Source: Candidatus Bathyarchaeota archaeon (GTDB lineage: Archaea > Thermoproteota > Bathyarchaeia > Bathyarchaeales > Bathycorpusculaceae). From it: a stretch of DNA of 49,371 nucleotides. The position numbers and the translations under genes were made by a program. Positions 1-49,371 of the stretch are shown here, one piece after another; position 1 is the stretch's first letter; every line of letters begins with the position of its first letter. Under the pieces are notes generated by a model. It saw only the letters and a list, made by a program, of their open reading frames with translations. It searched no databases and was not told the DNA's origin. The stretch is taken from positions 133,648 to 183,018 of the forward strand of contig PLNS01000007.1 in the NCBI GenBank assembly GCA_003141855.1, given 5' to 3'.

Positions 1-141
1 GTTCTTAAACCCAAAAACCAAAGCCCATCCGCCTAAGGCAAGTTAAACGTGAATTAAGAAGTAACATGCAAAAGATTTGCGGCATGTTTTAGCACAATGT
101 TGATAAAGCAACTATACGCCTAAAACAAATACAAGCTGGAG

Positions 142-453
142 TTGAGCGAGACGGCAGAAAAACAAGTTGTTGGTAATTTAACTTTGAGCATTGTTTGGCT
201 CTGCGGAGGAACAACTGCCGACATAATCCCGACACCGCAGGTAAAGTTCAACATGGAGCAAGCATGCGAAAAAATAAAAAAACAGCACATTAAAATCCGC
301 GTGAAATCGCCGATGCTTTTGATTTTTGACTATATGAAGATGGAGATAAGCCTCTTTGACGGGGGACGAATGCTAATAAAAAACGTTACCGACAACAAGT
401 TACCGACGAAGGCTTTTGTTGAAATCGTTAAAACCATCAATGTACCCGTATAA
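142..453 (+). CDS. Small protein, possible ThiF/E1-like C-terminal domain
   Basis: This encodes a 103-aa soluble protein from a TTG start. I do not recognise it with certainty. The second half (a beta-rich stretch with FDGGRMLIKNV, about residues 72-82) resembles the short domain at the C-terminus of ThiF/MoeB/HesA-type adenylyltransferases, where a 'DGRAIIKG' type motif is common. No ATP-binding E1 domain is present here, so if the resemblance is real this is a free-standing version of that tail. It is convergent with the minus-strand rSAM gene that ends 17 nt downstream. No membrane segment or signal peptide is visible. The 140 nt upstream hold no convincing gene. Confidence 0.5.
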   Translation: MSETAEKQVVGNLTLSIVWLCGGTTADIIPTPQVKFNMEQACEKIKKQHIKIRVKSPMLLIFDYMKMEISLFDGGRMLIKNVTDNKLPTKAFVEIVKTINVPV

Positions 454-470
454 AAAGATCCCAAAATGGA

Positions 471-1832
471 TTAATGGAAAATTAATTTGGCGCCTTTCTT
501 AACCGCACTTCCGATGCCTTCTTGTCTAATCACCCGAATTAACCTAGAAGCCGACCTCTGACAGTTCCTCTGGAAGTCCCTTTGAATTTTCACAAGCATA
601 TCATAATCAAAGTCTTTGGTTTTAACACGAGCCAAATAGTTATCCATCTGATCATACAAACCTTGGCTCATCACTTCATCGTACAGTTCGCTGCCAGGGC
701 ATGCTATGTAAATGTTGAATAGGCACCAGTCAGCGTTTAGGCTCTTTGCAAACTTGAACGTTTCTTTCATGTCCTCAACGGTTTCACCGGGGATGCCGAG
801 CATGAAAGAAGTGGCTGTTTTTATTCCAACTTGCCTACAAAGATCAAAAGTGCTTTTGACCTCTTGCAAATCGATGTTTTTATGGAGCTTTTGCTGAATT
901 GTGGGTGAACCAGATTCTACTCCAAAGAAGATGGTTTGGCATCCGGCTGATTTCATGTCAACAAGTAACTCTTTAGAGATAAGGTCAGCTCTGGTTTCGC
1001 AGATCCATTTAATATCTAATTTGTTTTCTACGATTAAGCGGCAGAGTTCAGATGTGTGTTTTTTGTTTATGGTAAAGTTGTCGCCGACAAAATAGATGCC
1101 TTTAGAACCGTAATTTTCTACCATGTGTTTTATTTCGTCAACGACTCTTTGCGGTGAAAACGCTCGACATGTAGTTCCCCACAGCGCCCTAGTTTCACAG
1201 TAAGCACACTTGTATGGGCAACCGCGGAGCACACTCATTGTATCGACTGGTTTAACATCCAAGTAGCTTAGTGCGCGGTCATACATTTTCATGGGCAACA
1301 AGTGGCGTGCTGGGAAGGGAACTTGGTCTAGATCGTTTATAAATTTAGGCGCGGTCTTGACTACTTCGCCGTTTAGTTTGCAGGCTACCCCTGGAATCTT
1401 GGCGACTGTCTCAGCTTTTTCGCCGTTTGTGATGCTGGCAACAAGTTGGACCATTGCCTGCTCCCCTTCGCCGATGACCACGTAATCTATCTCTTGGTGC
1501 TGCAACATGGTTTGAGGCATGTAGGAGGGATGTGGTCCGCCCACCACTACCTTGCAAGATGGGTATGCTTCTTTGACGGCTTTAGCTGTCTCGATACAGC
1601 GCGTGTAGGTTAAGCTACTGCAGGTTATGCCCACTATTTCAGGCTGGCGCTTTCTAACTTCCAGCTTAACTTCTTCAATGGACCTCTCCATCAGGTAATT
1701 ATCAAAAATCTCCACTGCATACCCGTTCTTTTCTAGCGCTCCTGCAACATAGGCTAAACCTAATGGAGGAAGCTTACCTGCCATACCCCATGGCGATTTT
1801 TCGGGTGGAGCAGTGGTCATTAACAGAATCAA
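471..1832 (-). CDS. B12-binding domain radical SAM protein
   Basis: This is a 453-aa class B radical SAM enzyme. Residues 1-140 form an N-terminal cobalamin-binding Rossmann domain (LPPLGLAYVAGALEKNGY, GGPHPSYMP and VIGEGE segments). The radical SAM core carries the [4Fe-4S] motif CPYKCAYC (C205, C209, C212). Family members methylate unactivated carbons or perform cyclisations using SAM and cobalamin; the substrate cannot be read from sequence. The TTG start follows a GGAG about 10 nt upstream. It lies 27 nt downstream of another B12-rSAM on the same strand, probably one operon. It is closely related to the plus-strand gene ending at 5741: both begin LLMTTAPP and share the CETR.LWG signature after the cluster. 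Lipid or cofactor modification is plausible but unproven. Confidence 0.9.
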   Translation of the reverse strand: MILLMTTAPPEKSPWGMAGKLPPLGLAYVAGALEKNGYAVEIFDNYLMERSIEEVKLEVRKRQPEIVGITCSSLTYTRCIETAKAVKEAYPSCKVVVGGPHPSYMPQTMLQHQEIDYVVIGEGEQAMVQLVASITNGEKAETVAKIPGVACKLNGEVVKTAPKFINDLDQVPFPARHLLPMKMYDRALSYLDVKPVDTMSVLRGCPYKCAYCETRALWGTTCRAFSPQRVVDEIKHMVENYGSKGIYFVGDNFTINKKHTSELCRLIVENKLDIKWICETRADLISKELLVDMKSAGCQTIFFGVESGSPTIQQKLHKNIDLQEVKSTFDLCRQVGIKTATSFMLGIPGETVEDMKETFKFAKSLNADWCLFNIYIACPGSELYDEVMSQGLYDQMDNYLARVKTKDFDYDMLVKIQRDFQRNCQRSASRLIRVIRQEGIGSAVKKGAKLIFH

Positions 1833-1859
1833 ATTTTGCTTTCTCCATCTTGGCTTTTT

Positions 1860-3272
1860 TTATTTTAGTATGCTGTTTGCTTTTGCTATGACTGCTCTTC
1901 GGAAATGCGCCAGTATTAGGCGAGTTGCGCCAAGACCCCACATTTTTCCCTTCTTAAACATACCTAATGCGCTGACGAAGTAGGCTGGGCTGAGGTAGAA
2001 GCTTTGGAATGCTTGTTCCCTTATTTGCTTCAATTCCTGCATTGTCATGTTTGGAATCTCAAATGTCGGTGTCGCAGTATCGTATCTGTTGAAGTCAGTT
2101 ATCTTTAGGGACCCGTTGGCTTTGACTTCTTCGTACATGGGGGTTCCCGGGTAAGGCGTGGCTATGTAGAAGCCGACGTCGTTAGGGTTAAGTTCCTTTA
2201 CAAAGCGGATTGTTTCCCAAGCGCTCTCTTTTGTTTCGCCTGGAAAGCCTAAAATGACTCCTGCCACTGTCATTAATCCTGCTTCTTTTGCCCACTTGAA
2301 TGCTCGTCTTGTCTGTGTCAGTGAGAAGCCTTTGCCCATGCTGATTAAAAGTTTCTTTGAGCCTGATTCAACGCCGAACCAAACAGCTATACAGCCCGCT
2401 TGCCTCATTTTGACTAGGAGTTCTTTTGTGACCATGTCAACCCGCGTTTCGCAGTCCCATTTAATCTTGAGTCCTCGGCGGTGCATTTCATCGCAGATTT
2501 CAGCGGTTCTTGCTTGGTCCACGGTGAACGCGTCATCGTAGAAGGTAAATTGATTCGCATGATAATTTTTGTAGAGAAACTCCAACTCATCGACAACATT
2601 TTTTGGACTTCGCATACGGTATTTTCTGCCAAACATTCTGACGGCAGTACAGAAGTTGCACCAGTACACACAACCTCTACTTGTCATGACTGGGTAGGGA
2701 ATGGTTCCATATTTTCGCAGTTCGCCCATATGTTTCCAAAGGTGAAGCGCTGGAAAAGGCAAACTGTCGAGGTTTTCTAGGAAAGGTCTGTCAGGGTTCT
2801 TGACGATGTCGGCGCCGTTCCTGCAAGTAGTGCCTGCAAGATCATGGAAAGCTTTGTGATTTTCGACTCTTTGCGCAAGCTCCAACATAGTTTCTTCGCC
2901 CTCTCTTCTTATAACGACGTCTAAGGATTGCTCTTCCTGCAGTGCCTTGTCGTCCCAGAATGTAACATGTGGACCTCCGATTGCAGTTACGCAGTTTGGC
3001 AAGACTTCCTTGGCTATTTTTATAATTTCGAGAGCTGACTTGTATGTAAGAGTGGTTGAGGTGACGCCAACTATGTCTGGTTGGAATTTACTGATTTCTT
3101 CTCTGAACTGTTGATGACTGATTTTTTGTGCTTGACAATCAATCACGTTAACTTCAAAATGATTCGTGTACAAAACGGCGCCTAGGTACCCGATGCCTAA
3201 GGGCATGAAAGGCGGATGCTGATGGGAACCAGCAGGGTAAGGTGGATTCACAAGAGTAATGCGAGTTTTCAT
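1860..3272 (-). CDS. B12-binding domain radical SAM protein
   Basis: This 470-aa class B radical SAM enzyme has an N-terminal cobalamin-binding domain (LVNPPYP start, PLGIGYLGAVL, GGPHVTF) and a radical SAM core with CVYWCNFC (C201, C205, C208). It starts at ATG with a strong GGGGAG ribosome site a few nt upstream. It is first in a probable two-gene operon with the downstream B12-rSAM. Its nearest relative in the window is the enzyme at 37742-39124, which shares LVNPPYP, the CVYWC.FC motif, 'VRMFGR.YRMRSPKNVVDE' and 'ATPYPGTPMYE', so the two are clear paralogues. The specific substrate is unknown. The C-terminal segment beyond about residue 400 carries the short helical tail common in this family. 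Confidence 0.9.
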   Translation of the reverse strand: MKTRITLVNPPYPAGSHQHPPFMPLGIGYLGAVLYTNHFEVNVIDCQAQKISHQQFREEISKFQPDIVGVTSTTLTYKSALEIIKIAKEVLPNCVTAIGGPHVTFWDDKALQEEQSLDVVIRREGEETMLELAQRVENHKAFHDLAGTTCRNGADIVKNPDRPFLENLDSLPFPALHLWKHMGELRKYGTIPYPVMTSRGCVYWCNFCTAVRMFGRKYRMRSPKNVVDELEFLYKNYHANQFTFYDDAFTVDQARTAEICDEMHRRGLKIKWDCETRVDMVTKELLVKMRQAGCIAVWFGVESGSKKLLISMGKGFSLTQTRRAFKWAKEAGLMTVAGVILGFPGETKESAWETIRFVKELNPNDVGFYIATPYPGTPMYEEVKANGSLKITDFNRYDTATPTFEIPNMTMQELKQIREQAFQSFYLSPAYFVSALGMFKKGKMWGLGATRLILAHFRRAVIAKANSILK

Positions 3273-3384
3273 GTTCTCCCCTGAAACAAGTAGAATCTAT
3301 GCTTTGGGGTTCATTTACTTTACTCAAAAATACCGATTTTTTAGGCTGCTAGCTTCTTTACCAGAGCCACCAGAAAAAAGATGT

Positions 3385-4089
3385 TTATTTCGGTGTTAGA
3401 TGGCATTCTTTGATGTCCATGTAGAGCCAGTTACGTTTCCAATTCTTGGCTTTTTCCTTCTTTTTCTTCGCCTTGAATTTGCCTATGGCGATGGATTCTT
3501 TGAAGAGCGGTGCATCGACCACTGTGCTGTGGTAGCCTTGGCCGTCTTCGCTGGAAACGTCTATACCTTTTGCGTCGGTTAACTCTTTTAGTTCTTTGAT
3601 GGAGTCTGGGTCAAGTTTTCGCCCGAGCCACTCTTCACCAAAAAAGTTTGTGTTAATGCAGTTCAGGACTGGTCTTAAGCCGGTGCCTACGACTTCTTTG
3701 AGGACGTCGTATGTGTCGCCTGAAGGGCTTTCGTTAGGCATCATAAAAGCTAACCCCAATTGCTTAGCCATGCTCTCGTAGTAGCTTGAGTGAACCAGGG
3801 CGCATCCTGCTCCAGCTATGTCGCCGGTTACGATGCCCTCGATGCCTTCCTCTTCCTTAAGTTTTGTTAGGGCACCCAAGATGTCTTCGTAGGCTTTCTT
3901 TATTCTAACAACTTTAAGGGGAGTGCCTAAAGTTTTGGATTGGAGCTCCATAACTTGGAAACTATGGAAAACATAGGGTCTCATGTATTCGAAGCTGAGA
4001 AGACAGGCAACTTGATGTCCCTGTTTGATGACTTTGTGGTAAGCTAAACAGCATTCTTTGCCCCCGCTCCAATGGACGACAACTTTCAT
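3385..4089 (-). CDS. DUF71/Dph6-type ATP pyrophosphatase
   Basis: This 234-aa protein belongs to the PP-loop (adenine nucleotide alpha hydrolase) family that includes the archaeal diphthine-ammonia ligase-like proteins. The N-terminal PP-loop is SGGKE at residues 9-13. The family segment 'IVTGDI' follows near residue 86, and the late 'GYHSTVVDAPLF' corresponds to the GEYHT..VD.P.F motif of this family. The known role of Dph6 is the last, ATP-dependent amidation of diphthamide on elongation factor 2; archaeal DUF71 paralogues can differ, so the exact substrate is uncertain. The lysine-rich C-terminus (about residues 205-220) extends beyond the core. The start ATG has a purine-rich leader and a TATA-like element about 40 nt upstream. 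Confidence 0.75.
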   Translation of the reverse strand: MKVVVHWSGGKECCLAYHKVIKQGHQVACLLSFEYMRPYVFHSFQVMELQSKTLGTPLKVVRIKKAYEDILGALTKLKEEEGIEGIVTGDIAGAGCALVHSSYYESMAKQLGLAFMMPNESPSGDTYDVLKEVVGTGLRPVLNCINTNFFGEEWLGRKLDPDSIKELKELTDAKGIDVSSEDGQGYHSTVVDAPLFKESIAIGKFKAKKKKEKAKNWKRNWLYMDIKECHLTPK

Positions 4090-4126
4090 TTGGAATCCCT
4101 CTCAGTCTGGAAAAGTCACGTGGATT

Positions 4127-4138
4127 AACTATAAACCT
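4127..4138. promoter_or_regulatory. TATA-like element between divergent genes
   Basis: The sequence CTATAAACC lies between the minus-strand ATP pyrophosphatase (start 4089) and the plus-strand B12-rSAM. Read on the minus strand it is GGTTTATAG, about 40 nt from that gene's ATG, a normal archaeal spacing for a short leader. On the plus strand it would place a start site near 4157. It may serve either gene; direction is inferred from spacing only. Confidence 0.4.
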
Positions 4139-4169
4139 TTTCATTAGCTCTGACGCCTCACCCTTTGCT

Positions 4170-5741
4170 GTGCTTATCGAAAGCGTATTCCTAAGGGTGT
4201 ACCGCTTCAACTGCAAAACCACCAACAAACCTCAATCGTCTCTATGTTCCGCTAAAGCTATAAACTCGCGAACCATCACAAAGAACAACAAACCTTCGTT
4301 CAGAGGCAAAACCGTGCCCGCCCAACCCAAAAACAAGAATTCTAACCCCAAACCCGAAGATAACCAGGTTCTACTCATGACTACGGCTCCGCCCGCAAAT
4401 GGGGCATGGTACCTTGGCAAACGTTTGCCTCCCATCGGCTTAATGCACGTTGCCGCAGCACTCGAAAAAGCAGGCTTCCAAGTGCAAATGCTCGACAACT
4501 ACCTAATGAAAAAATCAACAGACGAAATCAAACAGTTAATAACTAAAATTAACCCTCAAATTGTTGGTATTACATGTGGTTCAGCCACTTATTCACGTTG
4601 TATAGAGACCGCCAAAGCCATCAAGCAAGCCAAGCCCGACTGCAAAATCATAGTCGGCGGATGGCATGCATCCTATGTGCCTGACAGTTTACTTGAGAAC
4701 CCAGAAATTGATTATGTTGTCATGGGTGAAGGCGAGAGGGCAGTAACAGAACTTGCCACATGCATTACAAACGGCAATGAAACAGCTGCCATGGCAATAC
4801 CGGGCGTTGCATGTAGGCGTGCAGGAAAAAATATCAAAAATCCGCCCGAATTCATAGAGAACTTGGATGAAATTCCTTACCCAGCAAGGCACCTGTTGCC
4901 GCTTGAACTTTACGACCGCACAATTGAATATTTGAACGTTAAACCCGCCGACGTCATGAGCATCTCACGCGGATGCATCTTTAACTGCGGCTTCTGCGAA
5001 ACACGCAAGCTGTGGGGCAACATCTGCCGCGGCTTCAGCCCACAAAGGGTCATCGGCGAAATCCAAGACCTACAGAGGAAATATGGCACAAAAGGACTCT
5101 ATTTCATCAACGACAACTTTACGCTCAGAAAAAAAGAAACTCTTGAATTATGTGACCTAATGGTAAAGAACAAGCTCGATTTGGAATGGGTCTGTGACAC
5201 CCGTGTGGATTTAGTCGACCAGGAGCTTTTAGAAGCGATGAGCAAAGCTGGATGCAAAACTATTTGGTTCGGAGTTGAATCTGGTTCGCAGAAAATTTTG
5301 CAACGCATTGGGAGAGACACAACGCTTGAACAAATAGAAAACGCGTTTAAGCTCTGCCGCAAAAATGGCATACAAACCGCCTGCTCATTTATGCTCGGGG
5401 TCCCCGATGAAACACTAAAGGACATGGAAGCCTCCTTAAAATTCGCTAAAAAACTCAACCCTGACTGGTGCCTATTCAACATCTTCATCGCCAACCCAGA
5501 TAGCAGGCTATACCAAGAAGTCTTAGATTCCAAAAAATACACTCAGCTTGACGACTTTTTACTCGCTGTAAAAACGGATGAGTACGATTATAACTCTCTT
5601 CTGGCGATTCAAAGAAGGTTCTTCCGAGATTTCCACAGGTCACCAAAACAGATAATGAAAAGAGTCAAGCGTGAAGGCATTGTAAACTTTGCAAAAAGAA
5701 GACTAAACCCCAACGCACCGAAAAGGGTTGGAATAGCTTAA
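4170..5741 (+). CDS. B12-binding domain radical SAM protein
   Basis: This is a class B radical SAM enzyme with an N-terminal cobalamin-binding domain (LPPIGLMHVAAALEKAGF, GGWHASYVP) and a radical SAM motif CIFNCGFC around residue 270 of the longest reading. It is a close paralogue of the minus-strand enzyme at 471-1832. The open frame begins at a GTG at 4170 (523 aa), but the first about 48 residues are polar, low in order and absent from the paralogue. The in-frame GTG at 4314, with AGAGG upstream, gives 475 aa and is the more likely start; the ATG at 4377 is also possible and would trim a few residues of the first beta strand. The substrate is unknown. Confidence 0.88.
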   Translation: MLIESVFLRVYRFNCKTTNKPQSSLCSAKAINSRTITKNNKPSFRGKTVPAQPKNKNSNPKPEDNQVLLMTTAPPANGAWYLGKRLPPIGLMHVAAALEKAGFQVQMLDNYLMKKSTDEIKQLITKINPQIVGITCGSATYSRCIETAKAIKQAKPDCKIIVGGWHASYVPDSLLENPEIDYVVMGEGERAVTELATCITNGNETAAMAIPGVACRRAGKNIKNPPEFIENLDEIPYPARHLLPLELYDRTIEYLNVKPADVMSISRGCIFNCGFCETRKLWGNICRGFSPQRVIGEIQDLQRKYGTKGLYFINDNFTLRKKETLELCDLMVKNKLDLEWVCDTRVDLVDQELLEAMSKAGCKTIWFGVESGSQKILQRIGRDTTLEQIENAFKLCRKNGIQTACSFMLGVPDETLKDMEASLKFAKKLNPDWCLFNIFIANPDSRLYQEVLDSKKYTQLDDFLLAVKTDEYDYNSLLAIQRRFFRDFHRSPKQIMKRVKREGIVNFAKRRLNPNAPKRVGIA

Positions 5742-8387
5742 TTATTTTTTAGCTATACAAAAACTCATTTCATCTCTGCAACTATTTTTTTTGGCTCGTT
5801 TCCTGATCAGGTAGCCAACTACCACAATTGCTATAACCAAAGCAGCAATTATGGCGGCAATCTCTACTAATGATGGAGTTGAAGCCGAAGCTTGGTTAGT
5901 GACATAACTTGAGAAACTGTAAACGTTCCAGTCATTGCATCCTATGTATAATCTTCCGTTGGCTATGCTTGGGGAGGACCAGCTGCTGGAAAGTGTAGTT
6001 GCGTTTGCTATTGTTGTGCCCCCGTTTGTGGTGTCTAAAACAAAGATGTGCCGTTGGCTGGTTGTTACGTAAATTTTGCCGTCAGCGTAAGAGGGTGAAA
6101 CATAGAGTTCATCTCCCGTGTAGGCGCTCCAAATTTTGTGACCGTTCGTTGCGTTGAGGTAAGTTATGTCGAATTTGTCGATAATGATGACGCCGCCGTT
6201 AATGTAGATTGGCGAGGAAACAATGAATTCGATGGCTCCTTTATCTATGAAACGCCAGACCTCCTGGCCTGTTGTAATGTTTACTGCATAGTAAGCGCCC
6301 CAGTTGGAGGATGCAAAAACCATACCCTCTGCTATAGAGGGGGAACCAAGCATCTCTGTGCCGCCTACAAACGAGTACTGGTAGGGAAGCATTAGGTTCC
6401 AAATGATGTTTCCATTGGAAGCGTCTACTTTGTAGAGCATACCATATGAGGGCTCTTGGGAGGTGAAGTAGACGGCGCCGTCAGCAAATGCTGGGGAAGA
6501 TTCAATGGGCCCGTTTGTTTTTGTCTTCCAGACAATGTTACCGTTGTTTGCGTTGAGGGCATAGAGGTAGCTATCCAAGGAGCCAATGTAGACTACGCCT
6601 CCTGATACTACAGGTGAAGATTTAAGCACTAAGTCTCCAAACGTGAACTCCAAGTTGCTATTGACGAATGTTCTCCATAGAAGCGTACCCTTGGCAGCGT
6701 CTAAACAATAAACGTAGCCGTCTTCACTTCCAACGTAAACTTTGCCTTCTGCAACCGCTGGGGAAGTTATAATGGCGCCTCCAGTGGTGTAGTTCCAGAT
6801 AAGATTGCCGTTTTGCGCACCAACCGCATAAATGTTTTTGTCTTGTGAACCCGCATAAACTATGCCGTTTACAATGCTTGGTGAAGAGATAACTGATCCT
6901 TTAGTTGTGAATTTCCAAGCCAACGTGAGATTTGAGGGGCCTACCGCAGCGGTTGAGGAGTGTGTTGGGTCAGCACGGAACATAGTCCAATTACTAACAG
7001 TTGAAGTTGGAATCAGCGTAGGTGCTGAGGTTGGGATTGGCTTTGATGCCGCAACCGGCGTTGGAGTAGTGGAAGGCATTGGGGATAGCGCAGAGTTGGT
7101 GCCTATGGCCCACAGTTGACTATCGGTTGTGTACTCAGTTCCAGAGGTAGTATCTACCGCAGTTGTGACGCTGCCTGGAATAATGTATAAAGTGCCATAA
7201 GCAACAATGGCTGATTCACGAGGCGGCAAAGCTTCCATGGGCAACTGCCAGATTAGCGCTCCAGTGTAGGCGTTAATGCATGCATATTCTGATTCAGTGT
7301 TTGTTACTGTTCCGTAATAGGCTAGCTCCCCAATTGTTACATAGACTTTGCCGTCTGCCACCGTTGGCATGCCTGGCCAAATAAGTTCGCTGGAGGGTCC
7401 CTTGTATTTCCAGACAAGATTGCCTGTGGCTTGGTCCAGAGCATAGAGGTAGCCGTCTTTGTTCATTTCATAAACAATTCCGTACGCCACCGCTGGGCCA
7501 GTAGTGAAGTACCCGTTAGTGTTTGGTGTATAGGTCCAAAGGATTTGGCCATTGGTAGCGTTGAAACAATACAATGTGTTGTCATCTGTTCCTCCTCTAA
7601 AGTATCTGCCGTTAGAGTAGGCGCCGTTAAAGATCATGGGTCCTTTAGTCAGTGTATCCCATATGATTTTGCCCGTCGACGCGTTAAGTGCTAACTGTTG
7701 ATTTTCGAAAGAACCCGTAAAGATTCTGCCGTCACCGTACGTTGTTCCGATGCCGGTTATGCCACCGCCTGGAATGTAGGTTTCCCAAGCTAAAGTTGGC
7801 GGCCTGGAGGGATTAGAGAAATCCCAAGCTTCGATGTAGGAATTGGTCTTTACATAGAACAATTTTTGGTCTGGGCTGTATACGTTGGCGTTGAAAATGC
7901 CTGTGTCCGAGCAGAAGGTGGAACTGGTCCATAACAATTTTCCCGTGCTAATGTCTAGGCAACTACCTTCAACTACTAGGTGAGAATCGTCGATTTTGTA
8001 GGCTATTGGCCAAGTTTTATTCATCGGAATCTCCGTCGACCAAGCAATTTTGCCTGTTTGGTCAACTGCAACCAGAGAAGTATTGGTGCCGACAAAAATC
8101 ATTCCGTTAAATGCTGTGATGTACGGTTGTATGCCTGTTATGTTAGCTTTCCAAAGTATGTTTGGTGTGTCAGGGGCTGGTCCCGCTGAGAACCGTGTAA
8201 AAGAGGAATCGCCTTGAAACTGTGTCCACTCATACTGATTTAAAGTGCCATTGGAAGTTGTATTAGCGTTAACTTGCGCACTAACAGAATTCAGCTGAAA
8301 AGCTGAAATCGAAGCAATGGATGAAACAAGCAACAGTGCCAAGACAACTATAACTGTGAGTTTTTTGGGAATATCATTTACCCCCAT
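5742..8387 (-). CDS. Secreted PQQ-type beta-propeller repeat protein, membrane-anchored
   Basis: This 881-aa protein has an N-terminal signal peptide (hydrophobic residues about 9-30). Two beta-propeller domains built of PQQ-like repeats follow, with repeated 'G.VYVG..DG.VYALDA.NG...W' blades. A Ser/Thr/Pro-rich linker at about residues 420-470 separates them. A single C-terminal membrane helix (about 845-865) is followed by a basic KRAKK anchor. The protein should sit on the outer face of the cytoplasmic membrane. No catalytic residues of PQQ dehydrogenases are evident, so a scaffold or binding role is more likely than enzyme activity. It is convergent with the B12-rSAM, with adjacent stop codons. 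The second propeller contains clear tandem blades, which suggests internal duplication. Confidence 0.85.
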   Translation of the reverse strand: MGVNDIPKKLTVIVVLALLLVSSIASISAFQLNSVSAQVNANTTSNGTLNQYEWTQFQGDSSFTRFSAGPAPDTPNILWKANITGIQPYITAFNGMIFVGTNTSLVAVDQTGKIAWSTEIPMNKTWPIAYKIDDSHLVVEGSCLDISTGKLLWTSSTFCSDTGIFNANVYSPDQKLFYVKTNSYIEAWDFSNPSRPPTLAWETYIPGGGITGIGTTYGDGRIFTGSFENQQLALNASTGKIIWDTLTKGPMIFNGAYSNGRYFRGGTDDNTLYCFNATNGQILWTYTPNTNGYFTTGPAVAYGIVYEMNKDGYLYALDQATGNLVWKYKGPSSELIWPGMPTVADGKVYVTIGELAYYGTVTNTESEYACINAYTGALIWQLPMEALPPRESAIVAYGTLYIIPGSVTTAVDTTSGTEYTTDSQLWAIGTNSALSPMPSTTPTPVAASKPIPTSAPTLIPTSTVSNWTMFRADPTHSSTAAVGPSNLTLAWKFTTKGSVISSPSIVNGIVYAGSQDKNIYAVGAQNGNLIWNYTTGGAIITSPAVAEGKVYVGSEDGYVYCLDAAKGTLLWRTFVNSNLEFTFGDLVLKSSPVVSGGVVYIGSLDSYLYALNANNGNIVWKTKTNGPIESSPAFADGAVYFTSQEPSYGMLYKVDASNGNIIWNLMLPYQYSFVGGTEMLGSPSIAEGMVFASSNWGAYYAVNITTGQEVWRFIDKGAIEFIVSSPIYINGGVIIIDKFDITYLNATNGHKIWSAYTGDELYVSPSYADGKIYVTTSQRHIFVLDTTNGGTTIANATTLSSSWSSPSIANGRLYIGCNDWNVYSFSSYVTNQASASTPSLVEIAAIIAALVIAIVVVGYLIRKRAKKNSCRDEMSFCIAKK

Positions 8388-8598
8388 CGGTTATAGTTGA
8401 TGAGCGGATTTTTGTTAAGACTCGCGTTTGACTACTTGCCCCCAAGAATGAATGTCTAGGGTTTTATTTCACTATAAACTTTGCGGAAATGTCACATAAC
8501 CATCGCAGTTAAGCTACGTTTTGAGGAAAATCTCCAAATATAGATTAGAACCAAATTTTCAAATTCCGAAACCTTAATGACCGAATCGCAACAATAAG

Positions 8599-8606
8599 TT
8601 TATAAT
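8599..8606 (+). promoter_or_regulatory. TATA box for the FkbM methyltransferase gene
   Basis: TTTATAAT lies about 26 nt before the ATG at 8629, the standard archaeal distance to a transcription start. The mRNA would then be almost leaderless. An AAGGA stretch 8 nt before the ATG also offers a weak ribosome site. Confidence 0.5.
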
Positions 8607-8628
8607 TCAGCCAAGAAGGAATTCATTA

Positions 8629-9537
8629 ATGGTTACATTAATTGGATTGGTTAGAACCTTAGCGGTATCATCTAAACCGTTGGACTGTTTACCATATCAA
8701 AATCGTAAAACAGTAGTCTTTAGAAATGGTTGGACGCTAAATCTTACATTTTCACAGTTTAGAGATTTACGGGACAGTTATAACTCTTTAAAAAAATATG
8801 ACCTCAAACAAGTCGATAATGACCTTTTTGAGGCTGACTTTAGAGACTTCAAAATTACATCAAAGCTACAAATGATATGTGTAGTAGCTGATTTTTTAGA
8901 GCGGTATCAAATCAAGGTAGAGAATGAAGTTTTTAGAATAAAAGGACCCAATTTTGAATTAGAAGGTACTTCCAGCATGTTGCCAGTATTCAGGGAACTA
9001 CTTCTAGGAGATTACAAAGCTAGCTATAAAGACAAAGTAGTGCTTGATATCGGCGGTTTCCAAGGTGAATCAGCAGTCTATTTTTGGTCATCAGGCGCCA
9101 AAAAAATTATTGTCTATGAACCAATCAGTGAATATTGCGCATTCATAAAAAAAAACATTGACCTAAACCGAATAAACGCTGAAATTCATCAATCCGGTAT
9201 AGGAAACGAAGACACCATCATGGTTACTGAGGTATTTGAACCAAACTGGAAGGTAGGGAGTAAGCCAAAAAAAGAAAGCATAAAAATAACCAAAATTATT
9301 GATGTAATAAACCAAAGTGGCGCCGATATAGCAAAAATTGATTGCGAAGGAGCTGAAACGTGTCTGAACGCTGTACCGGATGAAATTCTTAGAAAAATCC
9401 CCTGTTACATGTTAGAATTGCACGGAGAAGACGTTCGAAAGTCTGTAACCTCCAAGTTTGTTAGTGCTGGCTTCAAAGTTACAAAGACAAAAATCTGCGG
9501 CGACGGTTTGTCAATAGTTTATTTTCACACCCGATGA
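8629..9537 (+). CDS. FkbM family SAM-dependent methyltransferase
   Basis: This 302-aa protein carries the class I methyltransferase fold in its C-terminal two thirds: VVLDIGGFQGESAVYF (SAM-binding motif I, about residues 139-154), then IIVYEPISEYC (acidic motif II), and KIDCEGAE later, which is the FkbM family signature. FkbM-type enzymes O-methylate sugars, polyketides or other small molecules; the partner here is not known. The first about 130 residues form a poorly conserved cap. The gene is noticeably more AT-rich than its neighbours, with many A/T-ending codons, which suggests transfer from another source. It stands alone between a secreted propeller protein and an rSAM operon. Confidence 0.8.
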   Translation: MVTLIGLVRTLAVSSKPLDCLPYQNRKTVVFRNGWTLNLTFSQFRDLRDSYNSLKKYDLKQVDNDLFEADFRDFKITSKLQMICVVADFLERYQIKVENEVFRIKGPNFELEGTSSMLPVFRELLLGDYKASYKDKVVLDIGGFQGESAVYFWSSGAKKIIVYEPISEYCAFIKKNIDLNRINAEIHQSGIGNEDTIMVTEVFEPNWKVGSKPKKESIKITKIIDVINQSGADIAKIDCEGAETCLNAVPDEILRKIPCYMLELHGEDVRKSVTSKFVSAGFKVTKTKICGDGLSIVYFHTR

Positions 9538-9671
9538 CTCTAATGAACTAAGAAATCTTTTTCTTTTATGACCTGAAGATTAGCTGTTTCGCTGGGTAGC
9601 ACCAAAACAAACCTGAATCGAGGAAGCTTTTTTAGGCTGTGAACAACCGTTAAAGATAATGAAATGGGAAC

Positions 9672-10766
9672 TTGAGGGTGGATTTTACTTTGACAGATAA
9701 GAAAGGTCCTTTACTTATGACTTCTTGGAGAGCAACAGGCGCCTGCAATGCCCGATGCAAATACTGCAACGTTGACGCAACAGGTCAGCATGCTCCAAGA
9801 GAAATGACAACACAAGAAGCTTTCCATCTGGTTGATGAAGTTAGCAATTTTGGCGTCAGATGGTTCGGCATAAAGGGCGGCGAACCCCTCATGCGCAAAG
9901 ACATCTTCGAAATCGTGACTTACGCCAAGAGTAAAGGCTTAAACGTTTGCCTCTTAACCAACGGATGCTTCGTTGACGGGGAAATCTATGATAACTTGGT
10001 GAAAAACCAGGTTTGGACATCGGTGAGCATCGATGGACCTGAAGAAATCAACGACCAACTAAGGGGAAAAGGCTCATACAAGAAGGCGTTGGCGGCTATT
10101 GAAAAGTTATCTGCAGGTAAAATCCTCAACGGCTTAGCCGCAGCAATCACAACCATAAACTACCAGCATTTAGACCACGTTGCCGAGTTAGCTGAAAAAT
10201 ACCACGCTAACTTTGTCTGGTACAACCATTTAGTGCCCAGTGGAAGAGCAAAATCAACGATGGATTTAACTCCGACTCCTGAACAGTACGAGTGGACTCT
10301 AAACCACATCTGGGATTTAACGCAAAAGTACGATGGCAAATTCGAAATCCATGTTCACTGCCCACACTACGTTCGTGTGGTTAAGCAGAGAAACCCAGAA
10401 AACTTTGATGAATGGTACGAGAAAAAGTTCCATGGCAAATGCACCTACTTTGCTTTCGGCGGGTACCTAAGTGTAACCGAAAACGGCGATTTGATACCCT
10501 GCTTCTACACTGACCTGCAGCCTTCAGAGCCCATGATGCTGGGAAACATAAGAAACAAAACCTTAACCAAAGCTTGGAAGGAAATTCAAGAATCCAAATA
10601 CTACAATAGCTTCCGAGACAGGAACGTGTTGAAAGGCAAGTGTGGAGTCTGCGAGTACCGAGAGCTATGCGGTGGATGCCGAAACAGGGCTTTTGCTTAC
10701 ACTGGAGACATATGTGAGTCTGACCCTGCATGCGCGTATATACCTGAGAGTCTTCGCAAAAAGTAA
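9672..10766 (+). CDS. Radical SAM/SPASM protein (AhbC/AhbD/NirJ-like)
   Basis: This protein has a radical SAM motif CNARCKYC (C25, C29, C32 from the first TTG) and a C-terminal SPASM-type region with C.VCEYRELCGGCRNR, then TGDICESDPAC. This layout resembles the heme-pathway rSAM enzymes AhbC/AhbD/NirJ and related peptide-modifying enzymes; which reaction it performs cannot be decided here. The TTG at 9690 has GAGGGTGG 8 nt upstream and is the better start; the longest frame begins at 9672. It is followed after 3 nt by a B12-rSAM, so the two are probably translated from one mRNA. A clear paralogue lies at 16718-17818. Confidence 0.85.
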   Translation: MRVDFTLTDKKGPLLMTSWRATGACNARCKYCNVDATGQHAPREMTTQEAFHLVDEVSNFGVRWFGIKGGEPLMRKDIFEIVTYAKSKGLNVCLLTNGCFVDGEIYDNLVKNQVWTSVSIDGPEEINDQLRGKGSYKKALAAIEKLSAGKILNGLAAAITTINYQHLDHVAELAEKYHANFVWYNHLVPSGRAKSTMDLTPTPEQYEWTLNHIWDLTQKYDGKFEIHVHCPHYVRVVKQRNPENFDEWYEKKFHGKCTYFAFGGYLSVTENGDLIPCFYTDLQPSEPMMLGNIRNKTLTKAWKEIQESKYYNSFRDRNVLKGKCGVCEYRELCGGCRNRAFAYTGDICESDPACAYIPESLRKK

Positions 10767-10769
10767 CAG

Positions 10770-12197
10770 TTGACAGGTATAGTAATGAGTACAACTAAAA
10801 CTAGAGTAGCGTTAGTAACTACACCACTTTTACAAAAACGTGGTAATCACCCGCTTTTTCCGCCGCTGGGTTTAGCTTATATGGCGGCTGTTTTGGACCA
10901 GAACGGCTTTGAAGTAAAAATAATCGATTGTCCAGTATGCGAACTAGACCATGAAAAACTCAAAGCCGAATTATCCGCCTATCAACCCACGATAGTCGGC
11001 ATCGGCTCCATGACACCGACGATTGAGTCAGCACTTAAATCTGCCCGCGTAACAAAAGAAGTCTGCCCAAACGCTAAGGTCTTGATGGGTGGGCCACACG
11101 CAACCTTTGCTGACGAGGAAATCCTCACCGCTGAAAAAGCCGTCGACATAATTGTGAGGGGCGAGGGTGAAGAAACAATCGTAGAAATAGCCCAGCAATC
11201 ACCAAACATGCAAAAGATTGGCGACATCAAAGGCATAACCTTTCGAAAAGATAACCAAATAATTCAAACAGCAAATAGACCTTTTATTCAAGACCTCGAT
11301 TCTCTGCCGCTTCCAGCCTACAAGTATCTTCCAATGGAAAAATACAACATTACCGGACGAAATCTTCTTTCAATAATAAGCAGCAGAGGCTGCCCTTACC
11401 AATGTCCTTTCTGTGTAGCCTCACAAATGTTCGGCGCACCTTTCAGGGCGAGAAGCCCCAAAAAAGTGTTAGATGAAATGGAGTGGTTGAGAGATGAGTA
11501 TGGTGCGGAAGGGATAGCGTTCCAAGATGACACATTAACGTTTGACAGGAAACGAGCGGTTGAAATCTGCGACGGCATGATAGAGAGAAAAATAGACTTG
11601 CCTTGGGGTTGTGGAACTCGAGCGGACGCGGTTACAAAAGAACTTGTAGCGAAGATGAGTAAGGCGCATTGCGATGAAGTGATGTTTGGCGTAGAGTCAG
11701 GTTGCCAGAGAATGCGCGATGTATTAAAAAAGAGGGTTACAAACGAGCAGTGTGAAAACGCGATTAAATGGACTAAAGAAGCAGGAATATTCGTAACTGT
11801 ATCGGTTATTTTAGGGTATCCGGGTGAAACAAAGGAGACGCTGCAGGAAAGCCTTGATTTTGTCCGCAGAGTGGAGCCTGACGACGTGTGGCTTTGCCAC
11901 GCGACGCCTTTCCCTGGAACTGATCTTCGTGAATTAGTGAAGAGTAAGGGATGGAAGATGTCGGAGAACTGGGAACTATACAACACCATGAACCCCATCT
12001 TTGAAGACCCAGCCCTACCAGCTAAAGAGATAGCAGAGATTAGAAAAAACTTTTACAATAAATTCTACACTCCAAAGTACGTCATGCGGCAAGCCGTGAA
12101 AGGCTATTTGAAGGGCAACCTGTACAGCAAGATAATGACCAGAACAGGAGCTAACTACATGCTTTGGCGAGCAATGGCCCGCCTTAAACTTATGTAA
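10770..12197 (+). CDS. B12-binding domain radical SAM protein
   Basis: This class B radical SAM enzyme (up to 475 aa) has an N-terminal cobalamin-binding domain (LFPPLGLAYMAAVLDQNGF, GGPHATFAD) and the cluster motif CPYQCPFC around residue 210. The ATG at 10785 with AGGT 6 nt upstream is the likely start; the TTG at 10770 is the longest option. It is directly downstream of the SPASM protein with only 3 nt between frames, which argues for one operon and perhaps one pathway. It shares the LGYPGE (about residue 345) and ATPFPGT motifs with the other B12-rSAM enzymes in the window but is not a very close paralogue of any. Confidence 0.9.
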   Translation: MTGIVMSTTKTRVALVTTPLLQKRGNHPLFPPLGLAYMAAVLDQNGFEVKIIDCPVCELDHEKLKAELSAYQPTIVGIGSMTPTIESALKSARVTKEVCPNAKVLMGGPHATFADEEILTAEKAVDIIVRGEGEETIVEIAQQSPNMQKIGDIKGITFRKDNQIIQTANRPFIQDLDSLPLPAYKYLPMEKYNITGRNLLSIISSRGCPYQCPFCVASQMFGAPFRARSPKKVLDEMEWLRDEYGAEGIAFQDDTLTFDRKRAVEICDGMIERKIDLPWGCGTRADAVTKELVAKMSKAHCDEVMFGVESGCQRMRDVLKKRVTNEQCENAIKWTKEAGIFVTVSVILGYPGETKETLQESLDFVRRVEPDDVWLCHATPFPGTDLRELVKSKGWKMSENWELYNTMNPIFEDPALPAKEIAEIRKNFYNKFYTPKYVMRQAVKGYLKGNLYSKIMTRTGANYMLWRAMARLKLM

Positions 12198-12301
12198 ATG
12201 GTAAAGACATCAACTCCACGGATTTTGTGAGTTGAGGCTTTTTACGGAAACTTTATTATGTATTCGAGGGTTTTTAAAACATCTCAAAGAGGAAACGTTA
12301 G

Positions 12302-13585
12302 ATGACAAAAACCTCTGAAGCTTACAGTACAAGAGAAAACTGGCCACCATACACTTACAGGGATTACCCCGACATAAAACCTGAAGCCTACGAATCTTTC
12401 ATGAAATTCCTAAACACAGAGAACACTTCAGGCAGACTAATGGAGTTGCAACCGTGGATTAGCGTTTGCGACAGTCGATGCGCCTTCTGTTATTTCCCAA
12501 CTACAGCCACGAGCAAAGTCAAGATAGAACCCTACCTTGAACTGCTCAAAAAAGAACTCGCCATGTATGCTAAAACCAAGTACGTTAAAACAAGTGTTTT
12601 TGACGAGATAGTTTTGGGCGGCGGAACCCCAAGCGTTTTGACAGCTGAGCAGATGATTGACCTCATAGACTTCTGCAAGGCAAACTTCAACATTAACAAG
12701 GAATACTTCATCAAAGTCACTGGTTCCTCAAAGACATTGGCGATTAAGAAAATCGATAAGCTCGCCGAGTACGGCGTTTACCAGATGGACATGGGCGCGC
12801 AGACATTCGATGACAAGCTGCGAAAAAACCTATGCCTCCCAGACAGTGCCGCGGATGTGGAGAAAGCTATTCGCCATGCTAGGGAACTGAACCTGTGCGT
12901 TTGCGTGGACCTCATGTATAACCTGCCAGGGCAGACGATGGAGAGCTGGGTTAACACGCTAAAGAAGGCAATTGAGTTAGACGTTGAGATTGACGCTTAC
13001 TCACTGCACGTTGACCCTGGGACGCCTCTTGAGAAAATGATTAAGACGGGTGTTTCTCCGCCGATTGGAGACGCAGAATACGAGAAGCAAATGTACATTA
13101 CCGCCTACAATATGCTAACGGAAGCAGGGTACAAGGCAGTAGGTCATGATCGCTTTAGCCGAGTGGAATGGCACATGCGCGAGAACTGCCTCAACGGTTG
13201 GCCATGGGGAGGCATATTGACAACGGGCGCTGGATGCTTCATGGGATACCTCCAAAAGTTCTCTTACTCTAACCTTGAAAACATAAACGAATACATGGAG
13301 ACAGTAAAATCTGGAAAACTGCCCATCTGTAGACTCTCAGAATCAACAAATGAAGACATGATGAGACGAACAATGACGCGACTGTACTTGCGACTGCCGG
13401 TCAGCAAGAAAGAGTTCATGGAGAAATTCGGCACTACCCCAGAGAAGGCTTTTCCAAAGCAACTACAAAAACTAAAAGAGAAGAGCTTAATTGAAATTGA
13501 CGACAAAGAAGTCCGCATCACGAAGCTAGGCGAAATTTGGAAGGGCAATATTGCTTGGGAATTCGCGCCTAACCCAGCTAAATAA
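12302..13585 (+). CDS. HemN/HemW-like radical SAM protein
   Basis: This 427-aa protein belongs to the coproporphyrinogen oxidase-like radical SAM family. The cluster motif is CDSRCAFC (C56, C60, C63), followed by VLGGGTPS, YQMDMGAQTFD and MYNLPGQT, which are the family's SAM and substrate-side motifs. The C-terminal region (about 340-420) looks like the winged-helix HemN C-terminal domain. True HemN decarboxylates coproporphyrinogen III, while HemW inserts heme and other relatives act as methyltransferases; the sequence alone does not separate these. Its position after an AhbC/D-like SPASM rSAM makes a tetrapyrrole role attractive but unproven. The ATG has GAGG upstream and a T-rich TATA-like TTTTTAAAA about 30 nt before it. 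Confidence 0.85.
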   Translation: MTKTSEAYSTRENWPPYTYRDYPDIKPEAYESFMKFLNTENTSGRLMELQPWISVCDSRCAFCYFPTTATSKVKIEPYLELLKKELAMYAKTKYVKTSVFDEIVLGGGTPSVLTAEQMIDLIDFCKANFNINKEYFIKVTGSSKTLAIKKIDKLAEYGVYQMDMGAQTFDDKLRKNLCLPDSAADVEKAIRHARELNLCVCVDLMYNLPGQTMESWVNTLKKAIELDVEIDAYSLHVDPGTPLEKMIKTGVSPPIGDAEYEKQMYITAYNMLTEAGYKAVGHDRFSRVEWHMRENCLNGWPWGGILTTGAGCFMGYLQKFSYSNLENINEYMETVKSGKLPICRLSESTNEDMMRRTMTRLYLRLPVSKKEFMEKFGTTPEKAFPKQLQKLKEKSLIEIDDKEVRITKLGEIWKGNIAWEFAPNPAK

Positions 13586-13655
13586 CTTTATTCCCAAATA
13601 ACCAAAATTTTTTAGATACTTAATTTTCGAGAAACAAGGGAACTATCGCGAACAA

Positions 13656-13692
13656 AATATTATTTTTTTAAAAAATTAAAAAAGAAAGAGAT
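13656..13692. terminator. Bidirectional A/T-rich terminator between convergent genes
   Basis: A run of T followed by a run of A sits between the plus-strand HemN-like gene (stop 13585) and the minus-strand membrane protein (stop 13705). Each strand therefore presents an oligo-T tract after its gene, the usual archaeal intrinsic termination signal. Confidence 0.5.
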
Positions 13693-13704
13693 GTGGGATT
13701 TTAT

Positions 13705-14367
13705 TTAATGCTTCAACGGCTGGATTCCATACCAACTCATTACTTTAGCAAGAATAGGTACTATTACTCCTAAAGCAATACTTGGCACGAAGGCTAACAC
13801 GAAGCCATACACTCCAGCGAACCCTAGAGATGTGTCTGCCCAAAGTCCATGGTTCATATCCAGTCCTGGCTTCAATGCGACAGTGTAGTTGAGGTAAGCT
13901 TGGATTATTGCAGTTGTCACCGCAGCTGTCATGCCTGCTCCTAGCATACGTTTGAAGTTCATTGATCCCTTGCTGAGTGCTCCAGCCATGTAACCGATGA
14001 CAATAGCGTTAACGAGGTATCCTAGCATGCTCATGTCGCCATAGAAGTTGTAGGCTGGTGATCCACCTGCGTAGTATCCTGTGTACAATCCTGCGCTAGC
14101 TACGTAATACATGCCACCCATGATAAAGCCTGCTGCGCCGCCTGCCCATTTATTCCATACTAAGCCTAGAATTAGTGGGATGCCGAGAACGATCATTTGA
14201 GCAAAGCCAGAGGTTAAAATGACAGCAATTGTGTTAGTTTCTCCGAGTATGTGGTGTGTTCCGCTGACGTTGACGTAGATTGCTAAGAAGAAGATAAGTA
14301 GCACTAGAATTATTGGTATGACGATGCCGTTGAATATGTCTGCTAACTTGAATTTTTCTGTTTCCAA
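13705..14367 (-). CDS. Six-helix integral membrane protein, unknown function
   Basis: This 220-aa protein from a TTG start is almost entirely hydrophobic, with about six membrane helices (near residues 14-34, 45-70, 72-93, 113-130, 141-160 and 178-205) rich in Gly and Ala. I do not recognise the family. The small size and Gly-rich helices resemble substrate-binding subunits of vitamin transporters or small ion-coupled subunits, but no diagnostic motif is present. It follows the RnfD-like gene on the same strand with a 183-nt gap, and may be expressed with it or separately. A contribution to the same electron transport unit is possible but only inferred. Confidence 0.6.
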   Translation of the reverse strand: METEKFKLADIFNGIVIPIILVLLIFFLAIYVNVSGTHHILGETNTIAVILTSGFAQMIVLGIPLILGLVWNKWAGGAAGFIMGGMYYVASAGLYTGYYAGGSPAYNFYGDMSMLGYLVNAIVIGYMAGALSKGSMNFKRMLGAGMTAAVTTAIIQAYLNYTVALKPGLDMNHGLWADTSLGFAGVYGFVLAFVPSIALGVIVPILAKVMSWYGIQPLKH

Positions 14368-14550
14368 TTTTTATCCCTTTAGATTATTTACGTTGTGGCG
14401 TATTAATAAATTTAATGCTTGGGAGCTTGGTATGCGAGCGTTTATAGAATTGGAAATGTAGCGTTGAATAACGACGAGAAGCAAAATTAGCTTTTGAAAA
14501 GGTTTTTGACAAAAAAACAAATAAAGAAAAGATATAGGGAATGAGGTTTT

Positions 14551-15915
14551 TTATTGTTGTCGTAGCATTGCTTTTGCTCTGAGTATACTGCCTTTCAAGT
14601 CGATTCTTGAGGGGCAGACGTAACTGCAGTGTCCACAGCCAGTACAGTAGTCAGCGTTAAGCTTACTCATGGCATTGAAGTCTTGTTTGTCAAATGCTTG
14701 TTTAATGAGTATTGGGCTTAGTTTGTGGCAGCAAACTCTCATGCATGCACCGCATCTTATGCACTGGTAAGTTTTGACTTTTTCGGGGGCGAATGCTTTG
14801 GCTTTTGGCAGTTTGGGTTCTTTGGTTTCGGTTGACGGTTTGAGTCTGCCTATTTTGTCGAGTACTGGAGAGGTCAAGTTCATGATGACCAATGCAACAA
14901 TTGAGCCACCGTAGAAGCTAGCGAAAGTCTGCAGCAATACTGTGATGATTGCTAAGCCTGCGCCGAATATTATTTGTCCAGTGTACGTCAATGGGGTTGA
15001 TGCTGGGTCAGTTGCCATGAAGAACGCTAGGAATATTGAGCTACCGATGAAGAGTTCAAACATTAGTCTGAGCGCTGGGTCGCCACCGTAAGCGGCAAAC
15101 ATGAGCATTGACATAATTACTGTTACTCCTAAGTATGCGGCGGTGATTCTCCATTTAATGTATCTACGGGCAACTATAAACAAGCCAATACCGACTACTA
15201 TGACTGCGAGAGCTGAAGCGCCACCTGTCCAGCCGTGGAACTTATCCAGGAACAACGTCTGAAAAACATCAGAAGCAGTATACCCAGGAAGCGTACCCTT
15301 GCTTATTGGACCAGGGTTGCCAAAGCAGAGTTGCATCCAAGCACCGAACGATGAAGTACCGCTATAGTTTAGATTTGTTGCAAGTGTTGGGATGTTGATT
15401 GTGTGGTCTTTTGGAACGAAGACAGCGTACAAGAATGGAAGCAGAATCACGAGTTTGGCGGCTGCGGCGGGGTTGACGTATTTTCTGCCTGCTAAGCCTT
15501 GAAGTTTCTTGAACAGGACCAAGCCGACCAGTGTTATCAACGCAACGTAAACGAAGCTTTGTGGAGCTGCTAGTGGCAACATCGATTCTTCAATGGTTGC
15601 CATTGCTGGCACACCCAGTGAGTATGATAATGCGACGATTAAGCCGAAGACTGCAGCAGACATAGTGTTTAGTGGACTGTCGGAAGCTATTTTGTAGATG
15701 AAGGCGTCAATTCCTACGGCAATTAATACGGCGACGACACAGTCTAGTGCGACGGTGAGTCCTAAGTTCATAAATGGCTTGCCAGTGACAGTGTCAATGG
15801 GAGTAACTTGCGACCAAATTACGGCGGAGACTACTGCGAGAATTAAGAGTGCAATGAAGGTGTAAGTCATTAGTTTATCTTTTGTCATCCATGAGTAATC
15901 TTTTGGTTTAGACAT
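14551..15915 (-). CDS. RnfD/NqrB-like membrane protein fused to RnfC-type 2[4Fe-4S] domain
   Basis: This 454-aa protein combines two parts. Residues about 15-350 are a polytopic membrane domain of the RnfD/NqrB family (GWTGGASALAV matches the GxxGETSALA region; ATDPASTPLTYTGQIIFG matches the second conserved segment). Residues about 385-454 are a ferredoxin-like domain with CIRCGACMRVC and CTGCGHCSYVCPS, most like the cluster domain of RnfC. RnfD normally binds FMN covalently through a Thr in an SGAT-type motif; I cannot find that motif at the expected place. No rnfA, B, C, E or G gene is nearby. The gene has a clear ribosome site (AAGGAG) and a TATA box at 15962-15972. A divergent wHTH-membrane regulator starts 215 nt away. 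Confidence 0.8.
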   Translation of the reverse strand: MSKPKDYSWMTKDKLMTYTFIALLILAVVSAVIWSQVTPIDTVTGKPFMNLGLTVALDCVVAVLIAVGIDAFIYKIASDSPLNTMSAAVFGLIVALSYSLGVPAMATIEESMLPLAAPQSFVYVALITLVGLVLFKKLQGLAGRKYVNPAAAAKLVILLPFLYAVFVPKDHTINIPTLATNLNYSGTSSFGAWMQLCFGNPGPISKGTLPGYTASDVFQTLFLDKFHGWTGGASALAVIVVGIGLFIVARRYIKWRITAAYLGVTVIMSMLMFAAYGGDPALRLMFELFIGSSIFLAFFMATDPASTPLTYTGQIIFGAGLAIITVLLQTFASFYGGSIVALVIMNLTSPVLDKIGRLKPSTETKEPKLPKAKAFAPEKVKTYQCIRCGACMRVCCHKLSPILIKQAFDKQDFNAMSKLNADYCTGCGHCSYVCPSRIDLKGSILRAKAMLRQQ

Positions 15916-15961
15916 TCTTTTATAATCTCCTTGATTTTCTATTTCAATTTAGGGCTGACAG

Positions 15962-15972
15962 GTTTTATAAGA
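15962..15972 (-). promoter_or_regulatory. TATA box for the RnfD-like gene
   Basis: Read on the minus strand, the sequence CTTATAAAACC lies about 50 nt before the ATG at 15915. It places a transcription start near 15940 and a leader of roughly 25 nt containing AAGGAG. Confidence 0.5.
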
Positions 15973-16130
15973 CTTTCCTTAAACATCAAGTATGTTCAAT
16001 ATTGATAGCGAAAAATGTTCAAAGTAAAGGTTAATGGACGTTTCTTTTTTGCATCAGCAAATTCCTTGGATGTTAGAAAGAAGCTGAGTTTTAGGCAAAG
16101 CTAATACGATTAAATAGCAAGTGTTTTACT

Positions 16131-16598
16131 GTGGGGCTAACTGTGACGGATGCCAAAAACGGGGACTTTGAAGGAATCACGTTAAACGTTTACTTGTACC
16201 TTGTGAAGAAGGGCAAGCCAGTCGGTCCCAGGGATGTCATGAAGGGTGCCAATCTTAGCAGCCCTAGCGTTGCGTACAGGCACTTGCAGAAACTTGAGGA
16301 TGCAGGTTATTTACAGAAGAACGAATATGGCGAGTACACTGTTAAGAGTAAAGCTCACATTAGGGGGCATGTTTGGCTTGGCCGCCGCTTATTGCCCAAG
16401 ATGTGGCTCTACGCATTGCTTTTCCTTGCAATTTTAATCGTTGAAGTCTTTGTTTTAATCGTTCATTTTTCGATTGAGACCAACGAATTCAAAGTTTTCT
16501 TTCTCCTCTTAACACTTATTACTGGTTTGGCGTTGGCAGTTTTCACCGTTGAAGGGCTACTGCAGAGCAGGCGCAAAAGCACCACTGCAACAGAATAA
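16131..16598 (+). CDS. Winged-helix regulator with two C-terminal membrane helices
   Basis: This 155-aa protein starts at a GTG. Residues about 15-75 form a winged helix-turn-helix (VYLYLVKKGKPVGPRDV, then SSPSVAYRHLQKLEDAGYL). Two membrane helices follow (about 91-112 and 118-140), with a short basic tail. Such membrane-tethered HTH proteins are common in archaea and are thought to sense membrane or redox state, but the signal is unknown. It is divergent from the RnfD-FeS gene, so control of that gene is a reasonable guess from position alone. Confidence 0.75.
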   Translation: MGLTVTDAKNGDFEGITLNVYLYLVKKGKPVGPRDVMKGANLSSPSVAYRHLQKLEDAGYLQKNEYGEYTVKSKAHIRGHVWLGRRLLPKMWLYALLFLAILIVEVFVLIVHFSIETNEFKVFFLLLTLITGLALAVFTVEGLLQSRRKSTTATE

Positions 16599-16673
16599 AG
16601 CCGCTCTGATGCCTAACACGGCTGTTCTCTGCAACCTTCCTTAAAAAAAAGGAAAAACAGTTCCTTAGAGGAA

Positions 16674-16683
16674 GTTTTATATC
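16674..16683 (+). promoter_or_regulatory. TATA box for the second SPASM rSAM gene
   Basis: GTTTTATATC lies about 40 nt upstream of the ATG at 16718, which would give a transcription start near 16704 and a leader of about 14 nt. No strong ribosome site precedes the ATG, consistent with a short leader. Confidence 0.45.
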
Positions 16684-16717
16684 GCCTAGCCGAATTTATC
16701 TTCTCACTGTGATTTGA

Positions 16718-17818
16718 ATGACTCCAAATAAGCCACCATTATACATGGTTGTTTGGCGGTGCACAAGAAACTGCGTTGGCAACTGCATGTACTGCAGCTA
16801 CACCAAAGAATACGCCAAAGATCAGGAACTAAGCACCAAAGACGCCAAAAAGATGGTCGATGAAATTCACGATTTTGGCGCAGAATGGTTTGGCATCAGT
16901 GGCGGAGAACCGCTAGTTCGCCCAGATGTTTTTGATGTTATTGCTTATGCCGAAAAAGAGTACGGCATGAAAGTCAGCCTCATCACAAGCGGCTTCGCGT
17001 GGGATGAAGAACGTTTTGAGAAACTTCACAAGTATGAAGTTCACACGGCTATAAGCATCGATGGAAACAGAGAATCAAACGAAATTATCAGACGCAAAGG
17101 CAGCTACGACAAAGCAATAAACGCTATGAAGAAACTTGGCAGCGTCGGATTACTAGACTGTTTAGTCACTACCATGACTAAATACAACATTAAGCACATG
17201 GCGCATCCAGCGGCTCTTGCAGAAGAATACAAAGCCCGCATGGTCGTCTATCACAATCTGGTTCCAGTCGGCAGGGCAGGAAGCAACATGCCTGATTTGG
17301 CTCCGACACCTGAGCAATATGAGGAAGCGTTCAACGAAATCTATGATATCCAGCGCAAGTTATACGGCAAAGTGAAAGTCAACGTTTACTCACCCTTCTA
17401 CGCACGCATCGTCCGCCAAAAGAACCCAGTGGACTTCTGGGACTGGTACCACGAAGGCTACCTTGGCAGATGCACCATCGGCGGCAACTACATCGGCATA
17501 ACAGAAAACGGCGACTACCGAAGTTGCGGCTTCCACGAAGGCTACCGCATCGGCAACGTCAAAACCAAAAAACTAAGCACAGCCTGGGATGAACTCCAAC
17601 ACAGCGAACTACACCTCAAACTACGCGACAAAAGCAACATCAAAGGCAGATGCGGAGTTTGCGAATACCGAGAAATATGCGGCGGATGCAGAACACGAGC
17701 AGAATACTACACAGGCGACCTCTTCGAATCAGACCCAGCCTGCAACTACATACCCAAAGTGCTACGCGAAGACCCCAAGTACATGCAAGCACTCGAAGTA
17801 GCGCAGAAAAAACAATAA
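16718..17818 (+). CDS. Radical SAM/SPASM protein (AhbC/AhbD/NirJ-like)
   Basis: This 366-aa protein has the radical SAM motif CVGNCMYC (C19, C23, C26), the SAM-binding GGEP near residue 64, and a C-terminal SPASM-like region CGVCEYREICGGCRTR followed by TGDLFESDPAC. It is a full-length paralogue of the protein at 9672-10766, alignable along nearly its whole length. Two paralogues of this type could be AhbC and AhbD of the alternative heme pathway, but no siroheme decarboxylase gene is in the window and other maturation roles are equally open. The last about 35 codons and the 3' flank are duplicated at 18645-18803, beyond a vapBC pair. Confidence 0.85.
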   Translation: MTPNKPPLYMVVWRCTRNCVGNCMYCSYTKEYAKDQELSTKDAKKMVDEIHDFGAEWFGISGGEPLVRPDVFDVIAYAEKEYGMKVSLITSGFAWDEERFEKLHKYEVHTAISIDGNRESNEIIRRKGSYDKAINAMKKLGSVGLLDCLVTTMTKYNIKHMAHPAALAEEYKARMVVYHNLVPVGRAGSNMPDLAPTPEQYEEAFNEIYDIQRKLYGKVKVNVYSPFYARIVRQKNPVDFWDWYHEGYLGRCTIGGNYIGITENGDYRSCGFHEGYRIGNVKTKKLSTAWDELQHSELHLKLRDKSNIKGRCGVCEYREICGGCRTRAEYYTGDLFESDPACNYIPKVLREDPKYMQALEVAQKKQ

Positions 17819-17865
17819 ACCGAACCCTTTCTTTCAATTCTTTTTGTTTTTCATGCTCAAGTAGC
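17711..17865 (+). repeat. Direct repeat, copy 1: 3' end of rSAM gene plus terminator
   Basis: This copy covers the last about 35 codons of the SPASM rSAM gene and the T-rich downstream region. The same sequence, with modest divergence and a small in-frame difference near the C-terminus, recurs at 18645-18803. The two copies bracket the vapBC genes. Confidence 0.8.
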
Positions 17866-17957
17866 CTTGGCAAAGAAAAAAAGTATAACCTAACAAGCTT
17901 ATCTGATTTGGTAATTGGTAAGAAAGTTTATTTCTCTGATTCTATTTCTATCTAATT

Positions 17958-18209
17958 GTGAATAGCGTGTCAGAAAAGGTTAAAGTTGGAATGCGCGGAC
18001 AAGTAGTCATCCCCAAAAAACTCCGCAAAAAACACGGCATCGAAGAGGGAATCATACTAGAAATCGACGACACCAAAGAAGGCTTACTCCTTAAACCCTT
18101 CAACCCAGTAGCAGAAATGAAGGGACTAGGCAAAGGAGTATTCGGAGACCCAGTCAAATACCAGAAAAAAAGCCGCCAAGAATGGGACCGCAATGAAAGT
18201 AGCCCTTGA
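17958..18209 (+). CDS. vapB: AbrB/VapB-type antitoxin
   Basis: This 83-aa protein starts at a GTG and has the swapped-hairpin AbrB/MazE DNA-binding motif near the N-terminus (KVGMRGQVVIPKKLRKKHGI), followed by a short acidic and polar tail that would wrap the toxin. VapB proteins neutralise their partner PIN-domain RNase and repress their own operon. The toxin gene starts within the last codons of this gene (17-nt overlap), typical of coupled translation. The pair lies between two copies of the 3' end of the neighbouring rSAM gene. It differs from the second antitoxin at 23065-23286. Confidence 0.85.
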   Translation: MNSVSEKVKVGMRGQVVIPKKLRKKHGIEEGIILEIDDTKEGLLLKPFNPVAEMKGLGKGVFGDPVKYQKKSRQEWDRNESSP

Positions 18210-18606
18210 CACAAACGTCCTCATCTACTTTTTTGAGGGCATCGAACCCCAAGCCAGCAAAGCCGAAAAAATTTTAGCGGCAATCATGAAGGGCAAAGAT
18301 GAAGGCGCCGTTTCAACTATAACGATCGCTGAAGTCTTAACCGGATTCTACCTGGCACAAGACCCAGCCAAAGCAGCCAAAGCAAAAGACCTGCTAAACG
18401 ATTTAACCCTCAACGGCTTCAAAATAGTTCCAGTAACCTTTGAAATCGCCGATTTAGCCGCCAACCTGCGAGCCAAAAGAGGCGGAAAACTTCCAGACGC
18501 ATTAATCGTGGCTACTGCGCTAAATCAACAAGCAAGTATCCTATATTCTCAAGACAAAGACCTACAAAGATACAACAAAGACATAAAAATCTCCGAACTT
18601 CTCTAA
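18193..18606 (+). CDS. vapC: PIN-domain VapC toxin (RNase)
   Basis: This 137-aa protein is a PIN-domain ribonuclease. The metal-binding acidic residues are visible: D6 in LDTNVLIYF, E47 in TIAEVLTGF, D102 in LPDALIVATAL and D121/D123 near SQDKDL. VapC toxins cut tRNA or rRNA in a Mg-dependent manner when the antitoxin is lost. The gene overlaps vapB by 17 nt. The length is typical for the family and all active-site residues are intact, so it should be functional. Confidence 0.88.
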   Translation: MKVALDTNVLIYFFEGIEPQASKAEKILAAIMKGKDEGAVSTITIAEVLTGFYLAQDPAKAAKAKDLLNDLTLNGFKIVPVTFEIADLAANLRAKRGGKLPDALIVATALNQQASILYSQDKDLQRYNKDIKISELL

Positions 18607-18620
18607 AGATAAGACACTTA

Positions 18621-18758
18621 ATGGCGGGTGTATTGGTCGACTCCACAGGCGACCTCTTCGAATCAGACCCAGCCTGCAACTACATACCCAAAGTCTTGCA
18701 GGAAGACCCCAAAGCACTCGAAGCAATACGGAAAAACCCGCTCGCCAAAAAACAATAA
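18621..18758 (+). pseudogene. Duplicated 3' fragment of the SPASM rSAM gene
   Basis: An open frame of 45 codons from an ATG encodes the C-terminal end of the rSAM at 16718-17818: after about nine new residues it reads TGDLFESDPACNYIPKVL and stops with the same KKQ ending. It lacks all catalytic parts, so it is a remnant. It marks one edge of the vapBC-containing segment. Coding divergence from the intact copy is moderate, so the event is not very recent or the copy has drifted. Confidence 0.8.
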
Positions 18759-18803
18759 ACCAAACCTTTCTTTCACTTCTTTTTACTTTTCACCCTCAAA
18801 TAA
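18645..18803 (+). repeat. Direct repeat, copy 2: rSAM 3' end plus terminator
   Basis: This is the second copy of the repeat at 17711-17865. Similarity runs through the stop codon and about 45 nt of the T-rich 3' region, so the duplicated unit included the terminator. The distance between matching positions in the two copies is about 0.94 kb, almost exactly the vapBC cassette plus flanks. Confidence 0.8.
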
Positions 18804-18915
18804 AAGCCCCCAACACATTCATAATTTACAAATCCAAGAACAACACGCCCGCTGTTGGGTTTACCGAAAAAGGGCTTTCTCCATAAGTGGTAGCTTCAGA
18901 AAAGCGTTAACCGAC

Positions 18916-19119
18916 TTGATTACGCAATTGCATAACTCAAACAAACCATTAGTACAAGTCAATCTCTTAGGTGAAATTATACCAGAAGAACAGTTCCATT
19001 TACTAGGTATTGTGGCTGGGAAGGACTTACATATAGAGCAAAACATTTGGTTTACTATCTTGAACGCCGAACAACTGAACTTACTTACCGATTGCTTAAA
19101 GGAAAAAAGTTCCTTTTAG
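18916..19119 (+). CDS. Small hypothetical protein or remnant
   Basis: The frame is open from well upstream, but a TTG at 18916 gives a 67-residue product with a normal globular composition (QVNLLGEIIPEEQFHLLGI and similar). The upstream part of the frame is a shadow of the rSAM fragment, so only the region after about 18850 looks coding. I do not recognise it. It could be a small accessory protein of the island, or the 3' remnant of a gene broken by the insertion next to it. It is convergent with the HEPN membrane protein, with 4 nt between stops. Confidence 0.35.
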   Translation: MITQLHNSNKPLVQVNLLGEIIPEEQFHLLGIVAGKDLHIEQNIWFTILNAEQLNLLTDCLKEKSSF

Positions 19120-19123
19120 CGCA

Positions 19124-20083
19124 TTAAGATGGCACTTGTGTTACTTCATGAGATAAATTTAATTTCTTTAACAAATTAGGAACTTGTATTATAAAATTAT
19201 TCAGAATGTAAATAGCTCCAGAGGTTTCTTCAAAAGAAGGTTTGTAGTTATAATGAGCAATTTTCCTCCGTACTTCATGCCAAAGGAATTCAGTCGTTAT
19301 TTGCTCTTCATCTCGTCGATTTTTGAGTTTTGGCTCAAACCCGATATTGGCTAGTTGCTTGGGATATCTAACCAAACTATTATCTTCTTTTCTAAATAGC
19401 TTCTTTTTTGAGGAGTCTTTTGAAATAACCCCCTCAGCAATGGCATCCGTTGTTTGCTCAATAACGTTACAAATCCATAAAACTGCTAAGCCAAATGACC
19501 CCTTATCGAACAAAGCTGGAATAGCTCGGCATCCATCCATATTGCTAATTATCTTTTCAGCGTTTGGAAAATTACCAAGTTCCTTTTCCCAAACTTGTTT
19601 TTGTTTTTTTAAAAAATTTTCAGTTAATTGCATGCTTTCTCTGAGAGATACTCTTTGCCCACATACCGTAATATCAACCACAGCAACAATAAGCGCTGTT
19701 GCCGATACAGCGTAAAGCACAATGAATTGCAACGAAGCTTGAATTGGGTCTGAAGGGGTCTTTATAAGAAAAGGTGTGACCGATGCAAGAATAGTAGCTA
19801 TGAAAAAAAGAAAACCGTGATTAAAACCCACACTGTTTACCTCCCTGCCAAGATTTTTTGATGCAATAGCTGAAATTAGTATTAACAATGCAAATAATGG
19901 GACAAAAATAAGAAGCCCTGCTGGATTTAGCGCTAAATAAATTAGAACTTGAACGATAAACCCGATAGCTAAATAGGGACCACTCAGAAGGACAAAAGAG
20001 CTTAAACCATAAAGTCGCCTGTCGAATGTTGCGGAAAGTATCCTTCGTATTGTGGGTTTTTTATGATTACTCTTGTCACTCAT
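19124..20083 (-). CDS. Membrane-anchored HEPN-motif protein
   Basis: From the ATG at 20083 this is a 319-aa protein. A cytoplasmic N-terminus is followed by about four membrane helices (roughly residues 23-150), then a soluble C-terminal domain. That domain ends with an R-x4-H motif (RRKIAH, R272-H277) inside a long helix, the signature of HEPN domain ribonucleases. HEPN proteins often act in toxin-antitoxin and antiviral systems. The open frame extends to 20200, but a TATA-like TAATAAAATT at about 20197-20207 (minus strand) makes the upstream start unlikely. It is divergent from another R-x4-H protein. The region is clearly AT-richer than the surrounding chromosome. The function is inferred from motif and context only. 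Confidence 0.65.
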   Translation of the reverse strand: MSDKSNHKKPTIRRILSATFDRRLYGLSSFVLLSGPYLAIGFIVQVLIYLALNPAGLLIFVPLFALLILISAIASKNLGREVNSVGFNHGFLFFIATILASVTPFLIKTPSDPIQASLQFIVLYAVSATALIVAVVDITVCGQRVSLRESMQLTENFLKKQKQVWEKELGNFPNAEKIISNMDGCRAIPALFDKGSFGLAVLWICNVIEQTTDAIAEGVISKDSSKKKLFRKEDNSLVRYPKQLANIGFEPKLKNRRDEEQITTEFLWHEVRRKIAHYNYKPSFEETSGAIYILNNFIIQVPNLLKKLNLSHEVTQVPS

Positions 20084-20167
20084 TTGGTATTGACATTTGC
20101 CGATGTTGACATTAAGAAGCTTTTGGTAAATGCCCAAAAGGCAAGTTACCAGTGCGCCGATGGAGGA

Positions 20168-20190
20168 GCGCGGGGGGTACCCTTTAGGTA
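20168..20190 (+). repeat. GC-rich imperfect direct repeat, copy 1
   Basis: GCGCGGGGGGTACCCTTTAG lies upstream of the 564-aa HEPN gene. A similar sequence occurs at 21966-21989, just after that gene. The two bracket the gene and stand out in an AT-rich setting. A role as element ends is possible but not shown. Confidence 0.35.
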
Positions 20191-20207
20191 AACGGTGCAT
20201 AATTTTA

Positions 20208-20234
20208 TTACTGATTTGCCCAGTAACAAATCAG
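20208..20234. promoter_or_regulatory. Two overlapping inverted repeats, possible operator
   Basis: Two perfect palindromes share sequence. TTACTG (20208-20213) pairs with CAGTAA (20221-20226). CTGATTTG (20211-20218) pairs with CAAATCAG (20227-20234). They lie between the divergent HEPN genes, just after a TATA-like ATAATTTTAT at 20199-20208 and near the expected start of the plus-strand transcript. This is a good position for a repressor site controlling both genes; as RNA it could form two mutually exclusive hairpins. Confidence 0.5.
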
Positions 20235-20247
20235 ATTAGGAATAAAT

Positions 20248-21942
20248 TTGACGTCACCCAATGTTGCGAAAATTTCCGCTCTATTTAGAGAAGGTTGGAG
20301 AATGACTATTCATGAAACAATATTCTTTGCCGATAAACCACTTAAAGAGCATGTTGTATTAAAGAGAGGCAATGATACAACATTTATTGAAGCAGAAAAC
20401 GACCCTGAATTTTTGGCGTATTTGCACCATTTTGAAAAATTTAAGGATGAATTCGGGAATAACCAATTCGTTTATGTTGACAACATAGATGCGTATAAAC
20501 AAAAAATTCAAGAAAGACTTAATGAAGGGACTGTACCCCAGAGACCATATCAAATCACAATTGGGGAATTCGTAATACAAAGCCCATTACTCTACTACTT
20601 GGTTACCCCCCAATTTGGTGGTGCGCATGTTGGAGAAGCCTACTTTTTCGTTAATAGTGATAAGAATCAAGATTTCTTTCGATTTGATTACCGAGACCAA
20701 GTAAAAATCATTTGGTCAGATACAAAAGAGATAGCTTTTAACGGTTTTCCACGTGAGGTATATGCAAGTGGTGATACTGCTCTATTTCTTTGTTCAGGAG
20801 GCAAACGACGCTTTTTTGAAAGTGGATTAGCTATGGAACCAATTGGAATAACTGTTGAGGATAGCGTTTATTTTATAGCAAAGTCGCTCGATTCGGAAGT
20901 CATATTTGAAGGAGGACCGAAGCCTTTGTTAAAAAAACGTGGCTTTATTGTAATTTTTCCAGTAAGAGGTCTCATTTTACCCTCTGACTTGACTATAGAA
21001 CAAGTGTTGTTTACCAAAGACATAAGCAAATTTTTAACGGATAATATAAAACAGTCTAAAACAATGGCAAATATACCTTGGAAGGGTCAGACATCATTTG
21101 CGGTTGTTGAAGTGACAGCCCAACACTTTTTTGAAGCCATGGTGAAAGCTGAAAAAATTGCTAAGCGAGCCATTGATTGGATTCAGTTTAGAACTGATAT
21201 TAGTTTACCTTGCATTGATGAACATGACCAAAAAACTGCATTAAGCTATAATATGAGTAAAGCCTTTTCCAAATGCTACCTTATACCTTATGGCTTAGCT
21301 ATCGATTCAATAACTAAAGGCGCAATATTTAACTTATTAAATGTCCAATCAGGGCATCACTTGGTTTTTCATCACAGTCCTCAAGATTTTTTTAACCCTT
21401 TGGTTCCAATCGTCAATAAATTAGAGCAAATTAACAACCGATATTCACCTACTGTCCAGCCATTGTATGAAGCGCTCAGTTGGTTAATGCAATCCTTTGA
21501 GGTCGAATCACCAATTGATAATTTACTTCAACTTTGGATTGCCTTTGAATTCATTTGTTCAGGTGAAAGAATTCCTCAAGTTGTGAGCGATGCTAACTTA
21601 ATTAGCAGTATCTTCGCAATTCAAAGTTTAGCATTACCAATGAAAGAAGAAACTGCACTAATCCATACCATAAACCAAGTAAATAATCGACCTTTAATGG
21701 AAAAGTGGAACAAATTATTGCTCAGATTAGAAATCACCCTCACAAGTAGTGAAAAACGATTGGTCACTAAATTGCGAGTCGAAAGAAATAAGCTTGAACA
21801 CGGTAGGGAATCTTGTAATTTAACTATCGACGAACTAGATAAATTTAGGAGCATACTTGAAAGAGTCTTTATCAAAAAAGCTAACGCATTAGTCGAATCA
21901 CACTATGCTATCCAAGACCTTTCCTTTATATTTGGTCAATAA
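20248..21942 (+). CDS. Large Apea-like HEPN-motif protein
   Basis: This 564-aa soluble protein starts at a TTG. The first about 390 residues have no motif I recognise. The C-terminal about 150 residues are helical and carry LQLWIAFEFICSGE followed by an R-x4-H motif (RNKLEHG, R513-H518), the pattern of Apea-like HEPN domains, many of which are RNases in defence or toxin systems. It is transcribed away from the membrane HEPN protein across a palindromic intergenic region. Base composition is AT-rich, as in its partner, which suggests that the two travelled together. An ATG 18 codons downstream (20302) is an alternative start. Confidence 0.65.
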   Translation: MTSPNVAKISALFREGWRMTIHETIFFADKPLKEHVVLKRGNDTTFIEAENDPEFLAYLHHFEKFKDEFGNNQFVYVDNIDAYKQKIQERLNEGTVPQRPYQITIGEFVIQSPLLYYLVTPQFGGAHVGEAYFFVNSDKNQDFFRFDYRDQVKIIWSDTKEIAFNGFPREVYASGDTALFLCSGGKRRFFESGLAMEPIGITVEDSVYFIAKSLDSEVIFEGGPKPLLKKRGFIVIFPVRGLILPSDLTIEQVLFTKDISKFLTDNIKQSKTMANIPWKGQTSFAVVEVTAQHFFEAMVKAEKIAKRAIDWIQFRTDISLPCIDEHDQKTALSYNMSKAFSKCYLIPYGLAIDSITKGAIFNLLNVQSGHHLVFHHSPQDFFNPLVPIVNKLEQINNRYSPTVQPLYEALSWLMQSFEVESPIDNLLQLWIAFEFICSGERIPQVVSDANLISSIFAIQSLALPMKEETALIHTINQVNNRPLMEKWNKLLLRLEITLTSSEKRLVTKLRVERNKLEHGRESCNLTIDELDKFRSILERVFIKKANALVESHYAIQDLSFIFGQ

Positions 21943-21965
21943 CAGTGCAACTGACAGAGCCCTTG

Positions 21966-21989
21966 CGTGCGGGGGGGTGCCTTTTAAGG
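21966..21989 (+). repeat. GC-rich imperfect direct repeat, copy 2
   Basis: GTGCGGGGGGGTGCCTTTTA resembles the block at 20168-20190, with a few differences. It lies 24 nt after the stop codon of the 564-aa HEPN gene. Confidence 0.35.
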
Positions 21990-22227
21990 AGGGGTCATCC
22001 GCTATGCGAGGTGTGATTAGGAATCGCAAATTAGATTTCAGCTTGACGGATTAGTAGAATGGGCGTGGTTTGTTGGTTGTAACTGCCTTCTTTTGTTTGT
22101 GGCATTCGGCTAATCTGGCTACCTGCACCTTCAGGCAGATGCTTCATTCGAGCGACTGTTTCCCTTTTTGTTCCGTTGCCAAACTCTAGCCTGCCCCACT
22201 ACTAAACCCAAAAAAGAGAAAGGATAC

Positions 22228-22283
22228 GAACATATTTGGTGCCTATTAGAAACTCATTGCAGTATCTATAGAGGGGTAGGTCG
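22228..22283 (+). repeat. Dispersed element, box A copy R1
   Basis: It begins CATATTTGGTGCCTATTAGA and ends CTATAGAGGGGTAGGTC. The same two blocks at the same spacing recur at 23431-23487 and, on the other strand, at 45812-45870. It lies in a convergent intergenic region. Confidence 0.7.
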
Positions 22284-22334
22284 AAAGAGAGGATGCCCAT
22301 TTTCACATAACTTTTTTCTTCTTTTTAAATTCGT

Positions 22335-22682
22335 TTAGGCAGGGTATTTCTTTTCGTTGATGATGTTTCCTGTGATTGTTATTAGGATGGCGTTGCCGTT
22401 TACAGTTATGACTTTGTGTTTTCTTTCTATGTTGTAGAATCGGTTGAACTTTTCTGGAACCTGTAAGATTAGGTTTTCTTTGTCTTTTTTTGTTGGGGTT
22501 GTTTCTGTGAAGCAGGCGGTTTCTTTCCACTCGGGCATTTCGGTGCCTGCGATGCCAATTGTTGCACTGTCTAAAGCGTACACATAAGCAGAATCAAGCC
22601 AAGTTCGATTTCCAGTTTTTAACTTGCTTATTGGCACCTCAAAGTTGGAAGATTTGTTGTCCTTTGGATAGTTTAGAACCAT
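22335..22682 (-). CDS. Hypothetical protein downstream of vapC
   Basis: This 115-aa protein overlaps the end of vapC by 10 nt, so it is probably the third gene of the vapBC operon. It has no signal peptide or membrane segment. The sequence is polar and mixed, with a beta-rich C-terminus (VITVNGNAILITITG). I do not recognise it. A third gene in a type II toxin-antitoxin operon is sometimes a chaperone or regulator, but this one has no such features and could be an unrelated passenger. Confidence 0.55.
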   Translation of the reverse strand: MVLNYPKDNKSSNFEVPISKLKTGNRTWLDSAYVYALDSATIGIAGTEMPEWKETACFTETTPTKKDKENLILQVPEKFNRFYNIERKHKVITVNGNAILITITGNIINEKKYPA

Positions 22683-23068
22683 TTTGTTTTAACGCCCAAT
22701 GTTCTAAAATGTGGGTCATCTGTCAGAACGTAGTCTGCAACCCGAGTTTTAACCAATGAAGCGATTATTGCATCAGTTATTGGCACGTTTTGGTGAGAAA
22801 GAAGCAGACTGCCAGCAGCTAATGCTTGTTCTTCATTTAATGCGATGGTTTGCATTCCTTGGTCTTTGAGTAGTCTTATTTTTATTTTAGCGGCGTCTTC
22901 TCCCATTTTTGCTCCTGCAAGCTTAATGAATTCTGTTAGAACGATGGTTGGCGCAAGTAGGCGTCCTCGGAGTTCCTTTTCAAAAAAATCTCTTGTTTGC
23001 ATCCTCACTTCTTGGTTTGGCGGAAACTCTAGGAAAACCAATAGTCTGGTATCGACGACGCTTGTCAA
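22673..23068 (-). CDS. vapC: PIN-domain VapC toxin (RNase)
   Basis: This 131-aa PIN-domain protein has the acidic residues in place: D6 in VVDTRLLVFLEF, E46 in VLTEFIKL, D99 in ITDAIIASL and D117/D118 in VLTDDPHF. The usual N or S after the first DT is R here, a small departure from the family pattern. It starts at a TTG that overlaps the antitoxin stop by 4 nt. It is only distantly similar to the PIN toxin at 18193, so the two pairs are not recent copies of each other. Confidence 0.87.
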   Translation of the reverse strand: MTSVVDTRLLVFLEFPPNQEVRMQTRDFFEKELRGRLLAPTIVLTEFIKLAGAKMGEDAAKIKIRLLKDQGMQTIALNEEQALAAGSLLLSHQNVPITDAIIASLVKTRVADYVLTDDPHFRTLGVKTKWF

Positions 23069-23286
23069 CGCCAGTTTCTCCGGAGTTTATCGAGTTCTGC
23101 TATGATGCGTTTATGTTCTTCTTCGCCGACGACTTCGCCTGCTTCCAGTCGGGGGGCAGGTTTGAGTACGATGGTGTCGTCTTGGGCTTGTATTTCTAGA
23201 AGTGTGCCTTCTTCTATGCCGAGTTTTGTTCGTATCTCTTGTGGGATGGTGACTTGACCTTTCCGTTTAACTCGAACCTTGGACAA
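23065..23286 (-). CDS. vapB: AbrB/VapB-type antitoxin
   Basis: This 73-aa protein from a TTG start has the AbrB swapped-hairpin motif (VKRKGQVTIPQEIRTKLGI) and an acidic helical tail (GEEEHKRIIAELDKL) that would bind the toxin. It overlaps vapC by 4 nt (TTGA), so the two are translationally coupled. It should repress its own promoter in the 633-nt upstream region, which also carries several dispersed-element copies. Confidence 0.87.
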   Translation of the reverse strand: MSKVRVKRKGQVTIPQEIRTKLGIEEGTLLEIQAQDDTIVLKPAPRLEAGEVVGEEEHKRIIAELDKLRRNWR

Positions 23287-23430
23287 CTTATCTCACAGTC
23301 AAACTAATAACCAGTCGCACTTAAGAGGTTTCCTACTAACAGACACCATGCCATTTTGAGTGCCACAGCGAACACATTTGAATTCTAATAGACAAGGTAT
23401 GCTGAAAACAACAGGAGGGGAGGACCTGCG

Positions 23431-23487
23431 CGAACATATTTGGAGCCTATTAGAAACTCTATGCACAACCTATAGAGGGGTAGGTCT
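23431..23487 (+). repeat. Dispersed element, box A copy R2
   Basis: It begins CGAACATATTTGGAGCCTAT and ends CCTATAGAGGGGTAGGTC. It is nearly identical to R1 at 22228-22283 in both blocks. Together with R2b it forms a composite unit of about 190 nt that matches the minus-strand unit at 45716-45870. Confidence 0.75.
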
Positions 23488-23550
23488 GTATTGGAGATTT
23501 TCCAAGCCAAAAGGAGCCGATAATTACCCTACGCTGGACTGCAGATTTCT

Positions 23551-23620
23551 CTAAGAGGGGTAGGTCGTATTGGCGTTTTTGGCAGTCATTAGTATGTTGA
23601 AAATCAGTGCTTTCCATGGT
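23551..23620 (+). repeat. Dispersed element, box B copy R2b
   Basis: It begins CTAAGAGGGGTAGGTCGTAT and continues with TGGCGTTTTTGGCAG and ATGTTGAAAATC. The reverse complement of 45716-45775 matches this block over about 55 nt with few changes, so the conserved unit reaches well beyond the GGGG core. Confidence 0.75.
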
Positions 23621-23782
23621 TGGGCTGTTTGGTTAATGTATTTTTTATCGGGCTGTTTGTGTGGTCGGATTGCTTATAGGCGGGCGGTTGGTTTGTTGGG
23701 TTTGGCGTTTAGAGGGTGAGAGACGGGGTTGAGTTTGTGAGTTGGGCCATGCTAGTGCCCGCTTTGCATTGCGATTTCTTTG

Positions 23783-23841
23783 ACATATTTGGATCCTAAT
23801 AGAGGTTCTATGTTGAAACAATAGAGGGGAGGGGGAGGTCG
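23783..23841 (+). repeat. Dispersed element, box A copy R3
   Basis: It begins CATATTTGGATCCTAATAGA and ends with AATAGAGGGGAGGGGGAGGTC. Compared with R1 and R2 it has an insertion within the G-rich end. It lies about 80 nt before the start of the GPN-loop GTPase. Confidence 0.65.
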
Positions 23842-23919
23842 CGGGGAACAACGGTTTTTCTGCGTAGCAGAAAGGTTCATTACGTCTATTGCAACACAAC
23901 GTAAACGGAGACAATTACC

Positions 23920-24681
23920 GTGCCCTTAGCATTTATCATTGGGACAGCTGGTTCGGGCAAATCCCTCTTCACCGCAGCGTTTGCAGAATGGCTAAAGATG
24001 TCCAAGCAAGACGTTGCAGTCGTCAACTTGGACCCTGGCGCATTAAAACTGCCTTACCAACCGGACGTTGACGTGCGCAACTACGTAGATGTTGGCGACA
24101 TCATGGAAAAGTACGGTTTAGGCCCCAACGGCGCTATGATTATGGCGGCTGACTTAATCGCGGATGAAATTGAAAATTTAACTCGCGACATCGAAGACGT
24201 CCACGCCGACATAGTGCTCGTTGATACTCCTGGTCAAATGGAGCTTTTCGCCTTTCGCGCAAGCGGACCATACATCGTTGACGAATTAACAAAGGAGCCT
24301 AAAGCATTAATCTACCTCTTTGACGCTGTTTTCTCAATTAACCCATTAAATTACGTTTCAAACATGTTCTTGGCCGCAGCAGTTTACAACAGGTTTTTCC
24401 AGCCACAGGTCCATTTGCTCTCAAAAACCGATTTACTGCCAAAACAAGATGTACAGGCAATCGCGAATTGGTCAGCAAACACAAATGCACTCGAAGATGC
24501 AATTGAGGAGAAGCTTGAAGGAACAAAACGCCTCTTCAGCCGCAACATGATGCAAGCCATCAACAAACTGGGCTTACAATTCCTCTTAATGCCCGTTTCG
24601 TCTAAAACAAACGAAGGCATGGTAAACGTTAACACGTTGCTTGAACGTATTTTGAATCAAGGAGAAAAATACACAACCTAA
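23920..24681 (+). CDS. GPN-loop GTPase
   Basis: This 253-aa protein is an archaeal GPN-loop GTPase. It has a P-loop GTAGSGKS (residues 8-15), VNLDPGALKLPYQPDVDVR (switch I region), the defining GPN insertion in GLGPNGAM, DTPGQME (G3) and LLSKTDLL (G4). The family works as a homodimer; in eukaryotes GPN proteins help assemble RNA polymerase II, and the archaeal role is not settled. The GTG start has GGAG upstream. Its stop codon overlaps that of the convergent HTH gene by 4 nt. Confidence 0.93.
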   Translation: MPLAFIIGTAGSGKSLFTAAFAEWLKMSKQDVAVVNLDPGALKLPYQPDVDVRNYVDVGDIMEKYGLGPNGAMIMAADLIADEIENLTRDIEDVHADIVLVDTPGQMELFAFRASGPYIVDELTKEPKALIYLFDAVFSINPLNYVSNMFLAAAVYNRFFQPQVHLLSKTDLLPKQDVQAIANWSANTNALEDAIEEKLEGTKRLFSRNMMQAINKLGLQFLLMPVSSKTNEGMVNVNTLLERILNQGEKYTT

Positions 24682-25313
24682 ATGCCAATCAGTGACCAGC
24701 TTGCGGCAAACGCTCCACGCTTAGCCTTCAAAGCGGAATCAGCTCCTGCAATAATGATAACATCATCATTCTGGGGCGTCAATTCCTTAAGAACTAGATT
24801 TGCAGCTTTAGGATACTTCGTCTCTATACAATCGCTAACGGATTCAATGCATAAATGACCGTTCCTAAAAACAATAACCAAGGCTTTGCGTGCACCCGCA
24901 ATGATAGCCGCATCCCGCTGGTCAATCCCAGACTTCACCTTCCGCCCACTGTTCTTAACTAAAAAAGCAAAATTAAAATCAGATTCAGTCAACTCAGACC
25001 TTGGAATTTCGACTCGTTTAGGAAAGATTTCTTCGAATTGCATCCAAATCTCTAAGCCTTTTTTTGTCAAGTTGCAGCCTTCTTTGGAGGTTTCAATCAA
25101 ACCAGCCTCTCTGAGCCTGCTAATTATCGTGCGCACTGCTCCATCGCCAACGTTGAGTTTCTCTGCTAGCTTGTTTCTGCCCAGAGGTTTTTGCGCCATA
25201 AGCTCTAACGCGTAGAAGACGTGGAATATGGTGAAGGTGGTTGATGGTCCTGGAGCTTTTTTTCCAGCGATTTGCTGCATGAACTTCTTGAGGGATGCCG
25301 CCATGTTTTGCAC
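24678..25313 (-). CDS. Winged-helix protein with conserved archaeal C-terminal domain (DUF4443-like)
   Basis: This 211-aa protein has an N-terminal winged helix (about residues 25-95: LGRNKLAEKLNVGDGAVRTI then LREAGLIETSKEGCNLT). A C-terminal alpha/beta domain (about 110-211) contains RDAAIIAGARKALVIVFRNG and DVIIIAGAD. This arrangement matches archaeal regulators with a DUF4443-type domain, an assignment made from memory of the family and not certain. A TATA box (AATTATAAAA, near 25345 on the minus strand) sits about 30 nt before the GTG, so the mRNA may be almost leaderless. The GTG at 25313 and ATG at 25304 are both possible starts. Confidence 0.7.
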   Translation of the reverse strand: MQNMAASLKKFMQQIAGKKAPGPSTTFTIFHVFYALELMAQKPLGRNKLAEKLNVGDGAVRTIISRLREAGLIETSKEGCNLTKKGLEIWMQFEEIFPKRVEIPRSELTESDFNFAFLVKNSGRKVKSGIDQRDAAIIAGARKALVIVFRNGHLCIESVSDCIETKYPKAANLVLKELTPQNDDVIIIAGADSALKAKRGAFAASWSLIGI

Positions 25314-25366
25314 TGTCTTAGTTAAGCGTTGGCTGGGTTTTTATAATTTATCAAAGGAATGCACCT

Positions 25367-25744
25367 TTAGTCTTTGTAGGCGACCACAGAAACCTCAACA
25401 AGCGCGCCAGCTTTCAATTCTGAGCCAACTGTGGCGCGTGCAGGAAACTCCTCCTCAAAGTATTTGGTGTATGCACGGTTAAACTCATCAAACAGCCACA
25501 TGGAAGAAAGGTACACGTTAGATTGAACAACGTCCTTTAAGCTGTAACCTGCAACTTCCAAGACAGCTTTTATGTTCTCCATAACCTGATACGTCTGCAG
25601 GGTGATAGTTTGAGCAATGATTTTGCCTTCCGCGGGGTCAATAGCAAGTTGCCCAGAAACAAACAGGAATTTTCCCGCTTGAACCGCCTGGCTATATGGA
25701 CCAATTGGTTTTGGGGCATTCTGGCTCAGGACTGTTTTTTTCAT
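25367..25744 (-). CDS. ridA: RidA family reactive imine/enamine deaminase
   Basis: This 125-aa protein is a typical RidA (YjgF/YER057c/UK114) member: KPIGPYSQAVQAG near the N-terminus, FVSGQLAIDP, and the C-terminal PARATVGSELKAGALVEV, whose Arg binds the carboxylate of the substrate. RidA hydrolyses 2-aminoacrylate and related enamines made by PLP enzymes. It acts as a cytosolic homotrimer. It is upstream of the HTH gene on the same strand with a 53-nt gap that contains a TATA box, so the two are probably separate transcripts. Confidence 0.93.
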   Translation of the reverse strand: MKKTVLSQNAPKPIGPYSQAVQAGKFLFVSGQLAIDPAEGKIIAQTITLQTYQVMENIKAVLEVAGYSLKDVVQSNVYLSSMWLFDEFNRAYTKYFEEEFPARATVGSELKAGALVEVSVVAYKD

Positions 25745-25842
25745 GTTTCCTCTTGTGATTGTTTCCTTAGGGGTTTAAATGGTTTCTGCAAGCAGACATC
25801 GCCAGCAGTTGTTTGTTAATTAGTTGCTTGTGTTGACGAAAA

Positions 25843-25851
25843 CCTTTTAAG
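25843..25851 (+). promoter_or_regulatory. TATA-like box for metK
   Basis: CCTTTTAAG lies about 60 nt before the metK ATG at 25907, giving an expected start near 25870 and a leader of about 35 nt with an AGAGAG purine stretch. Confidence 0.4.
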
Positions 25852-25906
25852 AAAAACGGCGAGTTACTATGCCTATTACACGATTGAACGGAAAAGAGAG
25901 ATTCCT

Positions 25907-27085
25907 ATGAAAAAAAACGGAAAATACTTGTTCACATCCGAGTCAGTTGGAGAAGGCCACCCAGACAAAGTTGCAGACCAAATATCCGACAGTGTTTTAG
26001 ACGCAATATTCACCCATGACCCCAAAGCACGAGTTGACTGCGAAACACTCGTGATGCAGGGAACCGTAATGATTACGGGTCAAATAACCACTTGCACCTA
26101 CATCAACATCCCAAAGATTGTTCGCCAAACCCTACAAGAAATCGGGTTCGACAACGCTAAAGACGGCTTAGACTGGGAAACATGCGGTATTCTGGTTTCC
26201 TTAACTGAGCAGTCTCCAGACATCGCCATGGGAGTAAACGAATCCAAGGGCCATGAGCAAGGCGCAGGAGACCAAGGCATGGTTTTCGGCTACGCAACAA
26301 ACGAAACAAAAGAATTCATGCCGCTACCCATCATGCTAGCGCATAAACTTGTTAAACGCTTAGCGGAGTGCAGAAAAACAAAACTTATGCCCTATCTTCG
26401 ACCTGACTGCAAGTCCCAAGTCACAGTGGAATATGAAGGCGGCAAGCCAAAATGCGTCAAAACCGTCGTTATCGCTGCCCAAAACAACGGAACCGTTGAC
26501 GATGCCACCCTAAAGAAAGACATCGTTGAAAAAGTCATCAAGAACGTTATCCCAGCAAACATGCTAGCAGAAGACATAAAATACGTCATAAACGGCACAG
26601 GCAGATTCGTCATAGGCGGAACCTTAGCTGATTCAGGATTAACTGGCAGAAAAATCATCGTTGACACATACGGCGGAGTCGGAAGCCACGGCGGCGGATG
26701 CTTCAGCGGCAAAGACCCATCAAAAGTTGACAGGTCAGGTTGCTACATGGCAAGATACATCGCCAAAAACGTTGTTGCCTCAGGCTTAGCAGACCAATGT
26801 GAAATCCAAATTTCCTACGCCATCGGCGTCGCGCAACCAATCTCAGTGCTGGTAAACAGTTACGAAACAGGAAAACTGTCAGACGAACAAATCCTAGAAT
26901 TGGTAAAGAAGTACTTTGACATGCGACCCAAAGCAATCATCGACCAACTAAACCTGCTAAGACCAATCTACAAGAAGACAGCAGTGTTTGGTCACTTTGG
27001 CAGGGAAGACGCAGATTTCCCATGGGAAAAAACCGATATGGCTGAACAGCTCAAAAAAGAGATTGAAAAAGCCAAAAAAGCCTAA
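25907..27085 (+). CDS. metK: S-adenosylmethionine synthetase, bacterial/eukaryotic type
   Basis: This 392-aa enzyme makes S-adenosylmethionine from methionine and ATP. Motifs of the bacterial/eukaryotic MAT family are clear: [16 protein letters not shown] at residues 14-29, [12 protein letters not shown] near residue 120, and [19 protein letters not shown] in the central-to-C-terminal region. Most archaea use an unrelated-looking archaeal MAT instead, so this form probably reflects gene transfer. It supplies the cofactor used by the many rSAM enzymes and methyltransferases around it. Its 3' flank has a strong T-rich tract (27086-27117) consistent with termination. Confidence 0.96.
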
Positions 27086-27117
27086 TTTTTCCCTTTTAAC
27101 TTTTATTTTTCTTTAAA
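27086..27117 (+). terminator. T-rich terminator after metK
   Basis: Several runs of T (TTTTTCCC, TTTTAACTTTTATTTTTC) follow directly after the metK stop, the usual archaeal oligo-T termination pattern. Confidence 0.5.
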
Positions 27118-27197
27118 CTCTAGTGCTCAAGAAAATCTATAGCCCCCTTATTTAAAGAACGAGTGATAGCTAATTTTGCTAAGTCTATCTCTCTGAG

Positions 27198-27225
27198 TGA
27201 CCTACCCTCCCCTCTATTTATAGTC
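27198..27225 (-). repeat. Dispersed element, G-rich core only (R4)
   Basis: On the minus strand this reads ACTATAAATAGAGGGGAGGG then TAGGTC. It matches the G-rich end of the dispersed element but lacks the CATATTTGG block. It lies between the convergent metK and transglutaminase-like genes. Confidence 0.5.
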
Positions 27226-27255
27226 AGAATTAATTTGCTAATTGAAGGCTAAGCA

Positions 27256-28428
27256 TCAAGCGGGGTTTATGGGGGCTGGCGCTGTTTCTAATGGTTGTGT
27301 GCTTGGTTGTGCTGGTTCTGGTTTTTTGCGTCTTGTTTTAATAAATACCAACGCAAGTATAACCACAGCTAACACTAAAGCAACGATTAATGCAACCAAA
27401 AAAATCGGCAGGATAATGATGCTTGTTTGAGCGCTCGTCGCACCATTATACTGTCTGTTCCCCTGCCAACTCGCTTGAACAGCAATCACGCCCCCAGTCA
27501 CAGGTGCCCAATTGTACTCGAACCGCCCATCCGCTTGCGTTGCCACGGTGGCGATAGTTGTCCAACTGTCACTGTTAATCTTAGCCTGGAGCGTAACGTT
27601 CTCGTTTGCTGTTTGAGGGAGGATTTGGCCACTGATGGTTACGTTGTTATTCTCAAGCAAGATGGATGGAATAATTTGCAGTGCCAAAGTGCTGGGGTCT
27701 AGTTCTCTGAGGCTTGCTGAAACTTGCCCGACGGACGATTGCTCCATGTTCTCAAGCGTTATAACTTGGGACGAAACGTTCTGGTATTCGATGGGAGTTT
27801 CGCCGACTCGCCAGCCGTCCCTCCACTTGCTGCCCGTGCATTCCGCGATGTAGTAAGAAACGTTTTGGACATTAACACTGTAAACCGACACTCTTGCCTC
27901 TTTAGGCGCACTACCAAGATCTACCCCTATTTCCATGTGCAACTGAGTTTTATAGTACAATAGCACAACGGGGATTCCTCCTGCTTCCAGTATCGAAGCA
28001 GCAATGTAGGCAAAAAGGTCGCAGTCGCCGTTGCCAGCAACCAAGGTTTCAACAGGATACTTGCCAGGCACAACTTCCCGATAGGTTATTTGGTGCACAA
28101 GCATTAGAACGCCGTTAGTGAAGTCTTCCGTGTTGTTGTAAATCTGCCATAGTCTGTCAGCTATGGGTTTTAGCGTGTATGGGGTGACAAATTTGGCAAA
28201 ATCCGAATCAGAATACAAAGCGTGGTTCTGTATCGTGTAGTACTGGTAGAGAACTTGAGGAACCGTCACGTTTAACTCGTATGTCACATCGCCGTCGGGT
28301 CGATTCAACAACAGGAACGAGGCTGTGTAATCCTGCGTTTCGCCCTGTGTTTTGCCAAGCGGCACTAAAGAAAGAACGATAACAGCGATTACTGCAACGC
28401 TTACTGCCTTAATGTAATTACTTTTCAT
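27256..28428 (-). CDS. Secreted transglutaminase-like protein with Ig-like domain and membrane anchor
   Basis: This 390-aa protein has a signal peptide (about residues 7-28) and a transglutaminase-like core. The catalytic Cys is visible in GNGDCDLFAYIAASIL and the His in LHMEIGVD. A beta-sandwich domain follows (about 260-335: ITISGQILPQTANENVTLQAK-type region). A C-terminal membrane helix (about 345-367) ends in a basic KTRRKK anchor. It should be displayed outside the cell. Archaeal proteins of this type are thought to be thiol proteases or cross-linking enzymes rather than true transglutaminases; the substrate is not known. Confidence 0.82.
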   Translation of the reverse strand: MKSNYIKAVSVAVIAVIVLSLVPLGKTQGETQDYTASFLLLNRPDGDVTYELNVTVPQVLYQYYTIQNHALYSDSDFAKFVTPYTLKPIADRLWQIYNNTEDFTNGVLMLVHQITYREVVPGKYPVETLVAGNGDCDLFAYIAASILEAGGIPVVLLYYKTQLHMEIGVDLGSAPKEARVSVYSVNVQNVSYYIAECTGSKWRDGWRVGETPIEYQNVSSQVITLENMEQSSVGQVSASLRELDPSTLALQIIPSILLENNNVTISGQILPQTANENVTLQAKINSDSWTTIATVATQADGRFEYNWAPVTGGVIAVQASWQGNRQYNGATSAQTSIIILPIFLVALIVALVLAVVILALVFIKTRRKKPEPAQPSTQPLETAPAPINPA

Positions 28429-28491
28429 ACGAGACGATAGCCAACATTGCTTTTCCGCATGATTCCTTTTGCTTAAATGTTTATTCCCAAA

Positions 28492-29316
28492 TCACTCTTC
28501 AAGCTCAACCGTGACTAATCCACCATTTGCCTTAATCAAAACGGCAAGTTGCTTCGCTACTTTGACGAGTTTTTCAGCAGGCATCTGCTCTTGGCACGCT
28601 ATGATTGTTAGATGGAGTTCTACGTGAGGCTTATTTTCCGTACGCTTAGGATGCGACTTCACGTAAACGCCCTCGTTATCGCTCATCACCTTGTCGATTA
28701 ACGGTGCCAGACGGGACTCCATGATGTTATCGGCAAAAATGCTCCTCTCACAAAACACGCTGCTCCCCACCGCGTGCTTTACCAGTGGTACTATTGTTTC
28801 ATTAAAAATCGCTTCCATTTCCACTGGCACACCGGGCAGGGCAAACAGAACCGTTCCCTGCACATCAACACGTACGCCTGGCGCAGTTCCAATCGGATTA
28901 TTGATTGGCTCGGTTTTCTCTGGGAGGGTTGCCATTTTTACTCGTGGCGGCGTCAACTCAATTTCGGTTGGCAGGTGCCGTTTTTTGGCGTATTCTACGC
29001 ATTTTTGCTTAACCATTGCCAGCGCTTTTGGGTTTACTTCTAACTTGAGGTTTAGCGCTTTGGCGATGCCTTGGAGGGTTTTATCGTCGAATGTTGGTCC
29101 TAACCCGCCAGTGGTGACTATAAACTGTGGTTTTCGAGCTATGGCTTCATAGATGGTGCTGGCGATTTCCTCGAGGGTGTCTTGGATTACGGTTACTCGT
29201 TTAACGTTTGCGCCGAGTCGGGTGGCTTGTTTTGCTAGGTAGTGTGCGTTTGTGTCTTTGATTTTGCCTATAAGTAACTCGTTGCCTACGCATACTATTT
29301 CCAAGTCTACTGCCAT
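28492..29316 (-). CDS. CinA/MoaB-like molybdopterin-binding domain protein
   Basis: This 274-aa protein has the COG1058 fold found in the N-terminal domain of CinA: CVGNELLIGKIKDTNAHYLA near the N-terminus, TTGGLGPTFDDKT at about residues 68-80, and PIGTAPG, then ALPGVPVEME. The CinA relatives include nicotinamide mononucleotide deamidase and ADP-ribose pyrophosphatase activities. The NMN deamidase domain itself is absent, as in many archaeal members. The ATG has AGAGG upstream and a TATA box (GGTATAAAAG, about 29362-29371 on the minus strand). Confidence 0.85.
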   Translation of the reverse strand: MAVDLEIVCVGNELLIGKIKDTNAHYLAKQATRLGANVKRVTVIQDTLEEIASTIYEAIARKPQFIVTTGGLGPTFDDKTLQGIAKALNLKLEVNPKALAMVKQKCVEYAKKRHLPTEIELTPPRVKMATLPEKTEPINNPIGTAPGVRVDVQGTVLFALPGVPVEMEAIFNETIVPLVKHAVGSSVFCERSIFADNIMESRLAPLIDKVMSDNEGVYVKSHPKRTENKPHVELHLTIIACQEQMPAEKLVKVAKQLAVLIKANGGLVTVELEE

Positions 29317-29532
29317 GCGCCCGTTTCCTCTGTGAGTTGTTAGAGTTAGCGTTGTTTTCTTTTATACCGTTTGCTATGTTGCTGCTCAAATAGCGTCATG
29401 CGAATTCTATGAGGATACATTACAAGTGTTAAAGCACATCGTTTTTACGCTATTGAACTTTCTTTAAAACAAAAATTATCTAGAAGCATAGTCTAAGCTA
29501 CGAAAAGGTGTTGTTTCCTTTTCCAAACAGCT

Positions 29533-29742
29533 CTATTTCTTGCTAAGCCACCATTTCAGATAGTCTTTTCTGCGGTTCTCTCGCTCTTCTTCTGCTGTCT
29601 CTACGCTTGGTCTGTTTTTATCCCGCAAATCATTGAGTTCTTGTTGTGTCACAGATAAACCGCAGCTCTTGCAGACATAGAGTTTGGTGCCTATCATGTA
29701 ATGCATTTCTCCGCCACATTCAGGACAATAGGTCGTTGTCAT
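29533..29742 (-). CDS. Small zinc-ribbon protein
   Basis: This 69-aa protein has a zinc ribbon in its first half: YCPECGGEM and YVCKSCGLS, giving a CPxC...CxxC metal site. A charged helical tail follows (EEERENRRKDYLKWW). Archaeal miniproteins of this type often bind nucleic acid or partner proteins; the target is unknown. It is upstream of the CinA-like gene, with a 217-nt gap. Confidence 0.75.
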   Translation of the reverse strand: MTTTYCPECGGEMHYMIGTKLYVCKSCGLSVTQQELNDLRDKNRPSVETAEEERENRRKDYLKWWLSKK

Positions 29743-29836
29743 TATTAGTCTCTCAGGGAAGTTTTATAGTAAATCGCTTCTGCAAAGATATTAGTCTTCG
29801 CATGGATTTCAACAATTTTAGCCTAAAAAAGGTTCT

Positions 29837-30880
29837 TTACACATGAGAGTACATTTTGTCATTGCTGTATTTTCCAGTGGCCATTTCCTGTTCGATTTCT
29901 TTCAAGAGCAAGATGCGCTTAAACGTCGGTGGATGCGTAGCAAACAGACTGTTCATCTGCACCCATGTGGATTTGGATTCTTTCTCCATCGCCAACTGCA
30001 ACTCACGCTCATCCAAAACGCCGTCATGGTCCAAGTCGTATTCGTCTTTTTTCTCCATGATGTGTTGGACTTCCTGCTTGGCCATCGCTGGGTCTTCAAT
30101 GTAGAAGGCTCTGGCGCCTTCTGGGGGCTTTGGTGAGATTGATAAGCCGTATGTGATTTTTGCCAATGCACTTTCCAGCTCTCGCGGCGACCCTGTAACG
30201 TAAGCTGAATAGGCGTCGGCATAGTGCTCTCGGAGACGGCTAAGCCTCATAACGATGAGGAAGGTGATTATGTAGATGATAAACGAGATTACGCCGATTA
30301 TGATTAGGGCGGCTCCTGAATTATCTTTATTATTTCTTCGTCCACCACTAAAGGCGCCTGCATATAACGTTGCCTGCGCAATCATGTAAGCAATCAATGG
30401 CAGGGCTGAAAGCACAGTCATAACAATGTAATCTTTATGCTTAATGTGACCCAACTCGTGGGCTATAACGCCTTTAATTTCATTCTCATTCAGTTGCTGC
30501 AAGAGCCCCTCGTGCACGGCTAAGGTTGCGCTGCTTGTGGTTCTGCCAAACGTGAAAGCGTTGGGAGTGTTATTTGGGACCGTAGCTAGCTTGGGCATGG
30601 GTATGCCGCTTTTGTCCGCTAACTCTTTAACTGTTGATTCAAGCCAAGGGTTCTCGCCAGGCTTTAGGTAATTGAGATGTGTTGTTGCGGCAACAATTGC
30701 TGGACCAACCGCATACTGGAACAGGATGAATAGTGCTGAGCCGCCTAAAGCAACGAGTAAGCCAGTAAAAACATCTAACTGCAAGAAGTAAACGATTACA
30801 AAAACAAGAAGGCCGAATATGAAGGCGGATAAGAAAATGGACGTTGCCATTGCAAACTTGAGTTGTGATAGACTAGCCAA
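29837..30880 (-). CDS. htpX: HtpX-type M48 membrane zinc metalloprotease with EF-hand
   Basis: This 347-aa protease has two N-terminal membrane helices (about 13-60), the zinc motif HELGH (H141-H145) with third ligand E218 in REHYADAYSAY, and two further helices (about 152-175 and 190-212). HtpX degrades misfolded membrane proteins. After the protease core there is an insertion with a perfect 12-residue EF-hand calcium loop, DLDHDGVLDERE (D282-E293). This is not a normal HtpX feature. It starts at a TTG with GAGGGGG upstream. Confidence 0.9.
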   Translation of the reverse strand: MASLSQLKFAMATSIFLSAFIFGLLVFVIVYFLQLDVFTGLLVALGGSALFILFQYAVGPAIVAATTHLNYLKPGENPWLESTVKELADKSGIPMPKLATVPNNTPNAFTFGRTTSSATLAVHEGLLQQLNENEIKGVIAHELGHIKHKDYIVMTVLSALPLIAYMIAQATLYAGAFSGGRRNNKDNSGAALIIIGVISFIIYIITFLIVMRLSRLREHYADAYSAYVTGSPRELESALAKITYGLSISPKPPEGARAFYIEDPAMAKQEVQHIMEKKDEYDLDHDGVLDERELQLAMEKESKSTWVQMNSLFATHPPTFKRILLLKEIEQEMATGKYSNDKMYSHV

Positions 30881-30984
30881 CTTTTTGCCCCCTCGTTAGA
30901 TTTCACAAGTATTATAATAAAGAATTAAGTCTTTCCCAAAATTAAAAACAAAATACCAGAAAAATTTAAAAAATAAAAGGAAAT

Positions 30985-31932
30985 TTAGATGGGGTAAGCT
31001 CCGCAGACTTTGCAGAACTGAATCTTTGTTTTAACGTAGCTTTTGCATTTTGGACATTGGATGCCGCCGTTGTTTGGGAAGACGTCTTTGGGTTTGCCGA
31101 ATTTTTTGCGGAAGGTTTCGTAGTAGAGTAGTTGTTCTTTGTCTTGGATTTCAACGTCGTCTTTTTCTTTTATCGACTTCTTTTTCTCTTCAAAATCCTT
31201 GTCTGTGATAAAGTCGTTGAAGTGTGTCCTTAGAGTCTCGGTTCCTGTGCCTGCTTCCAAGGGTGCTTTGGGTCTCCAGATGATGTCTTTTGGTATGACG
31301 TCTTCGTAGGCTTTTCGCAGAATCCACTTGCTGTATTTTACGCCGTTGTACATGTTTATCTTGAATTTGATGGGTAGTTTCTTTGCCCACGCCATGAACT
31401 CGGGGTCCATGTAGGGTGCTTTGATGGTCATTCCAAGAGATGCAGCCATGGAGAGTGAGGAGAAACCCATTTCTGCCCACATTTCTTCCTGCTTCTTTGC
31501 AAATTCTGATTCAGTTAGGTGGAATTGCCATGGGTAACCAAAAAGCTCGTCTAATGCGTCGCCTGTGAATACGCTTTTTATTCCCTTCTCTTTAAAGAGG
31601 GTTAAGCCGATGTATACTGGGAGGCTGTTTCTGATTTCCATGGGGTCATATTTTTTGAGTGCTTCCACAACTTTGGGGTAAAACTTGAGTACGTCTTCTC
31701 GGTCAAACTGGTGTGTTTCCTGTTTTAGTTTTAGGAGGGCAACCATTTTCTTTACGTATTCGGTGTCTTTGGGGGTTCCATGCTTGAAAGCTAAGGTGAG
31801 GCATGGAATGCCTGGTTTGTATTTTACTGCTTCGTAGGCGATTATTTGGGTGTCTGTTCCAGCGGAGAAAAGGAAGCCGTCTGCCATGTTTTTCTTGACG
31901 ACTTTGTTTACTAATGTTCTGACTTCGGGCAA
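30985..31932 (-). CDS. Asparagine synthetase-like domain protein with C-terminal zinc ribbon
   Basis: This 315-aa protein matches the synthetase half of AsnB (TGDALDELFGYPW, PYMDPEFMAWAKKLPI) and lacks the N-terminal glutaminase domain. The PP-loop, normally SGGxDS, reads SAGTDT here. The last about 25 residues are a zinc ribbon: CPKCKSYVKTKIQFCKVCG. It probably adenylates a carboxylate and uses ammonia or another amine, but the substrate is not known. It starts at a TTG; the open frame upstream has no better start. A TATA box (CTTAAATA) lies about 70 nt before the TTG. It is divergent from a nitrilase-family gene. Confidence 0.8.
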   Translation of the reverse strand: MPEVRTLVNKVVKKNMADGFLFSAGTDTQIIAYEAVKYKPGIPCLTLAFKHGTPKDTEYVKKMVALLKLKQETHQFDREDVLKFYPKVVEALKKYDPMEIRNSLPVYIGLTLFKEKGIKSVFTGDALDELFGYPWQFHLTESEFAKKQEEMWAEMGFSSLSMAASLGMTIKAPYMDPEFMAWAKKLPIKFKINMYNGVKYSKWILRKAYEDVIPKDIIWRPKAPLEAGTGTETLRTHFNDFITDKDFEEKKKSIKEKDDVEIQDKEQLLYYETFRKKFGKPKDVFPNNGGIQCPKCKSYVKTKIQFCKVCGAYPI

Positions 31933-32179
31933 GAGTTTGCTGTATTCTGACTCGTTAAGCGTATTTCTATCCCTCGCATTACTGTGTTTGTCGTTCGCCC
32001 ACTATTTAAGTTTATCCGTATGCATATAAAAGCCGATAAATAGTAAACATATGTGCTGAAACTCAAAACAATGCTGAACAATCGACCACCCCCCACTCTT
32101 TTTTGCACATTTACATCACAACCAACTATGTTTAAATGCTCAAAAACAAAACTCAATACTAACAAAGAGGTCAACATCC

Positions 32180-32932
32180 TTGAAAGTCAGCCTACTTCAC
32201 ATGGAAATACGCAGCACCCTCGAAGACAACCTAAAAGCCGCCAAAACTGCTGTCCTCAAAGCAGCAAAACAAAAACCAGCCCTAATCGCCCTGCCAGAAT
32301 ACTTCACCGTTGCCAACTGCATGGCAGACTTCACTGATGCCCAAAAAATAAGCCAAGAAACCTGCGCTAAAACACTCAATTTTCTACAAGAAATTTCCCG
32401 AGAAATCGGCAACATCTACCTCCTCGGCGGTACAGTGCTCGAAGAAGACAACGGCAAACACTACAACACCAGCACACTGTGGAGAAACGGTCAACTCTTA
32501 GCAAAATACAAGAAGATAAACCCAATAAAGGCAGAGATTGAGGCAGGCGTCGCTAGAGGAAATCAGCCGCTTGTCGTGGACACGGATTTAGGTAAACTTG
32601 GAATAATTGTGTGCGCTGACACCTTTGATCCCCCACTCATCAAAAAAATCGCTGATTTAGGCGCTGAAATTGTTTCTTTGCCCGTCGCCGCTATGGGAAC
32701 TCACCCAACTGTTAAAGGTCACCCATTAACCGAGGCGATTGCAAGGGATTACGGTTTGTTTATACTAAAAGTTGGGAACGTCTGTTCAAACATGCGGGGC
32801 GGCAGAAGCGCCATCATTGCTCCTTGGGGTATACTGGGCGAAGTTTCTGATGTGGCAGAAGACTCAGTGCTCACGGCAGACCTTGACATGCAACGGCTAA
32901 GAGAATACCGGCGGAAACTCAGTAAATCTTAG
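32180..32932 (+). CDS. Carbon-nitrogen hydrolase (nitrilase superfamily amidase)
   Basis: This 250-aa protein carries the Glu-Lys-Cys triad of the nitrilase superfamily: E40 in LPEYF, K112 in YKKINP and C145 in VCADTFD. The length and fold are typical of omega-amidase or aliphatic amidase-like members; the substrate is unknown. It starts at a TTG; a TATA-like GTTTAAAT at about 32128 gives a start near 32155. It is convergent with the CxCPxC protein, overlapping its 3' end by 14 nt. The divergent neighbour is a synthetase that lacks a glutaminase domain. Confidence 0.88.
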   Translation: MKVSLLHMEIRSTLEDNLKAAKTAVLKAAKQKPALIALPEYFTVANCMADFTDAQKISQETCAKTLNFLQEISREIGNIYLLGGTVLEEDNGKHYNTSTLWRNGQLLAKYKKINPIKAEIEAGVARGNQPLVVDTDLGKLGIIVCADTFDPPLIKKIADLGAEIVSLPVAAMGTHPTVKGHPLTEAIARDYGLFILKVGNVCSNMRGGRSAIIAPWGILGEVSDVAEDSVLTADLDMQRLREYRRKLSKS

Positions 32933-33803
32933 CCCAGCAGTCTACAATTCGGCTCATTTCCTCAAACTCGTATTTTGCGAGCCATTCTCGGAAGTCACTG
33001 TTCTGGACAGCAAACTTTGCGATTTGTCTTGCGTTTTCAGAATCGTGTACAAGCAGCAAAACTGCATCCAAGTTGTGGCGGGAAATGTAAGCAACCGTTT
33101 TTAGGAGCGCGTTGAGTTTTTCGTCGGTGGGCATTTCAGCGCTGAGCTCCACTACAACGGGTTTCTTTAGCATGGCAACGAAGTCTCGAACTATCGTATC
33201 AACCCAGTAATTAGTAAAATAATCCCTTGATGAGAGGGGCACATGGAAATAATCCACTAAATCGGCAATTGCATTAAAATCTAAGCCGAACCTTTCTTTA
33301 GCTAAGACGGGGTCAGGGTACATTTCAACCGCGAAGGTTCCTTTAGTGTGGGTTTTGGCTTCTTTTAGGAAAGCTGTAACGGTTTGAGCTCGCCACTCAG
33401 TCCAATCCAAGCCGCTCTTTCTCCGTTGCCCTGAACATCTTGGGCAGGTGCAGTATTCTTGATCGGCAAAATGATAAAGGTTGAGTGTGACACCGATTAT
33501 GTCTTGTTGTAATAGGCTGTCTAGGTAATCGAAGACTTTGGCTCGGTATCCAGGGTGTGTTGGGCATACGAAGTCAAATGCTAAATTTGATTTTCTGTTA
33601 CGCCGTAAAGCTGGACCTGAATTGGAGATGGAGACGATGCTTGGGTCTTCGCGGATGGCTTTGGCGTCGCAGAAGACGGTAACGTCGTTTTGCATGCCTT
33701 TTGCTGCTGGAAAAGCTTGGCCGTCAGCCCATTTTGAGTAGTAAACGTGAAGGTCATAGCCTTCGACGTGTTCGGGTTTGTATGTGACTAAGCCTACTTT
33801 CAT
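32919..33803 (-). CDS. Uncharacterised protein with CxCPxC motif, paralogue 1
   Basis: From the ATG at 33803 this is a 294-aa protein; the longest frame starts at 33875 but overlaps the promoter of the divergent ferredoxin. It is related along its length to the plus-strand protein at 35210-36109. Shared landmarks are SNGPALR (or SNSGPALR), LYHFADQEYCTCPRC, RKSGLDWTEWRA, PDPVLAKERFGLDF and a central beta/alpha pattern like a TIM barrel. The fold and the CxCPxC after 'HFADQ' recall uncharacterised glycoside hydrolase-like families, but I cannot name a function. No signal peptide, so it is cytosolic. Confidence 0.6.
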   Translation of the reverse strand: MKVGLVTYKPEHVEGYDLHVYYSKWADGQAFPAAKGMQNDVTVFCDAKAIREDPSIVSISNSGPALRRNRKSNLAFDFVCPTHPGYRAKVFDYLDSLLQQDIIGVTLNLYHFADQEYCTCPRCSGQRRKSGLDWTEWRAQTVTAFLKEAKTHTKGTFAVEMYPDPVLAKERFGLDFNAIADLVDYFHVPLSSRDYFTNYWVDTIVRDFVAMLKKPVVVELSAEMPTDEKLNALLKTVAYISRHNLDAVLLLVHDSENARQIAKFAVQNSDFREWLAKYEFEEMSRIVDCWAKIY

Positions 33804-33863
33804 GGTCTCTTCTCTACCGCGCAACAGATATATTGTTTGGCGTTTATTTAATTGTTGATTCAC

Positions 33864-34082
33864 ATGGACAAACATAAATCCTTTATCATCATCGACGCCG
33901 CTAAGTGCCCTCCCTGCACGGGGCAGATTTGCATTGGTGTTTGTCCACAGGGTGCCTTAGAAGAAGGCAAGAACAGAAAACCCCAAGTCATCGATGTGGT
34001 GCAGTGCACGCGGTGTGGTGTCTGCGTAAACCTGTGTCCCGCCAAAGCCATCACTATAAATGATAGCAACCCCAAAAAATAG
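33864..34082 (+). CDS. Ferredoxin-like 2[4Fe-4S] protein
   Basis: From the ATG at 33864 this is a 72-aa ferredoxin. The second cluster motif is canonical (C48, C51, C54, C58 in CTRCGVCVNLCP). The first is unusual: C15, C18, C23 and C27 in CPPCTGQICIGVCP, so there are four residues, not two, between the second and third Cys. The frame overlaps the next gene, cbiZ, by one nt, so the two are coupled. An alternative start at 33852 adds four residues. Confidence 0.85.
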   Translation: MDKHKSFIIIDAAKCPPCTGQICIGVCPQGALEEGKNRKPQVIDVVQCTRCGVCVNLCPAKAITINDSNPKK

Positions 34083-35140
34083 TGTACGGGGAACTGGCGG
34101 GTTTGGAACAAATTGACCTTGCAGACAACGTTAAACTTATTGTGAAAGAAAATGTACTAGCCGTTTTTTGTGATAGTGCTTTTAAGACTGAAAGTTCAGC
34201 GTTTTATTGTGGCGGGCACAAACAAGTTAAAGCTGTCCTCAATGTAGGGGTGCCGGACGGGTACAACGACCGTTCCTTGCACCTTGACCCGCTTGAACTT
34301 ATAACTTCATCCGCAGCTAAAGTTGGCGTAACAAACGATTATTTGGCGATGGTTACGGCGGCAAAAATCCAAAACTACAGCCTCGTAACCCAAAAACTCA
34401 ACGATTTCTCGGTTAGCGTTGCTGCAACTGCAGGCTGCCAACATGGCGAGTCTTCAGGCGAGCAGATGGATGTCCAAGAAATCCACGGCACCATTAACGT
34501 AATCGTTTTAATCGATGCTGACCCCTTAGACAGCTGCATGGTAGCCTCAGTCATCACAGCAACCGAGGCAAAATCCGCAGCACTAAGAGACCTAGATGTT
34601 CGTAGCCGCTACACGGGCGATTCAGCCACGGGCTCCATAACCGACAGCGTCACCATAGCCTCAACGGCACGAGGCAAAACCATCAGTTACGGAGGACCTG
34701 CCTCCAAACTTGGCAAGGCTGTGGCTTTCTGCACAAGAAAAGCCGTTACGGAAGCATTGCTTAAACAGGAGCCGTTTTGGGGAAGCCGCACAGTTTTGGA
34801 CAGGCTCAAAGAGAGGCATCTTGGGCTTGAGAAACTCGCCGCTGAGCTGTCTAAAGTTGATGATTTAGCCGTTGACGTGGATGGTTTAGCGGAGATTTTA
34901 AAGAATAACCCTTTTGCAGGGGCGTATCTGCTGGCTGCGGCAAAAATGGATGACGATTACAAGAAGAACCTGTTGCCAACCGACTTTACAGATTGGACAG
35001 AGGTAAGCAAGTGCTTTGGCGCCTGTTCCTTCTCGAAGCGGGATTGCTCTAAACTGCCAAATTACGATTCAGTTAACCTGCCACCCTTCCTAAAACACGC
35101 ACTAATCAAAATTGTCAAGAGCGCTCAATCTGAGCATTAA
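34082..35140 (+). CDS. cbiZ: Adenosylcobinamide amidohydrolase CbiZ
   Basis: This 352-aa protein matches CbiZ, which cleaves the aminopropanol arm of adenosylcobinamide to give adenosylcobyric acid for cobalamin salvage. Family features: CGGHKQVKAVLNVGVP, LAMVTAAKI, HGTINVIVLIDADPL, VITATEAKSAALRDLDV and DSATGSITDSVTIAS, then a GGPASKLGKAV region. It has a C-terminal extension of about 100 residues with several Cys (CFGACSFSKRDC) that is not part of core CbiZ. It begins at a GTG that overlaps the ferredoxin stop codon by one nt. It fits with the many cobalamin-binding enzymes in the window. Confidence 0.87.
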   Translation: MYGELAGLEQIDLADNVKLIVKENVLAVFCDSAFKTESSAFYCGGHKQVKAVLNVGVPDGYNDRSLHLDPLELITSSAAKVGVTNDYLAMVTAAKIQNYSLVTQKLNDFSVSVAATAGCQHGESSGEQMDVQEIHGTINVIVLIDADPLDSCMVASVITATEAKSAALRDLDVRSRYTGDSATGSITDSVTIASTARGKTISYGGPASKLGKAVAFCTRKAVTEALLKQEPFWGSRTVLDRLKERHLGLEKLAAELSKVDDLAVDVDGLAEILKNNPFAGAYLLAAAKMDDDYKKNLLPTDFTDWTEVSKCFGACSFSKRDCSKLPNYDSVNLPPFLKHALIKIVKSAQSEH

Positions 35141-35209
35141 CTGAAAAGACTTAAATAACTTGGACTTATTTCCGTAAATAAAAACAACAGAAATAATGGT
35201 GTATTAAAC

Positions 35210-36109
35210 TTGAAATTCGGCGTATTTCTCTATCAACCCGAGCCTGTTGAAGGCGTCGATTACAACTTCTACCGTTTAAAATCTGAATCAGGAATCGTTG
35301 GAAAACCAAATCCACAAATGTACACTAACATCGCATGCTTCGGCGACAATTACATAGCGGCGAAACGCCCAGAATGGAACTCTGTAAGCTCAAACGGCCC
35401 AGCACTCCGCACCAACAAACGCTATAACCTCCGCTGGGACGTCGTATGCATGACTAACCCAGAAGCCAGAGAATATAACCTAAAAATCATCGCTGAATCA
35501 GCCAAAGTCACCCCGGGCATCAGCATCAGCAGCCAACACTTTGCAGACCAGAATTTCTGCACTTGCCCCCGATGCATCGAACAACAACGCAAAAGCGGCT
35601 TAAAGTGGGTTGAATGGCGAGCAAAAGTAGTGACTGACTTCCTTGCTGAAGTTAAAGAAATAGTCTCCGGCAAACCCCTCTTCGTCAACTGCCTCCCTGA
35701 CCCCTTGATGGGCAAGGAACGCTTCGGCTACGACTTTGAAGCCATGGCACAGTACGCTGACTACTTCGTCATCCCCATGTTCAGCAAAGCATACCCAACC
35801 CCGTGGTACTGGGAAACCATTGCAAGAGGCTTCAAGAGCTTCCTAAAGAAACCTGTCTTCGTAAACTTCTATGTACGAGGTCCAAACGAAACATGGGATA
35901 CAGTTGCACCAACAAAACAAATAATGACTGTTGCAACAAGAGTAGCTAGAACTGGCGTAGACGGCATAATCTTCTTAGCAGAAAAAGCTCAGTGGATACA
36001 AGAGTTCCAGAAGAACGCGGTCGCTGACAAAGAAACACGCGAGTTCCTTAAGGGACACGGCGGCGACGAAGTCTTAGACCTCTTCACCCGATGGGAAAAA
36101 CTCGTCTAA
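35210..36109 (+). CDS. Uncharacterised protein with CxCPxC motif, paralogue 2
   Basis: This 299-aa protein (TTG start) is a paralogue of the minus-strand protein at 32919-33803. Both have SNGPALRTN, QHFADQNFCTCPRC, RKSGLKWVEWRA, PDPLMGKERFGYDF and YADYFVIP. The alternation of strands and helices suggests a TIM-barrel enzyme. The gene follows cbiZ with a 69-nt gap and its product may act with it. Function unknown. The conserved Cys cluster could bind zinc, and the conserved acidic positions could form an active site. A strong T-rich tract follows the stop (36120-36150). Confidence 0.65.
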   Translation: MKFGVFLYQPEPVEGVDYNFYRLKSESGIVGKPNPQMYTNIACFGDNYIAAKRPEWNSVSSNGPALRTNKRYNLRWDVVCMTNPEAREYNLKIIAESAKVTPGISISSQHFADQNFCTCPRCIEQQRKSGLKWVEWRAKVVTDFLAEVKEIVSGKPLFVNCLPDPLMGKERFGYDFEAMAQYADYFVIPMFSKAYPTPWYWETIARGFKSFLKKPVFVNFYVRGPNETWDTVAPTKQIMTVATRVARTGVDGIIFLAEKAQWIQEFQKNAVADKETREFLKGHGGDEVLDLFTRWEKLV

Positions 36110-36119
36110 AATTCCCATT

Positions 36120-36150
36120 CCCATTATTTCTTTTAATAACATATTTTTTT
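36120..36150 (+). terminator. T-rich terminator
   Basis: ATTTCTTTTAATAACATATT followed by TTTTTT lies just after the stop codon of the second CxCPxC paralogue. It fits archaeal oligo-T termination. Confidence 0.45.
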
Positions 36151-36267
36151 TGTGCATGATACCTTTAAGTGAAAGGTACTCTACTTCTATTTTGATCCTA
36201 TTTAGTGCATGCAAAAGACATTTTTCCAAAATGCATTCATTCACAATAGTAGCTTGAAGGAGAAAAA

Positions 36268-36510
36268 ATGAAGATAATTAAAGGTTGGAAGAGGCTAAGC
36301 CATGAGGACGGGTTCCTTAACGATAGTTCAGGACAGACTGTGGTTGTTTCAAAAAAAGAATTCAGCAATAACTACAACGTAACGCTATTCGCTGGGCAAC
36401 AAACTGATAAAGCTGAAGGCAAGAAAATCTCGCCTGACTTCGCCACCAAGGTTAAAGCTGACACTTTCGCCGTAGACTGGATGGAAAGGCACCCAAACGG
36501 AATGGTTTAA
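36268..36510 (+). CDS. Small hypothetical protein
   Basis: This 80-aa protein has a good ribosome site (GAAGGAG, 6 nt before the ATG). It is soluble and mixed alpha/beta (GQTVVVSKKEFSNNYNVTLF, FAVDWMERHP). I do not recognise it; single-domain proteins of this size and type are common in archaea and may bind nucleic acid or partner proteins. It stands alone with its own leader after the terminator of the preceding gene. The 3' end meets a convergent Cys-rich miniprotein gene, whose stop codon follows directly. Confidence 0.6.
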   Translation: MKIIKGWKRLSHEDGFLNDSSGQTVVVSKKEFSNNYNVTLFAGQQTDKAEGKKISPDFATKVKADTFAVDWMERHPNGMV

Positions 36511-36630
36511 TCATACATTTTGGGTTAGCCAAATGTTAAAGGGGCACTGGTTCCAGCAATAAGAGCTTGATTTGTACATGCAGCCTTTGCATTCTGTCCT
36601 TTCAAAGCGTTTTTGTCTGGGTCTACTCAA
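36511..36630 (-). CDS. 39-aa Cys-rich miniprotein
   Basis: A TTG at 36630 with AGGTG about 7 nt upstream opens a 39-codon frame. The product carries four Cys in the pattern ECKGCMYKSSSYCWNQCP, that is C-x2-C-x7-C-x3-C, which looks like a small zinc-binding knuckle. No homologue is known to me. The frame is short, so a chance frame cannot be excluded, but the Cys pattern and the ribosome site support a real gene. Confidence 0.45.
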   Translation of the reverse strand: MSRPRQKRFERTECKGCMYKSSSYCWNQCPFNIWLTQNV

Positions 36631-36838
36631 AGACTACACCTGAAGTACAGGCAGTTTTGATTGCGTGTTTGCTTGTTTGCATGAGCATTTTGCCCTCTGT
36701 TTGTGTTTGAAAAGAATCAGTTACTCAGTAGGTTTAGCCCAAAGAACAAAGGAAACTCTTCACTTAGTAAAATGCCGTGATGCTAATAAAGGAATAATAA
36801 AAGAAAATCTTTAGTTAAGTTGGAATTATGGGAGAAAA

Positions 36839-37003
36839 TTAGGCTACTGTTGTTGCCTTAATTTGTGCATCTATTTTTCTCTGCCGTTTTTGCAGAAGCT
36901 TTCGTTTGTTTGCCTTAGGGTTTGGTTTTACTCTGTAGACTTTGCCGTGGGTGTTCTGGTAGTATTTTTTTCCTTTTGCCTTTAGTTTTGTCTTTTTATT
37001 CAA
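36839..37003 (-). CDS. Small basic Lys/Arg-rich protein
   Basis: A TTG at 37003 with GGAGGG 8 nt upstream gives a 54-aa protein, very rich in Lys and Arg (LNKKTKLKAKGKKYYQ, KANKRKLLQKRQRKIDAQ). The TTG at 37030 is a longer but weaker option. Such composition suggests RNA or ribosome binding, but the sequence does not match a family I know. The 208 nt between this gene and the Cys-rich miniprotein hold no further frame. Confidence 0.5.
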   Translation of the reverse strand: MNKKTKLKAKGKKYYQNTHGKVYRVKPNPKANKRKLLQKRQRKIDAQIKATTVA

Positions 37004-37231
37004 GCGTCTAGTCCCTCCTTGGCTCTCCAACGGGGATTTGAGCTATACAATACACAATTACTATTTGAGTGTGCCTATAAAAAATAAAGCGCATCGACCG
37101 TAAATGCTCGGTTTAACCGTTGTTTTGCATAGAAATTGTCATTCATTTATAAGTCCGCAGAACCTATATTTAACGAGCTTGTAAAAGACTCAATTTTTTG
37201 CAAGAACAACAACCGAGAAGGCAAGTACTAG

Positions 37232-37366
37232 ATGTATACTTACGAAAAACTCATTCAGGAAAGATTTAAATGCAGAATATGTTCATCAAGTTTTCAAACT
37301 CCCGACGAACTACGAAATCACAGAATGGTTGCCCACAAGGCGCACATGCTTACCTTCAGGCGCTAA
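37232..37366 (+). CDS. 44-aa C2H2 zinc-finger protein
   Basis: A short frame from the ATG at 37232 encodes a single classical zinc finger: FKCRICSSSFQTPDELRNHR then MVAH, giving C-x2-C-x12-H-x4-H. It has a basic N-terminal flank and a short tail, 44 residues in all. Archaeal single-finger proteins of this size exist and are thought to bind DNA or RNA, in some cases as regulators. A TATA-like CTATATTTAA lies about 65 nt upstream. There are no other genes close by. Confidence 0.7.
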   Translation: MYTYEKLIQERFKCRICSSSFQTPDELRNHRMVAHKAHMLTFRR

Positions 37367-37741
37367 TTCCGCTACAAACTTTTACCCTGCCTTAGCCAAA
37401 AACAAGTCAGCTACAACTGACCACAAAAACAGGCATTCATCCGCACAAACATTTACCTGTTCAATATTTTATCCAACGGTCGCATAAAACCTAAAATGCG
37501 CGCTCTTCAAGTGTTGAGAGTATTTATAGAGGGGGGTATAGTTGCTCCGAGCACTAGAGGGTTACGGGAAGCAATTATTTACCAGAAAAGCACGAAAAGT
37601 TACAAGCGTAACAGAAAGGTACCAATTGTTTTTTTATAGTCTAATTTTTCTCCATCAACCATGGACTTTTGGGTTTTAGGTTTTATTTAGAAAACTATAT
37701 AATCCATCTTCGCGTACACCACACTAAAAGGGCGAACTACA
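37367..37741. other. 375-nt intergenic region, one degenerate repeat copy
   Basis: This stretch lies between the zinc-finger gene and the next B12-rSAM. The only notable content is a G-rich dispersed-element core at 37519-37545. Near its end an AT-rich leader (ACTATATAATCC, about 37693) is a likely TATA box for the rSAM at 37742. I find no credible gene. Confidence 0.55.
37519..37545 (+). repeat. Dispersed element, G-rich core only (R5)
   Basis: AGTATTTATAGAGGGGGGTA followed by TAGTTG resembles the G-rich end of the dispersed element. The CATATTTGG block is absent, as in R4. Confidence 0.4.
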
Positions 37742-39124
37742 TTGAAGGTTACTCTTGTTAATCCACCCTATCCACCAAGCGTCCATTCACACCCGCCTTT
37801 TATCCCATTAGGCCTAGCATACTTAGGCGCAGTTGCGGAGAAAGCAGGCCACCAAGTCAAAGTCATCGACTGCCAGGCTGAGAAACTGACTTATGAAACC
37901 TTCCGCGACCGCATCGCACAAACTTCGTCCGACATAATCGGGGTAACAGCGACAACGTTGCTTTACAAGTCCGCCATGAAGCTAATCACGATAGCTAAGC
38001 AGACTCAACCGCAAGCAGTCACGGTGCTCGGCGGGTCACATGGAACTTTCTGGGACGAGAACGCCCTCAACGAATATCCAAGCCTGGGCATTGTCGTACG
38101 AAGAGAAGGCGAACAAACCTTCATCGAACTCCTAGATAAACTTCAGACCCAATCCAGCTTCAGCAACGTATTAGGCATCACATACAGAAACGGAGACAAA
38201 ATCGCCCGCAATGCAGACAGACCCTTCATAGAAGACTTAGACTCACTGCCTTTTCCGGCGCATCACCTGCTGCCGCTTGAAAACTTAAAGCACAATGGTA
38301 AAATCCTGTTCCCCTTAATCAGCAGTCGCGGATGCGTCTATTGGTGTGACTTCTGCAGCACCGTACGCATGTTCGGCAGAGGCTACCGCATGCGCAGCCC
38401 CAAAAACGTCGTAGACGAAATGCAGCTTGTCCACGACAAATACGGCGTTGACCAAGTTACATTTTATGATGACGCTTTTACCGTTGACCGCAACCGAGTG
38501 ATGAAAATCTGCGATGAACTACAATCTAGAAAACTGCATATGATTTGGGATTGCGGTACCCGCGTAGATATGGTGGACCGCGAACTGATGAAAACCATGC
38601 ATGCGGCAGGCTGCTTCGCGGTTTGGTTGGGTGTGGAGTCTGGTTCTGAAGCCATCCTTGGAGCGATGAATAAGCGCATCAAGCTGGATCAGACAAGACA
38701 GGCATATAAGACGGCGCATGATGTAGGTTTGATGACGATTGCAAACGTCGTTTTGGGTTTTCCTGGGGAAACAGAGCAAACAGCTCGTGAAACAATCCGT
38801 TTCGTTAAGGAGTTGAATCCCGACGACGTAGGCTTCTACGTGGCTACGCCTTATCCTGGCACACCAATGTATGAGCAAGTAAAGAAGAATGGTTGGTTGC
38901 GGATTACGGATTTTGACAAGTTCGATACTGCTGGCCCGACTTTTGAGACGCCATGGTTGAGCATGGAGAAGCTTGCTAAACTTCGCTACAAGGCATACCA
39001 GGACTTTTACCTGCGGCCAAGCTACGTGCTAAGAATGATGCGCAGAGGCGGAACCTATGGCAAGGCAGCTGTTAAAACTTCAGGCGCTTATCTGCTCAGA
39101 TCTTTGCACGTTAAGCTTTCGTAA
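37742..39124 (+). CDS. B12-binding domain radical SAM protein
   Basis: This 460-aa class B radical SAM enzyme starts at a TTG with a TATA-like ACTATATAAT about 50 nt upstream. It has the cobalamin-binding domain (LVNPPYPPSVHSHPP, FIPLGLAYLGAV, GGSHGTFWDE) and the cluster motif CVYWCDFC around residue 200. It is the closest relative of the minus-strand enzyme at 1860-3272, with long shared stretches in both domains, so the two probably act on similar substrates. It stands apart from the other rSAM genes, between the small-protein cluster and the corrinoid/MtrH pair. The substrate is unknown. Confidence 0.9.
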   Translation: MKVTLVNPPYPPSVHSHPPFIPLGLAYLGAVAEKAGHQVKVIDCQAEKLTYETFRDRIAQTSSDIIGVTATTLLYKSAMKLITIAKQTQPQAVTVLGGSHGTFWDENALNEYPSLGIVVRREGEQTFIELLDKLQTQSSFSNVLGITYRNGDKIARNADRPFIEDLDSLPFPAHHLLPLENLKHNGKILFPLISSRGCVYWCDFCSTVRMFGRGYRMRSPKNVVDEMQLVHDKYGVDQVTFYDDAFTVDRNRVMKICDELQSRKLHMIWDCGTRVDMVDRELMKTMHAAGCFAVWLGVESGSEAILGAMNKRIKLDQTRQAYKTAHDVGLMTIANVVLGFPGETEQTARETIRFVKELNPDDVGFYVATPYPGTPMYEQVKKNGWLRITDFDKFDTAGPTFETPWLSMEKLAKLRYKAYQDFYLRPSYVLRMMRRGGTYGKAAVKTSGAYLLRSLHVKLS

Positions 39125-39490
39125 CTCCCTATTTTTCCTAACCAACGCAATTACAGCAAGAACCAGCACTAGCACGCTTAGGGAAACTGTAATTGAAGTA
39201 AAATTAAACCCGATGGGTGATAATCCCAAAAACAAACCTACCAATCCAATTAAACCAAAGCTTAACGCCACGGATAATACTAATTGTTCGACAAAATCTA
39301 TTTTGTTTTTGCCCAAGAATAGTATGTTTACTAGGCAGTAGCCGGGTAAAAACGCGATAAAAACAAAACTTAAGACATACCGAGGAACCAAAGCAATCGA
39401 AAAATCTGGACTGGTTGGAATAAGATAAGTAGCCAGTAACGTTAAAACCGTGAAACCAACGATAATTTCAAACCATCTTAGCGGCTTCAG
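39080..39490 (-). CDS. DUF1616-like small membrane protein, probable CTG start
   Basis: The 136-aa reading from a CTG at 39490 contains four membrane helices (WFEIIVGFTVLTLLATYLIP; RYVLSFVFIAFLPGYCLVNI; LVLSVALSFGLIGLVGLFLG; ITVSLSVLVLVLAVIALV). 'FLPGYCLVNILF' followed by 'EQLVLSVALSFGLIGLVGL' matches the N-terminal part of the DUF1616 family. A TTG at 39391 gives only 103 aa and would lose the first helix. The CTG has GAAGG 7 nt upstream and follows an in-frame TAA, so it is the only start for the full protein. Its 3' end overlaps the end of the B12-rSAM by 45 nt. The function of DUF1616 is unknown. Confidence 0.6.
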   Translation of the reverse strand: MKPLRWFEIIVGFTVLTLLATYLIPTSPDFSIALVPRYVLSFVFIAFLPGYCLVNILFLGKNKIDFVEQLVLSVALSFGLIGLVGLFLGLSPIGFNFTSITVSLSVLVLVLAVIALVRKNRELRKLNVQRSEQISA

Positions 39491-39539
39491 ATTTTAGCCT
39501 TCAAAAATTTAAACAAATAAAAAATAAAGGAAGAAAATT

Positions 39540-40451
39540 TTACATGAAAGCCTTGTAGATCGGGTGAGTTTCTTCTAGCGGTCTAGTTCCAAGGTCGCCT
39601 GCGGCAGATGCAATGTATACGTCAGTTACTGCAACGGCTGGGAATACCCATTCAGCTTGTTCGGCAGGTCCAATCATAAGCCAGTTTGCGCCTGCGGTTT
39701 GCATTATTGCGTTGGTAGCGGTGTTGCATCCTTTTCGGAATTCTTTAGCAATGTTCGCTTTTACCCAACCCATGGTTGTGACAACGTTTCCGCTGCCTAA
39801 GCCTACAGGGTGACCATACTTCTCTTTCATTATGGGTATGGTTCTTACTGCAGTGCCCATGTCTGGAGCGAATGCGGGGATAGCTGTGTCGATTAATGGC
39901 TTTGTGATTCCAGCTTTATTGGCTAATGCTAATGCTTCTTCAATGACCTTCATTTTGCCTTCAAGGGTGGTATCTTTTGGATCGTCAGCAAGAACTATGG
40001 ACATCTTGATTCCGCTTTCTTTGAGCTTTGCTAATTCTACATCGGTGACGCCTTTGTAGACAGAGTTGTATAGGCATCTGTCTGAAAGACCCATCTTCTT
40101 TGCCATGTCAGCTGCTGCCATGCGTGTCTTAGGACTCATGGCGTCTAACATGATTGGAGCATCGCTGTGTTTGGCAACAAAGTCAATGTATTTTCCAAAG
40201 GCTTCTTCTGTTGTTCCGACAACGTCGAAGCCGAATTGAACGCCTGTAATGTCACTTTGGGTTTGCATCGTATTGATTATTTTCTCTGCTTCTTTAGCAT
40301 CAAAAATTCCTTTGTTTGCATCCGAAACCATTTTCTGACCTAGCCAAAAGATAGAACCGATTAGAAAAGTTGGTAGTTCTCCGGGCTGACCGCCTACTTT
40401 TGCTTTCCCTATCGTGTATACGTTTTGTTTCGTGTTGAATTTAAAGGACAT
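39540..40451 (-). CDS. mtrH: MtrH-like methyltransferase
   Basis: This 303-aa protein matches MtrH, the subunit of the methanogen Mtr complex that transfers a methyl group between tetrahydromethanopterin and a corrinoid. It is a TIM-barrel protein: FNTKQNVYTIGKAKVGGQPG at the N-terminus, then IMLDAMSPKTRM, IGSIFW and GLGSGNVVTTMGW. None of the other mtr genes is in the window. Free MtrH proteins next to a corrinoid protein are known in several archaea and bacteria, where they act on methylated compounds or on a pterin. It is second in a two-gene operon with the corrinoid protein (18-nt gap). Confidence 0.88.
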   Translation of the reverse strand: MSFKFNTKQNVYTIGKAKVGGQPGELPTFLIGSIFWLGQKMVSDANKGIFDAKEAEKIINTMQTQSDITGVQFGFDVVGTTEEAFGKYIDFVAKHSDAPIMLDAMSPKTRMAAADMAKKMGLSDRCLYNSVYKGVTDVELAKLKESGIKMSIVLADDPKDTTLEGKMKVIEEALALANKAGITKPLIDTAIPAFAPDMGTAVRTIPIMKEKYGHPVGLGSGNVVTTMGWVKANIAKEFRKGCNTATNAIMQTAGANWLMIGPAEQAEWVFPAVAVTDVYIASAAGDLGTRPLEETHPIYKAFM

Positions 40452-40469
40452 TTTTCCACATCTGATGGA

Positions 40470-40898
40470 TTATTTTTTGCCTATTGCTTTCTTTGCTAGC
40501 TCTGGAGCTTCTTCCTTGTTTTTGCCAAAGAGTGCGCCAATTGCATCAGCGTCTTCTTTTTTGACGGCTGCGCCGCCCATGATTATGGCAACTTTGCCTT
40601 TTAATCCGGCTGCTTTGAGTAGTTCATCGAGTTTTGCAATGTTGTTCTTTGCTGGAACTGTGTTAACTGAAATTGCAATCAGGTTTGCATTGTACTCTTT
40701 TGCTTTGTCAACGAAGACTTGTGGTGCAACGCTTTTTCCGACGTCAATGGTTTTGAATCCTGCGCGTTTTAGGGACCTGCGGACTGCTTCTTTTGCAGTG
40801 TCATGCATGTCTGGTTCGATGTTGCCGATAACTACTATACCGATTGGATTCTCTGGTTCTGGAGGCTCTTTTTCCATCATAGATTTAAGCCAAGACAT
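40470..40898 (-). CDS. Corrinoid protein with stand-alone B12-binding domain
   Basis: This 142-aa protein is a cobalamin-binding Rossmann domain: GIVVIGNIEPDMHDTAKEAV then AISVNTVPAKNN and IIMGGAAV. The base-off signature DxHxxG is present as D30-M-H32-D-T-A35, so the Gly is replaced by Ala. The helical cap domain found before the Rossmann domain in MtaC/MtbC-type proteins is missing; the first 15 residues are a short polar leader. It should carry methyl groups to and from the neighbouring MtrH. The ATG has GGTG upstream and a TATA box (GAGTATAAAAATCC, about 40932-40945 on the minus strand). Confidence 0.87.
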   Translation of the reverse strand: MSWLKSMMEKEPPEPENPIGIVVIGNIEPDMHDTAKEAVRRSLKRAGFKTIDVGKSVAPQVFVDKAKEYNANLIAISVNTVPAKNNIAKLDELLKAAGLKGKVAIIMGGAAVKKEDADAIGALFGKNKEEAPELAKKAIGKK

Positions 40899-40931
40899 TT
40901 AAACACCTTTTTTTTCCTTTTGGATTACCTT

Positions 40932-40945
40932 GGGATTTTTATACT
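40932..40945 (-). promoter_or_regulatory. TATA box for the corrinoid/MtrH operon
   Basis: The minus-strand sequence GAGTATAAAAATCC lies about 40 nt before the ATG at 40898, consistent with a start near 40912 and a short leader with GGTG. Confidence 0.5.
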
Positions 40946-41007
40946 CGAAATTCATATTTAACCTTTTACCAACATTTCCAATGTAAGCATATCAAGCGGG
41001 AAAGTAA

Positions 41008-43386
41008 ATGCTCAAAGCAAACAGAACATACCTCTTACTGTTGTTAATTTTTACTTTCTCATTCATCTACCGCATGCTTCTGATGTTTTGGAACAATTAC
41101 CCACCTGGCGCCGACATCGGCCTTCACAACAGCGTAATTTACTCCATCACTGGGTCGGGAAACACGAATTTTATGCATAACTCCTACCAGATGGGCGGAG
41201 GCACATCACTGACTTTTCCAGGATACCACATTTTCGCTTCAGGCATAATGATGATGACTGGACTACCCGAGTACATGGCGCAAGCGGTCATTGTGGCTTT
41301 GTTCTCATCGCTAATCGTTTTATGCGCATTCTTAATAACCAAGAGTATATGGACGGCGTCAGCCGCTTTCATCGTTGCCTTCTTGGTGGCTATTTCACGC
41401 TTTGACATAGAAATGCTCCTGTGGGGCGGCTACCCAAACGTAATAACGTTACTATTGATTCCGTTAACGTTCTACTTGTTCCTGCAAAAAGACCGATTTT
41501 CGCTAACGCCTTTTCTGGTTTCGACCTCTATTTTAGCAGGCTCAATATTCCTAACACATTCATTGAGCGCCGCCATTTTCGTCGGCGTAACATTCATCAC
41601 CGCTCTTTTCGTGCTCATTGCTCCCAAAAAGTTCGGCACCTCAAGAAAAACTGTTCTCTATTGGCTACTGCCGATAGTTATTGGAGTCATCATTGTTTCG
41701 CCTTTCCTGATGAATGCTGTACCTACCTATTTGCACGATAGCTCCTCAGCTCCGAACGTTCAAGGGGTTAAAGACATTAATTCAGCAATACTTTCAACAA
41801 GAATACTTCCTTTAGAATTTGTTTTACCTCTCTTTGCCATAATTGCAGCGTTCGCTGTTTTCTCCAAAAAGTACAATGGACGATTTTTTAGTCTTCCAGC
41901 ACTCCTTCTATCCATGTGGCTCTTTGTTCCCTTATTTTTAACGCAGGGCTACCTATTTGGGTTCATCATCGATTACAACCGATTCCTATACTTCATTATT
42001 CTGCCCGTAATAATTTTCATTGCAGTCTTGATTGATCACGGTTCAGAGTTCTTCGCAAGAACAATTCAAACTTACCGTGTCTTGACAAGCCAAGTGCAGA
42101 AAGCAAAGAAAATCACGCACAAGAAAATCACATGGCTCTCAGCTCACTTAACGCATAAGACACTTTATGCAGGATTTATCCTGTTTTTCCTACTGTTTTC
42201 CTTTGTTTTTATCCCAGTTTTTATGACTCCCTTCCAAAATGTTGGTGAGACAATTCAAAGCTTCTACCAAGTTATGAATAACCCAGGCTGGGAGGCGATA
42301 CAATGGGCTAAGCAGAACACGCCGACTAACTCAGTGTTTGTTTCTGACGCACTCTACGGCTGGTGGTTCGGCGGGTTTGCGCAGCGGCCAACATTAAGTG
42401 CCGTTGACCCGCAGTATTTGACAAGTGCCCGAGAGTTAGCGCCTGCAAAGAACGCCAGTAACCTCCTTGACACCGATTACTTGATTGATAACGGTTTAAT
42501 TCAGGTTCGAGAAGATGGCGGCTACATCGCAAGGCATAATCCCGAAATAGTGGCTAAACTTAACTGGACATATTTCCCGTATACTTTTTTCAACTTTGCA
42601 AGCAACGAAACAGAAGTCAAATATACGGTAAATGGAAACGGGCAATCTGAGAAGTTAACTGCGAATTTAACTAAACTTGAAGTTAAAGAGATGTGGATGG
42701 AAAACGACAACCAACATGTCACAGTAACAGTAACAAGAGGAAACGAATACTTTGATTACACACAAAAAACCACGGTCTACAAAAATCAGCGTTTTGTCAA
42801 TTTAACAACAACCATAAACCGCACTGTTCCCGGCGTTACTTTTGATGACCTAAAAATAGATGTGCAAAGCAAGGGAAACCGAACTTTGTATAACGATGAT
42901 AGAACCGTTGGCATGTTCGATGAACCAGTGAAAGTTCTTGGTCAATTAATCTTCAATAAAAATCAACCTTTAATCACTATTGCAGATACAACTGTAGTTA
43001 CTAATGCAGGTAACGTCACTCAACGCAGGGTACATCTGGAATATAGCTTGGAAGGAAAACAGAGTGCGGAAATTCAGATTTCGGCAAGTGCATATTCAGT
43101 AAGTGATGACCTAAAAATTTACAATAACGAAACAAGAAAAAACGATTTTCTTAGCAACCAAATGACGCACAACTTGAATCCTAATCAAACCGCTGACTAC
43201 TCGGCAGACTGGATGCAGGTCTTCAATTACCGATTAGAAATACAAAGTTACAATGTCTCCTACATTGCTTGCAGGAATCTTGAAATGTACCCAAAGTTTT
43301 CGTCGGATCCCTCATTTAGCCTTGTATTTATTAACACAGAAGTTGCAATCTTTAAGGTAAATGGGAACCTCAATCAAGACGGGTGA
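41008..43386 (+). CDS. Large GT-C-like membrane protein
   Basis: This 792-aa protein has about 11 membrane helices in the first 400 residues and an extracytoplasmic beta-rich domain (about 420-790). Near the first loop it has YPPGADIGLHNSVIY, a D-x3-H pattern like that of GT-C glycosyltransferases that use lipid-linked sugars. The second half has many Asn, consistent with a surface domain. It could build or attach cell-surface glycans. Its stop codon overlaps the GTG of the next gene by 4 nt, and the two proteins are similar in layout. The exact family is uncertain. Confidence 0.7.
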   Translation: MLKANRTYLLLLLIFTFSFIYRMLLMFWNNYPPGADIGLHNSVIYSITGSGNTNFMHNSYQMGGGTSLTFPGYHIFASGIMMMTGLPEYMAQAVIVALFSSLIVLCAFLITKSIWTASAAFIVAFLVAISRFDIEMLLWGGYPNVITLLLIPLTFYLFLQKDRFSLTPFLVSTSILAGSIFLTHSLSAAIFVGVTFITALFVLIAPKKFGTSRKTVLYWLLPIVIGVIIVSPFLMNAVPTYLHDSSSAPNVQGVKDINSAILSTRILPLEFVLPLFAIIAAFAVFSKKYNGRFFSLPALLLSMWLFVPLFLTQGYLFGFIIDYNRFLYFIILPVIIFIAVLIDHGSEFFARTIQTYRVLTSQVQKAKKITHKKITWLSAHLTHKTLYAGFILFFLLFSFVFIPVFMTPFQNVGETIQSFYQVMNNPGWEAIQWAKQNTPTNSVFVSDALYGWWFGGFAQRPTLSAVDPQYLTSARELAPAKNASNLLDTDYLIDNGLIQVREDGGYIARHNPEIVAKLNWTYFPYTFFNFASNETEVKYTVNGNGQSEKLTANLTKLEVKEMWMENDNQHVTVTVTRGNEYFDYTQKTTVYKNQRFVNLTTTINRTVPGVTFDDLKIDVQSKGNRTLYNDDRTVGMFDEPVKVLGQLIFNKNQPLITIADTTVVTNAGNVTQRRVHLEYSLEGKQSAEIQISASAYSVSDDLKIYNNETRKNDFLSNQMTHNLNPNQTADYSADWMQVFNYRLEIQSYNVSYIACRNLEMYPKFSSDPSFSLVFINTEVAIFKVNGNLNQDG

Positions 43387-45707
43387 GCACCTTCGCCTCA
43401 ATAAGCGCTATGTCTAGAGAGAAAAAAATCGAATTTGCCTTCATAACTATTTTCTCCGTGCTTATCTTTGCCATTTTCTACACTCTCATTTCAATGAACG
43501 GCGTGGTTTTAGGAAATGACCCTGCGGTTCATTTGGAAAAAGCACAAATTTTTCTAAACACGGGTAAAATTCCTTTGGCGAACTTGGGTTGGACACCGCC
43601 TCTCTACGAGCTTGTGCTTGCAATGTTCATTTCTCTTACCGGCGCAACTGACATTGGGCAACTGATCTTTTTAGTTAAATTTTTAGCCGTATTAATTGAT
43701 TGGCTTCTGTTCCTCTCGGTGTATTTAATTGCCAGTAAATTTTTTAACAAAAGAACCGGCGCCGTTGCCGCTGTGTTGCTGTTGATGTGTTTTCCAATGT
43801 ACGAGGTTAACCAATTCGGCGGCTACACCACCGTTCTAGCTTTAGCGTTTATGCTCTTGGTGCTTCTTTATACGCCCTTAGCAATAGAGCGTTTTGGGTA
43901 CCTTGCGGTAACCTTTTTTGTGGCTTTCGGGGTTGTTTTGTCCCATCAGCTTGCCGCGTTCCTTGCAGTTTTCATAATGCCGCCCATACTGATTTTTATG
44001 TTGATAAAGTCGAAGGGTGCCTACCTTAAAGTCGTAATGGCGCTGATTTTAGGCGGAGGAATAGCGTTCTTCCTCTATTACTTCCAAGCCATGATTGGTT
44101 ACCTTGACCTTGTTATTGAATACGTGTTTTTCGCCGTAAAAACCTATGCGTATCAGATTCCATCTGCAAGCTTTAATGCTTTTATGACTAATTTTGGCTT
44201 CATATTCTTCTTTGCTCTAAGCGGCATCTTTGTTTCATACTATGTGTTAAAAAAGCAAAAGAAGCTGATTTTCTTTGTCACATTAATGCTTAGTTTCTTT
44301 GTTCCGCTTTTCTTCGCCGAATCGTACCTTATTGGTTTTTACATGCCCTTTAGCTGGTTTATCTACTACTTGACGCCTTTGATGGCAATTTTGGGAGCGG
44401 TTTCAATTGTCTTCTTGGCAGATAAGTCCTCATCTTTCTACATCAAAAACAAATCAATGTTTAGAAAAAATTGGCTAAAGATAGCCACTGCCGCCCTTAT
44501 CATACTGCTGTCTTTAGTGGTTGTTTACCGTTCCGACATAGTTTATGGGAAAATTGTTGAAGCCGGCGTTTACTATTCAACCACCGACATAAAAGCCTAC
44601 AATGCAGGCATCTGGTTAAGAGACAACTACCCAGAGAACGCCACGGTTGTTGTGAGTGAGACGCCTGGTTTTTGGTTCCAAGAGTTCTCCGGCAAATCCG
44701 TCATCGCCCAAACAGACCCTATCATACAACGGAATGAAATTGCCGAGTCCGTGTTGAGTTTGTCCTATGAGATGGAGCATCCTCAGACTTTGATGCGGGC
44801 GTACGAAGCGAAAGGCGACACATCCGACGAGAACTACGTTTCAATAAATGGAGTTTGGAATAGGGTTTCCTATAGCTCTGAAAGCGGGGACTTCCTGAAT
44901 TACACTCAAGATGGCACTGCTCATCAGCTTTGGCTCAACACTTTAAGCAAACAAATCGTGTTTGAAAACCAAAGTTCCCCCAAAAAAATTGGTTTCATCT
45001 ACTCTAACGAGAACATAACCTTAACCGAAACCATGCTTGTACAAAACGACACTTACCCAATAGATGTTTCCTGGTCAATAACGCCCTTAAAGGGCGACGT
45101 CAGCGACGTTACGCTTTACCTTACCACTTTCTTTGACCTCAAATGGAACTTCGATAAAGCCCAAATTCCTGGGCTGCTGGATTGGGTGAACCCTTGGGAT
45201 GCACCTGCACCCATACGAACCACGCATGAAACTGGTACGAATGCCTCGGATTGGGCAGTTGCAAGCTTTGCCAACGCTAATTTGAAGGACGGCTACTTGG
45301 GACTATACGATGATAGGGATGATGTGGCGTTTGCGTTCAACTTTACTGATTTGCCCGATTGGGGAAACATCGGCGCCTTAGCGAACCGGCAGATTGACGC
45401 TGTACGGTTCCAGTACCAGTTTGACAGCTTGAGTGTAAATGAGTTGGTGTCGCGTTCTTATCAGGTGTTGACTCTTGCGAAAAACAGTTACCCATCACTT
45501 CAGCCTTCAACGTTGGAGGGACTCTTTGACCTCAAAGTGCCACAGTTCACTGTTGCAACACGGGACTTTAGCGACTACATCAAGGAAAACGATATCGGCT
45601 TCATCGTTTACGACCGAAACCACCTAGACACCCAAATGATCCACAGCAAACTCTTACAACTTATCTACTCAAACGACCGATATGTAATCTTCAAAATCCT
45701 AAAATAA
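43383..45707 (+). CDS. Large GT-C-like membrane protein
   Basis: This 774-aa protein has the same layout as the gene before it: about 11 membrane helices, then an extracytoplasmic domain from about residue 400. The first loop has VLGNDPAVHLEKAQIF, again a D-x3-H pattern expected for GT-C enzymes. The GTG start overlaps the stop of the preceding gene by 4 nt, so the two are translated together and may work as a pair or heteromer. No lipid or sugar substrate can be read from sequence. The 301 nt that follow hold only repeat copies. Confidence 0.7.
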   Translation: MSTFASISAMSREKKIEFAFITIFSVLIFAIFYTLISMNGVVLGNDPAVHLEKAQIFLNTGKIPLANLGWTPPLYELVLAMFISLTGATDIGQLIFLVKFLAVLIDWLLFLSVYLIASKFFNKRTGAVAAVLLLMCFPMYEVNQFGGYTTVLALAFMLLVLLYTPLAIERFGYLAVTFFVAFGVVLSHQLAAFLAVFIMPPILIFMLIKSKGAYLKVVMALILGGGIAFFLYYFQAMIGYLDLVIEYVFFAVKTYAYQIPSASFNAFMTNFGFIFFFALSGIFVSYYVLKKQKKLIFFVTLMLSFFVPLFFAESYLIGFYMPFSWFIYYLTPLMAILGAVSIVFLADKSSSFYIKNKSMFRKNWLKIATAALIILLSLVVVYRSDIVYGKIVEAGVYYSTTDIKAYNAGIWLRDNYPENATVVVSETPGFWFQEFSGKSVIAQTDPIIQRNEIAESVLSLSYEMEHPQTLMRAYEAKGDTSDENYVSINGVWNRVSYSSESGDFLNYTQDGTAHQLWLNTLSKQIVFENQSSPKKIGFIYSNENITLTETMLVQNDTYPIDVSWSITPLKGDVSDVTLYLTTFFDLKWNFDKAQIPGLLDWVNPWDAPAPIRTTHETGTNASDWAVASFANANLKDGYLGLYDDRDDVAFAFNFTDLPDWGNIGALANRQIDAVRFQYQFDSLSVNELVSRSYQVLTLAKNSYPSLQPSTLEGLFDLKVPQFTVATRDFSDYIKENDIGFIVYDRNHLDTQMIHSKLLQLIYSNDRYVIFKILK

Positions 45708-45715
45708 CGCTAACG

Positions 45716-45775
45716 CGCAGATTTTCAACATGTTAATGGCTGCTGAAAACGCCATTACGGACCTACCCCCCTTAG
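45716..45775 (-). repeat. Dispersed element, box B copy R6
   Basis: On the minus strand it begins CTAAGGGGGGTAGGTCCGTA and continues TGGCGTTTTCAGCAG and ATGTTGAAAATC, matching R2b at 23551-23620 over about 55 nt. Confidence 0.7.
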
Positions 45776-45811
45776 GGATTCCTAGTATTTGTTTGCTTAA
45801 AGAACGTCAAT

Positions 45812-45870
45812 AGTGGCCTACCCCCTATAGGTTTCTGCAATGAACCTCTATTAGGCTCCAAATATGCCGT
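45812..45870 (-). repeat. Dispersed element, box A copy R7
   Basis: On the minus strand it begins CATATTTGGAGCCTAATAGA and ends CCTATAGGGGGTAGGCCACT. It matches R1, R2 and R3. It precedes R6 in the same order as R2 precedes R2b, so the whole unit is conserved. Confidence 0.75.
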
Positions 45871-46008
45871 AAACTGCCAAACGGGTAGCAAGCGAAAGAA
45901 TTTTTGGTGACTGCTTCTTGGCAGGGAGCACGAACGGTTTTCTTTGATAACACATTTAAGGCATCAACGCTAGACTCACAAGCGCAAAGTTGAGCGTGAA
46001 ACAGAGAT

Positions 46009-46884
46009 TTGAAGTTAACAAAGTCCATCCTGCTAATCGTTTGCGTGTCTGTTTTATTGTTGGGTGTGAAGCCGGCTTTAGGCTGGAGCAACAACGGCTA
46101 CTCAGACAACCCAGCGCAGCCAAAGTATGGCACGCACGACTGGATTGCACAGCATGCCCTAGATTATTTGCCAGCGCAGGAAAAACAGTTTATTACGGAT
46201 AATCTTGCAGCTTACCTTTACGGCACCGAACTGCCCGACAACAGCCAAGCACCCGACGGCATTGGAGACACTGGCAAACACCACATATACTTTTACGCCA
46301 ACGGCTCAATGCAGGATGGACCAGCCGCACAAAGAGCAAGCGAGGAATACCAGAAAGCGCTGACTTACCTCAAAAACAAAGACTACTCTGATGCGGCTAA
46401 AGAAGCAGGCATAATGAGCCACTACATTGATGATGTCGCTGTTTTTGGTCATGTGATGGGTGCCAAAACAGCTTGGGGAACTGAAGTTCACCATGGCGAT
46501 TACGAGACGCACGTTAACGATAAAACTCAAGCTTATGATTCAAGCTTCAACACTTACTTGCAATTTGACGGAAGCTTAACTACCACTTCTGCTTACGACG
46601 TGGCAAAAAACGTTGCCTACGATACGACTTTCGGCGGGAGTAGCGGTTTAACTTGCAGTTGGATGGATACCAACTATAACTGGAACAACTCGACCTTTGA
46701 AAACCGTGCAGGCGAATCTCTCAACTTTGCCGTGAACAAGGTAGCGGACGTTTTACATACCCTCTACTCTGAGAGCGCAGGTACGGTTCCTGAGTTCCCA
46801 ACAATGCAAATATTGACAGTTCTTATGTTAACGGTTATGGCAGTAGCTATCGTTTACAAGAAAACTTTACCTAAAACGAGTTAA
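46009..46884 (+). CDS. Secreted zinc-dependent phospholipase C-like protein
   Basis: This 291-aa protein has a signal peptide (about 6-25) followed by a mature N-terminal Trp (GWSNNGY), as in bacterial zinc phospholipase C, where the N-terminal Trp binds zinc. Further zinc-ligand candidates are His in GTHDWIAQHALDYL, SHYIDDVAVFGHVMG and EVHHGDYETH. The C-terminus has VPEFP, then a membrane helix and a basic KK end, like the PEF-type sorting signals of archaea. It should be anchored outside the cell. The TTG start has only weak upstream signals. The substrate, phospholipid or nucleic acid, is not certain. Confidence 0.75.
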   Translation: MKLTKSILLIVCVSVLLLGVKPALGWSNNGYSDNPAQPKYGTHDWIAQHALDYLPAQEKQFITDNLAAYLYGTELPDNSQAPDGIGDTGKHHIYFYANGSMQDGPAAQRASEEYQKALTYLKNKDYSDAAKEAGIMSHYIDDVAVFGHVMGAKTAWGTEVHHGDYETHVNDKTQAYDSSFNTYLQFDGSLTTTSAYDVAKNVAYDTTFGGSSGLTCSWMDTNYNWNNSTFENRAGESLNFAVNKVADVLHTLYSESAGTVPEFPTMQILTVLMLTVMAVAIVYKKTLPKTS

Positions 46885-46895
46885 GAACGGAAACT

Positions 46896-47138
46896 TTACG
46901 ATTGGACGTCGATGGATTTTCCCTTTACGCAATAGTACATTTGGTCGAGCGTATACTTCTTGAATACTGGACAATTCGGACATAAACAGCTAGCAACTTT
47001 AACTTTTTCTATGGCTTTTCCTCTTGCACAAAAAACATTGTTGCTCAGGTTTGATTTCTTGTATGTCGGGCAACCAGGACATAAACATAACTTAGCGTTT
47101 TCTTCGTTGTCTAGAACAGCATTACCCAAAACTTTCAC
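46896..47138 (-). CDS. Small protein with two tandem Cys-rich motifs (DUF2769-like)
   Basis: From a GTG at 47138 this is an 80-aa protein with two copies of a Cys motif: LCLCPGCPTYKKSN...FCARGKA and SCLCPNCPVFKKYT...YCVKGKS, each C-x-C-P-x-C-P with a further Cys 13 residues later. This resembles the DUF2769 family of small Cys-rich archaeal proteins, likely metal-binding. The longest frame starts at 47219, but a TATA box (ACATATAATTA, near 47175 on the minus strand) falls inside it, and a start at 47138 would be nearly leaderless. Function unknown. Confidence 0.6.
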   Translation of the reverse strand: MKVLGNAVLDNEENAKLCLCPGCPTYKKSNLSNNVFCARGKAIEKVKVASCLCPNCPVFKKYTLDQMYYCVKGKSIDVQS

Positions 47139-47268
47139 CAAAACAACAATCGGGTTAAGGCTAATAATTATATGTGACTGCATCCGACCAGCAACAGTGC
47201 GCAAAAAGATAAAAGACAAGTTTGCACCATACTATATTTGGGGTTAAATTATTTTTTCAGCGTTCATC

Positions 47269-47472
47269 ATGGTTCCTGTTCCAGCTTATTCTCAGTGTTT
47301 GACATGCCCAAAATGCAAATCGCAAGTGGCTTGGGTCTCTAACTACTGCAACTTCTGCGGTACACCCCTGAAAAACCCGATTGTGCTGAAAATTTGTCCA
47401 AGATGCAAAACCCGAATGCCCGTCGCAGCGAATTTTTGCCCAGAGTGCGGACAAAAACAAAAATTATATTGA
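47269..47472 (+). CDS. Double zinc-ribbon protein
   Basis: This 67-aa protein has two zinc-ribbon modules in a row: CLTCPKCKSQ...YCNFCG, then ICPRCKTRMP...FCPECG. Double zinc ribbons of this type are frequent in archaea, often with unknown partners. It starts at ATG with an AT-rich leader (GGGGTTAAATTATTTTTT) consistent with a promoter just upstream. It is divergent from the twin Cys-motif protein. The tRNA-Gly gene on the opposite strand ends just after its stop codon. Confidence 0.75.
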   Translation: MVPVPAYSQCLTCPKCKSQVAWVSNYCNFCGTPLKNPIVLKICPRCKTRMPVAANFCPECGQKQKLY

Positions 47473-47474
47473 GT

Positions 47475-47550
47475 TGGTGCGGTCACCGGGATTTGAACCC
47501 GAGTCGTCAGCTTGGGAAGCTGATGTCCTACCGAACTAGACTATGACCGC
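47475..47550 (-). tRNA. tRNA-Gly (CCC)
   Basis: On the minus strand a complete cloverleaf can be drawn: acceptor GCGGTCA with TGACCGC, D arm GTC...GAC, anticodon arm TCAGC-TTCCCAA-GCTGA with anticodon CCC, a four-base variable loop, and T arm TCGGG-TTCAAAT-CCCGG. The 3' end has an encoded discriminator A and CCA (47475-47478). No intron is seen. A TATA-like ATTATATTTA lies 41-50 nt upstream (47591-47600). Confidence 0.95.
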
Positions 47551-47707
47551 AAATGCCTTTCGCGATGTGGCTTGTTTTGTTAGGTTTTGGTAAATATAAT
47601 GGTTCTTCTAGGCTAATTAGAGTTGTTTCCTGCTTTTAACCGCTAAGTAAGCAAAATCGTTATCTTTAACTAAACAGAAAAGATTACCAATCAGGAGAAA
47701 ACAGCCT

Positions 47708-48790
47708 TTGCCTAAAAATTACACTTACGATGATGCAGGCGTAAACCGCCAACAACGCGCAGAATCCAAAAAAGAGCTAAAAACGCTGCAGGAAACCTAC
47801 AAGCACAGCAGCTACGGCGCAGTGATGCATCTGCCGTACGGAAACATCTTTCCCATCGGCGAAAACACTTTTTTGGACCTGGTCATCGAAGGTGTAGGCA
47901 CTAAAGTTCTCATAGCGCAGATAGCACAAAAATACGACACCATAGGCATAGACGCAGTCGCCATGGCAGTTAATGATGTAATTCGTTCAGGCGCCAAACC
48001 CCTTGCTATAGCCGATAACATTCATGCGCAAGCCAGCGACCCAACGCTGGTAAATGCGTGGCTAAAAGGCATCATTCAAGGCGCAAAGGAATCCGAATGC
48101 CCAGTCACGGGTGGCGAAACGGGCGACGTGGCAGAAATAATTAAGGGCTTAGCAGAAAACGCTGGTTTTGACATGGTCGTGGCTTCAGTGGGCAAAGTTG
48201 AGAGATCAGAAATCATAACGGGCGAAGACATAAAACCAGGCGACCCAATCATCGGTTTAGCCAGCAGCGGACTGCATAGCAACGGCATCACGCTGGCAAG
48301 AAAAATTCTCTTCAAGCAGTGGGGCGGAAAATACCAGCCAACCGACATCCCCGAAGGCTTGGACAGGGAAATAGCGCTTGAAGTTCTTGAACCCACCAAA
48401 ATCTACGTTAAGGCGCTTCTTAAACTGGCGCGTGAAGTAAAAGTCAAAGCAGCCGTGCACATAACAGGCGACGCCTACATGAAATTCAACAACCTAGCCA
48501 ATTATTCGCCGGGCATAGGCTTCCAGTTCAACAATTTTAAACCTCAACCGATCTTTGGTTTAATCCAGAGAACCGCGGCTGAACTAGGCTTCACTATATC
48601 GGATGAGGAGATGTTCAAAACCTTCAACATGGGTTGGGGTTTTGGCATAATCGTGGACAAAGCAGACGTCGACAAAGCCATGAATACGCTGGAGCAGGAC
48701 AACGTGAACCCAGAGAGAATAGGCAAAGTTACCAACAAAGAAAAAGTCGTAGAGATAGAATACCAACACAAACACATGATTTTAACGTAA
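47708..48790 (+). CDS. purM: Phosphoribosylformylglycinamidine cyclo-ligase (AIR synthetase)
   Basis: This 360-aa enzyme catalyses the fifth step of purine synthesis, ATP-dependent closure of FGAM to AIR. Motifs: DDAGVNRQQRAESKK at the N-terminus, EGVGTKVLIAQ, MAVNDVIRSGAKPLA, CPVTGGETGDV, GLASSGLHSNGITLAR and the C-terminal NMGWGFGIIV. It starts at a TTG with GGAG upstream. purS follows 58 nt later and then purL, so this is a purine synthesis cluster. The length is normal. Confidence 0.95.
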   Translation: MPKNYTYDDAGVNRQQRAESKKELKTLQETYKHSSYGAVMHLPYGNIFPIGENTFLDLVIEGVGTKVLIAQIAQKYDTIGIDAVAMAVNDVIRSGAKPLAIADNIHAQASDPTLVNAWLKGIIQGAKESECPVTGGETGDVAEIIKGLAENAGFDMVVASVGKVERSEIITGEDIKPGDPIIGLASSGLHSNGITLARKILFKQWGGKYQPTDIPEGLDREIALEVLEPTKIYVKALLKLAREVKVKAAVHITGDAYMKFNNLANYSPGIGFQFNNFKPQPIFGLIQRTAAELGFTISDEEMFKTFNMGWGFGIIVDKADVDKAMNTLEQDNVNPERIGKVTNKEKVVEIEYQHKHMILT

Positions 48791-48848
48791 AATTTTGCAC
48801 ATTTTATGACGAAAGCGTTTAAATCTTGATAGCTTAATTTAAGGGCTT

Positions 48849-49100
48849 ATGAAATACGCTGCAAAAATAGAGGTCAGCCTCAAACCCGGACACAGCAACC
48901 CGGAAGGCGAAACAACTGCACGTTTACTAATGGAACTCGGTTACAGTGTGCAAGCTGTGGATGTTAGCAAAGTCTACACCGTACACCTTGAAGCATCATC
49001 GCCCATTGAAGCTAAGGCGAAAGCGGAAGAAATGAGCAAACGCCTCCTCGCAAACCCAACCAAAGACAACTACACCATAAGCGTCGTTGAAGCGAAATGA
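48849..49100 (+). CDS. purS: FGAM synthase subunit PurS
   Basis: This 83-aa protein is PurS, a small dimeric subunit of the three-part FGAM synthase (PurS/PurQ/PurL). Features: KYAAKIEVSLKPGHSNPEGE at the N-terminus and LMELGYSVQAVDVSKVY. It is thought to channel ammonia between PurQ and PurL. Its stop overlaps the purL start by 4 nt (ATGA). purQ is not between purS and purL and is not in the window. Confidence 0.95.
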   Translation: MKYAAKIEVSLKPGHSNPEGETTARLLMELGYSVQAVDVSKVYTVHLEASSPIEAKAKAEEMSKRLLANPTKDNYTISVVEAK

Positions 49101-49371
49101 ACGCTAACCTCTACACACCGCGCAAAAACAGCGCAGTTTTTGAAGTAGCCATAGCAAAAGCCACCCAAGAACAACTATCGGAAATCAACAACGAACTAGC
49201 CTTGGGCTTGAGCGCTCAAGAACTATGCGACATTCAAACTTACTTTAAGAAAGAGAACCGAAACCCCACCGACGTGGAACTGCAAACGATTAGCCAAACA
49301 TGGTCCGAGCACTGCTACCACAAAACCTTCAAGGGCAAAATCCAAATCGACGGCAAAGAAATCGACAGCCT
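49097..49371 (+). CDS. purL: FGAM synthase subunit PurL, N-terminal part (cut by window end)
   Basis: The ATG at 49097 overlaps the purS stop by 4 nt. About 91 codons are visible and the frame stays open to the end of the window. The segment TISQTWSEHCYHKTFKGKI near residue 63 is the typical N-terminal signature of PurL, the ATP-dependent synthase subunit. The rest, including the AIRS-like domains, lies outside. A short N-terminal helix precedes the motif, as in small PurL forms. Confidence 0.93.
   Translation, partial: MNANLYTPRKNSAVFEVAIAKATQEQLSEINNELALGLSAQELCDIQTYFKKENRNPTDVELQTISQTWSEHCYHKTFKGKIQIDGKEIDS

Follow-up and report, generated by a model that had tools for sequence, protein, structure and literature searches.

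A family of small modular intergenic repeats in one order of Bathyarchaeia, possibly propagated by non-autonomous copying

The window analysed here is a stretch of 49,371 nucleotides (G000:C13:133648-183018) from a Bathyarchaeia MAG of 2.39 Mb (G000). In the species collection, the closest named relatives of this MAG are Candidatus Bathyarchaeota / Bathycorpusculum MAGs. A sequence-only reading had pointed to one composite element, consisting of a box A and a box B, at two distant sites. Both copies were found, one on the forward strand (box A, 23435-23486; box B, 23547-23610) and one on the reverse strand (45815-45866 and 45717-45779), with an identical order of boxes and, as had been described, a shorter spacer in the second (45717-45866). 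The list of sites was incomplete, however, because A units also occur at 22231-22282, 23376-23423 (same site as the first reported copy) and 23784-23832, so the window has four sites rather than two.

Specifically, a solitary A unit (CATATTTGGTGCCTATTAGAAACTCATTGCAGTATCTATAGAGGGGTAGGTC) lies on the forward strand at 22231-22282 (nhmmer A model 8.8e-13; R1 model 1.6e-12). The forward reported copy is directly preceded by a degenerate A unit on the same strand (23376-23423; nhmmer 6.6e-4; R1 4.7e-8), the first of a tandem pair, whose tandem position and spacing of ~60 bp match A-A pairs at other sites. Box A itself comprises the quasi-palindrome ATATTTGGAGCCTATTAG, then TGCAC and GAGGGGTAGGTC. 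The first T unit (T1, 23467-23526, forward strand) has GAGGGGTAGGTC in common with the A unit and continues with TATTGGAGATTTTCCAAGCCAAAA, and the second T unit (T2, the former box B) reads CTAAGAGGGGTAGGTC-GTATTGGCG...GTCATTAGTATGTTGAAAATC. Another forward A unit, at 23784-23832, is located ~90-135 nt upstream of an ATP_bind_1 GTPase gene. In the reverse-strand copy, T1 occupies 45793-45834 and T2 carries CCTAAGGGGGGTAGGTCCGTAATGGCGTTTTCAGCAGCCATTAACATGTTGAAAATC. Elsewhere in the window, a 73-nt direct repeat (92% identical, 17706-17778 and 18640-18712) lies within two adjacent ORFs, with similarity continuing downstream; judged by its sequence, it is a partial gene duplication.

The repeat goes beyond chance, because shuffling the window leaves an expectation of no A-pattern match, and G000 searched at the DNA level gave 60 matches at E<=0.001, with a best non-self E of 1.1e-21. 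Models based on sequence alone, made from 54 A and 44 T units, were searched against G000 and gave at least 137 A and at least 136 T matches at E<=0.1; merging matches within 400 nt resulted in about 124 sites. The case for a dispersed element with conserved blocks had been staked on further copies, and these were plentiful, with at least 132 A units in G000 at E<=0.001 and hundreds in its relatives.

The A unit is 52 nt long (CATATTTGGAKCCTAATAG...TGCAGAAACCTATAGRGGGTAGGTC) and follows the pattern CATATTTGGAKCCTAATAG-N4-TC[AT]WTGCAGAAACCTATAGRGGGTAGGTC, of which the first ~18 nt form an imperfect palindrome. The T unit follows CCTAAGAGGGGTAGGTC-NSTATTGGCG-N-AGCCATTA-NCATGTTGAAAA. Its tail, from GGTC to ATGTTGAAAA, has a near-constant length (28 nt in 66 of 101 tails from five genomes), and the ends of the 28-nt tail are conserved around a free centre. 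In several copies, a TTTATATAAGGGAGGGGGAGGTC block is found downstream of T. A units recur with a period of 58-64 bp, and each sampled site contains 0-3 of them, usually accompanied by one or two T units. Read side by side and unscored, A and T appear to have diverged from one ~60-bp unit arrayed in tandem, since both would have inverted arms TATT(T)GG / CC(T)AATA, followed by [AT]TGYWGAAA and then RRGGGGTAGGTC. The unit has three conserved blocks, namely the imperfect palindrome (TATT(T)GG..CC(T)AATA), an [AT]TGCAGAAAC-like block and AGGGGTAGGTC. The T tail has TTTT at its centre in some genomes but AAAA in others (GTTTTC versus GAAAAC; L155-L166, G007), as if the apex between the arms were inverted, and another Bathyarchaeota contig (L072:31-100) contains two head-to-head A units with overlapping palindromes (TTTCTGCAATGAATTTCTAATAGGCGCCTAATAGAGGTTCATTGCAGAAACC).

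The distribution of the repeat is narrow and patchy. The A model matched 21 of the 61 genomes comprising G000 and its relatives. Across 257 genomes of the class, A matches were confined to two families of the same order as G000, and no match outside that order was found among 300 sampled genomes of the phylum. Within the genus, eight genomes including G000 have more than 50 copies (54-101 matches each in G007, G013, G018, G022, G024, G025 and G029), most members have none, and copy number per genome ranges from 1 to more than 130. In a tree of 28 genus members built from the GTPase gene, at least 4-5 changes are required to explain the element-rich state, a count from a single gene in which gain and loss are indistinguishable. 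The subtype also differs by genome: GAAACTC in G000, GTGGTTC in G007 and TTGATTC in G149.

At the level of genomic context, 43 clusters from sampled stretches of G000 were sorted by the orientation of their upstream and downstream neighbours (same/same, 13; opposite/same, 11; same/opposite, 11; opposite/opposite, 8). The 70 ORFs flanking sampled sites matched 124 Pfam families, mainly housekeeping, none of which was present in more than three ORFs; PIN was the commonest (three), and no transposase family recurred. These neighbour counts and this spread of families indicate that the repeat is intergenic, neutral in orientation and without a partner class of genes. A role as part of a promoter or terminator was rejected on the random orientation with respect to genes.

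Shared sites were identified by matching flanking genes between sampled sites, with the same orientation required. G000 and G007 shared two sites against ~22 expected if all were shared, and G000 and G024, a member of the sister clade, shared four against ~7; G000 and G013 had about three or four in common, and G007 and G013 about six. Sharing thus ran from ~9% to 57% and was higher for the closer relative, although these fractions, for the parts of the genomes sampled, are rough. Some sites are common by descent, more so between closer relatives. In the gap between phoU and pyrE (genes named from their proteins, read by eye), the element occurs in the same orientation in G000, G007 and G013 (gaps of 217, 276 and 334 nt), whereas the gap in G006, a genome without copies, is 126 nt long and element-free, with flanks too diverged to place a junction or see a duplication. 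At the GTPase-gene site of the window (23784-23832), the element is present in G000, G022 and G024 and weakly in G009; none was found there in five genomes that are rich in it elsewhere, nor in the remaining genus members in which the site was found.

Two unrelated loci of G000 (L016:6069-6231 and L027:1840-2002) share a GT-rich 5' flank of 163 nt that is 99.4% identical, and the adjoining A units differ. Such an arrangement points to copying or recombination that broke at the unit. Diverged versions of the GT-rich stretch were seen in L023 and L033, and it may be a further module of the element. When near-identical copies of G007 were compared for borders, their cores were identical, their tails and flanks differed, and no clean ends emerged. 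ORFs between A and T units (L036, L016) were inspected by eye for a split element with a transposase, and they were not transposase-like.

Taken together, we consider the repeat a new family of small modular interspersed intergenic DNA repeats from one order of Bathyarchaeia, for which parasite-like non-autonomous copying with slow turnover is the best-supported account, at a probability of roughly 55%. In this account, a protein would recognise the conserved blocks as double-stranded DNA, new copies would be made in trans by non-autonomous copying or would result from ectopic recombination between units, routes of the sort proposed for BOX and REP/BIME, and copies once made would turn over slowly by vertical descent. 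The suggestion of a non-autonomous mobile element thereby held in part: patchiness within the genus, lineage-specific subtypes, turnover of sites and one orthologous gap with and without the element speak for it. Against it, the analysis found neither full-length near-identical copies with clean borders nor any terminal inverted repeats or target-site duplication; 43 sites aligned by both ends gave CATATTTGG...ATGTTGAAAA, without inversion of the ends. No transposase or other trans factor was found either, including in a Y1 (RAYT-type) search of six element-rich genomes. In addition, even spacing of the sites, described below, is not expected of a simple parasite.

In general type the repeat belongs with BOX and REP sequences, without the features by which the named families are defined (inverted ends, fold or transposase). 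In Streptococcus pneumoniae, BOX elements have the structure boxA-boxB(n)-boxC and possess terminal inverted repeats as well as target-site duplications, and a conserved RNA fold is predicted for them (PMC3049150). Like them, the Bathyarchaeia repeat is small, intergenic and modular, forms arrays with a variable number of modules, is patchy between related species and neighbours mostly unrelated genes. Unlike them, it has modules that look like versions of one ~60-bp unit, and neither inverted ends, target-site duplications nor an RNA fold were found. Prokaryotic MITEs, including those of Sulfolobus and haloarchaea (PMC10969869), are likewise short, non-coding, multicopy and dispersed, but no terminal inverted repeats or target duplication were found for the present repeat, nor a related insertion sequence, with no transposase family recurrent among the 70 flanking ORFs.

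Two IMG/VR contigs touch on spread by viruses, for which they are not decisive. One, classed as viral, carries a full A+T element (L294:13052-13143) ~90-180 nt past a tyrosine integrase gene; this copy could lie in host DNA next to a provirus, or the mobile element could itself carry it. The other contains a 25-nt piece of an A unit (L295:3333-3357) that starts where a tRNA-like sequence has its 3' end, a usual point of integration.

The main rival explanation, possible though we doubt it, is a chromosome-wide protein-binding array that serves the host in nucleoid organisation, segregation or replication control. Each ~60-bp unit would then bind a dimeric protein at the palindrome, with an additional contact at the G-rich block. 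Sites were spaced more evenly than random in G000 (CV 0.78 versus 0.94, p=0.013), G007 (0.68 versus 0.95, p=0.001) and G149, a single contig of 2.73 Mb (0.66 versus 0.97, p=0.0016), against a null of uniform random placement that ignored gene boundaries, an effect that should be small at spacings of 15-60 kb; that the null was not confined to intergenic DNA nevertheless weakens the argument. A chromosomal role, insertion immunity or recombinational loss of close repeats could each produce such spacing. The near-constant T tail with its conserved ends and free centre, and the independence of orientation from genes, also fit an array. Conservation is higher in the A core than in its tail and surroundings, also at orthologous sites, a pattern equally compatible with selection on a binding site and with recent copying. 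Set against these points, most sites are not common between species, and any function of the array must be dispensable, because many genomes of the same genus lack copies altogether and copy number varies over the full range given above. We regard as rather unlikely the specific proposal that the arrays are evenly spaced chromosome-wide sites for a putative archaeal DNA-organising or replication/segregation protein, with a 60-bp unit and roughly one site every 15-60 kb, whole sets of which can be acquired or lost between species of a single genus.

A far less probable variant of protein binding is that the units are dispersed relatives of the archaeal origin recognition box (ORB), bound by Orc1/Cdc6, perhaps by a second paralogue. 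The resemblance lies in a TTC-N6-GAAAC-N5/6-GGGG block, which has the TTC/GAA dyad, GAAAC and G-string of archaeal ORBs (PMC4010727) in the same order and recalls the origin boxes of these genomes, TTCCAGTAGAAAC-N3-GGGG. Real boxes of the form TTCCAGTAGAAAC-N3-GGGGTG were found upstream of cdc6-1 in G000, G007, G013, G149 and G006; four of these genomes have them in both orientations. The repeat is not an ORB (TTCCAnTnGAAAC-N3-GGGG next to cdc6/oriC), because its spacings differ, with N6 rather than N5 in the dyad and another distance to the G string, and because no A unit lies in the cdc6-1-linked origin region, where the real boxes sit; its more than 120 sites are dispersed instead. G006, which is free of the element, has both cdc6 genes and the same boxes. 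The elements ~3 kb from cdc6 genes in several genomes are no independent evidence, because they are partly inherited copies of the same sites. Canonical boxes upstream of cdc6-1 were observed in both orientations at L256:6513, 6774 and 6958, and also in L258, L260, L262 and L264; from these sequences, the region is a likely replication origin of these Bathyarchaeia.

It is very improbable that the repeats are GTAG-type REP repeats moved by RAYT (Y1) transposases. As in REP/BIME sequences of the GTAG superfamily (PMC3733652, PMC2817692), GTAGG stands beside an imperfect palindrome, and the copies are numerous, extragenic, arrayed and lineage-specific. The Bathyarchaeia unit is longer, though, its units are in direct rather than alternating orientation, and its palindrome shows no excess of compensatory changes. 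Y1_Tnp (PF01797) was absent from six element-rich genomes (G000, G007, G013, G018, G022 and G032) by a search that did find matches in 15 of the 61 genomes plus five controls. This absence is likely real, because draft gaps might hide the gene in one genome and hardly in all six.

We give equally little credit to a structured non-coding RNA or cis-regulatory RNA, which the sequence-only reading had offered as its other possibility and which the data did not support. The conserved blocks allow CCTA/TAGG and TATTGGC/GCCATTA pairings, but RNAalifold on A+T yielded five pairs, none with a compensatory change, and the named helices were no better than shuffles. No covariation was detected in the A unit, the T unit or the 66 equal-length T tails of five genomes, in which no helix rose above background (within-genome shuffle, all pairs). 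The folding energy equalled that of shuffled sequence; across 34 elements, z averaged 0.01 for the element strand and −0.52 for the opposite one. The repeat had no Rfam match, with a tRNA as the only Rfam hit in the window, and its neutral orientation to genes also speaks against this reading.

Least probable of all is that the units form a family of small translated leaders or peptides. An in-frame [AT]TG is present in the A unit, and at one orthologous site of two species (G007 and G013; L104:1506-1856 and L125:1488-1853) this unit supplies the first codons of a conserved ORF of ~116-121 aa (SMLKPIGGRSRR / SMHKPIGGRSKR), but the frame is lost in most copies, the unit period is not a multiple of three, and the codon pattern ahead of the ATG is mostly due to column composition. 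At this ORF, the repeat has probably been exapted as the N-terminus of a protein.

Bathyarchaeia are abundant in sediments and almost uncultured, and no repeat family of this kind for Bathyarchaeota/Bathyarchaeia was found in the open-access literature. With more than 120 sites per genome, wholesale presence or absence within one genus and even spacing, the question of which trans factor copies or binds the repeat becomes addressable largely by computation. The same holds for the question of whether archaeal genomes have BOX/REP-like repeats that are independent of RAYT.
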